From: an uncultured Bacteroidales bacterium
GTDB taxonomy: Bacteria; Bacteroidota; Bacteroidia; Bacteroidales; P3
Assembly: GCA_944320465.1 (NCBI GenBank)
Contig: CALUHO010000012.1
Span: 1-64,000 of the forward strand
DNA length: 64,000 bases
Reading direction: 5' to 3'
Position numbers and translations under genes: made by a program
Shown: positions 1-64,000 of the stretch, piece by piece
Position numbering within the stretch: position 1 is the first letter of the stretch
How the letters are laid out: each line of letters begins with the position of its first letter
Notes under the pieces: model-generated
Told to the model about the DNA's origin: nothing
Databases searched by the model: none
The model's input: the letters and a program-made list of their open reading frames with translations, nothing else

Positions 1-24
1 TGCAAGCCGAGCGCAGAGCCGAAC
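1..24 (-). repeat. Promoter-bearing GC-rich repeat, truncated by window edge
   Basis: Read on the minus strand this holds the GGCTCTGCGCTCGGCTTGCA core that also precedes pabA (6192-6222), prfA (10266-10296) and the MFS gene (47643-47673). In those copies the next bases form a TAnnTTTG -7 box. The box here would lie just left of the window, so a minus-strand gene probably starts there. The rest, to about 60, is a GC-rich extension of the repeat. Confidence 0.55.
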
Positions 25-84
25 GGAGTTCGGGCTATGCCGAGGCGCAGCGTTTATCGGAAACGAAGTTTAAAATAGTATACA

Positions 85-873
85 ATGAAAGCTTTGTTGA
101 TTAACGGAAGCCCGAGGAGCAACGGGAATACCTATGTGGCTTTGTAGGAAGTGGCAAAGGCTCTCGAAGCCAATGGAGCGGAAGCGGAAATCGTGTCGAT
201 TGGGACCAAAGCGGTGCAAGGCTGCATCGCCTGCAACAAATGTGCGGAGACAGGACGTTGCGTGTTCAACGATGACTTGTATAATACGATTTGGGAGAAA
301 GCCAAGGATGCGGACGGCATCGTGGTCGGTTCCCCGGTTTATTATGCCGGGCCGAACGGTTCGCTCTGTGCCTTGCTCGACAGGCTGTTCTATTCCGCTT
401 CTTCGTTCTTGCGCTACAAGCCGGCCGCGGCGGTGGCCGTATGTCGCCGAGGAGGAGCGTGCGCTGCCTTCGACCGCTTGAACAAGTATTTCACTATCAA
501 TTGTATGCCGGTGGTAAACTCTCAATACTGGAATAGCGTGCACGGCCTTAAACCGGGCGAGGCTTCGCAGGATGCTGAAGGCTTGCAGACGATGCGTACC
601 TTGGGGAATGACATGGCTTGGATTTTGCGTTCGGGCAATGTCATGGCAATTCCCAAGGCGAGCCGTGTGACGCATGTGGAAGACATTGCAAAAAGCCTCG
701 ACCTTGTTTTGACGGAAGAGGATATGAAGGCTATAGACCAAGCTTTTCCGCCACCGATCCATAAGTACATTTGGCCGGTTGGTAGTTCGTGGGAGACAAC
801 GGCTATTTCAGTTTCTTTCCGTCCGAGAAGGCATTGCCCGCTTTTTCGCCCACTTTCAGGTAGGTGTGGTTGA
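85..873 (+). pseudogene. Chimeric, nonsense-interrupted NADPH-dependent FMN reductase / aldo-keto reductase remnant
   Basis: ATG at 85 opens a flavodoxin-fold NADPH-dependent FMN reductase (MKALLINGSPRSNGNTY, then the CIACNKC cysteine segment and GSPVYYAGPNGS). An in-frame TAG stands at codon 21 (145-147), where the family has a sense codon. The reductase frame continues to about 630 (GNDMAWILR) and then passes without a frame change into the C-terminus of an aldo-keto reductase (NVMAIPKASRVTHVEDIAKS ... AIDQAFPPPIHK), ending in an unrelated tail at 873 that overlaps the next gene. I infer that a deletion fused the 5' part of one gene to the 3' part of another and that a stop arose as well. 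It is probably not functional. Confidence 0.8.
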
Positions 874-1363
874 ATGGGTCGAAGATGATAGGCTGCGCTT
901 TGGCCGGATCCACCTTGCCTTGGGCATCCAGCACTCTTTCATCCACGCAGACATTGATGATTTCGCCTCGCAGGATGCAGGATTCCGGGTCGTAGTCAAT
1001 TAGTTTGCATTCCAGCGCAATCGGCAGTTCATCAATCAGCGGCGCGTCCACGAATTCGGATTTCGTGGCGTGGAAACCGGCTTTGGAAAATTTGTCACTG
1101 ATTTGGTTGCCCGATACGATACCTACGTAATCGCAAGCTACCACTTGGTCCGCGGTGGCCATGCTGACCGTGAAGGCTCCTCGTTTGAGTAGGTTCTTGA
1201 CCGTTTTATGCCCGGCACTCAGGCAGATGCTAATCTGGTTTTCTTCGCTGATGCCGCCCCATGCCGCGTTCATGGCATCGGGAATCCCGTCTTCTCCGTA
1301 AGTGGCGATGATGAAGACCGGTTGCGGGTAGGAAAGGGGTTTAGCCCCGAAATTCTTTCTCAT
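803..1363 (-). CDS. Flavin reductase family protein (FMN-binding split barrel)
   Basis: 186 aa. The open frame runs upstream to 1621, but the recognisable protein begins at MRKNFGAKPLSYPQPVFIIA, so the ATG at 1363 is taken. The sequence IATYGEDGIPDAMNAAWGG, followed by SAGHKTVKNLLKRGAFTVSM, is typical of the flavoredoxin / flavin-reductase-like family that binds FMN in a split barrel. Members are small cytoplasmic reductases or FMN-binding proteins, and the substrate cannot be told. It lies downstream of a flavodoxin lipoprotein on the same strand and converges with the redox pseudogene, so the area was probably a redox cluster. A 9-bp-stem hairpin (1388-1425) lies just upstream of the start. 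Confidence 0.85.
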   Translation of the reverse strand: MRKNFGAKPLSYPQPVFIIATYGEDGIPDAMNAAWGGISEENQISICLSAGHKTVKNLLKRGAFTVSMATADQVVACDYVGIVSGNQISDKFSKAGFHATKSEFVDAPLIDELPIALECKLIDYDPESCILRGEIINVCVDERVLDAQGKVDPAKAQPIIFDPFNHTYLKVGEKAGNAFSDGKKLK

Positions 1364-1387
1364 TTTACAATAAGTTTTTTTTGTAAC

Positions 1388-1425
1388 AGGGCGATGCCAA
1401 TCGGGGAGTCTCTCGACATCGCCCT
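1388..1425. other. Inverted repeat upstream of the flavin reductase
   Basis: AGGGCGATG (1388-1396) and CATCGCCCT (1417-1425) pair perfectly around a 20-nt loop. On the minus strand the hairpin ends 24 nt before the ATG of the flavin reductase, so it would be in its leader or between it and the upstream flavodoxin gene. The remaining bases between 1364 and 1625 hold no recognisable gene. Confidence 0.5.
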
Positions 1426-1625
1426 TTGGGATTCTGTTTGGTAGGGATTCCGGCTTGATAATCAAGAAACCGTATCCATGCAACAGTTTCAATACCAGAA
1501 ACTCCTTATGGCTGCTTGGGTCTAAGCGCATACTTGATGATGGCTGGTAGCCAAGTAGTTGATGTTGCAGACGGTTGAGATGCGGTTGCTTGGCTTGAGG
1601 ATGGCTTTCCCGTTCGTGCAAGAGC

Positions 1626-2180
1626 TTATTTCAGCCATTTTTCGATTTCGGCTTTCGGGTCGCCATTGAGCAGCTTGCCTTCCTGCCAGTTGTAATCGGG
1701 ATAAGCCTTTTTCAGCTCTTTGACAGAGTTGCTGATACTGCTGCTGCCGGATGTGGCGAACGGAATCAGCACCTTGCCCGACAAATCGTAGCTCTCAATG
1801 AATGTGTTGACCGCGTGCGGGGCCACGTTCCACCAAATCGGGAAACCGATGAACAGCGTGTCATAGTCTTTCATGTCTTTTTCATGCAGTTCCATGATGA
1901 TAGCCGGACGCGATGCCGGGTCCTGCATTTCGAGCGTGCTGCGGGAGGACTTGTCGGTCCAGTCCAGATCGGCATCGGTATAAGGTTGTTCGGGACGGAT
2001 GGGGTAAAGCCTTCCGCCTGTGGCTTGGGCGATTTGCTGGGCCACTTTGTGGGTGGTTCCGGTCGCGGAGAAATAGGCGACCAAGGTCTTGGATGTTTTC
2101 ATGTCTTGTGTGTTTTTTTGAGCGCAGGCCGTCATGCTGACCAGTGTCAAGCTCATCAAGAATAAGGTGATTTTTTTCAT
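1626..2180 (-). CDS. Flavodoxin-like lipoprotein
   Basis: 184 aa. The start at 2180 gives MKKITLFLMSLTLVSMTAC, a lipoprotein signal with lipobox SMTAC; the open frame extends 14 codons further up but adds nothing signal-like. The mature part is a flavodoxin (FMN phosphate loop FSATGTTHKVAQQIA; then DYDTLFIGFPIWWNVAPHAV). Such Bacteroidales proteins are flavodoxins of unknown partner, tethered to a membrane on the periplasmic side. The TAA at 1626 is followed by the flavin reductase on the same strand. Confidence 0.88.
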   Translation of the reverse strand: MKKITLFLMSLTLVSMTACAQKNTQDMKTSKTLVAYFSATGTTHKVAQQIAQATGGRLYPIRPEQPYTDADLDWTDKSSRSTLEMQDPASRPAIIMELHEKDMKDYDTLFIGFPIWWNVAPHAVNTFIESYDLSGKVLIPFATSGSSSISNSVKELKKAYPDYNWQEGKLLNGDPKAEIEKWLK

Positions 2181-2507
2181 ATCGTTTGTTTTTTGTCTGC
2201 AGTTGAAAAATAGTTGTCTCAACGCAAGAGGATTCCCTGTTGGCCATCAAGCCGTGTCGGCCTTGGAGAATGTTTTGCCCGTCTTAGCGGCATGGCGCAT
2301 TCAGGCGGGTCGGAAAACAGGAGAACCCGTGTTGCAAAAATACGCGAGAAACAGCCAGGAACGCTTACCCGGATTACGGATTTTCAGAATCGTAATCGGC
2401 CAGCTATAGCCAATAAGTGGCTTTTTCGTTCATTGAGTCCTATTGTTTGTGTATCGGTATAACGTTTCTTGCGGAAAGAGAGAAAATATCGGTTTCCAAG
2501 AAAAACA
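2181..2507 (-). other. Intergenic region with a possible flavodoxin promoter
   Basis: No gene is supported here. On the minus strand TATTTTTG (2335-2342) matches the Bacteroidetes -7 box and would start a transcript about 150 nt before the flavodoxin ATG. No good -33 TTG was found at the usual distance, so this is weak. Confidence 0.3.
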
Positions 2508-2545
2508 AAACCCACATCCCGATGTAGAGGCCGGAATGTGGGTTT
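2502..2545 (-). terminator. Rho-independent terminator of aspS
   Basis: Read on the minus strand, AAACCCACAT and ATGTGGGTTT pair (outer arms 2536-2545 and 2508-2517, with extra CC/GG pairs) and are followed by TTTTGTTTTTC. It is oriented to terminate aspS, although a 193-bp MITE copy now lies between the aspS stop and this hairpin. Confidence 0.75.
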
Positions 2546-2548
2546 CAA

Positions 2549-2741
2549 CCCAAATCGGTCATTAGACACGCCGGGGCTGTTTTCGGTTAGGAAAATGAGG
2601 CTTTCGGGCATCTTGCCCGCCTCTGTCCGCATCCTGTTTCTCGCTACGCCTCGACGTAGCCCGCTACGCCTTCGGCTAGGCGAGAAGCATGCTGCATGAC
2701 ACAAGCGGGCAATCTCCCCAAAGTCTAATGACCGATTTGGG
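2549..2741 (-). mobile_element. MITE-like element, full-length copy 1 (TSD TTCAA)
   Basis: 193 bp, reverse orientation. The ends are CCCAAATCGGTCATTAGAC and its inverse. The 5-bp direct duplication TTCAA lies at 2544-2548 and 2742-2746. The interior folds as nested hairpins around the CTCGC...GCGAG core. It is inserted between aspS and its terminator and encodes no transposase. It belongs to the same subfamily as copies 2, 3 and 9. Confidence 0.88.
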
Positions 2742-2771
2742 TTCAAATAAGCGTCCTGACAAAACAGATAT

Positions 2772-4520
2772 TTATTTCAAATTGACTTTCAGGTTCAGTT
2801 CGTCCAATTGCGCCTGACTAATCGGCGAAGGCGATTCGCTCATCGTGTCGCGGCCCGCATTGTTCTTGGGGAAGGCAATGTAGTCGCGGATGCTGTCGGC
2901 ACCGCCGAAGAGGGCGCACAGGCGGTCGAATCCGAAAGCCAGCCCGCCGTGAGGAGGCGCTCCGTATTCAAAGGCGTTCATCAGGAAGCCGAATTGGGCC
3001 TGTGCTTCTTCATCGCTGAAGCCCAGAGCCTTGAACATCCTTTTCTGCAAGTTCTTGTCATGGATACGGATGGAGCCACCGCCCACTTCGACCCCGTTGA
3101 TAACCATGTCGTAAGCATTGGCGCGAACCTTGCCCGGATCGGTTTCCAGCATGGCATCGTCTTCCGGCTTGGGCGCCGTGAAAGGATGGTGCATCGCAAA
3201 GAAACGCCCGGCTTCCTCGTCCCATTCCAAAAGCGGGAAGTCAACGACCCACAAAAGCTTGTAGTTGAACGGGTCTCGCAAGCCCAAGCGGTTGCCCATT
3301 TCTAGACGCAGCACGCCCAAGGCCGTCTTGGTCTTGGCCGCTTTGCCCGCCAGGATCAGAATCAGGTCGCCCGCTTTGGCATCGCAAGCCTGAGCCACGG
3401 CTTTCAGTTCATCGGCGTTGAAGAACTTGTCCACCGACGACTTGAAGCTGCCGTCCGCGTTGCATTTGATGTAAATCAGACCCGAAGCGCCCACTTGCGG
3501 CCGTTTCACGAAATCGGTCAGTTCATCCAACTGCTTGCGCGTGTATTCGGCTCCTCCCGGCACGCAGATGCCGCCAACCCATTCGCTTTGGTCGAAGATA
3601 CTGAACTTGCCTTGCGGGAAGACCTCCTTCAAGGCCGTGAATTCCATGCCGAAACGCAAGTCAGGTTTATCAGAACCGTATTTGTCCATGGCCGTCTGCC
3701 AGCTCATCCGTTGCAAAGGCGGCACATCGATGCCTTTTTCCACCTTGAACAGGTAACGGATCAGGCCTTCGAACATTTGCAGCACGTCTTCCTGTTCCAC
3801 GAACGACATCTCGCAGTCCAGCTGCGTGAATTCCGGCTGGCGGTCGGCCCTGAGGTCTTCATCGCGGAAGCAGCGCACCAGCTGGAAGTAGCGGTCGTAA
3901 CCGGCTACCATCAGAAGCTGCTTGTACTGTTGCGGCGATTGCGGCAGCGCGTAGAATTCGCCCGGGTTCATGCGCGAAGGCACCACGAAGTCGCGCGCGC
4001 CTTCCGGGGTGGATTTCACCAGGAAAGGCGTTTCGATTTCCATGAAGCCCTGACCGTCCATGTATTTGCGGATTTCGATGCTCAGACGGTGGCGCAGTTC
4101 CAGGTTCTTGCGGACGCAGTCGCGGCGCAAGTCCAAGTAGCGGTACTTCATCCTCAGCTCGTCGCCCCCGTCGCTATGGTCCTCGATCGTGAAAGGAGGG
4201 GTCTTGGCCGGGTTCAGGATATTGATTTCATTGGCAATGATTTCAATGTCCCCGGTAGGAATCTTGCTGTTCTTGTTGCTTCGTTCGGCCACCTTGCCTT
4301 TGATTTGCACCACGAATTCACGGCCCAAGGTACGGGCTTTGGCGCACAAGTCGGCATTGGTTTCCATATTGAATACGACTTGGGTGATGCCGTAGCGGTC
4401 CCGCAAGTCCACGAAAGTCATGCCTCCCAAGTCGCGGGAACGCTGCACCCAGCCGCAGAGGCAGACTTCTTTTCCGACGTCCGAAATCCGGAGTTCGCCG
4501 TTGGTATGTGTCCTGTACAT
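2772..4520 (-). CDS. aspS: Aspartate--tRNA ligase
   Basis: 582 aa, the normal size for bacterial AspRS. It charges tRNA(Asp) with aspartate in the cytoplasm. Visible parts are an N-terminal OB fold ([20 protein letters not shown]), class II motif 2 ([20 protein letters not shown], about residues 215-235), the bacterial GAD insertion domain and motif 3 (GLAFGFDRL, near 540). The start [11 protein letters not shown] matches the family. It lies 104 bp downstream of gpmA on the same strand and may be co-transcribed with it. Its terminator is separated from it by a MITE insertion. Confidence 0.97.
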
Positions 4521-4624
4521 TTTCTTATAGAATTAATGTCCGATACCCAAACGGCATTAAATCAAGCGGATGCAATCCGTTGCGATTCATGCCGTTTCGG
4601 GCTCGGCTTATGGGTTCTGTCCGT

Positions 4625-5374
4625 TTATTTCTTGGCCTTGCCTTGGTTGGCTACGGCTTCCATCAAGGCTTTGATCTTTTCGGGGTCGCCTAAGAACTCG
4701 TCCTTGATCAGGTTCATATCGTCGTCGAATTCAAAGAGGTAAGGAACGGCGGTAGGCAGGTTCAAGCCCACGATGTCTTCGTCCGAGATGCCTTTGATGT
4801 ATTTGATGATGCCACGCAGGGAGTTCCCGTGGGCAGCAATCAGGATTTCGTTGCAGTTCTTGAGCGAGGGCACGATGGTTTCCTTCCAATAAGGCACGAT
4901 GCGGGCCACGGTGTCCTTGAGCGATTCGGTCAGCGGCAGCAGGTTCTTGTCCACTTTGGCGTAACGGGGATCCAGAAGCGGGCTGCGGCTGTCGTCCGGA
5001 GCTAAGGGGTCGGGAGCCACATCGTAGCTTCTGCGCCAGATTTTTACCTGGGCATCTCCGTATTTTTCAGCGGTTTCCGCCTTGTTGAGACCTTGCAGCA
5101 TACCGTAATGCTTTTCGTTCAGCCTCCAAGTCTTTTCCACCGGAATCCACATCTGTTCCATTTCTTCCAAGACGGTATTCATGGTCTTGATGGCTCTTTT
5201 GAGGTAGGAGGTATAGACCATATCGAAATGGAATCCTTTTTCTTTGAGCAATTTACCAGCTTCGCGAGCTTCTTCCACCCCGTGCGGGGTCAGATCCACA
5301 TCGGTCCAGCCTGTAAAACGGTTTTCCTTGTTCCAGGCGCTTTCCCCGTGCCTGATGAGAACTACTTTTTTCAT
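4625..5374 (-). CDS. gpmA: 2,3-bisphosphoglycerate-dependent phosphoglycerate mutase
   Basis: 249 aa. It interconverts 3- and 2-phosphoglycerate in glycolysis and gluconeogenesis. The catalytic histidine is in [18 protein letters not shown] (His9), and the second histidine is in [15 protein letters not shown]. The length matches the BPG-dependent form. A TACCTTTG box at 5513-5520 on the minus strand probably starts a transcript with a leader of about 130 nt. Confidence 0.96.
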
Positions 5375-5512
5375 AATATTATCAAGGTATTAGAGTTCGT
5401 TTGTCTTGTCTTGCGGGCTTTGCCGGCCTGTACCTCAGCCTTTCAGGGGGGCAAGGGCGATGCCGGACTGGGCCAAAAGCCTTCTTGCGCAGACTGCTTC
5501 CATTTAAACAAA

Positions 5513-5520
5513 CAAAGGTA
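5513..5520 (-). promoter_or_regulatory. Probable gpmA promoter -7 box
   Basis: TACCTTTG on the minus strand fits TAnnTTTG. It is the only good match between pabA and gpmA on the gpmA strand. The -33 element is not clear. Confidence 0.5.
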
Positions 5521-5604
5521 CGACGAAAAGACGAAACAGGGAAATCCGAAAGCGAGGGGCAATGGGCAATGCGTACAAAGGGTTTCAGGTTGTTTCTATC
5601 CTGT

Positions 5605-6183
5605 TCATTCGATGCGGTCTATCCAGCGTTCGATGATGCTCATGCCGCAGTTCGACATATAGGATTCGGGATGGAATTGCAGACCGTAAATCGGCAAATC
5701 CTTGTGGTATAGCGACATGATGTTGCCGTCTTCATCGTAGGACCCTACTTGCAGGCAATCGGGCAGGGAGGCTTTGTCAACGACCCAGGAGTGGTATCTT
5801 CCCACGACGACGGGTTGCGGCAAATCGCCCGTCAAAGGGTCGTGCTTGTCGGCAATGCGGAGGCGGCTGATATGCCCGTGGAGCGGGGAGTCAAGATGCT
5901 TGAGTCGGGCACCGAAGCTTTCGGCAATGGCTTGCAATCCTAAGCAGATTCCCAAGATGCTATGCGTTTGGCGGCAATGCCGGATAAGCGGCAGCAGGTT
6001 CCCGGCTTCAGACGGGATGCCCGGACCGGGCGAGAGTAGTAGCCCGTTGTATTCGGGTAGTTTGTCGAAATCAATCTGGTCGTTGGAAGTTACATCGAAG
6101 TTTACCGTCCGACTGGTTTCTCGCAACAGTTGCACGATGTTGTACACGAATGAGTCGTAGTTGTCGATTACCAATATCTTCAT
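5605..6183 (-). CDS. pabA: Aminodeoxychorismate synthase glutamine amidotransferase subunit
   Basis: 192 aa from MKILVIDNYDSFVYNIVQLL at 6183; the longer open frame upstream only translates the promoter repeat. This class I glutamine amidotransferase supplies ammonia for 4-amino-4-deoxychorismate (folate) synthesis. The nucleophile Cys80 sits in GICLGLQ and the His-Glu pair in QFHPES. The sequence could equally be TrpG; the divergent pabB and pabC across 174 bp favour PabA. Its promoter lies inside a GC-rich repeat. Confidence 0.9.
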   Translation of the reverse strand: MKILVIDNYDSFVYNIVQLLRETSRTVNFDVTSNDQIDFDKLPEYNGLLLSPGPGIPSEAGNLLPLIRHCRQTHSILGICLGLQAIAESFGARLKHLDSPLHGHISRLRIADKHDPLTGDLPQPVVVGRYHSWVVDKASLPDCLQVGSYDEDGNIMSLYHKDLPIYGLQFHPESYMSNCGMSIIERWIDRIE

Positions 6184-6191
6184 AAGGGGGA

Positions 6192-6222
6192 CAAATATAG
6201 TGCAAGCCGAACGCAAAGACAA
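6192..6222 (-). promoter_or_regulatory. pabA promoter inside a GC-rich repeat
   Basis: On the minus strand TTG (6220-6222), 20 bp, then TATATTTG (6192-6199). The spacer contains the repeat core TTCGGCTTGCAC shared with the promoters of prfA and the MFS gene. The predicted transcript starts about 10 nt upstream of the pabA ATG. Confidence 0.7.
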
Positions 6223-6320
6223 GCCGGTTCCTTGCTTGATTTTTGCTGAGGCGCAGCCTATATTGCGGGCGAAGCCTGCCAATGCGTGCAAGCCGAACGC
6301 AAAGACAAGCCGGGGAAGTC
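6200..6320 (-). repeat. Two copies of the promoter-bearing repeat between pabA and pabB
   Basis: GTGCAAGCCGAACGCAAAGA occurs at about 6200-6219 and again at about 6292-6311, separated by a related GC-rich stretch. Only the pabA-proximal copy is followed by a good -7 box. It is the same repeat as at 1-24, about 10274-10300 and 47351-47675. Confidence 0.7.
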
Positions 6321-6332
6321 CCGTAAATCGGT

Positions 6333-6340
6333 TATTTTTG
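6333..6340 (+). promoter_or_regulatory. Possible pabB -7 box
   Basis: TATTTTTG lies 17 bp before the pabB ATG and fits TAnnTTTG. No TTG was found at the expected -33 distance. Confidence 0.4.
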
Positions 6341-6356
6341 CCCCAGAAACCCGGCA

Positions 6357-7385
6357 ATGATTATCAAAATGGACCCTCTGTTGATCCCGGCGGGCTGTGT
6401 TCGGCAAGCGATGAACCGCCATGGAATGGCTGGAGAGCCTTTCTTGTTCGGAATAGACTTTGAAATGAAGCAAGGCTTCTTCATAGACCATCCTTTGGAA
6501 AACAAGGAAATCCTGTTTAGCATCGGGGAAATATCCAATGTGGGCAAGGATACCGCATTGCTATCGACACCGTCAACTATGTTGTCCGGATTCGATGGCC
6601 CACAGCTGCGTGTCTTTCCAATGCCCTTTGAAGAGTACCGTTCCCGTTTTGCCATTGCCCATGCCGGCCTCCTGCGGGGCGACAGTTATTTGCTGAACCT
6701 GACTTTGCGCACCCCCATCTCTACCAATCTTTCGTTAGAGCAGATTTTCTGCCGGAGCAAGGCCGCGTACAGGATATGCCTGCCCGGTCGTTTTGTCTGC
6801 TTTTCGCCTGAAAGTTTTGTGCGTATCGAAGGCAGCAGCATTCGTTCTTTCCCGATGAAAGGCACAATCGATGCCTCTTTGCCGGAAGCGGAGAAGCAAC
6901 TGATGGGAAACTACAAGGAACAGTGCGAGCATTATACTATTGTGGATCTAATCCGCAACGATTTGAATCGGATTGCCGCCAATGTCAGGGTAGAACGTTT
7001 CCGTTACATAGAAAAAGTGAAAAGCCGTCAGGGCGAGATATTGCAAAGCAGTTCGGAAATTCGCGGAACGCTTCCAGGCAATTGGAACGAAAATGTGGGC
7101 GATTTGATTTTTGGTTTGTTGCCGGCAGGTTCCATTTCCGGTGCGCCCAAAAGCTCCACGGTCCGGTTGATTCAGAAAGCGGAAGCGAAGCCAAGAGGCT
7201 TTTACACCGGCGTTTTCGGGCTGTTTGACGGGATTAGCCTGGACAGTGCCGTGATGATACGTTATATCGAGCAGGATGGGGAAAACCGGATGTATTTCCG
7301 CAGTGGAGGCGGTTTGACAATCAATAGTCAAGCCGAGGATGAATACCGGGAAGTCATACAGAAGATTTATTTGCCCATTATATGA
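6357..7385 (+). CDS. pabB: Aminodeoxychorismate synthase component I
   Basis: 342 aa, a chorismate-binding enzyme that aminates chorismate to 4-amino-4-deoxychorismate with PabA. The conserved parts are PMKGTIDAS, IVDLIRNDLNRIA, LLPAGSISGAPKSSTVRLIQ and FYTGVFGLFDG. It is short because the N-terminal half of the TrpE-type fold is reduced, as in many Bacteroidetes PabB. The start may instead be the ATG at 6369. It overlaps pabC by ATGA. Confidence 0.92.
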   Translation: MIIKMDPLLIPAGCVRQAMNRHGMAGEPFLFGIDFEMKQGFFIDHPLENKEILFSIGEISNVGKDTALLSTPSTMLSGFDGPQLRVFPMPFEEYRSRFAIAHAGLLRGDSYLLNLTLRTPISTNLSLEQIFCRSKAAYRICLPGRFVCFSPESFVRIEGSSIRSFPMKGTIDASLPEAEKQLMGNYKEQCEHYTIVDLIRNDLNRIAANVRVERFRYIEKVKSRQGEILQSSSEIRGTLPGNWNENVGDLIFGLLPAGSISGAPKSSTVRLIQKAEAKPRGFYTGVFGLFDGISLDSAVMIRYIEQDGENRMYFRSGGGLTINSQAEDEYREVIQKIYLPII

Positions 7386-7990
7386 AGCGGGAATTGTTTA
7401 TAGAAAGCCTAAGAGTGGAAGAAGGGCATTTTCAGAATTCGGGAAGGCATTACCGACGGATAACGGACACCTTGCGTGAATGTTTCGGAAAAGATGCCGT
7501 CAATCCTTGTCCTTTTCCTGAAGATGCTATGGTACCTGATGATATGCGGCGGGGAATTGTCAAATGCCGCTACGTTTACGGGTTGCATGATTGCAAGATA
7601 GGGTACCAGATGTATGTGCCGCGCCGTATCCGAACCTTGCGTTTGGTGGAGGGCGGGTCGATTGATTACCATTTGAAATACGCGGATCGGAGCGGATTGC
7701 TTGCTTTGCGTGAACAGCGGGGCGATTGCGATGATATCCTCATTGTCAAAAACGGGGAACTGACCGATACCTCGTATAGCAATATTGTCCTTTTTGATGG
7801 ACGGCGGTATGTCACCCCGCGGGCTTTTTTGCTCAACGGCATCCGGCGCCGGAGCTTGCTTGATCGCGGAGCGATTGAGGAACAGAAGATAACTCCGCAA
7901 GATTTACGATATTTCCAACGTCTTTATCTGGTCAATGCCTTGTTAGGGATTGAAGACGGAATCTGCCTTGAGCCGGCGGATGTCTTTTGA
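7382..7990 (+). CDS. pabC: Class IV aminotransferase, probable aminodeoxychorismate lyase
   Basis: 202 aa. Its ATG overlaps the pabB stop (ATGA), so it is translationally coupled. The fold type IV PLP family is indicated by the probable PLP lysine in DYHLKYADRSGL and by KNGELTDTSYSNIVLFDGRR. It would release pyruvate from aminodeoxychorismate to give 4-aminobenzoate. The protein is about 60 residues shorter than E. coli PabC, which seems usual for the Bacteroidetes form fused or linked to pabB. The assignment rests on the neighbour as much as on the motifs. Confidence 0.85.
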   Translation: MKRELFIESLRVEEGHFQNSGRHYRRITDTLRECFGKDAVNPCPFPEDAMVPDDMRRGIVKCRYVYGLHDCKIGYQMYVPRRIRTLRLVEGGSIDYHLKYADRSGLLALREQRGDCDDILIVKNGELTDTSYSNIVLFDGRRYVTPRAFLLNGIRRRSLLDRGAIEEQKITPQDLRYFQRLYLVNALLGIEDGICLEPADVF

Positions 7991-8031
7991 AAAGACATTC
8001 TATCGAGGCAGATTCCGTACCGATTGGGCGT

Positions 8032-8847
8032 TTACAAGTAGGTTGCCATCTGCTGCTGCATCCGCCGGGCTTCCGCTGCGGCGGCTTCGGCAAAGTCCTC
8101 GCCTTTGGAAGCGTAGATGATGCTGCGCGAGGCGTTGATCAGCAGTCCGGCCTCGCCTTCCACAAAACCGTTCTTGCAGACTTCTTCCAGGCTGCCGCCT
8201 TGCGCGCCTACGCCGGGTACCAGAAGGAAGTGCTTGGGTACGATACGGCGTACTTCCTTCAGCATCTCCGCTTTGGTGGCACCCACCACGTACATCATGT
8301 TCTCTTCCGTCCCCCATTGCTTGGATACCTCCAATACTCGCTGGTAGAGCAGGGGGGCGGCGTTTTCCCAAGTCTGGAAGTCGGCCGAACCCGGATTGGA
8401 GGTCAACGCTAACAGGACAACCCATTTGCCGGGAATGCCCAGGAATGGCGATACCGAATCCGTACCCATGTAAGGTGCTACCGTGATGGCATCGAAATCA
8501 AAGTCTCCCTGCGGCGAGAGGAAGGCTTCCGCATAGCGTGCCGAGGTGTTCCCGATATCTCCCCGTTTGGCATCGGCTATCGTGAACACGTTCTTGCCGT
8601 GCAGGTATTGGATGGTTTTCTGCAAGGAAATCATGCCTTTGATGCCGTAGGCTTCGTAAAAGGCTGAGTTGGGCTTGTAGGCCACCGTGTATGGCAGGGT
8701 GGTGTCGATGATCCGGCGGTTGAAGGCGAAGATAGGGTCTTCTTCATGCTTGACGCATTCGGGCATTTTGGCCATGTCCGGGTCGAGTCCCACGCAAAGG
8801 AAGCTCTTTTTCCGCTGTATCTGGTTTACAAGTTCTTGTCTGTTCAT
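8032..8847 (-). CDS. pyrF: Orotidine 5'-phosphate decarboxylase (type 2)
   Basis: 271 aa. It decarboxylates OMP to UMP, the last step of de novo pyrimidine synthesis. The start MNRQELVNQIQRKKSFLCVG and the residues LCVGLDPD, YKPNSAFYE, and the catalytic segment TIADAKRGDIGNT identify the longer type 2 family. It lies downstream of prfA on the same strand, a pairing familiar from Bacteroidales. The 206-bp gap contains a hairpin element (8903-9045). Confidence 0.96.
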   Translation of the reverse strand: MNRQELVNQIQRKKSFLCVGLDPDMAKMPECVKHEEDPIFAFNRRIIDTTLPYTVAYKPNSAFYEAYGIKGMISLQKTIQYLHGKNVFTIADAKRGDIGNTSARYAEAFLSPQGDFDFDAITVAPYMGTDSVSPFLGIPGKWVVLLALTSNPGSADFQTWENAAPLLYQRVLEVSKQWGTEENMMYVVGATKAEMLKEVRRIVPKHFLLVPGVGAQGGSLEEVCKNGFVEGEAGLLINASRSIIYASKGEDFAEAAAAEARRMQQQMATYL

Positions 8848-8902
8848 TTGTCTTTGAATACGGGTTTTGAATTCTTGGATTTAAATTTAACCTGTCGCAT
8901 AG

Positions 8903-9045
8903 CGGCGTGTCAGGACGGCTGAGATGCGAGGCATCGCAGTGAAGGACAGCGAGGGAGCGTACCCTGTTGCTGCTCCGCAGCCTGCTGTTCATGATCGAGA
9001 TGGACGAACTGCGTAACGAAGCAGATTAGCCGTTATCACACGCCG
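8903..9045 (-). repeat. Stop-proximal hairpin element B1 (prfA-pyrF)
   Basis: Outer stem CGGCGTGT (8903-8910) pairs with ACACGCCG (9038-9045). Inner stem ACGGCT (8915-8920) pairs with AGCCGT (9028-9033). The internal loop is CAGG / TATC. It begins 8 nt after the prfA stop. The same architecture with a different but paired stem occurs after cysD (33369-33494), and both share CTGCTTCGTTRCGC near the prfA- or cysD-proximal arm. Confidence 0.8.
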
Positions 9046-9053
9046 CCGTGTCA

Positions 9054-10133
9054 TTAACCTACAGACTCCTTCATCTTTTCCGCATTCTCCGCCAGCTGCA
9101 AGGCATCGATCATCTCTTGGATTTCCCCGTCCATGAACGTGCCCAAGGCGTGGGTCGTGTAGTTGATGCGGTGGTCGGTGACGCGGCTCTGCGGATAGTT
9201 GTAGGTCCGGATTTTGGCCGAACGGTCTCCGGTGGACACCATCGTCTTCCGTTTGGAGGAAATCTCGTCTAAATATTTCTGGTATTCGATTTCGTAGATA
9301 CGGGTACGCAGTACGCGCAAAGCCTTTTCGTAGTTCTTGATCTGGGATTTCTCGTCCTGGATGGCAACTACGATGCCGGTGGGGATATGTGTCAGTCGCA
9401 CTGCCGAATAGGTGGTGTTCACCGACTGGCCTCCCGGACCGGACGAGCAATAGGTATCCTTGCGGATATCGCTGGCTTTCAGTTCCACGTCGAACTCGTC
9501 GGCTTCGGGCAGGACTACCACCGAGGCGGCCGAAGTATGGACACGCCCCATCGTTTCCGTGGCCGGGACCCGCTGCACGCGGTGCACGCCCGATTCGTAT
9601 TTGAGCGTGCCGTACACTCCGTCTCCCGATACGTTGAAAATGATTTCCTTGTAGCCGCCTGCCGTCCCTTCGGTATAGTCCACCGTCTCCACTTTCCATC
9701 CTTTGCTGTCGCAGTAACGGGTGTACATCCGGTAGAGGTCGCCCGCAAAAATCGCGGCTTCGTCCCCGCCGGTCCCGGCTCGGATTTCCACAATCGCGTT
9801 CTTGGAGTCCTGCGGGTCGGCCGGAATCAGCAGCACGCGGATTTTTTCTTCCAGTTCGTCTTTTTGCTTGGTATAGGAAGACAGCTCTTCCTTGGCCATG
9901 TCCCGGAACTCCTCGTCTTTCTCGGTGTTGAGGACTTCCTTGGCCGAGGCGATGTTGGAAAGCAGGTTCCTGTAGTCCTTGTAGGCAGCCATGACCGGCT
10001 GCAGATCCTTGTAATCCTTGCTCAGCTTGATGTACCGTTTCATGTCCTGCATGACATCAGGCTGGTTCATCTCTTCCTCGATTTCCTTGTACCTGACGCT
10101 CAGCGCGTCAAGTTTCTCTAACATATTATCCAT
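9054..10133 (-). CDS. prfA: Peptide chain release factor 1
   Basis: 359 aa from [20 protein letters not shown]; the open frame continues 45 codons upstream through the promoter, so the ATG at 10133 (or 10124) is preferred. It decodes UAA and UAG on the ribosome. The GGQ motif is in [20 protein letters not shown] near residue 234. The RF1-type N-terminal and codon-recognition domains are of normal length. Transcription probably starts in the promoter-bearing repeat at 10266-10296, giving a leader of about 130 nt. Confidence 0.95.
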
Positions 10134-10265
10134 GGGTTCTTCTAACTTTCTCTTCAGGCAGGCACTGTCCCTGAATTTACGGAACATGCCTTGATGCAAG
10201 GCGGATTCCTTGGGCGATGCCGACAGGAGCGATACGTTTTCCTCATTTAAGGTGAATCCCACCGG

Positions 10266-10296
10266 CAAAAATAACGAAAGCCGAGCGCAGCATCAA
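10266..10296 (-). promoter_or_regulatory. prfA promoter inside the GC-rich repeat
   Basis: On the minus strand TTG (10294-10296), 20 bp, TATTTTTG (10266-10273). The spacer carries GCTGCGCTCGGCTTTCGT, a variant of the repeat core seen upstream of pabA and the MFS gene. Confidence 0.7.
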
Positions 10297-10496
10297 GCTT
10301 CTTTCCGGCATAAGGAAGGCCCGTAGGCTTCTTGCTTATTTTTGTTGGCAAAACAGCAAAAGTACATAGATTCTGCCTAAAAAGCTATAGTCTATGATAG
10401 AAACCTATGAGTGAATCGATTGCAATGAGCTGGATGTCAGAGCACGCAAGCCTTGCATGGAGGGAAAGGGTATGGATCTACGAGTGGGAACACCCT

Positions 10497-10862
10497 TCAG
10501 ACCGCGAACGATTTGGCCCGTTTCAAAGTATAATGAGCCCCGTTGTCCAAGAGGAAATCCAGAATCTCCTGGAAAGTCTTTTCCATATCGGAAATGCCGG
10601 GAAGAGTTTTGGGTTCCTTAGGAAAGTTTTGTTGCAAAAGGTCGGGCAAGTCCAATACCGATTTCTGTATGCGTCCGGCCATTTCCCGGGCTTCGTCCAT
10701 CTCTACCGTGGCTCTGATCAGGTAGTCTCGTTCAGGGTTTTCATAATCGTTGAACTCGAATTCCACCACGAAGTCCTTGTTGTCGTCGAATCCGGCCACC
10801 ACCGAAGCTCCAATCGGCATATCGTCGTCCGAACCGGCAATGAATTTTTCCATCAATAGCAT
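10497..10862 (-). CDS. Hypothetical protein
   Basis: 121 aa, not recognised. It is soluble and acidic (GSDDDMP, FEFNDYENPERD) with no signal or membrane segment. The second half is predicted helical (EMDEAREMAGRIQKSVLDLP; MEKTFQEILDFLLDN). The start may be the ATG at 10862 or the one at 10853. It stands alone between prfA and the PD-(D/E)XK pseudogene, on the same strand as both. The amino-acid composition and codon use look like a real gene. Confidence 0.6.
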   Translation of the reverse strand: MLLMEKFIAGSDDDMPIGASVVAGFDDNKDFVVEFEFNDYENPERDYLIRATVEMDEAREMAGRIQKSVLDLPDLLQQNFPKEPKTLPGISDMEKTFQEILDFLLDNGAHYTLKRAKSFAV

Positions 10863-10949
10863 AAGGGTCGTTTTATTGTATAATAAGCTGGAGAGTAGGT
10901 TCTATTTGAAAGGTTGCTTTTCTTGGCATCGGAAGTTGGAGCATGCAAT

Positions 10950-11750
10950 CTATCGGATAATCCATTCCTCGATGCGACAGGTCTTGGCGGAGAAACAGAT
11001 GCCGATTTTGAAGAGCTTCCGGGAGTCGGCGGCATAAGGACGGGCATAACCTTTGTCTTCAATCTGCTGCAAGGCTTCGTCCGCGCTGGCGTTTATCTTG
11101 AGTTCGAGGATGTAGACGTAATCCTTGTTTTCTATAAGCACGTCGATGCGGCCGTTGCTGGTCTGGCATTCGGTATGCACGTGCTGCCCGAGGAGGTTGA
11201 AGATGATGGACATGGCGTATTGGAAATCCTTTTCGGCATCGCCTTGGATTTGGTAATTCTGATTGACGAACAGGCCGTCCAAGAGCTTCATCATTTCTTC
11301 GGGATTGCCGGATACAAGGGATTGGTAAAGCCTGAGAATCAAGACATCGCTATCCATGCCTCCCTTGGGGACATAATAGGAGAGCTGCATCCGGAGGAAG
11401 CCGTTGCGGACTTCCTGGTTGGGGAAACCGAGCGTACAGGCGTTGAAGTCCGGGAAACTTTCCTTGAGGGTCAAATAACCGCACTGGTACAGATCCAGAT
11501 GCAGCACTGGATAGGAAGCCCAGTCTTTTTCCAAATTCTCGATGGCCAAGCCTTCAAACAATTCCTTTTTCCCTTGGAAGTATGCCTCCAAGGTGGAGAG
11601 CAGGAGGCTTTTGCCGAAGCGGCGGGGACGGCTCAGGAAATAGTACCGGCCGGTCGCAGCAATCTGGTAGACAAGGTCTGTTTTGTCCACGTAGGCAAAG
11701 CTTCCTTTGCGGAGACTTTCAAAGTTTTGGATTCCAATCGGATACAGCAT
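10950..11750 (-). pseudogene. AAA-ATPase / PD-(D/E)XK nuclease-like gene with an internal deletion
   Basis: 266 codons from MLYPIGIQNFESLRKGSFAY. The first 85 or so residues match the AAA-ATPase-like family common in Bacteroidetes (YVDKTDLVYQIA; P-loop RPRRFGKSLLLSTL). The last 170 match its C-terminal PD-(D/E)XK-type domain (GRIDVLIENKDYVYILELKI, then KIGICFSAKTCRIEEW). Full-length relatives have about 520 residues. The middle, which carries Walker B (the LIDEYD motif) and the rest of the ATPase, is absent, with the join near LTLKESFPDF. The frame is intact, so a shortened protein may be made, but ATPase activity is unlikely. A 3'-end remnant of a second family member lies at 34557-34720. 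Confidence 0.7.
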
Positions 11751-11765
11751 GGCATGAATTTTTAA

Positions 11766-11793
11766 TCCGAATCGGTCATTAAACCGGTTCGGG
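11766..11793. mobile_element. MITE relic: the two ends joined
   Basis: TCCGAATCGGTCATTA is followed at once by AACCGGTTCGGG. These are degenerate left and right ends of the 193-bp element with nothing between, flanked by TTTAA on the left and TTTGT on the right. It is probably an old internal-deletion product just upstream of the pseudogene start. Confidence 0.45.
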
Positions 11794-11897
11794 TTTGTTC
11801 CGCTTGCGCTATGCAAAGCTACGCAAAAAGCGGGATTCAGGCGAAAAGGCGGAAGAGGCGGGGAAATGGAAGGAGGAGAGTTGGGGAAGAGATGCCC

Positions 11898-14525
11898 TCA
11901 GAACGTGATATCCAGTTTCAAGTTCACCTGCAGAGGGGTCAGGGTGTTGGGTACCGCGTAGCTGATGCCGTCCACGGTGGGAATCCACATATAAGAAATG
12001 GTGTTCCGCATCTGGAACATATTGTAGAGTTCCAAGGTCAGCCAAGCCTCTTTCAGGTAATTGAGCGGATTTTTCCGGTTCTTGAATTTGCGTTCTTCTC
12101 CTTTGAGCCGGAATGCTAAGCCCAGATCGACACGTTTGTAGTCAGGTAGTTTTGTTTTTCTCCCGACAAACTGTTCGGGATGCTCCAAGCGTTCGGAGTC
12201 GCCGGAGGGCAGTCCCGTGGCATAAACGGCGTTCAGGTAAACTTTGAAGGCTTTTTGCAGGTTCTTGTCCTTGAACAGGAAATCCAGATAGTCCTGGACA
12301 TACAGGTTCAGCGAGAACAATTGGTTGGTGGGGCGCGGAATCCAGCCTGTCTGCCTCGCCATACCGTCGGCATCGTAGTACGTGATATTCTCGCGGGTGT
12401 TCATGAAAGAGAGGCTGACCCAGGAATTCACGCCCGGCACGAATTCCCCGTCAAAGCGCAGGTCAACGCCTGCCGCGTAACCCTTGCCATTGTTGTTGGC
12501 CATGTAGCGGATACGCACATTGTCTATTTCGTAAGGGTTGAGGTCGTACAAGTATTTATAATAGGCTTCGGCTGTCAGCTTGAACGGACGATCCCAAATC
12601 CGGAAGTAGATATCCGAGCCGAAGACGGCATGGATGGCTTTCTGCGCCTTCACGTCCGTGTGCAAGTTCCCGTAAATGTCGCGCAGTTCCTTGTAGAAAG
12701 GCGGTTGCGCGTAATGCCCGAGCGCGATTCGGAAATGCACTTCCCGTTCCCATTGCGGGTTGATGTTGAAATTGAACCGGGGACTATACGTGAACTCCTT
12801 GTTCAATGTCCAGAAAGAGAAACGGATACCGGCATCCAACACGTACATTCCCCCGCTGTTGAAATCGAAATGCGCCTGCGCGAAAGCGTTGAAACGGTGC
12901 GAACGGGTATGATGCTGGGCCTTGTAGACTTCTTGCAAGGCAGGCGGTGTCAAAGGAGGATTCAACGTGCCTGGCTCTGGTTGTTCAAGGGGCAGGTTGT
13001 ATCCTGCCGAGTCTTCCATGTGCCATTCGTTCAGATGGTCTATAATGTCCTCGTATTGGTATTTGAAGCCCCATTGGACAAAAGCAGGACGGGTCTGCAC
13101 GGAACCTTGATAATCCAATGACGTCACTAATCCGTTCAGATAGTTCCTGGCATGATCCATGTAGTGTCCCGTGCCCAAGGTTTCCCCCTCCATGTAGCCG
13201 CCTTGGCCGTCATCGGAAATTTCACTGAGACGATAAAAGCCTTCAATATCAAAGTTTTCGCTTTCAACTGTATTGAAAAAGCTGTATGTCAAGCGGTGCT
13301 GTGTCCGTGAATTCTGCTGGTGCGTCCAGCTGAGGGCCCCGAAATAGGTGGTGAAGCGGTCTATTTCAAAGCCATCGAAGTCTACCCAGAATGATTTGGC
13401 ATCGCCTAAGCTTCCGAACCGGGTTTCTTGGCTCTGCGGGGTGAACTTGTAGCGATTGTGCGCGATATTGCCCAAGAGTTCCAACTTGTTCTTACCGTCG
13501 AACTGATAGGTCAGCAAGGTTTGGAAGTCGGTGAAAGAAGGCTTGTATTGGCCTGTTTTGTCCAAGCCTTTGAGCACCCATTGGGAGTTGCGTTGGCGAA
13601 GCCCTATCAGGTAGGTGAATTTTTGATCCTTGGAAGCCCCTTCCAGATGCAGGTGGCCTCCCATGAAGTTGATGCCGAACGAACCGGCAAACTCGGTCGG
13701 GGTCTTGTAGCGTATGTCCAAGACCGATGACATCTTGTCCCCGTATTTGGCATCGAAACCTCCGCTGGAGAATGTCAGGTTCTGTACCAAGTCCGGGTTG
13801 ACGAAGCTCATGCCTTCCTGTTCTCCGGAACGGGTCAGGAAAGGGCGGTAGACCTCGATACCGTTCACATAGACAAGGTTCTCGTCAAAGTTTCCACCAC
13901 GTACTGAATACTGGGAACTCAATTCATTGTTGCTGTTGACTCCCGGCAAGGCCATCAGCAAACCTTCCACACCGCCGGTTATGCTGGGCAGGCTCTTGCT
14001 CTCCAACGGGGAAATGGATATGTATCCCGAACCACGGCTGCGGGTTCCTTGCACCTTGACTTCTTCCATTTGCACGGCGGCTTCTTGGAGGATTATGTCT
14101 ATTATCCGGCTTTCGCCCGGCTGCAAGCGTATTTCTTTCTGTACTGAATGATAAGAGGTATGGCTGAATGAAATCCTTATCAGGGAATTGGACGGCACTT
14201 GCAGTCTGTAATGCCCGTTTTCATCGGTTGCCGTGCCTATGGGTCTTTCCAAATTGACAATACCCACAGCCACTACGGGAATGCCTTCGCCTTTGGGGTC
14301 GGTGACACGGCCTTCAATCCAGGCATTTCCTGCATCGATTTGCGCCATGGCCTGTACCATGAAAGTGAGGCATAGAAGGACGAGAAATGGAAATTTCCTC
14401 CCGGCAACGCGCTTATCCCGTTTGGAAATGGAGTGAAAACAGGTGAAGTTCTGCTTCCAAGCGATGCCCTCGTTCCGTCTGCCACTTGTGGCAGGCCGGA
14501 AGCAATAGGCTATATGCTTACTCAT
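11898..14525 (-). CDS. TonB-dependent receptor with carboxypeptidase-regulatory-like domain
   Basis: 875 aa. The ATG at 14525 overlaps the stop of the upstream gene by 8 nt (ATGAGTAA), which is why it is preferred; the signal segment KFPFLVLLCLTFMVQAMAQ lies unusually far in (about residues 45-65), so a later start is possible. Mature order: CarboxypepD_reg-like domain (EGRVTDPKGEGIPVVAVGI), plug (GGVEGLLMALPGVNSNNELS, then QYSVRGGNFDENLVYVNGIE), and a 22-strand outer-membrane barrel to a terminal F. It imports an unknown ligand with TonB energy. No SusD partner is adjacent. Confidence 0.9.
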   Translation of the reverse strand: MSKHIAYCFRPATSGRRNEGIAWKQNFTCFHSISKRDKRVAGRKFPFLVLLCLTFMVQAMAQIDAGNAWIEGRVTDPKGEGIPVVAVGIVNLERPIGTATDENGHYRLQVPSNSLIRISFSHTSYHSVQKEIRLQPGESRIIDIILQEAAVQMEEVKVQGTRSRGSGYISISPLESKSLPSITGGVEGLLMALPGVNSNNELSSQYSVRGGNFDENLVYVNGIEVYRPFLTRSGEQEGMSFVNPDLVQNLTFSSGGFDAKYGDKMSSVLDIRYKTPTEFAGSFGINFMGGHLHLEGASKDQKFTYLIGLRQRNSQWVLKGLDKTGQYKPSFTDFQTLLTYQFDGKNKLELLGNIAHNRYKFTPQSQETRFGSLGDAKSFWVDFDGFEIDRFTTYFGALSWTHQQNSRTQHRLTYSFFNTVESENFDIEGFYRLSEISDDGQGGYMEGETLGTGHYMDHARNYLNGLVTSLDYQGSVQTRPAFVQWGFKYQYEDIIDHLNEWHMEDSAGYNLPLEQPEPGTLNPPLTPPALQEVYKAQHHTRSHRFNAFAQAHFDFNSGGMYVLDAGIRFSFWTLNKEFTYSPRFNFNINPQWEREVHFRIALGHYAQPPFYKELRDIYGNLHTDVKAQKAIHAVFGSDIYFRIWDRPFKLTAEAYYKYLYDLNPYEIDNVRIRYMANNNGKGYAAGVDLRFDGEFVPGVNSWVSLSFMNTRENITYYDADGMARQTGWIPRPTNQLFSLNLYVQDYLDFLFKDKNLQKAFKVYLNAVYATGLPSGDSERLEHPEQFVGRKTKLPDYKRVDLGLAFRLKGEERKFKNRKNPLNYLKEAWLTLELYNMFQMRNTISYMWIPTVDGISYAVPNTLTPLQVNLKLDITF

Positions 14526-15282
14526 CATAGAGATAATCATCGCTGTATGACGAACTTTTTTCGTATTGCTGGTATCCTTCGCTTTGCTGCTCAATCATCT
14601 TGTCAGCCTCTTTGCGTCGCCTCCATTGCTTGATGAACTGAGCCCAGGCAAAAGGGTTGAGCAGGTTGTTAGGCGTGACTTGGTTTTGGTAATAGAGCTG
14701 GGTCGTTTGTTGCTGCATCAGGCTGCGGTAGTTCATGTCGGCATCCATCTTTCCATGCTTGGCGCGTTCCCGGATAGCAGCCAGATTGAAATTTTTCCGG
14801 ATGATGTCAGCTTCCGTTTCAGGAAGTTTCAGGCTGAGGAATGCTTCCCTGAACTTCTCCCGGCTCGGCCAAGGGTAGATGACGGTTTCCATCAGCATGA
14901 TGGTGTCTTGTTCCAATGGCATGACGACAGAGTAGGCGTCGTGCCGTATCGTGTCAGGGATAATCAGTTGCCGGGGACTGAAGCCCACCGTTGAGAACTC
15001 CACCGTGTCTCCTATTACGGCGACAAACGAAAAGAATCCCGAAGCATCCGCAACGGTTCCCCGGTTTTTATTCAGAATCATGATGGTAGAGAAAGGCAAA
15101 GGCTTGCTGTCCACGCCATTTACTACTACGCCTGAAAACTGGATCACTTTGGCTTGCGAAGAATACATGCGTTCCTGCCCCCATACGCAGGAAAAGGGCA
15201 ATGCACAGGCAAGGGCGCATAAAAAGGGCAAGATCCATCTCCGATGGAACGGTTTTTCTGGCATGTGTCTATGAGGGAGCAT
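14518..15282 (-). CDS. Carboxypeptidase-regulatory-like domain protein, secreted
   Basis: 254 aa. The start at 15282 (or 15264) precedes a signal peptide (RRWILPFLCALACALPFSCV, cut near WGQ). A CarboxypepD_reg-like Ig fold follows (FSGVVVNGVDSKPLPFSTIM, GTVADASGFFSF, VEFSTVGFSPRQ). The C-terminal 120 residues are charged and helical with no recognised domain (SREKFREAFLSLKLPETEAD, then FIKQWRRRKEADKMIEQQ). It is translationally coupled to the downstream TonB receptor, suggesting a joint envelope role. The open frame above 15282 overlaps the end of lgt and the promoter and is not used. Confidence 0.8.
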   Translation of the reverse strand: MLPHRHMPEKPFHRRWILPFLCALACALPFSCVWGQERMYSSQAKVIQFSGVVVNGVDSKPLPFSTIMILNKNRGTVADASGFFSFVAVIGDTVEFSTVGFSPRQLIIPDTIRHDAYSVVMPLEQDTIMLMETVIYPWPSREKFREAFLSLKLPETEADIIRKNFNLAAIRERAKHGKMDADMNYRSLMQQQTTQLYYQNQVTPNNLLNPFAWAQFIKQWRRRKEADKMIEQQSEGYQQYEKSSSYSDDYLYDE

Positions 15283-15385
15283 GGCGTTTCTTCTGGATTG
15301 TCTATCGTATTCTGGCATGAGTGTGTCTATTGGAATCCGTTTTCTTTCGCATGGGCTGCGGTCCGGTTCCATGGCTTTCATTCTG

Positions 15386-15418
15386 CGAAAGTACTCTTTT
15401 TTTGCGTCATTTTGGCAA
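15386..15418 (-). promoter_or_regulatory. Promoter of the CarboxypepD_reg protein / TonB receptor pair
   Basis: On the minus strand TTG (15416-15418), 22 bp, TACTTTCG (15386-15393). The same -7 variant TACTTTCG is used upstream of DPP4 (20801-20808). It separates this pair from lgt. Confidence 0.6.
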
Positions 15419-15484
15419 GATGCTATTTGGAAATGGCTTTGGGATTTCTGGCAACTTTCCTGAATGCATCCGCGTGAAGGGGTT

Positions 15485-16348
15485 CTATTTTTGTTTGCTG
15501 TTTTCAGGTTGTGTTTTCTTCCTCTCTTTTGGCGTTCCGGCATCGGGCAAGGCATCCTTTTTCCCTAATACGCCTTTTTTGGCCAAGATTAAGACTACGA
15601 TGCCTAAAAGGACAAAGGGGATGCTAAGCATCTGCCCCATGTCCAGGAGGTAAGCCGATTCCCACTCTTCCTGCACTTCCTTGAGGAATTCAATCATGAA
15701 CCGCATCCCGAAACAGAGAATCAGGAACCATCCGAACAGCTCCCCGCTGGGGATTTTCCCCTTCTTTCTCCAATAATAGCTGAAGAGGATGATGAAGATA
15801 GCAAAGTAGGTAAGGGCTTCGTATATCTGTGTGGGATGCTTGGGCAAGGTTTCACCGTTGCGTTCAAAGATGAAACCCCATGGCAGGGAAGTCGCATGAC
15901 CGTAGATTTCCGAGTTGAAAAGGTTTCCCGTCCGAATGAAAAGACCACCTAGAGCTACGACAAGCACCACTCGGTCAAGTAGATACCAGACAGAAACCTG
16001 GTATTTGCGGGCTACGAGCCAGAGCGCGATAGGGATACTGATGGCCGCTCCATGGCTGGCCAGCCCTCCGTCCCGGATTTTCAGGATCTCGACAGGATGG
16101 CTCAGGTAGTATTGCGGGTCGTAAAAGAGGCAGTGTCCCAATCGCGCTCCGATGATGACCGCGATAGCTACGTACCACAGCAGTACATCCGCCAGTTCGG
16201 GATTGCGTCCCTCCCGTTTGAAAATCCGGTTCAGGATCCCCCATCCGCACAGGAAAGTGAGCATGAACATGACTCCGTACCAGCGTATCTCAAGCCCGAA
16301 GACCGTGAAAGCTACCGGGTCGAAATTCCAATGGATGAAATTCAGCAT
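15485..16348 (-). CDS. lgt: Phosphatidylglycerol--prolipoprotein diacylglyceryl transferase
   Basis: 287 aa, inner-membrane enzyme that moves diacylglycerol onto the lipobox cysteine of prolipoproteins. It has about seven hydrophobic segments. The Lgt signature region reads IRDGGLASHGAAISI, with the upstream YDPQYYLSHPVEILK and RTGNLFNSEIYG blocks. The C-terminus carries a Lys-rich tail beyond the last helix. Its ATG overlaps the merR-type stop (ATGCTGA), indicating an operon. The lipoproteins in this window are expected substrates. Confidence 0.95.
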   Translation of the reverse strand: MLNFIHWNFDPVAFTVFGLEIRWYGVMFMLTFLCGWGILNRIFKREGRNPELADVLLWYVAIAVIIGARLGHCLFYDPQYYLSHPVEILKIRDGGLASHGAAISIPIALWLVARKYQVSVWYLLDRVVLVVALGGLFIRTGNLFNSEIYGHATSLPWGFIFERNGETLPKHPTQIYEALTYFAIFIILFSYYWRKKGKIPSGELFGWFLILCFGMRFMIEFLKEVQEEWESAYLLDMGQMLSIPFVLLGIVVLILAKKGVLGKKDALPDAGTPKERKKTQPENSKQK

Positions 16349-16674
16349 AAATCCTTTAGTTCTAAGAGGTTTGTTTTTATCCGGCGCAGGCTTTCAGCTA
16401 GTTCCTGTTTGGCTGATCCGGTATCAATCGGCTTGGATTTCAATTGTTCCTTGGCACCTTGCAAGGTAAAACCCTGTTCCTTGACCAAATGGTAAATCTG
16501 ATGGAAGTAATCCACATCCCTTGGCGTGAAGAGCCGGTTGCCCTTTTTGTTGCGGTGCGGCTGGATGATGTCGAATTCTTGTTCCCAGAAGCGTATCAAC
16601 GAGGTGTTTACCCGGAACATGGCCGCTACTTCGCCAATCGTGTAGAACATTTTCCGTTTGTGTTCTTCTTCCAT
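16342..16674 (-). CDS. MerR family transcriptional regulator
   Basis: 110 aa. A winged-helix MerR domain fills residues 9-80 (FYTIGEVAAMFRVNTSLIRF, then WEQEF and NRLFTPRDVDYFHQIYHLV). There is a short helical tail and no ligand-binding domain or metal-binding cysteines. Such short MerR proteins next to M23 peptidase, alaS and lgt are conserved in Bacteroidetes, but the target is not known to me. It overlaps lgt by 7 nt and follows the M23 gene by 139 bp. Confidence 0.9.
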   Translation of the reverse strand: MEEEHKRKMFYTIGEVAAMFRVNTSLIRFWEQEFDIIQPHRNKKGNRLFTPRDVDYFHQIYHLVKEQGFTLQGAKEQLKSKPIDTGSAKQELAESLRRIKTNLLELKDLC

Positions 16675-16813
16675 GGTCGGTGTTTTTGCCTGCAGCCATG
16701 CCCGCTGTTCAATCCGGGATTATGGCGCGGTTTGATTTTGTTTTCGAACCAACAGGGCTGATTGCCGCCCGCTTCTGGCTCGCGAAGCGGATTCCGCTAG
16801 TATCCGGTACCCG

Positions 16814-17785
16814 CTACGACAAGCTCTGGTTGACTTCTTGCGACTTTTCGAAGATTTCGAGGAATTCTTCAGGTGAAATGTCGATGAAGAAGTAATAAAC
16901 CGGGTTCACCCGTTTGCCGTTCACTAAGACTTCATAATGCAGGTGGTATCCGCTCGAAGCCCCGGTGGTTCCCACGTAACCGATCGTGTCGCCCCGGCGC
17001 ACTTCCTGGCCTTTCTTCACGGCAAGCTCGTCCATGTGCGCATAGAGCGTTTCATAGCCGAAGCCGTGATCCACCCGGCAGACCACCCCGTAGCCCGAAT
17101 AGCCGGCGGCATTGCGGGCGGCTACCGTTACTTTGCCGTCCCCGGTGGCGTAAATCGGCGTGCCTCTCGGAGCTGCGATGTCCACTCCTGTATGCATCCG
17201 TAAGGTCTTGTATATAGGGTGGAAGCGGAAACCGAAACCGGAACTCATCCGGCTGATGTATTTGCTTACCGGGTAGATGGCCGGGATGCACTCCATTCTC
17301 CGGTCTTTCTGCTTGGCTAATTCGTAAATCTGGTCGAACGAGATGGATTGGGCGTAGAGTTCGTTGGCTAAATGGTCTATCCGTTCGGATGTATTGATGA
17401 TAGCGTCTGCAATTTCGTTGTTGCTGAATTCATTGTAGTTCTGGTACAGCGCATTTTGGGGATGAGTCGGTTCGGCCTCGAAAATGAGGCGGTACAGATT
17501 GTTGTCCCGGTTTTGGATATCGCCCAAGACTTTTTCCAGTTCATCTACCCTTTGGCATAGATAGTGGTATTGGCTCTCAGCCACGTAGAGGTCCTTGGAA
17601 AGCTGCTTCTCCCGGGGAGACTCTATATAGTAGGTAGAGATGAAGAATGCCACGGCAAAGACAAAGGCACCTACGAAAAGGATGCGCAGCCAGCGGAAAA
17701 TCCGTTGGCGCAGGCTGACTCTCACTTTCTTGACGCTCAGTGAGGCAGGATCCAGGTAATAGATATCCGATTTCTTCTTTGCCAT
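16814..17785 (-). CDS. M23 family metallopeptidase, membrane-anchored
   Basis: 323 aa. A charged N-terminus is followed by one transmembrane helix (FRWLRILFVGAFVFAVAFF, about 30-50), a periplasmic helical stalk with a coiled-coil look, and a C-terminal LytM domain. The zinc site has the H-x3-D motif in HTGVD (near 198) and the H-x-H pair in YHLHYE (near 282). It probably cuts or activates cutting of peptidoglycan cross-links. It follows alaS on the same strand after 76 bp. Confidence 0.93.
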   Translation of the reverse strand: MAKKKSDIYYLDPASLSVKKVRVSLRQRIFRWLRILFVGAFVFAVAFFISTYYIESPREKQLSKDLYVAESQYHYLCQRVDELEKVLGDIQNRDNNLYRLIFEAEPTHPQNALYQNYNEFSNNEIADAIINTSERIDHLANELYAQSISFDQIYELAKQKDRRMECIPAIYPVSKYISRMSSGFGFRFHPIYKTLRMHTGVDIAAPRGTPIYATGDGKVTVAARNAAGYSGYGVVCRVDHGFGYETLYAHMDELAVKKGQEVRRGDTIGYVGTTGASSGYHLHYEVLVNGKRVNPVYYFFIDISPEEFLEIFEKSQEVNQSLS

Positions 17786-17805
17786 GGTTCGCTTTTAAGC
17801 TTTCT

Positions 17806-17845
17806 CTATTGGGCCGACTTTGTCCTTTATCGGGCCGATTTTGTC
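17806..17845. repeat. Short direct repeat between alaS and the M23 gene
   Basis: ATTGGGCCGACTTTGTC and ATCGGGCCGATTTTGTC lie in tandem (about 20-bp unit, two copies) in the 76-bp gap. It may be a local duplication; no function is evident. Confidence 0.6.
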
Positions 17846-17861
17846 GCGGACAGGATATATT

Positions 17862-20519
17862 TTACAATACGTTGTCCAGTCCGTTGACGCGGAGAGCTTC
17901 CCGCACGGCGTCCAGCAAGGCTTCGGGCTTGTTGCCGGAATAGGTGGCAAACGAAGCCTGGCCGCCACCGCCGCCGCCCATCTGCTTGGCCAGTTCCTTG
18001 ATGGTGTTGCCGGCATGATGGCCTTTCTTGATCAGTTCGTCCCCGACCAAGAGGTTGATGAAGGTGCTGCCGTCCCGTTCCCCGGCTACGAGCACAAGGC
18101 CGTCGGCCATGTCTTTGCGCAGCGAGAGGGTTACCTGCTTTGCCATTTCCACCGGAAGCCCGCCCCGGAAAGAGAGGATTACCGGAATGCCTTCTATCAC
18201 CTTCTTTTTCTCCAGGAGCTTGTCATGCAGCTGGGCGACCTTTTCATTGACATAATTTTCCACATCCTTGCGGAGCTTGGCATTGCTTTCCACCAATTTG
18301 CGGATATTGCCCATCAGGTCGGCCCCCGACTTGAAGATTTCCTTGGCTTCGGCGAATTGGTCTGCAAGGCTGTAGACATACTGCTCGGCATTGGCCCCGC
18401 AGAAAGCCACGATGCGGCGGATGCCGGCGGCTACGGCTCCTTCGCTGACAATCTTGAAGAAGCCGATCTGCCCGGTGGCACGGACATGGGTTCCCCCGCA
18501 GAGTTCCACCGATTCACCGTAGCGGATTACCCGGACCTTGTCGCCGTATTTTTCGGAGAACAACGCCATCGCGCCCATTTCGCGGGCTTCTTCGATCGGC
18601 ATGTCGCGGTGTTCGTCCAGCGGGATGTCTTCCCGGATTAACCGGTTCACGATTGTTTCCACTTTCCGGATTTCCTCCGCGCTCATTTTCTGGAAATGAG
18701 AGAAGTCGAATCTCAGTTCGGTCTCGTTGACCAAAGAACCCTTTTGTTCCACATGGGTACCCAGAACCTGGCGCAAGGCGTAGTGCATCAAGTGCGTCGC
18801 ACTGTGGTTGCAGGCGGTTTGCGTCCGTTTTTCCTTGTCCACGACGGCCTTGTAGGCATGTCCGGGTTCGACCGGCAATTTGCTGAACCAGTGGACGGGC
18901 ATATTGTTTTCCTTTACCGTGTCGATGACCGGGTAGCGTTCCCCGTTTTCCAGGTCTTCGATGTAGCCCCGGTCGCCCACTTGGCCCCCGGACTCGGCAT
19001 AGAACGGGGTGGGGGACATCACTACCTGGTACAGGTCTTTGCCTTTCTTGTTCACCTTGCGGTAGCGCAGGATCCGGGTCTCGCATTCCAGCTGGTCGTA
19101 GCCGGTGAACACCACTTCGTGGCCTTCATGCACCTCTGCCCAGTCGTCCGAGCTGACGGCGGCATCGTGGCGGGAGCGTGCCTTCTGCTTCTGCATTTCC
19201 TTTTCAAAGCCGGGAACATCCACTTTCAGGCCTTTTTCCCGCAGCATCAGTTCGGTCAGGTCGAGCGGGAAGCCGTAAGTATCGTAGAGTACAAAGGCAT
19301 CGGCTCCGTCCAAGGTGTCCTTGCCTTCGGATTTGAGCTTGCTTACCAGTTGCTCCAAGAGGCGTTCGCCGGTTTCGAGGGTTTTCAGGAATGTGTTTTC
19401 CTCTTCGCGGATTACTTTCTCGATAAGTCCCTTCTGCTTGTTCAGTTCGGGGAAGTGGCGGCCCATCTGCTTTTCGAGGATGTCCACCAATTTATAGATG
19501 AAGGCATCGTTGAAGTGCAGGAAGCTGTAGCCGTAGCGTACGGCACGGCGCAGGATGCGGCGGATCACGTAGCCGGCCTTGTTGTTGGAAGGCAGCTGCC
19601 CGTCGGCAATGGCGAAGCTGACCGCCCGCACGTGGTCGGCAACGACCCGCATGGCCACATCGCATTGGGCATTGGAACCATAGGCGATGCCGGAGGCCTG
19701 GGCAAGAGCCGAAATCAGCGGTTGGAACACATCGGTATCGTAATTCGATTTCTTTCCTTGGATTACCATGCAGAGCCGCTCGAAGCCCATCCCGGTATCG
19801 ATGCACTTGGACGGCAGTTCTTCCAAATGCCCGTCGGCCATGCGCTTGAACTGCATGAACACCAGGTTCCAGATTTCGATTACCAAAGGATTGTCCTTGT
19901 TGACCAGATCCTTGCCGTCTGCCTTTGCGCGTTCCTCGTCAGAACGCAGGTCGATATGGATTTCGGAACAAGGGCCGCAGGGGCCGGTGTCGCCCATCTC
20001 CCAGAAATTGTCGTGCTTGTTGCCGAACAGGATGCGTTCCTCGGGGATATGCTCCATCCAGTAGCCGTAGGCTTCCATGTCCTTGTCGGTACGGTCTTTC
20101 TCGTCCCCGCCGAACACGGTCACGTACAGGCGGCCCTTGTCTATCTTCATGACCTCCGTCAGGAACTCCCAAGCCCAAGCGATGGCTTCTTTCTTGAAAT
20201 AGTCGCCGAAGGACCAGTTGCCGAGCATCTCGAACATGGTGTGGTGGTAGGTGTCGTGCCCTACTTCCTCCAAGTCGTTGTGCTTGCCCGATACCCGGAG
20301 GCATTTCTGGGTGTCGGCCACGCGGGGGTATTTGCGTTCGGTGTTCCCGAGGAAAATGTCCTTGAACTGGTTCATCCCCGCGTTGGTGAACATCAGGGTA
20401 GGGTCGTCCTTGACGACCATCGGGGCCGAAGGCACGATATGGTGCTGCTTGGAGGCGAAGAAATCCAGGAAGGCTTGCCGTACAGCTTGTGATGAAGTGT
20501 CCATAGTGATTCTTTTCAT
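17862..20519 (-). CDS. alaS: Alanine--tRNA ligase
   Basis: 885 aa from MKRITMDTSS at 20519; the ATG at 20504 (MDTSSQAVRQAFLDFFASKQ, 880 aa) fits relatives equally well. It charges tRNA(Ala). Order: class II catalytic domain (VPSAPMVVKDDPTLMFTNAG), tRNA-recognition helices, editing domain with zinc-binding NHSATHLMH (near 571) and CGGTH (near 672), then a C-terminal DHHA1 domain with a Gly run (MGGGGGGQASFA). It heads the alaS-M23-MerR-lgt series. Confidence 0.97.
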   Translation of the reverse strand: MKRITMDTSSQAVRQAFLDFFASKQHHIVPSAPMVVKDDPTLMFTNAGMNQFKDIFLGNTERKYPRVADTQKCLRVSGKHNDLEEVGHDTYHHTMFEMLGNWSFGDYFKKEAIAWAWEFLTEVMKIDKGRLYVTVFGGDEKDRTDKDMEAYGYWMEHIPEERILFGNKHDNFWEMGDTGPCGPCSEIHIDLRSDEERAKADGKDLVNKDNPLVIEIWNLVFMQFKRMADGHLEELPSKCIDTGMGFERLCMVIQGKKSNYDTDVFQPLISALAQASGIAYGSNAQCDVAMRVVADHVRAVSFAIADGQLPSNNKAGYVIRRILRRAVRYGYSFLHFNDAFIYKLVDILEKQMGRHFPELNKQKGLIEKVIREEENTFLKTLETGERLLEQLVSKLKSEGKDTLDGADAFVLYDTYGFPLDLTELMLREKGLKVDVPGFEKEMQKQKARSRHDAAVSSDDWAEVHEGHEVVFTGYDQLECETRILRYRKVNKKGKDLYQVVMSPTPFYAESGGQVGDRGYIEDLENGERYPVIDTVKENNMPVHWFSKLPVEPGHAYKAVVDKEKRTQTACNHSATHLMHYALRQVLGTHVEQKGSLVNETELRFDFSHFQKMSAEEIRKVETIVNRLIREDIPLDEHRDMPIEEAREMGAMALFSEKYGDKVRVIRYGESVELCGGTHVRATGQIGFFKIVSEGAVAAGIRRIVAFCGANAEQYVYSLADQFAEAKEIFKSGADLMGNIRKLVESNAKLRKDVENYVNEKVAQLHDKLLEKKKVIEGIPVILSFRGGLPVEMAKQVTLSLRKDMADGLVLVAGERDGSTFINLLVGDELIKKGHHAGNTIKELAKQMGGGGGGQASFATYSGNKPEALLDAVREALRVNGLDNVL

Positions 20520-20735
20520 TATTTCTTTGCGAACCGAAGAGGAGTCCAATCAGTCCAAAGTCACGTTGCAGTACTGGCTGAGGCAGGGTTCTGCGTGGCG
20601 GTTTCCGCTTCGGATAGGCCGCAAAAACCTGTAAAAGTACTACAAAATCGCCGTGTGGCAAAATTTTGGGGAAATTCGCTCCAAAAGCAAAGTCTGATAT
20701 GCTATGCAAGGGCATTTGTCGGCAATTCTGTTTTA

Positions 20736-20760
20736 CCCAAAGTCTGATGAACGATTTGGG
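20736..20760. mobile_element. 25-bp MITE end fragment upstream of DPP4
   Basis: The 25 bases start with CCCAAAG and end with CGATTTGGG. They equal the last 25 bp of the 193-bp element, flanked by TTTTA and TTGAA. A second independent fragment of the same extent lies at 44327-44351. Confidence 0.6.
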
Positions 20761-20776
20761 TTGAATATGGATAGTG

Positions 20777-20808
20777 TTTGCTCGCCTGCGCTAATTTCCG
20801 TACTTTCG
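20777..20808 (+). promoter_or_regulatory. DPP4 promoter
   Basis: TTTG (20777-20780), 20 bp, TACTTTCG (20801-20808), a close match to the Bacteroidetes consensus. The transcript would start about 30 nt before the ATG at 20842. It begins 16 bp after the MITE fragment. Confidence 0.7.
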
Positions 20809-20841
20809 CAAGTTAGTTTGGGAAAAAGAAAAAAAGAAAAC

Positions 20842-23418
20842 ATGATACATAGAAAAAAGACATTCGGGATGCTCGGGATTTGCCTGCTGGCAGGCTTGGC
20901 AGGCGGCATTCCCTCGCAAAATCTTCAGGCGCAGGCTGTGCAAGGACAGGATCGGCAAGTCAAACAGCAAAAGATGCAAGATACTGGAATAGAATTGGAT
21001 AGTATTTTTCTTTCTCCTGAATTCAAGGCGGACAGGTTGGGCGGTATCGAAGCCCGCTTGGCGGAAAAGGAATATTATGTGTTGGACAAAGGCGTGCTTG
21101 ACAAGCACATACGTCAGAGGAACGGGAAAGAGAAAGTAGTGGAAATCCTCGATCCGGCATCGGATTCCCGTTTTTCGGGGATGGAATGGGCACCTATCAG
21201 CTTCGAGTTCAATGCCGACCATAGCAAGGTTCTGTTGTTGTCCGGCTACGAGGCCATTTACCGCCGGTCGGCGCTTTACAACGCGGTGGTCTGGAGCTTG
21301 GACAAGAAAGGCAAAGCCTCCCATCCGGTGGTGCTGAGCCAGGAAGGGAAAATCCAAGAGGTGACTTTCAGCCCGGACGGGAGCAAGGTCTCCTATCTGC
21401 GGGACAACAATCTTTATTACTGGGATTTGGTTTCGGGTCAGGAAGTGCAGGTGACCACCGACGGGGCTGTCAATAAAATCCGCAACGGGCATACGGACTG
21501 GGTTTATGAAGAAGAGTTCGCCTTCACCAAGGCCTATGCTTGGAATCCGGCTTCCACCACGATTGCCTATCTGAAGTTCGATGAGTCGGTTTTGAAGGAA
21601 TACGAGATGACCATTTGGGGCGAGCTTTATCCCGAAACCTACCGTTACAAGTATCCCAAAGCGGGCGAACGCAATTCGGAAGTGAGCCTTTGGTTCTACG
21701 ACCTGGCATCGGGCAAGAATGCGCCGGCGGACTTGAAGGCGGATTCGGTGGAATACATCCCGCGCATTTTCTGGGAACCGACCGGCAAGGAACTGCTGGT
21801 CTATACCTTGAACCGTCATCAGAGCCATTGGTGCATCTGGGCGATGGCTCCGCAGGGCGGGCAGCGTCTGGTCTATGAGGAGCGCAATCCGGCTTACGTG
21901 GATATTACCGACAATGTGTATTTCTTCAAGGATGGTTCCAAAATGCTGCTGGCTACCGAAAAGGACGGCTACAACCATCTGTACCTTTTCCCGATGGACG
22001 GTTCGGACACGGAAGGCATATTGCTGACCCCCGGCCTTTATGATGTGACCGCGCTCTACGGGGTGGACGAAGCCAAGCAGCGGGTGTTCTTTCAGGCGGC
22101 CTATACCTCGCCTTCGGACCGGGACTTGATGTGCGTGAACTTGGATGGCACCGGCCTGCGCCGTCCGGCTTTGGATATGCAACGCCGGGGGGGCTTCACC
22201 GATGCTTGGTTCAATGCGGATTTCACGTATATGATTGTGGAACATTCCGATGCCAATACGGCAGCTTCCTATTACCTCTATCATGTAGGGGATGAGGAAG
22301 ACCAGTTGCTGGAGTGCCTGCTGGAGAATACCAAGCTGGATCAGACGGCCAAGGAATACGGCTATGTGCAGAAGGAATTCCTGAGGATTCCGGTACCCTT
22401 GACCGACGAGGATGCCAATGCGTTCATGGGCGAACCTTATTTCGGGATGCACCGTTACGAGCAGAAGACCAAGGGCGCGGCGGCTCCGGCTCCGAACGTG
22501 TTTACCAAGTCCGCGATGGATTTGTCCGGCCTTGCGGCGGATGTGACGGCTTCGATATCGGAATCAGCGGCTTCGGCGAAGGATGCTGCCGTCCCGGCGA
22601 ATGCTACCGAGGCTGAGGCTGTGTCAGCCAAAGCGTCGGTAGCCCGTCCCAAGCCTGTCCGTCAGGTCTATCTGAACGCATGGATCATGAAACCGGCCGA
22701 AATCGGCACGCCGGAGGCCGAAGGTAAGAAATACCCGGTGCTGATGTTCCTTTACGGAGGGCCGGGCAGCCAGCAGGTGCTCAATTCCATGCGTCCTTAC
22801 GAGGTTCTGGATTATGCTTGGTACCAGATGCTGGTGCAGAAAGGTTATATCGTGGTCTGCGTGGATAACCGGGGAACCGGAGGCCGGGGAGAGGCTTTCA
22901 AGAAATGCACTTACCTGCAATTAGGCAAGTACGAGACCCAGGATCAGATAGCTGCAGCCCGGTTCTTGGGCCGTTTGCCTTATGTGGATGATACGCGGAT
23001 TGGCATCTGGGGCTGGAGCTATGGCGGCTTCATGTCGTCCAACTGTCTTTTTCAGGGACATGGGGTGTTCAAGGCGGCTATGGCGGTGGCTCCGGTGACC
23101 AACTGGCGTTATTACGACAATGTCTATACCGAGCGTTTCATGCGTACCCCGCAGGAAAACGCCCAAGGCTACGATGACAATTCGCCTATCTCCCATGTGT
23201 CGGAACTGCAAGGCGCGTACCTGCTGGTGCATGGTTCGGCCGATGACAATGTTCATTTCCAGAATTCGGTCGATTTGCTGACGGCATTGCAGAAGGCGGG
23301 CAAGCAGTTCGAATTTGCGATGTATCCGAACCGCAACCATAGCATGGCGGGCAAGGACGGGTCTTCGCGCCAGCATTTGTACCATAAGCTGACGGATTTC
23401 CTGTTGAACAATTTGTAA
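20842..23418 (+). CDS. Dipeptidyl peptidase IV-like serine peptidase (S9)
   Basis: 858 aa from the ATG at 20842, which starts a signal peptide (GMLGICLLAGLAGGIP, cut near LQAQA). An eight-bladed propeller (residues about 60-520) precedes an alpha/beta-hydrolase. The catalytic triad is Ser726 in GWSYGG, Asp801 in GSADDNVHF and His833 in RNHSMAG; DWVYEEEF supplies the substrate amino-terminus-binding glutamates. It removes X-Pro or X-Ala dipeptides from peptides in the periplasm. Unusual is an Ala/Ser/Glu-rich stretch of about 65 residues (543-607) between the two domains, absent in typical relatives. Confidence 0.93.
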   Translation: MIHRKKTFGMLGICLLAGLAGGIPSQNLQAQAVQGQDRQVKQQKMQDTGIELDSIFLSPEFKADRLGGIEARLAEKEYYVLDKGVLDKHIRQRNGKEKVVEILDPASDSRFSGMEWAPISFEFNADHSKVLLLSGYEAIYRRSALYNAVVWSLDKKGKASHPVVLSQEGKIQEVTFSPDGSKVSYLRDNNLYYWDLVSGQEVQVTTDGAVNKIRNGHTDWVYEEEFAFTKAYAWNPASTTIAYLKFDESVLKEYEMTIWGELYPETYRYKYPKAGERNSEVSLWFYDLASGKNAPADLKADSVEYIPRIFWEPTGKELLVYTLNRHQSHWCIWAMAPQGGQRLVYEERNPAYVDITDNVYFFKDGSKMLLATEKDGYNHLYLFPMDGSDTEGILLTPGLYDVTALYGVDEAKQRVFFQAAYTSPSDRDLMCVNLDGTGLRRPALDMQRRGGFTDAWFNADFTYMIVEHSDANTAASYYLYHVGDEEDQLLECLLENTKLDQTAKEYGYVQKEFLRIPVPLTDEDANAFMGEPYFGMHRYEQKTKGAAAPAPNVFTKSAMDLSGLAADVTASISESAASAKDAAVPANATEAEAVSAKASVARPKPVRQVYLNAWIMKPAEIGTPEAEGKKYPVLMFLYGGPGSQQVLNSMRPYEVLDYAWYQMLVQKGYIVVCVDNRGTGGRGEAFKKCTYLQLGKYETQDQIAAARFLGRLPYVDDTRIGIWGWSYGGFMSSNCLFQGHGVFKAAMAVAPVTNWRYYDNVYTERFMRTPQENAQGYDDNSPISHVSELQGAYLLVHGSADDNVHFQNSVDLLTALQKAGKQFEFAMYPNRNHSMAGKDGSSRQHLYHKLTDFLLNNL

Positions 23419-23563
23419 GGAGGAATAGGCCGGAAGGCTTGCGGGCTTGCCGGGCCGCCTGTTCCGGCATGGGTTGCCGGGCGTGCCGCTACCATCAGGT
23501 TATGTTGTAGCTACTCCATGAAAAGCTAGGAGGAAAGCCGATATCGGTTAAATATTGAATGCG

Positions 23564-25204
23564 ATGAAAGAATTTTTTACTTCGGTTCGTGTGTGGGCTG
23601 TCTTGCTGCTCTGGGGGTTGTGGACGCTTGTTTCCGCTTCCATGGGGGCTTGCCCCGGTTTTGCAGCGTCTTCGGATAGTCCGCTGGCAGCATTGTCGGA
23701 GCTGACGGATTTGCCGGGACTTTCCGGAGCAGAGGCACGCGATGTTTGGTGGCAGATACCGGATTCCGTGGATTATAGCGTGATGGTGGTAGGCTTGGCG
23801 AAAGGTGCCGAAGGCAGGAAGGTCCGTTGGAAGGCGGATGCCGACCCTTTTTCAGGCGCTTATCAGGAATTGGATTGCACGGTGGTGGACAGCAACGGCC
23901 GCTTCGTGCTGGCCACGGCCGACATCTCCAGCACCCGGCCTACTTATTTCGAGATCGATTATTATTCCACCTCCTTGTTTGTCGAGCCGGGCAAGGCGTA
24001 CCGTCTTGAATTTGCCGATTTTGATTATGATGCGGACGAACGGATGAATGCCTTTGTGGTTTCCGACCAGTTCCCGGTTTTGACTTACCGGGTGGTGGAT
24101 GCCCGGGGTAATCTTGACACGACAGATTTGAATTACCGTTTGGCTCGTTATGCGGCTTTGTATGACCGGATGGTTGCACGTTCTCTTGGGCAGATACGGA
24201 TAGAGAGAGATACGTCCATTGTATCGCATTTTCTGCATTGTTCGGATTCGTCGTTCTCTTATGTTCAGGACACGTTTTTTCAAGCATACCGCTTTTATGT
24301 GGAAGCTGGATTGATGGATTTTGCCGGCTATCGTTCCCGTTTGGCTTTGTATCGTGAGTGTCTGGAAAACCGGACTGTCGATATGGATAATCCGGCTCAG
24401 ATGGATTTCCTGAAAAATTATTTTTTGGATTATTTTACATCCAATTCCTTTTTGCCTTTTGAGCAGGTGAGACGTATCGTAAACCGTAACGACCTGTCTC
24501 TAGCTTCTCGTTTAGGGGCGCTGGCGGATAGCCTTAGCTTGGATTATGCGCTCAAAGGAGAATATTTGCACGATTGGGTTTTGATTTATGCATTGGATGA
24601 AGGCTTGGATAACGAACGGCTTAACGACAATCATATCCGATCCATGTTGCGGGCATATCAGGCTAAGTCCAAATTCCCGTATTTGGTTAAGGCAGTAGAT
24701 AATATTCTGGAAGAAAGAAGTCGGAGGTCTCGCCGTCGGTATTTTGTGAATTTGGAACTCAAGGATGCCAGTGGCGATACGGTCTTGATAGACTCTCTCT
24801 TGGAAGCCGGCCTGTTCCATTATTTTGTATTTGTCCGTGCGGATGATGCCAATTGCCCTACCTGCAATGAGGAAAGTGTCCGGTTAAAGGATGTCTGGAC
24901 CGGATTGCCTGACAATGTCCGGAAAGCGGTTCGAATCATTTATGTGAATTGCGATTATGATTTTGGGAAATTTCGCCGCGATGCCAAGACCAAGGATTAT
25001 CCTTGGCCCTATCTGCATTTTAATCGAAACATAGAATGGGTCAGGACTGTGGATGCGGTGCATTTCCCCGCCTTTGTGCTGGTGGATGACAAGGGAAATG
25101 TTCTGAACTCGGCTTTCAATGCGCCGAGCCAGAACATAGAGGATGTATTCCGCAGGATGGCTACTTTGAAAGCTCTTCAAGACCGCCGAAATACAGCTCT
25201 GTGA
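23564..25204 (+). CDS. Secreted thioredoxin-fold protein
   Basis: 546 aa from the ATG at 23564; an in-frame TTG at 23555 is not preferred. A signal peptide (VWAVLLLWGLWTLVSASMGA) is followed by a beta-rich domain of DUF4369 character (residues about 60-150: VVGLAKGAEGRKVRW, then FEIDYYSTSLFVEPGKAYRL), a helical middle and a C-terminal thioredoxin-like domain with Cys-Pro-Thr-Cys (DANCPTCNEES, near 432-442) and the cis-proline segment AVHFPAFVLVD. It resembles Bacteroidetes periplasmic thiol-disulfide proteins; the substrate is unknown. It follows DPP4 by 145 bp. Its 3' end overlaps the NUDIX gene on the other strand by 44 bp. Confidence 0.75.
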   Translation: MKEFFTSVRVWAVLLLWGLWTLVSASMGACPGFAASSDSPLAALSELTDLPGLSGAEARDVWWQIPDSVDYSVMVVGLAKGAEGRKVRWKADADPFSGAYQELDCTVVDSNGRFVLATADISSTRPTYFEIDYYSTSLFVEPGKAYRLEFADFDYDADERMNAFVVSDQFPVLTYRVVDARGNLDTTDLNYRLARYAALYDRMVARSLGQIRIERDTSIVSHFLHCSDSSFSYVQDTFFQAYRFYVEAGLMDFAGYRSRLALYRECLENRTVDMDNPAQMDFLKNYFLDYFTSNSFLPFEQVRRIVNRNDLSLASRLGALADSLSLDYALKGEYLHDWVLIYALDEGLDNERLNDNHIRSMLRAYQAKSKFPYLVKAVDNILEERSRRSRRRYFVNLELKDASGDTVLIDSLLEAGLFHYFVFVRADDANCPTCNEESVRLKDVWTGLPDNVRKAVRIIYVNCDYDFGKFRRDAKTKDYPWPYLHFNRNIEWVRTVDAVHFPAFVLVDDKGNVLNSAFNAPSQNIEDVFRRMATLKALQDRRNTAL

Positions 25205-25850
25205 GATAGGCGATGGAGGCATACATCAGTGGCAAGCGTTGGCGGATGCCTTCTTTGTCAAGCCAGACGGCTTGGGTGATGCCTTCTTCCGTCTGAGGCT
25301 TTGCGGCCTGCATTCGGGAAATTTCCATGCCGAACCAGTTGGATTTCTTCAAGGCGATGCCTTGCTTTTTCTCGATGAAGTGGTAGGTTGTCTTGATGAA
25401 GTCCAGGAGTCTGAGATGCTTCATCCCGGTCTCTTCTTCCACTTCCCGGAGCGCGTTCTCTTGGTTGGTTTCGCCTTTCTCTTTCTTGCCTTTGGGAAGA
25501 TCCCACATGGAGTTACGGTAGATGTACAGGTAAAGGTAATCACCTTTGGCCTCATTGGGAGATGGAACTGTATCCTTGCCATCTGCCTCGATGTTTTCTT
25601 TCGGGCAACGGACCAATCCGCCGGCCGCTTCCACAACCGGGAAGGACGCGATGAAATTCTGGTAAACCTTTTCTTCCATTCCGTGGCAGTCCAGGCAGAC
25701 CGTGCTGTAGTTTGGAAGCCGGTGGAACCCGTTCTTGGCGAATTCCGTCAGTTCGTCCATGTTTTTGTATTCCTTTTGGATGGCCCAAGGAAGCGGGGCT
25801 TTGGCCGAAGTGAAGACCAAAGCCCGGTTTTCATGGAATATCTTTTCCAT
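25161..25850 (-). CDS. NUDIX hydrolase
   Basis: 229 aa from MEKIFHENRALVFTSAKAPL at 25850. The Nudix box is complete (GKKEKGETNQENALREVEEE then TGM, residues about 120-142), so it should hydrolyse a nucleoside diphosphate linked to another group. The N-terminal 70 residues are a domain seen in other Bacteroidetes NUDIX proteins, with no assigned role. It lies 8 bp downstream of pepD. It converges with the thioredoxin-fold gene, and the two coding 3' ends overlap by 44 bp, so transcripts are complementary there. Confidence 0.9.
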   Translation of the reverse strand: MEKIFHENRALVFTSAKAPLPWAIQKEYKNMDELTEFAKNGFHRLPNYSTVCLDCHGMEEKVYQNFIASFPVVEAAGGLVRCPKENIEADGKDTVPSPNEAKGDYLYLYIYRNSMWDLPKGKKEKGETNQENALREVEEETGMKHLRLLDFIKTTYHFIEKKQGIALKKSNWFGMEISRMQAAKPQTEEGITQAVWLDKEGIRQRLPLMYASIAYLTELYFGGLEELSK

Positions 25851-25858
25851 ACTGCAAA

Positions 25859-27310
25859 TTATATGCGTTTCAGGACCTCTTTGGTCAGCTCCCAGAACCT
25901 TGTCACCGTACTCAGTTCCAAACGTTCGTCCGGCGAATGCACGCCCCGCATCGTCGGCCCGTAGGAAACCATGTCCATGCCCGGGTATTTTTCGCTGAAA
26001 AGCCCGCATTCCAGACCGGCGTGGATGGCCAACGCCTTGCCTTCCTCGTGGAAAAGGTCCTTGAAGGTGTCAAGCACTAATTTGAGGATAGGGGAGTCCG
26101 CATTGGGATTCCAGCCGGGATAGCCTTCGCTGTGTTCGGTCTTGGCTCCGATAGCCTTGAAGCAGGAAGCCACTCGTTGGGCCGCCCATAGTTTGGCGCT
26201 TTCCACCGAGGACCGCTGGCTGGTGGTAATCAGCACATCCCCATCCTCGCTCTTGACGGCTGCCAGATTGGTGGAGGTCTCCACGAAATCGGGGATTTCA
26301 TCGCTCATCCTCAAGACACCGTGCGGGCAGGACATCAGGGCGTAAATCAGTTCGTCCCGGTTCTTTTCCCCGAAGGCCCATTCCGGTTTTCCGGCTTTTT
26401 CGGCAATGAGTTCCAGATTGGGTTCTGTATGCTTGTATTCGGCAGCGAAAGTATCCCGGAGCGTGGCGATGTCCTTTTCCATTTCAGGAAGCATGTCTTG
26501 GGCGATGCCGATCAAGGCGGTCGCTTCCCGGGCAATCGCGTTGCGCAGGTTTCCTCCCCTGAACGAGGCGAGCCGGAAATTGTACTTGTCCTTCAAATTG
26601 TAGAGTGCGCGGGCCAGGAGCTGGTTGGCGTTGGCGCGGCCTTTGTTGATGTCATCGCCGGAGTGGCCGCCGCAAAGGCCTTTGATCTGGATATTCAGGT
26701 AGGCTAACGAAGAATCGGCCGGGAGCTGGTTGTAGGGGTAGTGGATGACCGTGTCGATGCCTCCGGCGCAGCCAATGAAGAACAATCCGTCGTCTTCCGA
26801 GTCCAAGTTCAGCAGGATTTTGCCGTTCAGGAATCCCGGTTCGAGGCCGAAAGCGCCTGTCAGTCCGGTTTCTTCGTCCACGGTGAACAGGCATTCGATG
26901 GGACCGTGTTCCAGATCGTCCGATGCCAGGACGGCCAGTTCCATGGCCACGCCGATACCGTTGTCGGCGCCCAAGGTGGTGTCCTTGGCTTTGAGCCAGC
27001 CGTCTTCGATATGGACTTCAATCGGGTCTGTATCGAAATTGTGGTTCGAATCCCCGTTCTTTTCGCAAACCATGTCCATGTGGCTTTGCAGGATCACGCA
27101 AGGACGGTTTTCGTGGCCGGGCGTGGCCGGTTTGCGGATCAGGACATTGCCTGTCTTGTCGGTCTTGTATTCCAGTTGGTGTTTTTGGGCGAAATCCACC
27201 AGGTAGGCCCTGATTTTTTCTTCTTTCTTGGAGGGTCTTGGGATTTGCAGCACTTCCCCGAAATATTTCCAGAGGATTTTCGGTTCCAGTGTATTGAGAA
27301 CTTCGTTCAT
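25859..27310 (-). CDS. pepD: Aminoacyl-histidine dipeptidase (beta-Ala-His dipeptidase, M20)
   Basis: 483 aa from MNEVLNTLEPKILWKYFGEV, the usual length of about 485; an alternative start is 27337. It is a cytosolic zinc dipeptidase with broad specificity, including Xaa-His. Metal ligands and catalytic residues are in LQSHMDMVCEK, DTTLGADNGIGVAMELA and FTVDEETGLTGAF. The C-terminal ligand is in HAGLECGLFSEKYPGMD. It is followed closely by the NUDIX gene and preceded by the PLD gene. Confidence 0.95.
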   Translation of the reverse strand: MNEVLNTLEPKILWKYFGEVLQIPRPSKKEEKIRAYLVDFAQKHQLEYKTDKTGNVLIRKPATPGHENRPCVILQSHMDMVCEKNGDSNHNFDTDPIEVHIEDGWLKAKDTTLGADNGIGVAMELAVLASDDLEHGPIECLFTVDEETGLTGAFGLEPGFLNGKILLNLDSEDDGLFFIGCAGGIDTVIHYPYNQLPADSSLAYLNIQIKGLCGGHSGDDINKGRANANQLLARALYNLKDKYNFRLASFRGGNLRNAIAREATALIGIAQDMLPEMEKDIATLRDTFAAEYKHTEPNLELIAEKAGKPEWAFGEKNRDELIYALMSCPHGVLRMSDEIPDFVETSTNLAAVKSEDGDVLITTSQRSSVESAKLWAAQRVASCFKAIGAKTEHSEGYPGWNPNADSPILKLVLDTFKDLFHEEGKALAIHAGLECGLFSEKYPGMDMVSYGPTMRGVHSPDERLELSTVTRFWELTKEVLKRI

Positions 27311-27357
27311 TGTATTTTGTGTTTGATTATTTGTCATTGCCGTTGTCATACGCCGCC

Positions 27358-28440
27358 TTAGAATAAATGGCGGAAAGGGGTCAGCAGCCATTGCATGAAC
27401 CTTACAATCCGGGGCGAGTTCTTCCATTTCTCATAGTCGAAATCGATCGAGTGCTGTTCCGTGCCGGCTATATGCCGGTTCAACAGTTCGATGACTTCCT
27501 GATTCTCCCCGTAGAGCATGATTTCGTACTGGTAGCGGAAACTCCGGTAATCCATGTTGGCCGAACCCATGAAAAAGCGTTTCTGATCCACAAGCAGGCA
27601 TTTGGCATGGAGCAAGTCCGGAGTATAGAATTTCCATTGGATTCCCGCTTTGTGCATGGGACCCAAGTATTTGTTGCAGAGGATGTCCACTAAGCCCACG
27701 TCCGAGTTCTTGGGAATATGGATTACGACCCTGATTCCTTTCTGGGCGGCATGGACCAAGGCTTTCCGTATCTTATGCCCGGGCAGGAAGTAAGGGGTCT
27801 CGATCAGGATTTCCTCTTTGGCATTTTCGATCATCTTGAGCATATAGTTCCTTACTGCCTGTATGTAAGGCGAGGGCGTTTCCTGTACAATCCCATATCC
27901 GTGGTACTGGATGATTTTGATTTTTTCGAAAGGATCCCAATCATCGTAGAACTTGTATTGGGTGGCGTTATGCATGAAGCAGCCTTTGAATTTGCGGGTA
28001 ATAGGGTTCTCCAGCCGCAAGTTCAGGTCTCTCCAGTTGAGGCAGTATGCGGTGATATTGGACGAACCTATGTAGGTGATACGGTCATCGATTAGCAACA
28101 GCTTGCGATGGTTGCGCGAATTGTTACGGGCAAAGGTGTTGGAAAGGAAGAATTTGATTTTCTTGAAGTATCGTATCTTGATGCCATTCTGGACCATTTC
28201 GTTGAACATCTCGGACGGTTTGCTGCCATAGGCATCGAGCAGGAGGCGGATATCGATGCCTTCTTTGGCCTTTTCCATCAAGGCATCGCGGAACTTGCGG
28301 CCAATGGAATCATCGTTGAAACGGAATGTTTCTAGATAGATGTATTTCTGAGCTTGCCTGATATCCTCTATCATTGAAGTGAAGAGGAGGAGGTTGTCAT
28401 CAAACAGTTTGACGGACAGGGACATGCTTGTGTCAGACAT
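27358..28440 (-). CDS. Phospholipase D family protein (cardiolipin synthase-like)
   Basis: 360 aa with two HKD motifs: NHRKLLLIDDRITYIGSSN near residue 110 and LHAKCLLVDQKRFFMGSANM near 275. It lacks the N-terminal transmembrane helices of ClsA and is therefore like ClsB/C-type enzymes, which join phosphatidylglycerol with a second phospholipid or PG to cardiolipin. A C-terminal amphipathic stretch (RFMQWLLTPFRHLF) may touch the membrane. It lies upstream of pepD on the same strand. Confidence 0.88.
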   Translation of the reverse strand: MSDTSMSLSVKLFDDNLLLFTSMIEDIRQAQKYIYLETFRFNDDSIGRKFRDALMEKAKEGIDIRLLLDAYGSKPSEMFNEMVQNGIKIRYFKKIKFFLSNTFARNNSRNHRKLLLIDDRITYIGSSNITAYCLNWRDLNLRLENPITRKFKGCFMHNATQYKFYDDWDPFEKIKIIQYHGYGIVQETPSPYIQAVRNYMLKMIENAKEEILIETPYFLPGHKIRKALVHAAQKGIRVVIHIPKNSDVGLVDILCNKYLGPMHKAGIQWKFYTPDLLHAKCLLVDQKRFFMGSANMDYRSFRYQYEIMLYGENQEVIELLNRHIAGTEQHSIDFDYEKWKNSPRIVRFMQWLLTPFRHLF

Positions 28441-28529
28441 GGGCCGGCTTTTATTTTTTCATAATCTTTGACGAAGATACGAAAAATCCTTTGAAGTCAG
28501 GTTGTGAATTTGGACAAGGATTTGCAGGA

Positions 28530-28565
28530 AACAAAAAAGGGGCTTGACTTTTCAGTCAGCCCCTT
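28530..28565 (-). terminator. Terminator of the PpiD-like gene
   Basis: On the minus strand AAGGGGCTGAC pairs with GTCAAGCCCCTT (one bulged base) around TGAAAA and is followed by TTTTTTG. It starts about 20 nt after the stop codon at 28585. Confidence 0.85.
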
Positions 28566-28584
28566 CCAGGTGGATTGAAATTCG

Positions 28585-30699
28585 TTAAAAGTAGAAACCT
28601 CGGTTATCCTCAATTACAGCTGCTTTTTCCAGAGCTGACAGGATCATATTGGAAGCGTTCTGCATGAACTGCTGTTCCATCGAGTTGGTGATTTGGACCA
28701 ATTCGGCGGGAGTGGCTTCCGGTGCGGCAATATTGTCAATGATGAAGCGGTAGGCACCGGAATTGCCTTGAACGGCTTGCGAAAGCCTGCCTTGAGCCGT
28801 ACCGCACATGGCTCCTACGACCTTCGGTTCGTAGCTGCGGTTCAGCATGGGATAGCTACCGATGCGCAGGGCAAGAGCCGTATCCACTTTTGCCTTGTTT
28901 TCTTGGGCAGCGGCTTCAAGGGAAGATGCTGCATTGATTTTCTGCGCTAAAATATGGAATTTCTTTTCTTGTTTTACGCGATTGGTGATTTGTGGCATTT
29001 GCATGGCCCGTTCCAGAGGGGTGTATTCGTCTTCGTTGATATTGCGCAAGCCGGCAATCACGTAACGGTTTTCCATTTCAAATACTTGCGATGCCACGCT
29101 GCCTTCTTCGGTGTCTTCGTTGAACGCCCAGCGGATTACTTCACGGGCGGAGGCAACGCCTGGAAGCGAGGAGGCCAGTTCTGTTGCCGAATTCTGGCGA
29201 ACCCTCATCCCTATCTTGCGGGCGGCCGAGTCCATTCGGGCAACATCTCCATGGCAGTCGGCCATTAATTGGTTGGCACGTGTATAAACGCTCTTGGCCG
29301 TAGCCGTACTTGGTTCGATAGGAATGGTGACCACTGCGGCAAGGACTTTCTTGACCGGTTTCGTTTTTTGAGCAATATAGAGGATATGGAATCCGTTGGG
29401 CGCTTCAGCCATCGTGGCTTTTCCGGCAGGGGTGGCTAAAGCGGCTTTATTCAGGTTGCTCATCAAGGTTCCGTCAAGCATCCAGCCCAATTCGCCGCGA
29501 CTTTGCTGGGCGGTGGGGTCTTCCGAGAACCGGACGGCCAAGTCTCCGAATTGATCCGGATTGGCATTGATGACGTTCAGCAAGGAGTCTGCCAGTTGCC
29601 GGCTTTGGCTCTTGTTACGACCGCTCTGGCTGCCAGCTTCGGTATAGGACAAGAAGATGTGGTGGATATACATTGAATCAGGACGCATCTGGACATCCAT
29701 CAGTTTAGCCATTTGATAGGTCTGGCCCATCCGGCGAGGAGCAAAGAATGTGCCTGGTTCTACCGAGAAGAGGGAATCCCATCCTTGGAAGATTTCTGAT
29801 TTGTTGCGGTAGAGACTGTCAAAACGGTCGCCTGAGGTAACTGCGTTTACAAAATCAGGAATGTTGTCTTCTTGCTGGAATTCGGCATAAAGTTCGTTCA
29901 CTTCTTTGGTGATGTCAGCCATGTCTTGCGGAGTTGGGGTGACATCGAAAACCACGTATGCGATATCGCGGCTTTTGTTCTGCTTGAACATGTATTTGTT
30001 CTCGTTGTAGAACTTCTGGTAATCGGCTTTGGTCAGTTCTACTTCGGCATCGCTCACAGACGAGTAAGGCAGCGAAACGTAACGGGCATTGACCGAGGTG
30101 GCTTGTTGCGTGGATTGCAAGGCGGCCAGTCCTTTAGGCACATAGTATGATTTGGAAGCCAGATAGAAGTATTTTTCTTTCAGGCGTTCGGTTTTGACAA
30201 TGCGTTCCAATTCGGCCAATGTGCTTTGGTCTTGAGCCGAAAGCTGGTTGAAATTGTTGATGATGTTCATTACCTGCTGGCGGTCGTACTGGCCGGTTTG
30301 CGGGTTGGTGAAGTACTGGTAGAGAATGGGGCTGATGAATTTGCCGTAATACATGTCGTTGAGTTCCTCCGGGCTTACGAGCAAGCCTACTTCCGTGCAG
30401 GCATCATTCATCAGTAAATCGGAAAGCATCCGTTGCCAAGCGATGTTTCTGATTTGTTCCCGATCGGCATCGGTCAGCGAAACATTCCCCCCTTGTGACT
30501 GGATGTATTGGTCGGTCAACTGATCTACTTGCATGCTGAAGAGGTCATACGAAATGGATTCTCCATCGATAACCGCTACCGGGGGTGCGCTTTGTCCCCG
30601 TCCTCCGAATGCATCTTGAATCACGAATCCGATGATAGCGATACCAATCAAGGCTACCGCAAGACCTGCATGTTTTCTGATAGTGCCGATAATAGCCAT
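28585..30699 (-). CDS. PpiD/SurA-like peptidylprolyl isomerase
   Basis: 704 aa. One N-terminal transmembrane helix (HAGLAVALIGIAIIGFVIQ) anchors a periplasmic protein. A SurA-N/PpiD-type chaperone domain with VIDGESISYDLF follows, then a parvulin domain at about 335-430 (YIHHIFLSYTE, FSEDPTAQQSRGELGWM). It would help fold outer-membrane proteins. The length matches the large Bacteroidetes form. It has a clear promoter about 120 bp upstream and its own terminator, so it is probably monocistronic. Confidence 0.92.
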   Translation of the reverse strand: MAIIGTIRKHAGLAVALIGIAIIGFVIQDAFGGRGQSAPPVAVIDGESISYDLFSMQVDQLTDQYIQSQGGNVSLTDADREQIRNIAWQRMLSDLLMNDACTEVGLLVSPEELNDMYYGKFISPILYQYFTNPQTGQYDRQQVMNIINNFNQLSAQDQSTLAELERIVKTERLKEKYFYLASKSYYVPKGLAALQSTQQATSVNARYVSLPYSSVSDAEVELTKADYQKFYNENKYMFKQNKSRDIAYVVFDVTPTPQDMADITKEVNELYAEFQQEDNIPDFVNAVTSGDRFDSLYRNKSEIFQGWDSLFSVEPGTFFAPRRMGQTYQMAKLMDVQMRPDSMYIHHIFLSYTEAGSQSGRNKSQSRQLADSLLNVINANPDQFGDLAVRFSEDPTAQQSRGELGWMLDGTLMSNLNKAALATPAGKATMAEAPNGFHILYIAQKTKPVKKVLAAVVTIPIEPSTATAKSVYTRANQLMADCHGDVARMDSAARKIGMRVRQNSATELASSLPGVASAREVIRWAFNEDTEEGSVASQVFEMENRYVIAGLRNINEDEYTPLERAMQMPQITNRVKQEKKFHILAQKINAASSLEAAAQENKAKVDTALALRIGSYPMLNRSYEPKVVGAMCGTAQGRLSQAVQGNSGAYRFIIDNIAAPEATPAELVQITNSMEQQFMQNASNMILSALEKAAVIEDNRGFYF

Positions 30700-30819
30700 C
30701 TTCTATAAAATTTTTTTTGAATCAGGTTTTGTTTGTTATCTTTTGAATGTCTTGTGCGACAGTATTTTAATTTTGTGGGGCGAGCCGATGCCCGCTGGCA
30801 TAGCAGCCAAAAGAGGGGG

Positions 30820-30850
30820 CAAATGTATAAAAAGATTGCCTCTTATGCAA
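30820..30850 (-). promoter_or_regulatory. Promoter of the PpiD-like gene
   Basis: On the minus strand TTG, 20 bp, TACATTTG (box at 30820-30827), matching the consensus exactly. The leader would be about 115 nt. Confidence 0.7.
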
Positions 30851-30994
30851 GGAGATGCGAGGCAGGTGTTTCGTCGTGTGCCAGAGGTGTGAGATGGTAT
30901 TGGAAAAATGCATATATTCGCGTTTCGCATGGCTATGGCTTTTGACAGGTGGCAATGATTTGTAGGGGAGTGCGTGCGCAGAGGATAGCTTTAA

Positions 30995-31187
30995 CCCAAA
31001 TCGGTCATTAGACTTTGGGGAGATTGCCCGCTTGTGTCATGCAGCATGCTTCTCGCCTAGCCGAAGGCGTAGCGGGCTACGTCGAGGCGTAGCGAGAAAC
31101 AGGATGCGGACAGAGGCGGGCAAGATGCCCGAAAGCCTCATTTTCCTAACAGAAAACAGCCCCGGCGTGTCTAATGACCGATTTGGG
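30995..31187 (+). mobile_element. MITE-like element, copy 2 (TSD TTTAA)
   Basis: 193 bp, forward orientation, flanked by TTTAA at 30990-30994 and 31188-31192. It is nearly identical to copies 1, 3 and 9. It ends 41 bp before the Cys-rich lipoprotein ATG, so it occupies that gene's leader or promoter region. The bases 30850-30990 hold no gene. Confidence 0.9.
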
Positions 31188-31232
31188 TTTAAGCATAGAA
31201 GAGATTAGAGACCAAATTAAAACCATAACACA

Positions 31233-31637
31233 ATGAGAAAACTGATTTTTGTATTGGCTTTGGCCGCTTTGAGTTTTGTGGCTTGCAAGTCTGGCAACAA
31301 CAATGCGCCGGCGGCAAACGGGAATGCAACCGAGCAGGTGGCTCCGGCTTCTAAGACGGGTGGCTGCGATGCTGTCTGCGATACCGCTTGCAAGAAAGTG
31401 GCTTGCGCATGCCCGCAGGGAGCTAAGTGCCAGGCTGGCTGCACGAAGGACAATTGCACTTGCTGCAAGAAGGAGTGCAAGCAGAACTGCGAAAAGGCTG
31501 CTGCCCAACAATGCCCGCAAGGCAAAACCTGCAAGAAAGAGGCTTGCTGCAAGGAGAATGCTTGCGATGCGTCCAAGTGCAAATGCACGGCCGACAAGAA
31601 CTGCGGCAAAAAGTGCTGCCCTGCTGTCAAGAAATAA
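31233..31637 (+). CDS. Cysteine-rich, metallothionein-like lipoprotein
   Basis: 134 aa. The lipoprotein signal MRKLIFVLALAALSFVAC puts the acylated Cys at position 18. After a short Ala/Asn/Gly linker the chain carries 22 more cysteines in about 90 residues, as CxC, CxxC, CxxxC and CC pairs separated by Lys (VACACPQGAKCQAGC, NCTCCKKECKQNC, CKKEACCKENAC), with almost no aromatic residues. The pattern is that of metallothioneins, which bind Zn, Cu or Cd through thiolates, but the protein is exported and lipid-anchored. I know no family name. It has its own terminator. The overlapping frames are shadows. Confidence 0.8.
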   Translation: MRKLIFVLALAALSFVACKSGNNNAPAANGNATEQVAPASKTGGCDAVCDTACKKVACACPQGAKCQAGCTKDNCTCCKKECKQNCEKAAAQQCPQGKTCKKEACCKENACDASKCKCTADKNCGKKCCPAVKK

Positions 31638-31660
31638 TCTTGCCGGGTCTTGATACAGGA

Positions 31661-31701
31661 AAAGCCGGTTCGTCCCTGCGGATGGACCGGCTTTCTTTTT
31701 T
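31661..31701 (+). terminator. Terminator of the Cys-rich lipoprotein
   Basis: AAAGCCGGT...ACCGGCTTT with an inner GTCC/GGA pair (31661-31694) is followed by CTTTTTTCC. It begins 24 nt after the stop. Confidence 0.88.
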
Positions 31702-31717
31702 CCGTATATCAGGTATG

Positions 31718-31838
31718 TAAAATTCTTAGAGGGCAGCTGCATGGCTTGCGAGGCCGCCCGCACCGGAGCGTACTTTCGTGCGTGAGGATGCGGGCATCGA
31801 AGCATAACGCCGCAGATGCCCTCTAAAAAAGAATTTTA
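31718..31838 (-). repeat. Stop-proximal hairpin element C (after cysN)
   Basis: TAAAATTCT plus TAGAGGGCA (31718-31735) pair with TGCCCTCTA (31817-31825) and AGAATTTTA (31830-31838), with a 4-nt bulge. Inner CTGC pairs with GCAG. The interior shares GTACGCTCC and CTCGCA with element B1. Before MITE copy 3 inserted, the right arm overlapped the cysN stop codon. Confidence 0.7.
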
Positions 31839-31839
31839 T

Positions 31840-32032
31840 CCCAAATCGGTCATTAGACTTTGGGGAGATTGCCCGCTTGTGTCATGCAGCATGCTTCTCG
31901 CCTAGCCGAAGGCGTAGCGGGCTACGTCGAGGCGTAGCGAGAAACAGGATGCGGACAGAGGCGGGCAAGATGCCCGAAAGCCTCATTTTCCTAACCGAAA
32001 ACAGCCCCGGCGTGTCTAATGACCGATTTGGG
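31840..32032 (+). mobile_element. MITE-like element, copy 3 (TSD TTTAT), in the cysN stop codon
   Basis: 193 bp, flanked by TTTAT at 31835-31839 and 32033-32037. The right duplicate contains the cysN stop codon (TAA, minus strand, 32034-32036), so the insertion regenerated the stop. It separates cysN from hairpin element C. Confidence 0.92.
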
Positions 32033-32033
32033 T

Positions 32034-33299
32034 TTATAGGATCATGCCGGCAGCCACCGTCTCGTTAGTCGCCTCATCCACCAGCACCAAGCTCCCCGTG
32101 ATCCGGTTATCCTCGTACTTGTCATAGACCATCGGCTTCATGCTCTTGATCTTGACCGATGCGATGGAGTTGAGCACCACTTCGGCACTGTCTTTCTTTT
32201 CAAAGGTATTGACATCGAGCAGGTAGTTGACTCCCTTGACGATGCAGCGGGTTTCCAGATGAGGGTGCAGCAGGCAGTATTTGCCGCCTGCCTGCAAAGG
32301 CTTCTGGTTCATCCAGCACATCATCATGTCCACTTCGTTGCCCACTTGGGCAGGCTGGTCCTTGGGCACGATCATGTCGCCCCGGCTGATATCGATTTCA
32401 TCTTCCAGTTCCATGCTGACCGAGAGCGGCGAGCGGGCTTCCTGCATGTCCTGCTTGCCGAAATGAATGTGTTTGATTTTGCTGCAGAGGCCGGAAGGCT
32501 GTACCATGATTTCCTGGCCTACATGGAAAGAACCCGATGCGATACGTCCGGCAAAGCCCCGGTAGTCGGGGAATTCGGCGCTGATAGGCCGGATGACGTA
32601 CTGCACGGGGTAACGAGCGGCGCAGTCGATTTGCTGGTGCGATACCGGCAGGGTTTCCAGCAGGTTCATCAGGGTCGGGCCTTGGTACCATGGCATATTC
32701 TCGGACGGGTTCACCACATTGTCACCCTTCAAGGCGCTGATGGGAATGAAATGCACGTCTTTCAGTTTCAGGAAGTCTTTCATCTTATTGAAATCCGTGC
32801 AAATCTTGTCGAAGACTTCCTGTCTGAAGTCCACCATATCCATCTTGTTGACACAGACTACGATATGGGGAATGCCCAGCAGACTGGCTATAATCGTGTG
32901 GCGGTGGGTCTGTTCCAAGACGCCGTTGCGGGAGTCGATTAGGATCAAGGCGGCATCGGCCGTGGAAGCGCCGGTGACCATGTTGCGGGTGTATTGGATA
33001 TGCCCCGGCGTGTCGGCGATGATGAACTTGCGTTTCGGGGTAGCGAAATAGCGGTAGGCTACATCGATTGTGATGCCTTGCTCGCGTTCGGCTTTCAGCC
33101 CGTCGGTCAGCAAAGCCAGGTTCACGAATTCGTTGCCTCGTTTCTGGCTGGCGGTCTTGATGGCTTCCAATTGGTCTTCAAAGATGGACTTGCTGTCGTT
33201 CAGAAGCCGTCCTATCAAGGTGCTCTTGCCGTCATCCACGCTGCCTGCGGTGGTGAAGCGCAAGAGTTCCATATCCAAATATCCGTTGTTGTTGCTCAT
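32034..33299 (-). CDS. cysN: Sulfate adenylyltransferase subunit 1 (GTPase)
   Basis: 421 aa. It is the regulatory GTPase of ATP sulfurylase; with CysD it makes adenosine 5'-phosphosulfate. It has an EF-Tu-like G domain: P-loop GSVDDGKST, switch region EREQGITID, DTPGH, NKMD. Domains 2 and 3 follow. There is no fused CysC kinase domain (relatives with it exceed 600 aa). The stop codon lies in a MITE target duplication. cysD is upstream with a 197-bp gap filled by a hairpin element. Confidence 0.96.
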   Translation of the reverse strand: MSNNNGYLDMELLRFTTAGSVDDGKSTLIGRLLNDSKSIFEDQLEAIKTASQKRGNEFVNLALLTDGLKAEREQGITIDVAYRYFATPKRKFIIADTPGHIQYTRNMVTGASTADAALILIDSRNGVLEQTHRHTIIASLLGIPHIVVCVNKMDMVDFRQEVFDKICTDFNKMKDFLKLKDVHFIPISALKGDNVVNPSENMPWYQGPTLMNLLETLPVSHQQIDCAARYPVQYVIRPISAEFPDYRGFAGRIASGSFHVGQEIMVQPSGLCSKIKHIHFGKQDMQEARSPLSVSMELEDEIDISRGDMIVPKDQPAQVGNEVDMMMCWMNQKPLQAGGKYCLLHPHLETRCIVKGVNYLLDVNTFEKKDSAEVVLNSIASVKIKSMKPMVYDKYEDNRITGSLVLVDEATNETVAAGMIL

Positions 33300-33368
33300 T
33301 TGCTTTCAGTATATGAATCAGAATCGCATTCCCGATTTTAGTTTTAGAAATTAAGTCTTTGTCTTTTG

Positions 33369-33494
33369 GCAATGTGTCAGAACGGGTCAGATGCAAGGTG
33401 CCGCGGGTGTGAGGACGAGGTCATGCACTGAAGTGCGTGACCGAGTTCCGAACCGTTCGCGCAACGAAGCAGATGACCCGTTATCACACATTGC
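33369..33494 (-). repeat. Stop-proximal hairpin element B2 (cysD-cysN)
   Basis: Outer stem GCAATGTGT (33369-33377) pairs with ACACATTGC (33486-33494). Inner stem ACGGGTCA (33382-33389) pairs with TGACCCGT (33474-33481). The internal loop is CAGA / TATC. An internal hairpin GGTCATGCACT / GTGCGTGACC lies near 33419-33442. It begins 2 nt after the cysD stop. It matches B1 (8903-9045) in loop and interior but has compensatory changes in the stems. Confidence 0.82.
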
Positions 33495-33496
33495 AT

Positions 33497-34396
33497 TTAG
33501 AAGTAGCCTTCGCGCTTACGATCTTCCATCGCCGACTCCGACCTCTTGTCGTCGGCCCGTCCCCCGCGTTCGGTGACCCGGGTGGCTGCAATCTCGTCGA
33601 TGATGTCCTGGAGGTTGTGGGCTTCGGACAAGACCATGCCCGTGCAGCTCACATCGCCGATAGTCCGGCAGCGGACGGTCAGCTCTTCCACTTTTTCGTC
33701 AGGCTTGAGCTTCATGAAAGGCGCGGCGGCCAGGTACATCCCGTCGCGTTTGAAAACCTTGCGGCGATGGGAGAAGTAGATGGACGGCATTTCGATGTTT
33801 TCCTGCAAGATATATTGCCATACATCCATTTCGGTCCAATTGCTGATAGGAAAGACGCGGAAGTGTTCGCCCATGTGCTTTTTGCCGTTGAAGATGTTCC
33901 AAAGTTCAGGACGCTGGTTCTTGGGATCCCATTGGCCGAATTCGTCCCGGTGGGAGAAGAAGCGTTCCTTGGCGCGGGCTTTTTCCTCGTCCCGGCGGGC
34001 TCCCCCCATCGCGGCATCGAACTTGTTCTTTTCCAGTGCATCGAGCAGGACGGCGGTTTGTAATAAGTTGCGGCTGGCGTTGTAGCCTTTCTCCTCGGTC
34101 ACCATGCCTTTGTCGATGGCTTCCTGCACCGAACCCACAATCAGGGTCGCGCCCAACTTCTTGACGAGGTTGTCGCGGTACTCGATGGTTTCGGGAAAGT
34201 TGTGCCCGGTGTCGATATGCAGCAGGGGGAACGGGATTTTTGCCGGATAGAAGGCCTTGTAGGCCAGATAGGTCAGGACGATGGAGTCTTTACCGCCTGA
34301 AAAAAGCAATACCGGGTTCTGGAATTGGGCGGCCACTTCGCGAATCACATAGACCGCTTCGGCTTCCAGTACCTGAAGATGTGTGGTCTTTTCCAT
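33497..34396 (-). CDS. cysD: Sulfate adenylyltransferase subunit 2
   Basis: 299 aa from the ATG at 34396; a GTG at 34408 is possible. It is the catalytic ATP-sulfurylase subunit (PAPS-reductase-like fold). The PP-loop is LLFSGGKDSIVLTYLA; also HIDTGHNFPETIEYRD, GGARRDEEKARAKERFFS and the C-terminal RCRTIGDVSCTG. Without cysH or cysC nearby, the use of the APS (assimilation or sulfation) is open. It has a promoter at 34489 and is probably co-transcribed with cysN through the hairpin element. Confidence 0.95.
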   Translation of the reverse strand: MEKTTHLQVLEAEAVYVIREVAAQFQNPVLLFSGGKDSIVLTYLAYKAFYPAKIPFPLLHIDTGHNFPETIEYRDNLVKKLGATLIVGSVQEAIDKGMVTEEKGYNASRNLLQTAVLLDALEKNKFDAAMGGARRDEEKARAKERFFSHRDEFGQWDPKNQRPELWNIFNGKKHMGEHFRVFPISNWTEMDVWQYILQENIEMPSIYFSHRRKVFKRDGMYLAAAPFMKLKPDEKVEELTVRCRTIGDVSCTGMVLSEAHNLQDIIDEIAATRVTERGGRADDKRSESAMEDRKREGYF

Positions 34397-34488
34397 AGGA
34401 ATCAGCACTTAAACACGTTGTCTTGATGCCGTCATGGCAGGTAAACCGGGCTGGCGACCCGGCACTGCTTCCGGACGGCAATAAAATG

Positions 34489-34496
34489 CAAAAGTA
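34489..34496 (-). promoter_or_regulatory. cysD promoter -7 box
   Basis: TACTTTTG on the minus strand fits TAnnTTTG and gives a leader of about 85 nt. The -33 element is uncertain. Confidence 0.5.
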
Positions 34497-34556
34497 CAGT
34501 TTTTCATTGAAAGAGTAAACCGCCGGAGCGAGAGCGTCGGCCTGCAATGGTTTCAG

Positions 34557-34720
34557 GCAATCTTCCACGCCTCGATTCGGTTTTGGGGGAACTTGGAATG
34601 ATACCAATAGTGTTTTCAGGAAATCTTCCACGCCTCGATTCGGCGGGTCTTGGTGGAAAAGCTGACGCCTATCTTGAAGAGCTTGCGGGGGGCTGCACGA
34701 AGGGACGGGCGTAATCCACA
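34557..34720 (-). pseudogene. 3' remnant of an AAA / PD-(D/E)XK-like gene
   Basis: On the minus strand the sequence reads DVDYARPFV, then after a frameshift KLFKIGVSFSTKTRRIEAWK and a stop. This matches the C-terminus of the gene at 10950-11750 (GYARPYAADSRKLFKIGICF). The last codons (NRIEAWKIA, stop) occur a second time about 60 bp downstream. Nothing of the rest of the gene remains. Confidence 0.65.
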
Positions 34721-34733
34721 TCATCGATTTGGG
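34721..34733. mobile_element. Possible MITE end fragment at the PepSY gene stop
   Basis: ATCGATTTGGG followed by TTTA resembles the right end of the 193-bp element plus target sequence, and touches the stop codon of the PepSY gene. It is short and could be chance. Confidence 0.3.
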
Positions 34734-34734
34734 T

Positions 34735-35952
34735 TTACCGCTGGGTTCGGCCAAGGTTCGCCTTTTTTTTCATCCGCATTTTCCGGCACCAGAAATAGTA
34801 GCCCGTGAACGCGAGGATGCCGCCGAGCAAGGCGGCGATGCAGCTCAGGATGCGGGTGGCGAGGCCTCCCCAGCTGCCAGTATGGACCGAATAGATCCAG
34901 CCTCTGATTTTTCCGTTCTTGGGCAGGTCTTTGTAAAGTTGCGTCGATGTGATTTCCCCGTTTTCCGGATTGAACGAATAGCGGTCGCTGCTCCGGGTGT
35001 TCCCGTAGCGGGCGGTGGAGACCGAAGCCGAACCGTCTTGGAGGGTGATGGACTTGTAGGAACCGTAGCGGCTTTGCAGCTGCGCCAAGACGCTTGTCCA
35101 ATGGGTGTAATCTGTCGTCCGGGCAAGGGCTGTGCCGGCATCCTGGCTTCGGGCGGCTTGTCCTTGCTGCGGTCCTTGCATTTGCCCTTGCGCCTGCTTT
35201 CCCGAGCCAGAATCCTGGCTTCGCCCTCCGGATGGGCCTGCTGATTGTCCATGCGCCTTTCTTGCGGCCGCTTCCACGCCGAAAACCTTGCAAAAGGCTT
35301 GGTTGTACCAGCTAAAGGACCAAGTGAGCCCCGTCAGGGCCATGGCCAGCAGCAAGAGGAAAGCGTAGAAGCCGCCGGCCACATGCAGGTCGTGCCAGAA
35401 GCGGAAACGCCCCGAGCGGCACTTGACTTGCAATCGGTTCTTCAGCATTTTGCGGCTCCGGGGCCACCAGATGACAAGGCCGCTGACAAGGATAATCGCC
35501 ATCGCCAGCGTGGCGTAGCCCACAATGTTTTTTCCCCAGGCAAAGCTGCCGTCCCGTTTGGGAGTGTCCAGGAGCCAGCGGTGCAGCCGCATCACTTGCG
35601 TGAAGAAGCCTTGGCCGTCGTCCATTCCCACGACCGAGCCGGTGTAAGGGTCGATAAAGGCGGCCGCTTTCTTGCCGGGCAGCAGGATTTGATAGCTGCG
35701 TTCCGGGTCTTGGAACACCCGGATGCCCCGGATTGGCGTGTTCTCGGGCAGCTGCTGCCGCGCCGAGGCCATCAGCCGGTCTATCGGGAGAGTTTCAGCC
35801 TTGGCTTCCTTGACAAAGTAGCGGGAGGGGTGGCAGAGTTGCAGTATCTCCTGCTCAAAGACCAATAAGGCACCGGTGATGCAGATGATGGCGATGAGGA
35901 TGCCGAAAGGTATCGACAGCCATAGATGGAGTTTGGCGAAGGTCTTTCTCAT
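34735..35952 (-). CDS. PepSY-associated TM helix protein (XusC-like)
   Basis: 405 aa inner-membrane protein with four transmembrane segments (LHLWLSIPFGILIAIICITG; IVGYATLAMAIILVSGLVIW; GGFYAFLLLLAMALTGL; ILSCIAALLGGILAFTGYY) and PepSY-type periplasmic parts (TPIRGIRVFQDPERSYQIL). Histidines LHLW, RLHRWL, WHDLHVAGG and VHTG are placed as in haem-binding ferric reductase-like members. A Gln/Gly/Ser-rich linker lies at about 230-280. It is last in the order TonB receptor, DUF4374, PepSY, which equals the xusABC operon of Bacteroides; it may reduce iron from imported siderophores. Confidence 0.88.
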   Translation of the reverse strand: MRKTFAKLHLWLSIPFGILIAIICITGALLVFEQEILQLCHPSRYFVKEAKAETLPIDRLMASARQQLPENTPIRGIRVFQDPERSYQILLPGKKAAAFIDPYTGSVVGMDDGQGFFTQVMRLHRWLLDTPKRDGSFAWGKNIVGYATLAMAIILVSGLVIWWPRSRKMLKNRLQVKCRSGRFRFWHDLHVAGGFYAFLLLLAMALTGLTWSFSWYNQAFCKVFGVEAAARKAHGQSAGPSGGRSQDSGSGKQAQGQMQGPQQGQAARSQDAGTALARTTDYTHWTSVLAQLQSRYGSYKSITLQDGSASVSTARYGNTRSSDRYSFNPENGEITSTQLYKDLPKNGKIRGWIYSVHTGSWGGLATRILSCIAALLGGILAFTGYYFWCRKMRMKKKANLGRTQR

Positions 35953-36095
35953 GAAGGTGTACGGATTATGATTGAGCCGATGCCGAACCGGAGGTCTATG
36001 CGGCCGGCACCGGCTAGATTAGGAGCATGTCCTTGTTTTTGAATGTTTTGCGTTGGGAGGAGCCGTTGCGTTGCCGGCTCCATGTTTGTCTGTGC

Positions 36096-37601
<1,506 letters not shown>

Positions 37602-40172
37602 TCAGTTCCCGAAATGCACCCGGATCTTCCCGTAAAACGCCCGCCCCGCCTTTTGGAGGCTGAAATTGTCGTACAGGTTCTCGTTGGTGAAATTGCGGCA
37701 TTCGAACGAGAAGTTGTAACGCCCGTTGCCTATGCTGTAGGCTATCGAGATATTGTGCGAGAACTGGTCTGGCACGATGTACTCGGTATTGCTGCTGCCG
37801 ATGATTTCCGAATAATAGGAGAAGCTGTGCATGTACTGGTTGTCGTAGGTAAGCGAGAGGACGTTGCCTTTCTTGCCCAGGTCGCGCCAGTAGAAAGTGA
37901 AGTCGGCATCGGCAAAAAGGTAGGGCACGTTGGGCATCCTGGCTCCGTAGGCCAAGTTGGGCGTGGTGGTCCCGATCATGGTCTTCTGGCGGTCGCGCAC
38001 GTTCATGTGGCTGAGGTTTCCGCCGAGGCTGAACCATTTGCTGAAGCTGTAGCGGGCGGAGAGGTTGTAGCCGATGGTCTCCACCTTTCCGTAGTTGACG
38101 TAGGTGGCTGCTTCCTTGCCCCCGCTGAGGTCGGAGATGTTGCGCTGGATGTAGTCCCGGGTGTTGCGGTAGACGAAGCTGCCTTCCAAATAGAGGCCGT
38201 GCTTGCCGAATTTCCTGTTGTAGCTCAGGTTGAAGTTCAGGTTGTGGCTGTTTTCGGGCCGCAGGCTCACTTGCCCCATTTCCAGGTCCTCGTTGCCGAA
38301 CATTTCCTCGATGGTAGGCAGGCGGCAGGCTTTTTCATAGGAAAGCTTGGCTTGGAGGCCTTCCATGATGAAATAAGTCCCGGCCGCGCCGTAGCCGAAG
38401 GAACTGACATTGCGCGAATGCTCTATGTAGTTGCTCTGGGTCTCGTCCTCGGCAATCGGCCCGGAGATGTACTGGTGGTAGAATTTCCCGAAAACGGAAA
38501 GGTTCCATTTCTTGCTGGGCATCAACCGGTAGGAGAAGCCGGTGATGTTCTTGCGGGTCACTTTGGCAATGGGGTCGATGACCGGGTCCTCGGACAGGAA
38601 AGAGGTGTTCTGGCGGTGGAAGGCGTTGAATACATGGTTCAGGCTGAACATGTGCATCTTGCCCAAGCGGTAGTTCAGGCCTAAAGTCCCGTTCAGGTTA
38701 TCGTTGTCGGCGCGGGAGAACTGGCGGCTCTGTTCGCCGGAAGTGTTCATCTTGTAGCGTTCCCCGAACCAGTTGTAATGGTAGGAGGAGGTGTCCACAT
38801 TAGTGGTCGCGTTCCGGTTGTAGTTGAGGGTCACGACCAGATCCAGCCCTTTGGTGAAGAGGTTGCGCTTGCTGTATTCGAGCGAAGGCATCAGCGAGTA
38901 GCCCCGGCGGAACTTTTCGCCATAGACGGTGTTCTGCCGAACGCCGGTCTGTATGTCCTGGTACATGTGCGAGAAGGTCATGCCGAACATCAGCCGGTCG
39001 GCCCAAGGCTTGTCCACGATGCCGAACTTGGCCACGACCGCTTCGTTGTGGTAGGTATCGTGGAAACGTTTTACCCGGACTTTTTCCGAGTTGTCGATAT
39101 AGGTAGAAACCGAGCCGTCTTCGTGGAAGGTGAAGATTTCGGGGTTCACGTCCACCTGGTAGTTGTTGTCGGAATAGTTCTGGAAAGCGTTGATTTCGTA
39201 GGTGAAGCCGTTTTTGAGGGTCTGGCCGAAGTTGAGATGCGACTTGTGGGTGTTGAACGAGCCGTAAGAGTAGGCGGCATCGACAAACCAGCGGTTGCGT
39301 TTCTTCTTGGTGATGATGTTGATGACCCCGCCGATGGCATCCGTGCCGAACTGAACTGGCACGACGCCTTTGTAGACTTCGATCCGCTCGGCGAAGTTGA
39401 CGGGGATGTTGTTCAGGCCGAACGAGCTGCCGACCCCTTCCTGGGGAATCCCGTCGATGAAGACCTTGACATGCTTGCCGCTGAACCCGTCCAAGGAGAA
39501 CTGCATGTCCGATCCTACGCCGCCCGATTCGCGGACTTTGAGGCCGGGGGCTTTGGCCAGCGCATCGCTCAGGTTGCGGGTGGAATTCTGCAAGTCGCGG
39601 GTATCGACGGCCACAGTGTTGAAGGCCGAGCGCCGGGTCCGGCTCACTCCGTTGGATGAGATGACCACTTCGTTGAGCATCTCGGCTTTGGTCTTCAGTG
39701 TGATATGTTGTTTGAGGCGTTCTCCGGCTTTGAGATGGATTTCTTTCTCCACGCTTTTGTAGCCGATGAGGGAGACTACCAAGGTGTAGGTACCGGCCGG
39801 GGCTTGGATCTGGAAAATGCCTTCCTCGTTGGTGGTAGTGCCGTAGGCGGTGTTCTTGAGATGGGCGGTGGCATAGAAGACCGGATGTTTCCCGCCCGCT
39901 TCCTCGGAAAAGACTTTGCCAGAAATGATGCCCGTATTCTGCTGGTTTGTAGTGTTTTGCTGGGCAATGAGCGGAAGGCTCGATAGGAAAAAGAGGAAAA
40001 GGGGGAAAAGGAAGTATTTATGGATTAGGAAAAAATGGCTGCGGCAGGACAGGGGGATAGAAAAGGACGGGATGCCGGCAGGCGGTGCTTCGGCTTTCTT
40101 GGGGCTGCGCTGCCTTTGGGGAGGGCTGGGGCATACCGGGTCCGGATGGGTATGGCAAGACAGGAAAATCAT
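37602..40172 (-). CDS. TonB-dependent receptor (XusA-like)
   Basis: 856 aa from MIFLSCHTHP at 40172. The hydrophobic signal lies deep (KYFLFPLFLFFLSSLPLIAQ, about residues 53-72), so the true start could be later. Then CarboxypepD_reg-like domain (ISGKVFSEEAGGKHPVFYAT), plug (LSDALAKAPGLKVRESGGVG, IDGIPQEGVGSSFGLNNIPV) and a barrel ending ...RVHFGN. It is first in the TonB receptor, DUF4374, PepSY operon and is inferred to import a ferric siderophore. No Fur box was identified by eye. Confidence 0.9.
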   Translation of the reverse strand: MIFLSCHTHPDPVCPSPPQRQRSPKKAEAPPAGIPSFSIPLSCRSHFFLIHKYFLFPLFLFFLSSLPLIAQQNTTNQQNTGIISGKVFSEEAGGKHPVFYATAHLKNTAYGTTTNEEGIFQIQAPAGTYTLVVSLIGYKSVEKEIHLKAGERLKQHITLKTKAEMLNEVVISSNGVSRTRRSAFNTVAVDTRDLQNSTRNLSDALAKAPGLKVRESGGVGSDMQFSLDGFSGKHVKVFIDGIPQEGVGSSFGLNNIPVNFAERIEVYKGVVPVQFGTDAIGGVINIITKKKRNRWFVDAAYSYGSFNTHKSHLNFGQTLKNGFTYEINAFQNYSDNNYQVDVNPEIFTFHEDGSVSTYIDNSEKVRVKRFHDTYHNEAVVAKFGIVDKPWADRLMFGMTFSHMYQDIQTGVRQNTVYGEKFRRGYSLMPSLEYSKRNLFTKGLDLVVTLNYNRNATTNVDTSSYHYNWFGERYKMNTSGEQSRQFSRADNDNLNGTLGLNYRLGKMHMFSLNHVFNAFHRQNTSFLSEDPVIDPIAKVTRKNITGFSYRLMPSKKWNLSVFGKFYHQYISGPIAEDETQSNYIEHSRNVSSFGYGAAGTYFIMEGLQAKLSYEKACRLPTIEEMFGNEDLEMGQVSLRPENSHNLNFNLSYNRKFGKHGLYLEGSFVYRNTRDYIQRNISDLSGGKEAATYVNYGKVETIGYNLSARYSFSKWFSLGGNLSHMNVRDRQKTMIGTTTPNLAYGARMPNVPYLFADADFTFYWRDLGKKGNVLSLTYDNQYMHSFSYYSEIIGSSNTEYIVPDQFSHNISIAYSIGNGRYNFSFECRNFTNENLYDNFSLQKAGRAFYGKIRVHFGN

Positions 40173-40577
40173 AATTTCGTTTGTTTTTAAGGGAATGCAA
40201 AGGTCGGCAGGATAGGCCCGTTTTGTCAATCCTCACTTTTAGGTATTTTGAGGGTTTGGCTGGCTTTCGGAATCCCTAAAAATGGTTATCAGGTAGTTTT
40301 TTCCGTTTTGTCATGTTGCTGGCGGCTCTTTGCATTATATCCTCTGGCGGTTATGCGGAACAGGGGGGAGGCTGCCGTATCCTCGATTCTAAGCTGGAAG
40401 GAAGGGCACTGGAAAGTATTTTTGATGGGATTTGTTTCGGAATCGCCCAAACTTGCGTACCTTTACCCGCTTTTTGAAAGCGGGTTCGGCTTTGTCGTTC
40501 GGGTTTTGGAAGAGGTGGGTGGCGTTCTTGTGCCATGGCAAAATGGATGTGAAAACAAAAAAAATCAACGCAATAGT
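40173..40577. other. Divergent promoter region of the Xus-like operon and tricorn-like gene
   Basis: No gene is supported. On the minus strand TTG (40227-40229) and a GACCTTTG box ending in CTTTGC (about 40197-40205) form the likely promoter of the receptor gene. On the plus strand TACCTTTA near 40459 is a weak candidate for the tricorn-like gene. Confidence 0.5.
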
Positions 40578-43500
40578 ATGAAGAAACTGATTCTTGGTTT
40601 GGCTTTGGCGGGCATGATGGTGCCGGCCGGCCTCTGGGCGCAGGAAAGCGCGGCCCAGGCAGCCCGGACGGAAGAAAATCCGCTCTGGCTGCGTTATCCG
40701 GCTATCTCCCCGGATGGAACCCAGATAGCGTTCTGCTATATGGGCGATATTTTCATTGTTCCGGTTTCCGGCGGCGAGGCCCGGCAGCTGACATCGAACC
40801 CGGCCTACGATTATATGCCGGTCTGGAGTCCGGATGGCAGCAAGATCGCGTTCGCTTCCGACCGCGAAGGAAGCCTGGACCTTTACTATGTAGGCGTGAA
40901 AGGCGGCAATCCGGTCCGCCTGACCACCAACAGCGGTACCGAAACGCCTTTGGCTTTCACCCTCGACGGGCAGTCCGTGCTTTTCAAGTCGGGTCTGATG
41001 CCGACCGTGAACAGCATGTTGTTCCCCGACGGGACTTATCCCCAAGTATATAAAGTAGGATTGGACGCTTCCCGCCCGGAACTGTTCAGTGCCTATCCGA
41101 TGGACGAGCTCAGCCTGAACCCGGACGGCAGCATCCTCTTCCAGGATATCAAGGGCTATGAGGATACTTGGCGCAAGCACCATACCTCCAGCGTGACCCG
41201 CGATATCTGGATGCTGAAGGACGGCAAGTACACCAAGATGACCACTTTCAAAGGCGAAGACCGTACTCCTGTCTGGATGCCGGACTACAAGGCCTACTAC
41301 CTGCTGAGCGAGGAAAACGGTTCGTTCAATGTCTATAAGAGAGGCCTGTCTCCCAATTCGGCATCCGAACAGCTGACCCGTTTCCAGACCCATCCGGTGC
41401 GTTTCCTGAGCGTGTCCAAGGACGGGATGCTCTGCTTTACCTACAATGGTGAGATTTATACGATGAGACCCGGCGCGGAACCGCTGAAGCTCGATGTGGA
41501 AATCATTGCCGACAACGGCATCAAGGAAGTGACCAAGCGAGTGATGCGTTCCGGCGCGTCCGAGCTGGCGGTTTCACCCAAGCAGAAGGAAGTGGCCTTT
41601 ATCCTGGGGGGCGATGTGTATGTGACCTCGATGGATTACGCCACCACCAAGCGAATCACCAATACGCCGGAAACCGAACGTTATATCGACTTTGCGCCGG
41701 ACGGGCGTTCGTTGGTCTATGCATCGGAACGCGACGGGGTATGGCAGGTTTACCAGGCATCGCTGGCTGACAAGGACGAGGACATGTTCACCTATGCCAC
41801 CGATATCAAGGAAGAGAACCTGACCAAGAGCCAGGAAACCAGCTTCTACCCGCAGTACAGCCCCGATGGCAAGGAAGTGGCTTTCTTGAAGAACCGCACC
41901 GAGATTTGTGTCTTGAACCTCAAGAGCGGCAAGGTACGCACGGTGATGGATGGCAAATACGAATATTCCTATCAGGATGGGGACCAGGAATACAGCTGGA
42001 GTCCTGACAGCAAATGGATTCTGACCGGTTATATCGGCACGGGCGGCTGGAACCATAAGGACCAGGCTTTGGTGAAAGCCGACGGCAGCGGGGAAATCCA
42101 TAACCTGACCAACAGCGGTTATACCGAATACGGTGGAAAATTCGTTCTGGGCGGCAAGGCCATGCTGTTCCAGAGCGACCGCAGCGGCTACCGCAGCCAT
42201 GGTTCGTGGGGTGCCGAAACCGATGTCTATATCATGTTCTTTGACCAGAAAGCTTATGAGAAGTTCTTGATGGACAAGGAAGAACGCGAACTTTTGGCGG
42301 AAGCTGAAAAGGACAGCAAGGAAGCCAAGAAGGAAGAAAAAGCCGAGGAAAAGGCCAAGAAGGACAGTGCCGATGGCAAGGAACCCAAGGTGGAACCTCT
42401 GGAATTCGATTTCGACTATCTGGATGACCGGACCTTGCGTCTGACCAATGTGTCGGACAACTTGGGCGACATGCTGCTCAGCCCGGATGGCGACAAGCTC
42501 TACTACATGGCTCCCTACAATGGGAAGATGGCTCTTTGGGTCAAGGACTTGGTGGAAGAAAAGACCGAGCTCAAGGTGCCGAACGTGGGCTACGGTTCCA
42601 TGGAGATGGACAAGGACGGCGCCAATATCTATTTCTTGGGCATGGGCGGCATAAAGAAGATCGCGACGGCTTCGGGTTCGATGGAGGATATCGATTTCGA
42701 GGCTCTTTATGAAACCCGTCCGTTCGCCCAGCGCGAATACCTGTTCAGCCATATCTGGAAGCAGGTCAAGGACAAGTTCTACGATCCCACCTTCCGGGGC
42801 ATGGACTGGAAGGCCTACTTCGACAATTACGAACGCTTCCTGCCCTATATCAACAATGGCTATGATTTCTCGGTGATGGTGAGCGAGTTGCTGGGCGAAT
42901 TGAACGCTTCCCACACCGGCTGCCGTTTCTATGGCGGAGGAAGGGCTTCGATGCCGGTAGCGGCCTTGGGGGCTTTCTTCGACCCGGCTTATGAGGGCGA
43001 TGGCCTGAAGTTCCAGGAAATCCTGCACAATAGCCCCTTTGCTTTGTGCGGCAAGGAAGTCAATTCCGGCGACCTGATCACGGCTATCGACGGCGTGGAA
43101 ATCAAGGCAGGAGAGGATTACTATCCTTTGCTGGAAGGCAAGACGGGGGAAGCGACCCGTTTCACGATCCAGCCGGCCAAGGGCAAGGCTTTCGACGTGA
43201 CAGTGAAGCCGATCAGCACTTACCAGCAGAATGCCTTGCTGTATGAACGCTGGGTGAAACGCAACGAGCGTCTGGTGGATTCGCTTTCGGGCGGCCGCTT
43301 GGCTTACGTCCATATCGAGGGCATGGATTCCAAGAGCTTCCGCACGGTTTACCGCCAGCTTCTCAACGACAAGAACCGGAACCGGGAAGCGGTGATCGTG
43401 GATACGCGCAACAACGGCGGCGGCTGGCTGCATGATGATGTGGCCACTTTGCTCAGCGGCAAGCGTTACGCACGGTTCAGCCCGCGCGGCCAGTATATTT

Positions 43501-43871
43501 CGGACGAGCCGTACAGCAAATGGACCAAGCCTTCCTGCATGCTGGTAAGCGAGAACAACTATTCGGATGCCCATGGCACGCCTTTTGTCTACAGGGCCTT
43601 GGGCATTGGCAAGCTGATCGGGGCGCCGGTGCCGGGAACGATGACGGCGGTATGGTGGGAAAGCCTGAACGGCGGTTACGTGTTCGGCATCCCGCAGGTG
43701 GGAACCCTGGATGAAAACGGCAATTACCTGGAAAACCAGGACCTGATTCCGGATATCATTGTCTATAACACGCCGGAGACCTTGCTGCAGGGTCGCGACC
43801 TCCAATTGGAAAAGGCGGTGGAAGAGATGCTGAAGGAGGCCGATGCCGTGAAGGCCAAGGCCGGGAGATAG
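40578..43871 (+). CDS. Tricorn-like protease (S41), secreted
   Basis: 1097 aa from the ATG at 40578, the start of a signal peptide (MKKLILGLALAGMMVPAGLW, cut after WAQ). Order: two WD40-like/TolB propellers (SPDG repeats: AISPDGTQIAF, WSPDGSKIAFASDREG, FAPDGRSLVYASERDG), a Lys/Glu-rich acidic linker (about 575-610), a C1 domain, a PDZ domain (NSGDLITAIDGVEI) and the S41 core (YVHIEGMD, VDTRNNGGGW). The probable nucleophile is Ser996 in ENNYSDAHG. It degrades peptides, probably in the periplasm. The open frame upstream of 40578 is non-coding. Confidence 0.93.
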   Translation: MKKLILGLALAGMMVPAGLWAQESAAQAARTEENPLWLRYPAISPDGTQIAFCYMGDIFIVPVSGGEARQLTSNPAYDYMPVWSPDGSKIAFASDREGSLDLYYVGVKGGNPVRLTTNSGTETPLAFTLDGQSVLFKSGLMPTVNSMLFPDGTYPQVYKVGLDASRPELFSAYPMDELSLNPDGSILFQDIKGYEDTWRKHHTSSVTRDIWMLKDGKYTKMTTFKGEDRTPVWMPDYKAYYLLSEENGSFNVYKRGLSPNSASEQLTRFQTHPVRFLSVSKDGMLCFTYNGEIYTMRPGAEPLKLDVEIIADNGIKEVTKRVMRSGASELAVSPKQKEVAFILGGDVYVTSMDYATTKRITNTPETERYIDFAPDGRSLVYASERDGVWQVYQASLADKDEDMFTYATDIKEENLTKSQETSFYPQYSPDGKEVAFLKNRTEICVLNLKSGKVRTVMDGKYEYSYQDGDQEYSWSPDSKWILTGYIGTGGWNHKDQALVKADGSGEIHNLTNSGYTEYGGKFVLGGKAMLFQSDRSGYRSHGSWGAETDVYIMFFDQKAYEKFLMDKEERELLAEAEKDSKEAKKEEKAEEKAKKDSADGKEPKVEPLEFDFDYLDDRTLRLTNVSDNLGDMLLSPDGDKLYYMAPYNGKMALWVKDLVEEKTELKVPNVGYGSMEMDKDGANIYFLGMGGIKKIATASGSMEDIDFEALYETRPFAQREYLFSHIWKQVKDKFYDPTFRGMDWKAYFDNYERFLPYINNGYDFSVMVSELLGELNASHTGCRFYGGGRASMPVAALGAFFDPAYEGDGLKFQEILHNSPFALCGKEVNSGDLITAIDGVEIKAGEDYYPLLEGKTGEATRFTIQPAKGKAFDVTVKPISTYQQNALLYERWVKRNERLVDSLSGGRLAYVHIEGMDSKSFRTVYRQLLNDKNRNREAVIVDTRNNGGGWLHDDVATLLSGKRYARFSPRGQYISDEPYSKWTKPSCMLVSENNYSDAHGTPFVYRALGIGKLIGAPVPGTMTAVWWESLNGGYVFGIPQVGTLDENGNYLENQDLIPDIIVYNTPETLLQGRDLQLEKAVEEMLKEADAVKAKAGR

Positions 43872-43947
43872 GCAGGCCGGGATTGCGCCCGGTCTTGTTT
43901 GCGGACTGGGCGTAGGAATGTGCATGCCGGCAAGTCCCTTGGAAGAG

Positions 43948-44039
43948 GGCGGCCCAAAAGTCGGTTTTCCAAAAGAGAATCCGCTTCAGGATGTGTTCTG
44001 TCGGGGATTCTTTGTCGGAAGACCATCTTTTGGGCCGCC
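43948..44039. terminator. Long perfect hairpin after the tricorn-like gene
   Basis: GGCGGCCCAAAAG (43948-43960) pairs perfectly with CTTTTGGGCCGCC (44027-44039). Inside, GGTTTTCC/GGAAGACC and AGAGAATCC/GGGATTCT extend the stem, so almost all of 92 nt is paired. TTCTTTG follows on the plus strand. It may be a terminator of unusual length or a separate palindromic element. Confidence 0.6.
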
Positions 44040-44128
44040 TTCTTTGTACGCGGATATATGGATTTTCCCTTTCCATGGATGCCTTTTCTGCGGGTGATGC
44101 CGAGATTCTGCCGGGGGGTATTGTTCAA

Positions 44129-44321
44129 CCCAAATCGGTCATCAGACACGCCGTGTCCGTTTCTGATTGGGGAAATGAGGCTTTCGGGCATCTTGCCCGC
44201 TTTTGTCCGCATCCTGTTGCTCGCTACGCCTCGAGGTAGCCCGCTACGCCTTCGGCTAGGCGGGAAGCATGCTGCATGACACAAGCGGGCAATCTTCCCA
44301 AAGTCTGATGACCGATTTGGG
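44129..44321 (-). mobile_element. MITE-like element, copy 4
   Basis: 193 bp, reverse orientation, second subfamily (GGACACGGCG-type interior shared with copies 5, 6 and 8). The left flank is TTCAA (44124-44128); the right flank TTGAC does not match. Next to it lies a 25-bp end fragment. Confidence 0.85.
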
Positions 44322-44326
44322 TTGAC

Positions 44327-44351
44327 TCCAAAGTCTAAGGACCGATTTGGG
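44327..44351. mobile_element. 25-bp MITE end fragment
   Basis: TCCAAAGTCTAAGGACCGAT then TTGGG repeats the right end of the element next to copy 4, followed by TTGAA. Its extent equals the fragment at 20736-20760. Confidence 0.6.
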
Positions 44352-44463
44352 TTGAAAGTGATTCGGTATGTTTGTGTGTTCTGCAAGCTCATGGGATGCA
44401 GTTCCTGTACTTGTTCTGTATAAGGCCAGATAGCAAAATATTGCGTATAAGTCGTTCAAGGCG

Positions 44464-44925
44464 ATGATGAAAATAATTTTCGTATGCCACGGGAATATAT
44501 GCCGGAGCCCGATGGCGGAATATATCATGAAGGATCTTGTCCGCAAGGCCGGACGGGAATCCGAGTTTGAAATCAGTTCGGCGGCTGTGTCCTATGAAGA
44601 AGAGGGGAATCCTATTTACCCGCCGGCCGCGCGGATGCTTCAATGCAAGGGTGTGCCGTATTCTGCGCACGCAGCGCACAGGATCACTTCCGGAGAAGCG
44701 TCCGAAGCCGATTTGATAGTCGTCATGGATTGTTCAAACAGATGCCTCCTCGGCAAGATAATAGACTCGGCGGACGTTCCGAAGGTCCATTATATGATGG
44801 AATACGCAGGGTGCGGATGCCGGGATGTGGCTGACCCGTGGTACACGGGCGATTTCAGCCGGACCTACGAGGATATCCTTGCAGGCTGCCAAGGACTTCT
44901 GTCGTATACGGCCAAGGCTTGCTGA
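44464..44925 (+). CDS. Low-molecular-weight protein-tyrosine phosphatase
   Basis: 153 aa. The P-loop VCHGNICRSPMAE gives the nucleophile Cys8 and Arg14. The general acid is Asp123 in DPWYTGDFSRTYEDI. It dephosphorylates tyrosines or small phosphate esters; in bacteria these enzymes often act with capsule kinases, but none is adjacent. It may also start at the second ATG (44467). It is flanked by MITE debris upstream. Confidence 0.94.
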   Translation: MMKIIFVCHGNICRSPMAEYIMKDLVRKAGRESEFEISSAAVSYEEEGNPIYPPAARMLQCKGVPYSAHAAHRITSGEASEADLIVVMDCSNRCLLGKIIDSADVPKVHYMMEYAGCGCRDVADPWYTGDFSRTYEDILAGCQGLLSYTAKAC

Positions 44926-45032
44926 TATTGCAGTTGCCGGTTTCTTCTGCTTTGCCGGATGCTTGCCGGAATACCGGGTCGGGAAAGGGAAAAAGGAAGA
45001 TCGGGAACGCTGCAGGATTCGGCTTCGGCTGG

Positions 45033-45656
45033 CTATAGCCCTACTTCGCAGCCGATGCCGATGATGGGATTGCCGTAGATGGAATACTCGTCGTTGTTGA
45101 AGTTCCACATGGCCCGTATCGTGAGGGCGACCCGGTTGCCGAGAGGCTGGCTGTAGCCGATGCCGGCGATGGGGTAGGCCAGCCATCTGCGTTCATGGTC
45201 TGTGCCGTAAGGCTGGTTCATTCCTCCGATTTCGGCATGGATGAACAGCCGGCGGATAGGGTAGAAGCGGACAAAGAAGCTGCCGCCCCAGTAGTAGCTA
45301 CTTAGCTCCGGTTGAAAGTAGGCATCGCGGAAATAGCTGAAATTGACGGTGATGCCGAAGCGGAACATGCGATGGACGATATAACCGACCGTGGGCGCGA
45401 GTTCCACGGCAGTCAGCGTGCCGAATTGCAAGCCCAGGCCGCCTCCGGTGAAGAAACGGTTCTTGTAAAGCCCCGGCGTGCCTTTGGGCGGTTCCTCTTC
45501 CCAGTCGTTGGCCTGACGGGCTTCGCGAGCGTCTTTTTGCGAGGAGAGCGTGTTGAGGTCGTTGACCTGGGCCTTGGCGGCAAGGGGAATCGCTAAGAAC
45601 AGGGTGATGAGAAGTGCGATGGGGGCAAGCATCAGGGCGCGGTTTTCGGTTTTCAT
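45033..45656 (-). CDS. Probable outer-membrane beta-barrel protein
   Basis: 207 aa. The signal peptide (MLAPIALLITLFLAIPLAAK, cut near AQ) is followed by a charged segment (QKDAREARQANDWEEEPPKG) and alternating hydrophobic strands with many aromatic residues (RFFTGGGLGLQFGTLTAVEL, YYWGGSFFVRFYPIRRLFIH). It looks like a small eight-stranded porin-like barrel. No family name is certain. It lies 127 bp downstream of dtd on the same strand. Confidence 0.7.
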   Translation of the reverse strand: MKTENRALMLAPIALLITLFLAIPLAAKAQVNDLNTLSSQKDAREARQANDWEEEPPKGTPGLYKNRFFTGGGLGLQFGTLTAVELAPTVGYIVHRMFRFGITVNFSYFRDAYFQPELSSYYWGGSFFVRFYPIRRLFIHAEIGGMNQPYGTDHERRWLAYPIAGIGYSQPLGNRVALTIRAMWNFNNDEYSIYGNPIIGIGCEVGL

Positions 45657-45783
45657 CTTGCAGGGATCAGGGATCCGGTATTGGTTTGTTTGGCTTTGTG
45701 AACGGTTGGGTTTTGTGGATGCGGGTTTGCCTTTGTGCGGATTGCTGTCGCGATGGCTTTTTCTGCGAGGCAGGAGGCGGCTG

Positions 45784-46260
45784 TCAAGAGGCGGCTTGGT
45801 TCCGGCTTTGGTGGCGTTCGGTGCTGTCGATCCATATTGTCACCGGGCCGTCGTTGGTGAAACGGACTTTCATGTCCGCGCCGAAACGGCCGGTCTGCAC
45901 TTCCAGTCCGTATTCCTGCCGGAGCAGGTTGTTGAAATATTCGTAAAGAGGCTCCGCTTTTTCAGGCCGGGCGGCACGGATGAAGCTGGGCCGGTTGCCT
46001 TTCCGGGTGTCGGCGTACAGGGTGAACTGGGATACCGAGAGGATCGCGCCGCCGATGTCCTTGACCGGCAGGTTCATCTTGCCTTCCGCGTCTTCAAAGA
46101 CCCGGAGCTGGGCTAATTTCTTGGCCAGGTATTCGGCATCTTCTTCGGTATCTTCTTCGGTGATGCCGACCAAGACTAAGAAGCCTTTGTCAATCTGGGC
46201 TACGGTTTCCCCGTCTATATCGACACGGGCATTGGTGGTTCGTTGAATCAGGATTCGCAT
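45784..46260 (-). CDS. dtd: D-aminoacyl-tRNA deacylase
   Basis: 158 aa. It frees D-amino acids from mischarged tRNA. The active-site signatures are [19 protein letters not shown] and the Gly-cisPro-containing [11 protein letters not shown]. The C-terminal [13 protein letters not shown] tail is slightly longer than usual. Two MITE copies stand in tandem directly upstream of its start, between it and the nearest good promoter box (46731-46738). Confidence 0.95.
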
Positions 46261-46276
46261 AAGGCAGGTTCTTTAA

Positions 46277-46439
46277 TCATTAGGCTTTGGGGAGATTGCC
46301 CGCTTGTGTCATGCAGCATGCTTCTGGCCTGGCCGAAGGCGTAGCGGGAAGCAGGATGCGGACAGAAGCGGGCAAGATGCCCGGAAGCCTCATTTTCCCA
46401 ATCAGAAACGGACACGGCGTGTCTAATGACCGATTCGGG
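46277..46439 (+). mobile_element. MITE-like element, copy 5, truncated and internally deleted
   Basis: 163 bp. It lacks the first 10 bp of the left end and about 20 bp of the core between GCGTAGCG repeats. The left flank is TTTAA (46272-46276). It begins 17 bp from the dtd ATG and abuts copy 6. Confidence 0.85.
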
Positions 46440-46443
46440 GTAA

Positions 46444-46636
46444 CCCAAATCGGTCATCAGACTTCGGGGAGATTGCCCGCTTGTGCCATGCAGCATGCTT
46501 CTCGTCTGGCCGAAGGCGTAGCGGGCTACGTCGAGGCGTAGCGAGAAACAGGATGCGGACAGAAGCGAACAAGATGCACAAAAGCATCCCTCTTCGAAAA
46601 CAGGAAACACACTCGGCGAGTCTAATGACCGATTTG
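46444..46636 (+). mobile_element. MITE-like element, copy 6
   Basis: 193 bp, second subfamily, in direct tandem with copy 5 (4 bp between). The right flank is TTAAA. Because the left flank is copy 5, no matching duplication can be seen. Confidence 0.87.
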
Positions 46637-46677
46637 GGTTAAATGGGGCGAGGTGTTTTTTTCGCCGGGTGAGCGGA

Positions 46678-46738
46678 ATTTTGCAAGTCGAAGAGGGCGC
46701 ATGGCGGGCTATGTAACCGATTTCGACTTGCAAAGGTA
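46678..46738 (-). promoter_or_regulatory. Promoter box with a hairpin at the transcript start
   Basis: On the minus strand TACCTTTG (46731-46738) is a -7 box. It overlaps TTTGCAAGTCGAA, whose inverse TTCGACTTGCAAA lies about 30 nt downstream. The transcript would begin in a hairpin and run leftward through MITE copies 6 and 5 into dtd, with a leader of about 465 nt. Confidence 0.5.
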
Positions 46739-47111
46739 CGCCGCTTCGGCGGAAAAAGCGGCCCAAACACTTTCTTGCATTGCTAGACCAGGCATTGTTC
46801 CTGATTCATAAGAACATGCCATAAGGTTTAGTTGGACTGCTGGAGCGGCTTTGCCTGTGGTTCCGTGCTTTGCCCCATGTCTGTTCAAAAACGCTAGGCT
46901 ATCGTGCAGGTTTGTGATACCGTGGCATAGGCGGATTGGTATCTTATGGCGGTTAACGAGCCGAACCGGCATCTGCCAAGCGAGCAAAGGTACGGACAAA
47001 ATGCAATTTGCGAAACTCTTTGTGAGAGCAAGCTGCTTTTGTCGGAGGCAAGGTTCTGTTTTGCGGGCAGCCGAAGGTCCGGAACCATGGCCGGACTTCG
47101 ACAGTTCGGAT
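46739..47111. other. Non-coding stretch with an orphan promoter box
   Basis: No gene is supported. On the minus strand TACCTTTG stands at 46985-46992 without a recognisable gene behind it. It may be a relic or start a small RNA. Confidence 0.3.
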
Positions 47112-47116
47112 TTTAT

Positions 47117-47289
47117 CCCAAATCGGTCATTGGACTTTGGGGAGATTTCCCGCCTGTGTCCGCAGCATGCTTCCCGGGCTACGTTGAGGCGTAGCGAGAA
47201 GCAGGATGCGGACAGAAACGGGCAAGATGCCCGCCAGTTTCATTTTCCCAATCGGAAACAGGCCCGGCGAGTCTGATGAGCGGTTTGGT
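47117..47289 (+). mobile_element. MITE-like element, copy 7, internally deleted (TSD TTTAT)
   Basis: 173 bp, flanked by TTTAT at 47112-47116 and 47290-47294. About 20 bp of the core are missing and the right end is diverged (GCGGTTTGGT). It looks like an old copy. Confidence 0.8.
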
Positions 47290-47350
47290 TTTATCTGGTA
47301 TGGATGCTGGATGCGCTGGCATTCGGAATTGTCATTCGGAACTATGCAAG

Positions 47351-47675
47351 CTTGGCTCTGCGCTCGGCTTGCGCTATCGCTGCTGCTTTGCAGCGAAGAT
47401 TGGCTTCGCCGAAGCCCCTGCGCCTCGGTCATGCTCAAGCAAGGGAAGCGGCTTGGCATGGCGCTCGACTCAATCGGGGCTTTGGCTCTGCGCTCGGCTT
47501 GCGCTATCGCTGCTGCTTTGCAGCGAAGATTGGCTTCGCCGAAGCCCCTGCGCCTCGGTCATGCTCAAGCAAGGGAAGCGGCTTGGCATGGCGCTCGGCT
47601 TAACCGGGGCTGTGGCTGCGCCTCGGCAAAGCTCAAGCAAGCTTGGCTCTGCGCTCGGCTTGCGCTATCTTTGCA
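47351..47675 (+). repeat. 130-bp tandem array of the promoter-bearing repeat
   Basis: Two units of 130 bp (starting about 47351 and 47481) are nearly identical. A shortened third follows from about 47611, ending in the core at 47642-47673. Each has TTG, a 20-bp GC-rich spacer and TATC. Only the last has the complete -7 box TATCTTTG; the others read TATCGCTG. Confidence 0.85.
47643..47673 (+). promoter_or_regulatory. MFS gene promoter, last unit of the array
   Basis: TTG (47643-47645), 20 bp, TATCTTTG (47666-47673). It fits the consensus and predicts a start about 10 nt before the ATG at 47691. Confidence 0.75.
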
Positions 47676-47690
47676 TCGTTTTTGGGGCAA

Positions 47691-48938
47691 ATGCAACAGA
47701 GAATGTCAGCAGTATTGGAAGCACCTAAAGCCCGTTACCGGATTGCGATAGGCGTGTTTTTCTTTCTTCAGGGCTTCACCTTTGCCAGCTGGGCGGCCCG
47801 TATCCCGGATTTCAAGGAAGTCTTCGGCTTGAACGAAGGCCAGTTAGGGACTTTGCTATTGGCTTTTCCCTTGGGACAGCTTTTGGGCGTGCCGCTGTCC
47901 GGCTATTTGGTGGAAAGGTTCACGAGCCGCCGTACTTTGCTGTCGGCGGCATTCCTGTACCCGTTCACTTTGACATGCTTGGGTTTCATCCCTTTCATGG
48001 CGATGCCGGGTGGAGGAGGCCCGATGCCGTTTTGGACAGTCTATGTGTTCAGTGCCGTGCTGTTCCTGCTGGGGCTGGTAGCCAATCTGCACAATCTTTC
48101 GGTCAATACCCAGGCGGTCGGGCTCGAAAAGGAGTACGGGCGCAGCATCATGGGGACTTTCCACGGATGCTGGAGCTTGGCAGGCTTCGTTTCGGGCATC
48201 GTGGGTTCGTTCATGGCGGCGCATTCCATCGTGCCGTTCTTCCATTACGCGGGTGTGCTGGCTTTCGGCCTGATTGTTCTGCTGTGCTGCCATAGGCATA
48301 CGTTGAAGCAGGATATCGTCTCGGAAACCGCCAAGGGCGACAAGCCCACGTTCAACATCTTCAAAGGCGTGGACAACTACGTATTCCTATTGGGATTCCT
48401 GGCGTTTGCCAGTATGCTCTGCGAAGGGACGATGTACGACTGGAGCGCGATCTATTTCGACCAGGAAGTGGGCGTGGGCAAGGAATACATCCGTTTCGGC
48501 TACACGGCCTGCATGCTGGCAATGGCAGCCTACCGTTTCTTGGCCGACGGCATCGTGAACCGGTTCGGCCCGGTGTTCATCATGCGTTTGAGCGGCTTGA
48601 TGACGGCAGGCGGCTTCCTATTGATGGTGATAGCGCCCTTGGTAGGTCTGTCTGGCACTTTGGCCTTGGTCGTGGCCACGGTAGGATCGTCTTTGGTTGG
48701 CCTGGGCGTGTCTTCGGTGGTGCCTATCTGCTATGGGGCGGTTTCCCGGCACAAGGGAGTGGTAGCCGGTCGCGCCATCAATGCCGTTTCGACGATCGGC
48801 TTCTTCGGTTTCGTGATGGGGCCTCCGATTATCGGGCATTTGGCGCAATGGATTGGCTTGCCTTGGGTCTTTGTGTTGGTAGCGTTACTGGGGCTTTCCA
48901 TCGCGCTGTTTGCCGGGAAGCTGAAAGGGAACGGATAG
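47691..48938 (+). CDS. MFS transporter
   Basis: 415 aa from the ATG at 47691 (or 47703); the longer frame runs into the promoter. Twelve hydrophobic segments are visible. The loop after helix 2 reads GYLVERFTSRR, a version of the MFS G-x3-D/E-R-x-G/S-R-R motif. The segment MGTFHGCWSLAGFVSGIVGS resembles the E. coli YbjJ group, for which a substrate is not established. The promoter is part of a repeat array, so expression may be affected by copy number there. Confidence 0.9.
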   Translation: MQQRMSAVLEAPKARYRIAIGVFFFLQGFTFASWAARIPDFKEVFGLNEGQLGTLLLAFPLGQLLGVPLSGYLVERFTSRRTLLSAAFLYPFTLTCLGFIPFMAMPGGGGPMPFWTVYVFSAVLFLLGLVANLHNLSVNTQAVGLEKEYGRSIMGTFHGCWSLAGFVSGIVGSFMAAHSIVPFFHYAGVLAFGLIVLLCCHRHTLKQDIVSETAKGDKPTFNIFKGVDNYVFLLGFLAFASMLCEGTMYDWSAIYFDQEVGVGKEYIRFGYTACMLAMAAYRFLADGIVNRFGPVFIMRLSGLMTAGGFLLMVIAPLVGLSGTLALVVATVGSSLVGLGVSSVVPICYGAVSRHKGVVAGRAINAVSTIGFFGFVMGPPIIGHLAQWIGLPWVFVLVALLGLSIALFAGKLKGNG

Positions 48939-49046
48939 GCCTGCGGGGTGCTATCTCCGGCAGGGTCGTCTTTTCGGTAGCCTGAACCGGATTCCAGGAC
49001 AGATCTGATTGAGAGTTTAGATAAGGAACAATAAGATTTGAAGAAA

Positions 49047-49322
49047 ATGATAACGTTGAACATCGAATACCGGATTGCATCCGGCAAGGAACAGGAATTC
49101 AAGAATTTGATAGCTGAATTGGCGGCAGCTTCCCGTCAGGACAAAGGTTGCCTGCGCTACCAATATTATTTCCATCCGGAAAATCCCGGCATCGTGATGC
49201 TTTGGGAACAGTGGGACAATGCCGATGATTTGGCCTTGCATGGACAGCAGCCTCATTTCACGCGCCTTGTGCCTCAAATGCGGGAGATCGCGCAGCAGGA
49301 GAAGTTCCGCTTTGAGGATTAA
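49047..49322 (+). CDS. Antibiotic biosynthesis monooxygenase (ABM) domain protein
   Basis: 91 aa from the ATG at 49047. It is a ferredoxin-like dimeric fold without cofactor: TLNIEYRIASGKEQEFKNLI, then CLRYQYYFHPENPGIVMLWE and QWDNADDLALHGQQPHF. Relatives include YgiN-type quinol monooxygenases, and the substrate is unknown. It lies 108 bp after the MFS gene on the same strand. It converges with the cytidylyltransferase gene, 13 bp away. Confidence 0.85.
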   Translation: MITLNIEYRIASGKEQEFKNLIAELAAASRQDKGCLRYQYYFHPENPGIVMLWEQWDNADDLALHGQQPHFTRLVPQMREIAQQEKFRFED

Positions 49323-49335
49323 TCACATCTATGAT

Positions 49336-50028
49336 TTATAGAACCCGCCTTAGGAAAGCTTCAATCAGGGCTATGTCTTCTTTATAAGTAAGTTTCATGT
49401 TTGCTTCTTCTCCGGGTACGATATAGATAGGTGTACCGGGAAGGTATTTCATGATGACTCCGCAATCATCGGTGGCTGTGAACGCAGGGTCACGCATGGC
49501 TATGTTGTAAGCCTTTTGAATGGTTTCTATATGAAAAGCTTGCGGGGTCTGGCTGCGTCTGAACCGGGATCGGTCGGGAATCGAGGCGATGAAATCTCCA
49601 TTTACTTCGATGAGGGTATCTGTGGAGGGAAGTGCCACATCCACAGCTTTGTATTTGCAAAGAGCGGTGGTTACGTCACTTATGATTCGCTGGCTGACCA
49701 ACGGCCGGGCCGCATCATGGAAAATCAAGTTCGCTTCTTGGTCTGCGTAAGCCTTTATGGCGGCCAGGCTGGAATGATACCGTTCTTGGCCGCCGGGAAG
49801 GATTTTCTTGATTTTATTCCAAGTATTTCTTTTTATAATATTCTCTATTTCAGTTATATAAGAATAATGGGAAACAATGGCGATTTCATCGATGCGGACG
49901 TGGCGTTCAAAAGCTGCTACCGAGTACTCAAGCACCATTTTCCCTGCAACAGGGATAAATTGCTTGGGCATCGATAGCCCCATGCGGTTGCCCACTCCTC
50001 CGGCTAAGACAATGGCGATGTTTTTCAT
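49336..50028 (-). CDS. IspD/TarI-like cytidylyltransferase
   Basis: 230 aa from MKNIAIVLAGGVGNRMGLSM. The nucleotidyltransferase loop is followed by PKQFIPVAGK, IFHDAARPLVSQ and QTPQAFHIETI. It transfers CMP to a sugar- or polyol-phosphate: 2-C-methylerythritol 4-phosphate (IspD, isoprenoids) or ribitol 5-phosphate (TarI type, surface polymers). The AGGVGNRMG loop and RFRRSQTPQAFH lean to TarI. The gene is clearly more AT-rich than its neighbours (for example 49800-49870), suggesting transfer. The divergent WbpD-like gene also points to surface glycans. Confidence 0.8.
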   Translation of the reverse strand: MKNIAIVLAGGVGNRMGLSMPKQFIPVAGKMVLEYSVAAFERHVRIDEIAIVSHYSYITEIENIIKRNTWNKIKKILPGGQERYHSSLAAIKAYADQEANLIFHDAARPLVSQRIISDVTTALCKYKAVDVALPSTDTLIEVNGDFIASIPDRSRFRRSQTPQAFHIETIQKAYNIAMRDPAFTATDDCGVIMKYLPGTPIYIVPGEEANMKLTYKEDIALIEAFLRRVL

Positions 50029-50051
50029 AATGTGAAGATGACGTAATAGTG

Positions 50052-50059
50052 CAAACATA
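50052..50059 (-). promoter_or_regulatory. Promoter box of the cytidylyltransferase gene
   Basis: TATGTTTG on the minus strand, 24 nt before the ATG. It fits TAnnTTTG; the -33 element is unclear. Confidence 0.5.
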
Positions 50060-50209
50060 GCGAAAAATCCATAAATTCGCGATGCCAAAGGCGGGGAATT
50101 GCAAGCCTGCCATGTGTCGATACAGGATTGTAAAGGCAGAGCAGCGGAATGGGTGGTTGGTTTGCTGGTTCGGGCTTGACGATACGGAACAATCCTCTTG
50201 ATAAAAAAT

Positions 50210-50788
50210 ATGGAAGATAGTTTTTATGTACATCCTACGGCGGTGGTCGAGGAAGGTTGCGAGATTGGAAAAGGGACGAAAATCTGGCATTTCAGCCATA
50301 TCATGGACGGGAGCCGGATGGGCGAGGACTGCAATATCGGGCAGAACGTGGTGGTTTCGCCCGGCGTGGTTCTGGGACGGAATGTCAAGGTGCAGAACAA
50401 TGTGTCGATTTATACTGGAGTGGTTTGCGAGGAGGATGTATTTTTGGGGCCTTCCTGTGTGTTCACCAATGTAATCAATCCGCGTAGCGCAGTACCCCGC
50501 AAGAATCAGTACAGGGAGACCTTGGTCTGCCGGGGAGCCAGCATCGGTGCCAATGCCACGATTGTCTGCGGGCATCGGATCGGGCGTTACGCGATGATCG
50601 GGGCGGGTGCCGTGGTCACGCACGACGTGCCGGACTATGCGTTGGTTGTCGGGAATCCTGCCCGGCAGGCCGGTTGGGTCAGCGAATACGGTCACCGGCT
50701 TGCTTTCGACACTTCCGGCATCGCGCTTTGTCCTGAAACAGGGCAGCGATACCGATTGCAGGACTGTCGAGTGGAAAGGATTTCATGA
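50210..50788 (+). CDS. WbpD-like sugar N-acetyltransferase (left-handed beta helix)
   Basis: 192 aa from the ATG at 50210. Hexapeptide repeats form a left-handed beta helix (YVHPTAVVEEGCEIGKGTKI, CNIGQNVVVSPGVVLGRNVK, VTHDVPDYALVVGNPARQAG). The end of the helix, then GWVSEYGHRL and a C-terminal CPETGQRYRL segment, match WbpD-type enzymes that acetylate UDP-3-amino sugars for O-antigen-type glycans. No aminotransferase or dehydrogenase partner is adjacent, so the substrate is inferred only. Confidence 0.85.
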   Translation: MEDSFYVHPTAVVEEGCEIGKGTKIWHFSHIMDGSRMGEDCNIGQNVVVSPGVVLGRNVKVQNNVSIYTGVVCEEDVFLGPSCVFTNVINPRSAVPRKNQYRETLVCRGASIGANATIVCGHRIGRYAMIGAGAVVTHDVPDYALVVGNPARQAGWVSEYGHRLAFDTSGIALCPETGQRYRLQDCRVERIS

Positions 50789-50873
50789 AGCGTTCTGCAA
50801 GGCGCGTTGGACCGTCTTGTATCGAGTTTGGTGCTTGCACGCCACCTGTTTGAGAACGCGGTAGATTTACTTT

Positions 50874-52415
50874 TCAGAATCTGTATCCGACTCGGACGGA
50901 GCTGTCGTGGGCGATGATTTTGCTTTCGGCTCCGGTCTTGCGCAAAAGGTCCATCATTTGCACGATCTGGTCGAAGCTGAGGTCTTTGGAGCAGAAAATG
51001 ACCTGCCCGATGCGGTTCACCTCGATTTGTTCGGCCAGCGAACTCGGGGCATCGGCTGCCGACAAGGTATGGATTCGTTCCATCGTAACCCCTTCCTCCA
51101 ATAATAGATGGCCCACCCGTTGGCATTCCTCCTTGCTTCCCACAATCAGGTAATGGCGGCGGAAACGGGTCGAAAGCGGGAAACTCCTTCTGAAAAGCCT
51201 CCCGATGCATAGGCGTATCAGGCAAGCGATGCCGAGGCAGAGCAATCCCCCGGCCACTGCCATGAAACGGCTGAATTGCCATTCGCTGCCCAAAAGCGCG
51301 CCAATCAGCAGAAAGGCGATGATGCCGCTCAGGAAACCGGCGGATGTCCTTCGGAATGAGATGGGTGTCCGGTAGCCTTTCCATGTCCATACTCCGGCCA
51401 CGAACAGGGCGGCATAGACAGGCAGGATGGCTTGCCGGTAGATGTCGGGATAGAAGTGGGCGTTGTCCCGGATCAGGGCAGGCCAGGCAAACGACAGGAA
51501 GTAGAGAGCCGAATAGCTGATTCCCGAGTCCAGTACCGGCAGCAAGAGTCTTTTGAAGAGGCGGCTTAGCACCGAGAGCGAGGCCCGCAGCCAGATGGCA
51601 GAGCGTAGGGCTTGGAAGTAGAGTCTGTATTTCCCTTTCGAAAAATATTTTTTGGCAAAAATCTCCATGGCTTTGTAGAAGACCATGACATAGTTGAGGC
51701 TGCCTTTCTTGGTGCTTTCGCCTTTGTAATGGATAATCCTTGTTTCGGGAAGATAATAGTTATGGTATCCGGCCAGCAGGATGCGGTAGGAGAGGTCGAT
51801 GTCTTCCCCGTACATGAAAAAGGTCTCGTCCAGCAGCCCGGTTTTTTGCAGGCATTCCCGGCGTAGCATCATGAACGCGCCCGATAGGATTTCCACTTGG
51901 TTGGTCTGGTCTGGGCTGAGATGCCCCATGTAATAGGCGGCGAAGCGTCTGGAACGGGGAAACAGCTTGCATAAGCCGCTCATTTTGTAGAAAGAGGCTT
52001 CCGGGGTAGGGAGTCCGCGCTTGGATTCCTTCAGGTATTTCCCTTGGCCGTCGATCATCTTCACCCCCAAGCCGCCGGCATCGGGATGGCTTTCCATGAA
52101 GTCGAGGCATTTCTTGAGGCTGTCGGCTTCGATCAAGGTGTCGGGGTTGAGCAGCAGGACGTACTTGGCCTGGCTCAGGCGGATGGCCTGGTTGTTGGCT
52201 TTGGCAAAGCCAACATTGTCCTGGTTGGCGATGAGCCGCACTTGGGGAAACTTTTCCCGGACCATCTCCACCGAATCGTCCACCGAATGGTTGTCCACCA
52301 CGAAAATCTCGAAATCCTGCCCTAAGGCCAGACCTTTGCTCTGGCATACCGAGCGCAGGCATTGCTCTAAATAGGATTTGACATTGTAATTGACGATGAC
52401 GACCGAGAGGAGCAT
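50874..52415 (-). CDS. Family 2 glycosyltransferase with membrane segments and a C-terminal Rossmann-like domain
   Basis: 513 aa. Residues 1-250 are a GT2 of the rhamnosyltransferase type (SVVIVNYNVKSYLEQCLRSV, LLNPDTLIEADS as DXD equivalent, FMYGEDIDLSYR). Four hydrophobic helices follow (about 290-415; SALYFLSFAWPALI, ILPVYAALFVAGVW, FLSGIIAFLLIGALLG, FMAVAGGLLCLGIACL). The last 95 residues (RHYLIVGSKEECQRVGHLLL to the end) look like the nucleotide-binding-like domain seen in polyprenyl-phosphate sugar transferases, without the catalytic transferase part. It is expected in envelope polysaccharide synthesis. It lies 31 bp downstream of coaD. Confidence 0.85.
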   Translation of the reverse strand: MLLSVVIVNYNVKSYLEQCLRSVCQSKGLALGQDFEIFVVDNHSVDDSVEMVREKFPQVRLIANQDNVGFAKANNQAIRLSQAKYVLLLNPDTLIEADSLKKCLDFMESHPDAGGLGVKMIDGQGKYLKESKRGLPTPEASFYKMSGLCKLFPRSRRFAAYYMGHLSPDQTNQVEILSGAFMMLRRECLQKTGLLDETFFMYGEDIDLSYRILLAGYHNYYLPETRIIHYKGESTKKGSLNYVMVFYKAMEIFAKKYFSKGKYRLYFQALRSAIWLRASLSVLSRLFKRLLLPVLDSGISYSALYFLSFAWPALIRDNAHFYPDIYRQAILPVYAALFVAGVWTWKGYRTPISFRRTSAGFLSGIIAFLLIGALLGSEWQFSRFMAVAGGLLCLGIACLIRLCIGRLFRRSFPLSTRFRRHYLIVGSKEECQRVGHLLLEEGVTMERIHTLSAADAPSSLAEQIEVNRIGQVIFCSKDLSFDQIVQMMDLLRKTGAESKIIAHDSSVRVGYRF

Positions 52416-52446
52416 GGGATAAGTTTGTTTTGTGAGAGGGTTGCGG

Positions 52447-52953
52447 TTATTTCTCCTTTTGGCGGTTTTGCGCCATATAATCCTGCATCATTTTGTAAAC
52501 CATTGGCGGCACGAACGCGGAAGGGTCGCCTTGATGGTTCAATATATCGCGCACCACCGAGGAATTGATGAAGCTGTAGCGGTTGTCGGTGAGCAGGAAG
52601 ACGGTTTCCAGATCGGGTTGGAGAAGTTTGTTGGAAAGCCCTACGATGCGTTCGAACTCGAAGTCGGCAGCCGTTCTCAGCCCGCGCAGCAGGAAACGGA
52701 TATGGTTTTGCCGGCAATAGTCCACGGTGAGGCTGGAGAAGCTGTCCGCTTCCACCTTGGGTTCGTCCTTGAAGAGTTCACGGATAAAGGCGAGCCGGGT
52801 CTGGAGGGGGAACATGCAGCGTTTGTCGGCATTGATTCCGATGGCCACGATGATTTTGTCAAAGAGGGGCAAGGCTCTGCGTATCACGCTTTCATGTCCC
52901 AGAGTAATGGGGTCGAATGAGCCGGGGAAGACGGCAATCCTGAGGTTTTCCAT
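52447..52953 (-). CDS. coaD: Phosphopantetheine adenylyltransferase
   Basis: 168 aa from MENLRIAVFPGSFDPITLGH; the open frame upstream is not used. It makes dephospho-CoA from ATP and 4'-phosphopantetheine. The nucleotidyltransferase motif is GSFDPITLGH and the second signature NRYSFINSSVVRDI. Other contacts are FLLRGLRTAADFEFE. A TATCTTCG box on the minus strand (53011-53018) may be its promoter. It probably shares a transcript with the glycosyltransferase. Confidence 0.96.
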   Translation of the reverse strand: MENLRIAVFPGSFDPITLGHESVIRRALPLFDKIIVAIGINADKRCMFPLQTRLAFIRELFKDEPKVEADSFSSLTVDYCRQNHIRFLLRGLRTAADFEFERIVGLSNKLLQPDLETVFLLTDNRYSFINSSVVRDILNHQGDPSAFVPPMVYKMMQDYMAQNRQKEK

Positions 52954-53163
52954 TTTTCTTGCGGTTCGATCAAGGCTGGTTGCCTCTTGTGGCAGACCGC
53001 CATTGGAACGCGAAGATAGGGATAAAACGCGAGACAAGGCGCATGATGCGGGGAAATGCTGTAAATTTGAGGCTCGGAAGAGGAGGGAATGGACGGGGAA
53101 GCTTCAATCCCGGTTCGGCCCTGGCGGGAGTCCCGGCCTCTGCTTTGGGAATGATAGGTTTAA

Positions 53164-53356
53164 CCCAAATCGGTCATTAGACACGCCGAGTCCGTTTCTG
53201 ATTGGGAAAATGAGGCATTCGGGCATCTTGCCCGCTTCTGTCCGCATCCTGTTTCTCGCTACGCCTCGACGTAGCCCGCTACGCCTTCGGCTAGGCGAGA
53301 AGCATGCTGCATGACATAAGCGAGCAATCTGCCCGAAGCCTAATGACCGATTTGGG
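53164..53356 (-). mobile_element. MITE-like element, copy 8 (TSD TTTAA)
   Basis: 193 bp, reverse orientation, second subfamily, flanked by TTTAA at 53159-53163 and 53357-53361. It ends about 30 bp before the start of the hypoxanthine-DNA glycosylase gene and fills its promoter region. Confidence 0.9.
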
Positions 53357-53390
53357 TTTAAGAAACAGGTATTTGATGGAGGACAATTCG

Positions 53391-53900
53391 ATGCTAGTCA
53401 AGCAGTCGTTCGCCCCGATAGAGGGAAGGGAGGTTCGGATTCTGATATTGGGTTCGATGCCGGGTGACGCCTCGATAGCGGCAGGCCGGTATTACGCTCA
53501 TCCCCGTAACCGTTTCTGGCCGCTGATGGCCACGCTTTTGGGATGTGTCTTGCCGGTGGATTACGAGGCTCGATGCCGGATGCTGCAAGACCACGGCATC
53601 GCTTTATGGGATGTGGCCGGATCGGCGGTAAGGCCTGGCAGCATGGACAGCGCAATGAGGGAAGAACGGCCCAACGACATTGCCGGCCTTATGGCGCGGC
53701 ATCCGGAGCTGCGGGTTGTGGCGTTCAATGGTCAAAAGGCGAAACAGCTGTTCGACCGGTTTTTCGACCGGCTTCCCGATTTGCGTTACTTTTCCATGCC
53801 CAGCACCAGTCCCGCCAATGCTTCGTTCAGCATGACCCGTTTGGCGGAACGATGGAAGGCGATGTTCGACTTTGGATCTGTCGCTTGTCCGCAGATATAG
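53391..53900 (+). CDS. DNA-deoxyinosine (hypoxanthine-DNA) glycosylase
   Basis: 169 aa from the ATG at 53391, chosen because GGAGG stands 8 nt before it; an ATG at 53376 is also in frame. It belongs to the uracil-DNA glycosylase superfamily: ILGSMPGDASIAAGRYYAHP, then NRFWPLM, GIALWDVAGSAVRPGSMDSA, VVAFNGQKAKQLF and the terminal loop MPSTSPANASFS. The family removes deaminated adenine from DNA. It converges with the UvrA paralogue, 47 bp away. Confidence 0.9.
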   Translation: MLVKQSFAPIEGREVRILILGSMPGDASIAAGRYYAHPRNRFWPLMATLLGCVLPVDYEARCRMLQDHGIALWDVAGSAVRPGSMDSAMREERPNDIAGLMARHPELRVVAFNGQKAKQLFDRFFDRLPDLRYFSMPSTSPANASFSMTRLAERWKAMFDFGSVACPQI

Positions 53901-53947
53901 ACTGTCAATTCCGTACGCGGAGTCCTATTTGCCGGTTTCCATATTTT

Positions 53948-56455
53948 TCATCGAGTGCATGAAGTGGCAGGGAGGTTAAGGTATCTCCCGGTCAGGCTGT
54001 CCGGAGAGGCCGCGATTTCATCGGGTGTGCCTTGCGCCACGATCCGTCCGCCTTCCTCGCCGCCGCCCGGGCCGAGGTCTATCACGTAGTCGCTATTGGC
54101 AATGACATCGAGGTCGTGTTCTATGATGACCAAGGTCGCGCCCAAGCCGATCAGCGTCTGGAATACCCGGATGAGCGTCTGCGTGTCGAGCGGATGCAGG
54201 CCGATAGTGGGTTCATCGAAGACAAAGAGGCTGTCGTCTTGTCGGCTACCCATTTCCGCCGCTAATTTCAAACGTTGGGCTTCGCCCCCGGAAAGGCTGG
54301 TCGTGGCTTCGCCGAGGGTTATATAGCCCAAACCGATTCGGTTGAGCGATTCCAAGCGCGATTCCAATGCTTTGTAGCGGGCAAGGACCTTTTGCGCATC
54401 GGCCACATCCATTTTCATCAAATCGGGCAAGGAATAGCTCTTGCCATCGGCGGCCTCGTAGCGGAATTCTTCGGATTGCTGCGCGTAGCGCGAGCCATGG
54501 CATTCCGGGCAGGGGATGTCCACATCGGGTAGGAACTGCACGTCAAGGCTGATGGTCCCCGTCCCGTCGCAGACCGGGCAGCGCAAAGACCCCGTGTTGT
54601 ACGAGAAGTCGCTGGCCGAGACCGAAGCGGCTTTGGCGGCAGGCAGCTTGGCAAAGAGTTTCCGCAAATCGTCATGCACGTTGGCGTAAGTGGCCACCGT
54701 GGAACGCACGTTCGCCCCGATAGGCGTGGAGTCGATCAGTTTCACGTTCCGGATGCCATCGGTTTGGATGCTCCTTACGTGCGAAGGTAGTCTCTCCTTG
54801 CGGATCATGGCCTGGAGCGCCGGCACGAGGCTTTCGAGTATGCTTGTGGTCTTGCCCGAACCCGACACTCCCGTCACAGCCACCATGCGCCCTTTGGGAA
54901 TGCGGATATGGAGCGGTTGCACCGTATGGATTGGCCCGGTTTCCATCTCGATAGTCCCCAAAGCGAACATGTCCTGCGCTGAAGCCTTCTGGCGAATCAC
55001 ATCGCTTTTTGGGTTGGCTAAGAAAGGCCCGATTAGGGAACGGGAATCCTGTCCTATCTGCGGAACGCTGCCTTGAGCTATGATTTCCCCGCCTTTGGCT
55101 CCGGCTTGCGGGCCGAGTTCGATAATCCAGTCGGCTTGGCGGAGAATCTGCGTGTCGTGGTCCACCAAGAGTACCGAATTGCCATCGGCGGTCAGGTCTT
55201 TCATGACTCCGACAAGGCCGTTGATATTGACCGGATGAAGTCCGATGGAGGGTTCGTCCAGAACGTAAATCACGCCGGTGGTCCGGTTCCTGACGCAACG
55301 GGCCAGTTGCATTCGCTGGCGTTCGCCGGTAGAAAGGGTGGAGCCGGCTCGATCCAGACTCAGGTAGGACAAGCCCAGTTCCGTCAGCCGGCGGGACGTG
55401 TCGAAATAAGACTGGCTGATGCTTTCGCCCATCGGGCGCATTTCGTCGGGAAGCCATTCGGGGATGCTTTTGACCCATTCGTCCAGCTGGCGGAGCGTCA
55501 TTTGGCAGGCTTCGGCCAAGTTGAGGCCCCGGATGCGCGGGGCAAGAGCGGCTTCGTTGAGGCGGGTGCCTTGGCAGTCGGGACAGGTGTCCTGCTTGAG
55601 GAATTTCTCCACACGCTTCATCCCTTTGTCGTCCTTGACCTTGGAAAGCGCGTTTTCCACTGTGTAAACGGCATTGAAATAGGTGAAATCCATTTCGCCC
55701 GACACGGCCGAGCTTTTGCTCTTGTACAGGATATGCTTTTTGACGGCAGGACCGTGATAGACAATGTCTTTCTCCTGTGGTGTGAGATCCTTGAACGGAA
55801 TATCGGTCCGGACACCCATGGCGCGGCACACATCAGTCATCAATGCCCACATCAGCGAGTTCCAAGGAGCTACCGCACCTTGGTCTATGCTCAGGTTCTG
55901 GTCCGGGACAAGGGTGGATTCGTCCACGCTCATCACCGTGCCGATGCCACCGCATTTCTTGCAGGCGCCACTGCTGTTGAAGGCTAAATCCTCGGCCGAA
56001 GGGGCAAAGAAACATGTCCCGCATTCCGGGCAGATGATTTCCTGACCTGCGGCTACTTTGAGGGTGGGCGGGCAGTAGTGTCCGTTCGGGCAGCGGTGGC
56101 TGGCCAGGCGGGAGAACATCAGGCGAAGGCTGCTGAGCAGTTCAGTCCCGGTGCCGAAGGTGCTGCGGATGCCGGGAACGCCGGGACGCTGCCGCAAGGC
56201 GATAGCTGCCGGAACGTAGAGGATTTCGTCGATGTCGGCTTTCGGGGCTTGGGAGATGCGTCGGCGGGTATAGGTGGACAGGGCTTCGAGATAGCGCCGG
56301 GAGCCTTCGGCATAGACCACGCCGAGCGCTAAGGAAGATTTTCCCGAACCGGATACCCCCGCCACGCCGACAATCTGGTTGAGCGGGATATCGACATCGA
56401 TGTTTTTCAGGTTATGGACTTTCGCACCGCGTATTTCTATTCTATCTTGTTGCAT
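53948..56455 (-). CDS. UvrA-like excinuclease ATPase, class II (UvrA2)
   Basis: 835 aa, about 100 fewer than UvrA. There are two ABC modules: Walker [10 protein letters not shown] (near 34) and GVSGSGKTT, signatures [13 protein letters not shown] and [16 protein letters not shown], Walker [12 protein letters not shown] and [11 protein letters not shown]. Zinc-finger cysteines remain ([11 protein letters not shown], then CKKCGG, and CPVCDG ... CPECHG). The shortening fits class II UvrA proteins, which lack the UvrB-binding domain and act in resistance to DNA-binding compounds rather than general repair. A TATTTTTG box (56496-56503, minus strand) may be its promoter. Confidence 0.92.
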
Positions 56456-56602
56456 GATATGTTACTTAAAGAGGGATGCCGAGGCAAACCCATGGCAAAA
56501 ATAGCACAAATCCGGCAAGGGGTGTTGCGAAACGAAAGACGGCTATGAGGGAAATCTTAGGAAAGAGCCGGGCATGTTTTTAGGGGAGTTGGGAAACTTG
56601 AA

Positions 56603-56795
56603 CCCAAATCGGTCATTAGACTTTGGGGAGATTGCCCGCTTGTGTCATGCAGCATGCTTCTCGCCTAGCCGAAGGCGTAGCGGGCTACGTCGAGGCGTAG
56701 CGAGAAACAGGATGCGGACAGAGGCGGGCAAGATGCCCGAAAGCCTCATTTTCCTAACCGAAAACAGCCCCGGCGTGTCTAATGACCGATTTGGG
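56603..56795 (+). mobile_element. MITE-like element, copy 9 (TSD TTGAA)
   Basis: 193 bp, forward orientation, first subfamily, flanked by TTGAA at 56598-56602 and 56796-56800. It lies between the upstream region of the UvrA paralogue and the rpsA terminator. Confidence 0.92.
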
Positions 56796-56833
56796 TTGAA
56801 GAGGGACGGATGAAGGAATGGGGGGAAAACAGA

Positions 56834-56858
56834 CGAGCCGGCCCATGGGACCGGCTCG
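56834..56858 (-). terminator. Probable rpsA terminator
   Basis: CGAGCCGG (56834-56841) pairs with CCGGCTCG (56851-56858). On the minus strand it is followed by TCTGTTTTCC. It lies about 65 nt after the rpsA stop. Confidence 0.7.
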
Positions 56859-56921
56859 CTCGATTAAGAATTTGTTGGCAGGCAGCGGATTCGCAAGGAA
56901 CCAGAGCCTGTCGGAAAAGTC

Positions 56922-58742
56922 TTAGTTGTTCTTTTCTGCAGCTTCCATCGCATCCTTCAAGTTCGACAAGGCAGCGATGTCGCCCAAGGTGGTCTTTTCG
57001 GAAGCTTCGTTGAGCTTCTTCATCGCCTTGGCCGTGTTGTCGGCGTTCTTGCGGTTTTCGTTTTCAGCCTTGGCACGTTCTTCAGCGGCTTCTTCCTGAT
57101 GGATACGGGAGTGCGAAACCACGATACGTTTGTTGTCCTTGTTGAATTCGATAACCTTGAAGTCGGCCTGCTCGTCCTGCTTGAGCGGCGTGCCGTCGGC
57201 CTTCACCAAGTGACGGGCCGGGCAGAAACCTTCCACGCCGTAAGGCAATACCACGATGGCGCCTTTGTCGTTGACCGAAGCCACCGTACCCTTTTGCAGG
57301 CTGCCTACCGAGAACAATGTTTCGTAAACATCCCAGGGATTTTCTTCCAATTGCTTGTGACCCAAGCTCAGACGGCGGTTTTCGATATCGATGTCCAGAA
57401 CCACGACATCGATCTTTTCGCCAATCTTGGTGAATTCGGCCGGGTGCTTGATCTTCTTCGACCAGCTCAGGTCGGAGATATGGATCAGGCCATCGATGCC
57501 TTCTTCCAGTTCGACGAAGATACCGAAGTTGGTGAAGTTGCGGACGGTGGCCGTGTGGCGCGAACCTACCGGGTATTTTTCAGTGATATGCTGCCAGGGA
57601 TCCGGGGTGAGCTGCTTGATGCCCAAGGACATCTTGCGTTCTTCGCGATCCAAGGTAAGGATGACGGCTTCCACTTCGTCGCCCACTTTGAGGAAATCCT
57701 GAGCCGAACGCAAATGCTGCGACCAGGACATTTCCGAAACGTGGATCAAACCTTCCACGCCGGGGATGATTTCCACGAAAGCACCGTAGTCGGCCAGAAC
57801 GACAACCTTGCCCTTCACCTTGTCGCCTACCTTCAGGTTCGGGTCGAGCGAATCCCAAGGATGCGGGGTGAGCTGCTTCAGACCCAAGGCGATACGTTTC
57901 TTGTTTTCGTCGAAGTCCAGGATAACCACATTGATTTTCTGATCCAGCTTCACTACTTCTTCGGGGTGGTTTACGCGGCCCCAGCTCAAGTCGGTGATAT
58001 GGATCAAGCCATCTACGCCGCCAAGGTCCACGAATACACCGTAAGAGGTGATGTTCTTGACGGTACCTTCCAGTACCTGGCCTTTTTCCAGCTTGGACAT
58101 GATTTCGGCCTTCTGCTGTTCGATTTCGTCTTCGATAAGAGCCTTGTGCGAAACCACCACGTTCTTGTATTCGTGGTTGATCTTGACAACCTTGAATTCC
58201 ATCGTCTTGTTGACGAACACATCGTAGTCGCGGATGGGCTTCACATCGATCTGAGAACCTGGCAAGAATGCTTCCAGCCCGAACACATCGACGATCAAGC
58301 CGCCTTTGGTACGGCTCTTGACATAACCGGTGATGATTTCCTGGTTGTCGTAAGCTTCGTTGACACGTTCCCAGGATTTGAGGATACGGGCTTTCTTATG
58401 CGAGAGGACCAACTGGCCGGTAGCGTCTTCCTGGCTTTCCACATAGACTTCCACCTTGTCGCCCGGCTTGAGGTCGGGGTTGTAGCGGAATTCGGAAACG
58501 GGGATGATACCGTCGGATTTGTAACCGATGTTGACCACCACTTCGCGGTTGTTCTTCGAAACGACGGTCCCTTCAATGACTTCCTGATCGGCAATCTGCT
58601 TGAGGGTGTTGCCATACTGTTCGTCCATCGGATCCTTAGGACCTTCTTGTTTGGCGTTTTCTTTTTCTTTTTTGATTTTGTGGTGTTCGAGTTCGTCCCA
58701 GTTGAAGTCCTCGATACCGGTTTTGGCTAATTCTTCTGCCAT
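56922..58742 (-). CDS. rpsA: 30S ribosomal protein S1
   Basis: 606 aa from MAEELAKTGIEDFNWDELEH at 58742; the long frame above it is leader and promoter. Six S1 RNA-binding domains are visible, beginning at EGTVVSKNNREVVVNIGY, TGYVKSRTKGGLIVDVFG, EGTVKNITSYGVFVDLGG, KGKVVVLADYGAFVEI, TATVRNFTNFGIFVELEE and KGTVASVNDKGAIVVL. It brings mRNA to the 30S subunit. The charged N- and C-terminal extensions (KIKKEKENAKQ; EEAAEERAKAENENRKNADN) are usual for Bacteroidetes. Confidence 0.96.
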   Translation of the reverse strand: MAEELAKTGIEDFNWDELEHHKIKKEKENAKQEGPKDPMDEQYGNTLKQIADQEVIEGTVVSKNNREVVVNIGYKSDGIIPVSEFRYNPDLKPGDKVEVYVESQEDATGQLVLSHKKARILKSWERVNEAYDNQEIITGYVKSRTKGGLIVDVFGLEAFLPGSQIDVKPIRDYDVFVNKTMEFKVVKINHEYKNVVVSHKALIEDEIEQQKAEIMSKLEKGQVLEGTVKNITSYGVFVDLGGVDGLIHITDLSWGRVNHPEEVVKLDQKINVVILDFDENKKRIALGLKQLTPHPWDSLDPNLKVGDKVKGKVVVLADYGAFVEIIPGVEGLIHVSEMSWSQHLRSAQDFLKVGDEVEAVILTLDREERKMSLGIKQLTPDPWQHITEKYPVGSRHTATVRNFTNFGIFVELEEGIDGLIHISDLSWSKKIKHPAEFTKIGEKIDVVVLDIDIENRRLSLGHKQLEENPWDVYETLFSVGSLQKGTVASVNDKGAIVVLPYGVEGFCPARHLVKADGTPLKQDEQADFKVIEFNKDNKRIVVSHSRIHQEEAAEERAKAENENRKNADNTAKAMKKLNEASEKTTLGDIAALSNLKDAMEAAEKNN

Positions 58743-58892
58743 GATTGGGATAAATTCCTGCGGCAAGCGTGGCACGGAATCCGGAAACGGCCCGTCTGCC
58801 CTGTTTAACGTTTTGTTTCCTACGCCCGTACCGGATTCATGCTGCGGGCGCAAAATGGCTGCAAAGGTACGAAATTTTCTTGAATTACAATC
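58743..58892 (-). promoter_or_regulatory. rpsA promoter and leader
   Basis: On the minus strand TACCTTTG (58862-58869) follows an AT-rich stretch with TTG about 18-22 bp upstream. The leader of about 115 nt is GC-rich and could hold an autoregulatory fold, but no known motif was recognised. The box lies only 80 bp after the HigA stop. Confidence 0.65.
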
Positions 58893-58947
58893 AAATGTTG
58901 CCGGCAGGCTTTTGATTATTGAAAGATTTTTTAGAAACCATGAAGTA

Positions 58948-59259
58948 TCATAGCACAGCTGCCACTTTGCGGATGTTTTGCAATCGGGCAAGCAGTTGGC
59001 TGTTCTGCCGGGCTAATTGCATATTGTATCGGCTTTGCATATTGACCAGCATTTCGGCTTCGATGCCTAATGCGGCTTCAAAGCATAGTGCAATCGTTTC
59101 GGTAACAGGGCGTTTTGCATTGAGGATTTCGTTCAGCATGGTGTACGAAAGACCCATTTGCCGAGCTAATTCTTTTTGGGAGAGTCCCCTGTATTCGATT
59201 TCTTCTTTCAAGACTTCTCCCGGATGCGTCGGAATGTATGGATATTTTAAGTTTCCCAT
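58948..59259 (-). CDS. higA: HigA-family antitoxin
   Basis: 103 aa XRE-type HTH protein. The N-terminus YPYIPTHPGEVLKEEIEYRG is typical for HigA/VapI antitoxins, and the HTH fills residues about 24-60 (LSQKELARQMGLSYTMLNEI). It neutralises the toxin encoded 6 bp upstream and represses the operon. The toxin-first order is usual for higBA. Confidence 0.9.
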   Translation of the reverse strand: MGNLKYPYIPTHPGEVLKEEIEYRGLSQKELARQMGLSYTMLNEILNAKRPVTETIALCFEAALGIEAEMLVNMQSRYNMQLARQNSQLLARLQNIRKVAAVL

Positions 59260-59265
59260 TTTCTT

Positions 59266-59586
59266 TTATTTATAATGGTTGGACAATTCCAAAATATCAC
59301 ATATTGTCAATATCTCTTTTCCGTCTGCTTGGTATTTGACAAGGAATTCGATGCGGTATTGGTCGTTTACTCTGATAGAAGAAATTCCTTCTTTGTTTCC
59401 AGAGAGAACCTCGTACCGTAATGAGCGAAGCTGATAAATGGCTTCTATGCAGCTGGCATCGTGCAAGGTATCGATTCGTTGTTTGTATCGCCTCACTATA
59501 TCAGGTTGAAAACGGTACTTTTTATTCGTGCATTTGCCGTAATAGTACAGTTCTTCCAAGTATTCCTTCTCAAAATGGATGAGCAT
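59266..59586 (-). CDS. higB: HigB/RelE-family toxin
   Basis: 106 aa. The fold is that of ribosome-dependent mRNA interferases: FQPDIVRRYKQRIDTLHDAS, then LRSLRYEVLSGNKEGISSIR and VNDQYRIEFLVKY, followed by ILTICDILELSNHYK. It is slightly longer than typical HigB (about 92 aa), with an N-terminal extension (LIHFEKEYLEELYYYGKCTN). It lies 6 bp upstream of higA on the same strand and ahead of rpsA. Confidence 0.85.
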   Translation of the reverse strand: MLIHFEKEYLEELYYYGKCTNKKYRFQPDIVRRYKQRIDTLHDASCIEAIYQLRSLRYEVLSGNKEGISSIRVNDQYRIEFLVKYQADGKEILTICDILELSNHYK

Positions 59587-59829
59587 AGGGCGGATTTTTA
59601 TAAACTATGCTAGTTCAGTGGCAAAAGTAGGGATTTTTTTTGATAATTCACTTTTTTAGGGAATTTTTTGTTTTCCCAATTCAGATGTGGCCCCGTTTCG
59701 TTCTATTCGGGATGAGAATTGAGGCATTTGGCCGGTTTTTGTTGAGGTGTTGGGTCGAAATGCTTGCGAAGGCGGGAGGCAGTTTGTGTCTTTATTCCAT
59801 GGTCAATCAGAGGTTGGTAGCTGTTTTTG

Positions 59830-59874
59830 TGGTTTCAACCATAAAAAACGGTTAAAATTTTATGGTTGCAACCA
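59830..59874. promoter_or_regulatory. Paired palindromes TGGTTKCAACCA, operator-like
   Basis: TGGTTTCAACCATAAAA (59830-59846) and TTTTATGGTTGCAACCA (59858-59874) form an inverted repeat with 16 of 17 pairs. Each arm also contains a 12-bp palindrome (the right one, TGGTTGCAACCA, is perfect). This is what a dimeric repressor with two adjacent sites would need. No regulator gene is adjacent except HigA, about 570 bp away. Confidence 0.5.
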
Positions 59875-59934
59875 TCAACGGAAGCTGTCGTATGATACAT
59901 TTGGGCGAGTCGTGTTGTTTCCGGTTGATTCTAA

Positions 59935-59972
59935 CGAAAAGAGGAACCCTCGGCAGAGAGTTCCTCTTTTCG
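59935..59972 (-). terminator. nuo operon terminator (possibly bidirectional)
   Basis: CGAAAAGAGGAAC (59935-59947) pairs perfectly with GTTCCTCTTTTCG (59960-59972). The T-rich arm serves as the tail. It lies about 40 nt after the nuoN stop. Confidence 0.85.
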
Positions 59973-60013
59973 TTATGGCCGGATTGCCTATTATGTTTCC
60001 AGTCAGCGCAGCG

Positions 60014-61600
60014 CTATTCCTGGGTGGAAGGCCAGGGGGCGGTGGCGTTCATCGCCGTGGTCGCTGTGGCGGCTGATGCATCGCCGGAAGCCGCCTCGGC
60101 AGTCTGGCCATCGAAAGCTGCCGTGGCAATCCCGTTAGCCGTGCCGTCCGTGGCCTTCGGCATCGCAAGCTCGCAGATTTCCATGCTTTCCTTGGCCATT
60201 TCATCGAACTTGTTGTAGAAGAAGCTGACGATACCCGAAAGCACGATACCGAAGAAGCAGACAACCATCGCGATGCGGCTGTAGTTGTCCGAACGGAAAT
60301 TGGGCAGCGGGTTGTCGTTGGGCGTGATGAACATGGCACGGACAATCAACAGATAGTAGTACAGCGAGATAATGGTGTTGAGCAAAGCAATCAGCACCAA
60401 GATATAGTATCCTTGCTGCACCGCCGAAGCAAAGATGAAGAACTTGCTGAAGAAACCGGCAAACGGAGGAATGCCCGCCAAGGAGAACAAGGCAAACATC
60501 ATCAGCACGCTCAGCCAAGGGTTAGTCTTGTAGAGTCCGTTGTACGAAGAAATTTCCGTGTTCCCGCACTGGCGTTCCACCAAGGCGGCGACCCCGAAGG
60601 CCGCGATATTGGCGAACATGTAGACCATCATGTAATAGACCACGCCGGTCAGGCCTTGCGGGCTGGCTGCCATCACGCCCAAGACAATGTAACCGGCCTG
60701 CGAGATGGACGAGTAGGCGAGGAAGCGTTTGATATTCTTCTGCCGGATGGCGAACACGTTGGCAATCGTGATGCTGAGGATGATAATGATGTACAGCACC
60801 GGTTTCCAGCTTTCGGCCATCACCCCGAACACCTTGAAGAAAATCGTGAACAAGGTGACTGCCGCCGCCGTCTTGGAAACCACCGAGAGGTAAGCCGAAA
60901 CCTGGGTCGGAGCCCCTTGATAGACATCAGCCGTCCACGAATGGTAAGGAATCAGGGACATCTTGAAGAACAGTCCGGTAGCGAACAGGATCATCCCCGC
61001 GATTTGCAGCGGCGTACCCGTCAGCACTATCGGCATGTCGCTGAAATAGAGCGTCCCGGTTCCCCCGTAGAGCAGCGACATCCCGAAGAGCGAAATCCCG
61101 CTGGCAAAGGAAGCGTTGAGGATGAATTTGGCACCGGCTTCGGCCGAGAAGATATCCTTCTTGCTGAAAGCCACCAAGCAAGCCAAGGGGATGGAAGCCA
61201 GCTCGATGCCCAGGTAGAACATCAGGAAGTGACCCGAGGAAACCATGAAATACATTCCTAACAAGGTGCTCAAAGTCAAGAAATAAAACTCGCCTTGGGC
61301 AATCTCGTGCTTTTCCTCGAGCCATTTCTTGGAAAAGAGGAACACCAAGAGCGTTCCCGCGCTCATCAAGGTCTTGACTACCGAAGCCACAGGCGTGTTC
61401 ACATACATGCCCCCGAAGGCATGGTCGGCTGCGGTAGGCAGCAAGGTGATGGCGATTTGCACCACAAAGAGCAGGCAGGCTACAGGCTGGAACGCCTTCC
61501 TCGCCTTGGCCGGGGCAAACAAATCGTAAAGCAGCAGTATCAGTATTAATGCCACCAACGAAATCTCGTCACGCATCAACAAGAAACCGGAGAAATCCAT
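60014..61600 (-). CDS. nuoN: NADH-quinone oxidoreductase subunit N
   Basis: 528 aa, an antiporter-like membrane subunit of complex I with about 14 helices. Conserved parts include the glutamate in FYLGIELASIP, the lysine helix FFKMSLIPYHSWTADVYQGA and FLAYSSISQAGYIVLG. It ends with about 55 residues rich in Ala and Thr (TANGIATAAFDGQTAEAASG onward) that are not part of the usual subunit. It follows nuoM by 95 bp and is the last gene of the operon, before a strong terminator. Confidence 0.95.
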   Translation of the reverse strand: MDFSGFLLMRDEISLVALILILLLYDLFAPAKARKAFQPVACLLFVVQIAITLLPTAADHAFGGMYVNTPVASVVKTLMSAGTLLVFLFSKKWLEEKHEIAQGEFYFLTLSTLLGMYFMVSSGHFLMFYLGIELASIPLACLVAFSKKDIFSAEAGAKFILNASFASGISLFGMSLLYGGTGTLYFSDMPIVLTGTPLQIAGMILFATGLFFKMSLIPYHSWTADVYQGAPTQVSAYLSVVSKTAAAVTLFTIFFKVFGVMAESWKPVLYIIIILSITIANVFAIRQKNIKRFLAYSSISQAGYIVLGVMAASPQGLTGVVYYMMVYMFANIAAFGVAALVERQCGNTEISSYNGLYKTNPWLSVLMMFALFSLAGIPPFAGFFSKFFIFASAVQQGYYILVLIALLNTIISLYYYLLIVRAMFITPNDNPLPNFRSDNYSRIAMVVCFFGIVLSGIVSFFYNKFDEMAKESMEICELAMPKATDGTANGIATAAFDGQTAEAASGDASAATATTAMNATAPWPSTQE

Positions 61601-61695
61601 ATTTCAAAAAATTGAGATTATCAATCTGTTATTTATACTATGCTTCCAGACCGATGTCAGGCCCGGAAGCATCGGAACCTCTCAGGAAGGCCGGA

Positions 61696-63186
61696 TTACA
61701 GGGCAGCTAACGTCAACCGGCTCACAATAGGCTCCAGCGCAGTATGGATCCAGTCGGCAATCCAGCCCGGGTAAAGCCCGATGGCCGCAATCGCCAGAAT
61801 CAGCACCACGACCGGAAGGCGTTCGAACCAGACCGCATCCGTTAGCTTGAGGTGAGCCGGGTTCTGGACAGGACCGTACAGGATTTTGCCGACCACGCGC
61901 AGGATATAGACCGCTGTGATGACAATCGAAGTCACTGCAATCAAGGTCAGCACCCTATGGAAGGTGTCCGCATGTTGGAACGAACCCACGAACACGTTCA
62001 TTTCGGCCACGAAACCGCTCAAGCCCGGCAGCCCGAGGGATGCCAGACCGGCAATCACATAGCCCACTCCGAGGAAAGGCATGATTTTCATCAGGCCGCC
62101 CATCTCGCGGATGTCGCGGGTATGGGTCCGTCCGTAAATCATCCCGATCAAGGCAAAGAAAAGCGCCGTCATCAAGCCGTGCGAAAGCATCTGCATGATA
62201 GCCCCCGTCATGGCTGTGGTGTTCATCATCAGCAAAGCGAAGAGCACCAGGCCGCAATGGCTTACCGAAGAGTAGGCGTTGATATACTTGAGGTCTTTCT
62301 GCACGCAAGCCGAAAATGCCCCGTAAACCACGCTGATACCCGTCAGAATCAAGAAAATCCAGCCTAATTCATTGGCAGCTTCGGGCATCAGGAACATCGC
62401 CACGCGGAAGCAGCCGTATCCCCCCAGTTTCATCAGCACCCCGGCATGGAGCATAGAGACCGCGGTAGGCGCCGAAGCGTGACCGTCAGGACTCCATGTG
62501 TGGAACGGGAAGAGGGCGCCCAAGACCCCGAAACCGATAAAGGTGAGCGGGAAGAAGTATTTCTGCAAAGCCGTCGGAATCGTGGACTGCGCGATATCCA
62601 TGATGTCCATGCTGGTAGCGCCCGAGCCGAAATAGATGCCGAGGATGCCTAACATCAGCAGGGCCGAACCACCCATCAGCATCAGGGTCAGCTTCATGGC
62701 CGCGTATTCCTTCTTTCCGCTTCCCCAGACCCCGATGAGGAGGTACATGGGAATCAAGGCCACTTCATAGAACATGAACATCGTGAACAGGTCGAGCGAG
62801 ATGAAGAACCCGAATACCCCCACCGAAAGCAGGCAGAACCACATGAAGTATTCCTTGGGGAGCGGGTCGATGTTCCAGGACGTGAAGATGCCGGTAAAGA
62901 CGATGAAAGCCGAAAGCAGGATCATCAGGACCGATATCCCGTCCACGCCCACGCTGTAGCCGATATTCCAGGCCGGGAACCATTGGGCCGAAGCCGTGAA
63001 CAGCATGGCATCGGTATTGCCGGCATGGCGTTCGGCCATGAACAGGAAAGCCAAGGCGACAGCGGCCACCATCAGCAGGGAAGCCCCTGTGGCACTGATG
63101 ATTCGGGCCTGCTGACGGGTCCGGCTCAGGAAAAGTCCGGCCAGCATCAGCACGGGAATCGCCACAAAAATCGATAAAAGGTTCAT
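61696..63186 (-). CDS. nuoM: NADH-quinone oxidoreductase subunit M
   Basis: 496 aa, the second antiporter-like subunit of complex I. The proton-path glutamate is in FMFYEVALIPMYLLIG, the helix FPFHTWSPDGHASAPTAVSM holds the conserved HTW, and AYSSVSHCGLVLFAL follows. The order nuoL-M-N on the minus strand is standard. It is 33 bp after nuoL. Confidence 0.96.
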   Translation of the reverse strand: MNLLSIFVAIPVLMLAGLFLSRTRQQARIISATGASLLMVAAVALAFLFMAERHAGNTDAMLFTASAQWFPAWNIGYSVGVDGISVLMILLSAFIVFTGIFTSWNIDPLPKEYFMWFCLLSVGVFGFFISLDLFTMFMFYEVALIPMYLLIGVWGSGKKEYAAMKLTLMLMGGSALLMLGILGIYFGSGATSMDIMDIAQSTIPTALQKYFFPLTFIGFGVLGALFPFHTWSPDGHASAPTAVSMLHAGVLMKLGGYGCFRVAMFLMPEAANELGWIFLILTGISVVYGAFSACVQKDLKYINAYSSVSHCGLVLFALLMMNTTAMTGAIMQMLSHGLMTALFFALIGMIYGRTHTRDIREMGGLMKIMPFLGVGYVIAGLASLGLPGLSGFVAEMNVFVGSFQHADTFHRVLTLIAVTSIVITAVYILRVVGKILYGPVQNPAHLKLTDAVWFERLPVVVLILAIAAIGLYPGWIADWIHTALEPIVSRLTLAAL

Positions 63187-63219
63187 TTTATGTCTTTTTT
63201 ATCGTGTTAAAAAAAACGT

Positions 63220-64000
63220 TTAACAGAACAGGCTGATGCAAAGCAGTATCAGCGCGCCCAAAATAATCAGCAAAGCATAGCTCTGCAGCTGCCCGGTCTG
63301 CATCCAGCGGAAAGCCAGGCTGCCCCGGCAGGTAATCCAGCCGATGCCGTTGAGGATTCCGTCGATGACATGGCGGTCGAACCAAGCCAAAGGCTGGGAA
63401 ACGCAACGGAAGATGATCTTATGGGTGATGAACTGGTAAACTTCGTCGATATAGAAGCGGTGCTTGGCCGCCGTGTAAAGAGGCCCGAAGAAACCGGCCA
63501 TCTTGGCGGGCACGGTGCTAGTCCCTTTGCAGTAGAACTTCCATGCAATCAGAATCGAAATCAGCGCGATGACCACGCTGGTAATCGCTACCTTCATATC
63601 CAAATGGATGATATAGGTGGCCCCGGTGCTGCTGACGAACTTGCCGAACGGGATGAATCCTGCCACCACGGTGACCAAGGCCAGGAATACGAGCGGGCCG
63701 GTCATGTTCTTGGGGGCTTCGTGCAGCGGATGCTCGTGCTGGGCTGGTTTGCCCCAGAAGATATTGTAGTAAAGCCGGAACATGTAGAAGGCGGTCAGGG
63801 CGGCAATGAAGGTCATGACAACGCCCAACCAAGGTTTGAACATGAAAGTAGCCGTCAAGATTTCGTCCTTGCTGAAGAATCCGGAGAACGGGGGGATGCC
63901 GGCGATAGCCAAGCAGGCTACCAGGAAGGTGATATGCGTGATAGGCATCTGCTTGCGCAAGCCTCCCATCCGGCTCATCTCGTTGCTATGCACGGTATGG
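63220..64000 (-). CDS. nuoL: NADH-quinone oxidoreductase subunit L, 3' part
   Basis: The frame is open to the right window edge, so about 260 C-terminal codons are present. The segment MGGLRKQMPITHITFLVACL, then AIAGIPPFSGFFSKDEILT, is the diagnostic NuoL helix pair. The C-terminal long lateral helix region and last membrane helix (SYALLIILGALILLCISLF) are complete. The 5' half lies outside. Confidence 0.95.
   Translation of the reverse strand, partial: HTVHSNEMSRMGGLRKQMPITHITFLVACLAIAGIPPFSGFFSKDEILTATFMFKPWLGVVMTFIAALTAFYMFRLYYNIFWGKPAQHEHPLHEAPKNMTGPLVFLALVTVVAGFIPFGKFVSSTGATYIIHLDMKVAITSVVIALISILIAWKFYCKGTSTVPAKMAGFFGPLYTAAKHRFYIDEVYQFITHKIIFRCVSQPLAWFDRHVIDGILNGIGWITCRGSLAFRWMQTGQLQSYALLIILGALILLCISLFC

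Follow-up and report, generated by a model that had tools for sequence, protein, structure and literature searches.

The gene at positions 31233–31637 (+ strand) of the 64,000-nucleotide stretch of DNA analysed here (the window) encodes a 134-aa predicted lipoprotein that carries 22 cysteines in an 85-residue tail. The most likely reading of this protein, to which we give a probability of roughly 40%, is a metallothionein-like buffer that would hold metal by its thiolates and face the periplasm, its metal binding being only predicted. The genome to which the window belongs measures 2.85 Mb in 61 contigs and comes from the genus of Candidatus Pullibacteroides (Bacteroidales).

The lipoprotein gene and its leader

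We take the open reading frame, which starts with ATG, to be a real gene, because intact orthologues occur in related species and because most changes relative to the G001 gene fall at third codon positions (11, 14 and 37 changes at positions one, two and three, with 25 synonymous and 21 non-synonymous codons). We discount an antisense frame (31146–31805, 219 aa), which the greedy gene calling of the script behind the exported-protein census described below had picked at this locus: it is the forward frame that shows the third-position-biased change, and the antisense one merely arises from the recurring TGC codons of the gene.

The product opens with a signal peptide, MRKLIFVLALAALSFVA (31233–31283, +), followed by the lipid-anchored Cys18 and a cysteine-free linker, KSGNNNAPAANGNATEQVAPASKTGG (31284–31364, +), and then by the cysteine-rich domain (31365–31619, +). 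The signal pattern, MRKLIFVLALAALSFVAC, with its positive N-terminus, hydrophobic core and lipobox cysteine, is conserved across the orthologues, and judged by this pattern the protein is a predicted signal peptidase II lipoprotein. The sequence-only reading had described an exported, membrane-tethered protein in which a lipoprotein signal is joined to a 22-cysteine chain, and both elements hold up: the 23 cysteines comprise the lipobox C18 and 22 others at residues 45–129. Cysteine makes up 26% of the domain, which has neither His nor aromatic residues, and 19% (22 of 115 residues) of the mature chain, which is rich in Cys, Lys and Ala and lacks Phe, Tyr, Trp and His throughout. The cysteine background in 33 other predicted exported proteins of the same genome is 0.84%, some 23-fold lower, in a census that covered a 384-kb genome sample with a simple home-made classifier and left out the cysteine-rich lipoprotein itself. 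The parity of cysteine counts in these exported proteins, a potential sign of disulfides, was 16 odd to 15 even, a sample too small to tell.

In Bacteroides, surface exposure of lipoproteins needs an acidic CS(D/E)2 signal (PMC6222051). Here Cys18 is followed by KSGNNN, which has no acidic motif of the CS(D/E)2 type and so does not fit the LES pattern. Because this export signal is absent, an outer-membrane location facing the periplasm seems more likely than the cell surface; of the two sites proposed earlier, periplasm or surface, the former is thus the one we would retain.

An intrinsic-terminator-like hairpin with a T-run (31660–31702, +) follows the gene, which is therefore probably transcribed alone. 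A candidate −7 box, TATATTCG (30913–30920, +), is tentatively assigned from a similar box upstream of the orthologues; no clear −33 box was seen upstream of the gene. Between this box and the ATG lies a 193-bp MITE (30995–31187, +), recognized from the alignment of orthologues and from its other genomic copies and flanked by a TTTAA target-site duplication (30990–30994 and 31188–31192, +). The orthologues lack an insert at this site, and some 40 near-full copies, 96–100% identical, are found in the genome, which bears out the earlier observation of a recent MITE upstream. The element has a terminal inverted repeat, CCCAAATCGGTCATTAGAC, at least 19 bp long; of the 30 copies inspected, 24 are accompanied by a 5-bp duplication rich in A+T (TTTAA, TTTAT, TTCAA). 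With the box upstream of the MITE, 45 bases between the MITE and the ATG, and a strong hairpin predicted in the leader with the insert (z = −7.25), the insertion would leave the candidate promoter box in place and put a structured element into the 5' leader.

A second copy in the same orientation lies downstream of the gene (31840–32032, +), so that two copies bracket it; with their duplications they span 30990–31192 and 31835–32037, and others lie at 2549, at 56603 and elsewhere. We considered whether the gene might itself be cargo of a mobile element and rejected the idea: searches of viral contigs and plasmids found no relative, and the gene holds a conserved chromosomal position in related genomes, so it was not carried there by the flanking MITEs.

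A series of cysteine numbers at one locus

That conserved position was read with 6-kb flanks in four related MAGs, where the orthologues stand divergent from a PpiD/SurA-type isomerase and adjoin cysN and cysD. The corresponding genes in the window encode a SurA_N/PPIC peptidyl-prolyl isomerase (PpiD-like; 28585–30699, −), a convergent cysN-like GTPase subunit of sulfate adenylyltransferase (32034–33299, −) and a cysD-like protein of the PAPS_reduct family (33497–34396, −). No metal gene or regulator is found near the lipoprotein gene, and no redox gene is adjacent to it.

Beyond cysD, two of the MAGs encode a product of about 515 aa (MLYPIGIQNFESLRKGGFTYVDKTDLIYQLA...; L020 9369–10916 and L021 9309–10853, −), which looks like a putative member of an AAA-ATPase-like family. 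Also in the window, a PepSY_TM protein and a DUF4374 protein are encoded side by side (34735–35952 and 36096–37520, −), an arrangement reminiscent of XusC/XusB, the xenosiderophore pair of Bacteroides.

The number of mature cysteines, counted on the sequences without those of the signal and the lipid anchor, ranges widely among the orthologues: 3 in G002, 4 in G006, 5 in both G007 and G010, 12 in G005, 22 in G001, G011 and the window, and 33 in G009. A member of another genus (G021) has 6 at the same divergent position. In three genomes of 1.2–1.7 Mb (G003, G008 and G012) the gene is absent at the orthologous site. Since sister species carry 3–5 cysteines and these three reduced genomes have no gene there, we regard the gene as dispensable or variable within the genus. 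In a tree of the neighbouring isomerase, the species with 22 and 33 cysteines form a single clade with full support, and the low-cysteine species are its sister group.

Part of this variation is recent. The G009 orthologue contains an 87-bp unit in three tandem copies with 95% match (L022 6143–6399), a recent in-frame expansion in which each copy brings eight cysteines; tandem duplication has thus enlarged the tail recently in the G009 lineage. No DNA repeat is detectable in the window copy of the gene. Alignment of the window protein with that of G001 retains 22 of 23 cysteine columns, and against the more cysteine-rich G009 protein 22 of 26 cysteine columns are kept versus 53 of 108 others (Fisher P = 0.0009), a contrast to be read knowing that the alignment scoring itself favours cysteine matches. 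This better conservation of cysteine than of other residues lends the earlier emphasis on the cysteines additional support.

Spacing, fold and relatives

The tail had been described as metallothionein-like, with cysteines in metallothionein-type spacing. Its composition is indeed metallothionein-like, but the spacing is not diagnostic. Against 5000 shuffles of the cysteine domain, neither CXC (3 observed, 5.0 expected) nor CC (3 versus 5.0) is enriched, and CXXC, counted as cysteine pairs three apart, is depleted (1 versus 5.0, P = 0.015). The same depletion appears in G001 (P = 0.011) and G009 (P = 0.007), three related proteins whose tests are not independent. Taken in a functional sense, then, the metallothionein features of high cysteine content and no aromatics are present, and enrichment of CXC, CC or CXXC is not.

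Profile searches, proposed earlier as a check on the mature part, did not assign the tail to any metallothionein family. Pfam gave no match at E ≤ 10 to the whole protein or its mature part, a sequence search of the PDB found no match to the protein, and an NCBIfam match was limited to the signal-peptide region, with none to the cysteine tail. The prokaryotic metallothionein profile (PF02069) had no matches in the 13 genomes of the genus, the control being positive in Synechococcus. So far as profiles can tell, the protein does not belong to a metallothionein family; what stands of the earlier description is the composition and an unfolded-looking tail. An AlphaFold model built on a five-member alignment has a pLDDT of 38 and no usable fold, which would fit, without proving, a chain that does not fold by itself.

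Profiles built from the cysteine-rich lipoproteins recover small lipoproteins across the Bacteroidales, most of them with the lipid cysteine only. Cysteine tails nevertheless occur in several families: CDSCAHECDSCATPCDTC (G170), CCGDSACCCDSVACDSCC (G326), CCKNDSCKNDSCKGEGTCADC (G409) and CACDSCACDSCTGNC (G057). Our second profile (A3) already included the G170 and G326 proteins, and the other cysteine-tailed matches are the sole independent finds. The window protein resembles these matches mainly in its signal peptide, a similarity from which common descent of the tails does not follow; the difference in spacing, with CXXC in the other families and its avoidance in the window protein, suggests separate origins. 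The neighbours of these other cysteine-tailed lipoproteins, read from translations, show no metal link. Several loci (L072, L073, L074, L075, L076 and L084, at the centre of each) hold PG1828-like small lipoproteins from other Bacteroidales families, with short cysteine-rich tails, several of CXXC type. The PG1828 family model itself (NF050142, PG1828_fam_lipo) matches only the signal peptide and the start of the linker of the window protein (residues 1–36), at 25.5 bits, well under the cut-off of 50, and the cysteine domain lies outside the model; the orthologues score 17–30 bits, the cysteine-tailed G170 protein 49.1 and a cysteine-free relative 54.6.

Among known systems, the metallothioneins SmtA/BmtA (PF02069) and MymT are short and cytosolic. 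The window protein resembles them in being small and cysteine-rich, with few aromatics and no metal-free fold expected, but differs in its lipoprotein signal, about twice as many cysteines, no His, depleted CXXC and the lack of a PF02069 match. Chlamydial OmcA is a small cysteine-rich outer-membrane lipoprotein, a type to which the window protein would also conform. A precedent for metal storage beyond the cytoplasm is Csp1, an exported protein that holds Cu(I) there with many cysteines (PMC7558416). Csp1 is, however, a Tat-exported, rigid four-helix-bundle tetramer; for this lipoprotein modelling gave no predicted fold.

Redox state of the periplasm and function of the tail

Any thiolate chemistry outside the cytoplasm had been made conditional on the cysteines staying reduced. 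Each of the 13 genomes from the genus has a DsbD_TM match, and the genome of the window has a full-length DsbD with DsbD_N, membrane and C-terminal thioredoxin domains (L131 1295–3361, −). The oxidant search, limited to the profiles of DSBA (PF01323), VKOR (PF07884) and Thioredoxin_4 (PF13462), found none of these in any of the 13, the controls being positive in known genomes. DsbD without a recognizable DsbA or VKOR oxidant makes reduced tail thiols plausible and supports the condition in part. It falls short of proving a reducing periplasm, because TrxP of B. fragilis can act as both oxidase and reductase (PMC6158253) and the absence of DsbA is not proof of reducing conditions.

On the reading we prefer, the metal buffer, the protein would be anchored by its lipid in the outer membrane, with a natively unfolded tail that points towards the periplasm. 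Under anaerobic conditions there, the tail thiols would remain reduced and enclose soft metal ions (Cu(I), Zn, Cd) as clusters, with a capacity that may scale with cysteine number. The protein may have started as a short lipoprotein of low complexity to which cysteines were added, in part by tandem duplication. In its favour we count 22 cysteines in 85 residues without His or aromatics, the better conservation of cysteine, the range of 3–33 cysteines at one locus, the high-cysteine clade, the threefold 87-bp repeat, DsbD in 13 of 13 genomes lacking the oxidants, the pLDDT of 38 and the Csp1 precedent. Against it stand the want of a nearby metal gene or regulator and of a family match, CXC and CC at no more than chance with CXXC depleted, a possible TrxP oxidase, sisters with only 3–5 cysteines, and three genomes without the gene.

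The tail could instead be a thiol redox buffer or sacrificial scavenger that absorbs periplasmic oxidants, electrophiles and reactive sulfur or nitrogen species and is re-reduced through the DsbD pathway, metals being incidental. Its capacity, too, would scale with cysteine number, and it would suit both the ubiquity of DsbD without a recognizable oxidant and a spacing that is not specifically that of metallothioneins; yet CXXC, the usual reversible redox motif, is depleted in the tail and an adjacent redox gene is absent, and we consider this explanation unlikely. Less probable again is a role like that of OmcA, in which intermolecular disulfides stiffen the outer membrane. The layout of a small outer-membrane-type lipoprotein with many cysteines is that of OmcA, but the genus, whose members are gut Bacteroidales and probably anaerobic, has no DSBA, VKOR or Thioredoxin_4, that is, no recognizable DsbA-type oxidants, and the protein has no Pfam match at E ≤ 10. 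Some oxidase activity may nonetheless come from TrxP in Bacteroidales (PMC6158253).

It might also be that the tail has no cysteine-specific function and that cysteine codons rose by drift, in a generic small-lipoprotein tail tolerant of repeat expansion. Similar small lipoproteins are of low complexity with variable tails, cysteine number varies widely, and the triplication in G009 is of the slippage type and recent. Cysteine columns are, however, conserved above others, cysteine is otherwise at 0.84% in exported proteins, and cysteine tails are found in several Bacteroidales families, which leaves drift, in our estimation, the most improbable of these readings.

More broadly, we put forward, as a tentative and rather doubtful proposal, that Bacteroidales have repeatedly evolved metallothionein-like proteins from scratch, exported and anchored in the membrane, by adding cysteines to a generic small lipoprotein where the periplasm has DsbD as a reducing arm and lacks a DsbA or VKOR oxidant, and that Ca. 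Pullibacteroides keeps the intermediates, from 3 to 33 cysteines, at one locus. If the tail holds metal, this would be a metallothionein-type buffer outside the cytoplasm, an unexpected place because thiols are usually oxidized there, and the genus would provide, at a single locus, a natural gradation in cysteine number along which the evolution of such a buffer could be followed. DsbD without DsbA or VKOR makes the presence of reduced thiols in the periplasm of an anaerobe a directly testable question.
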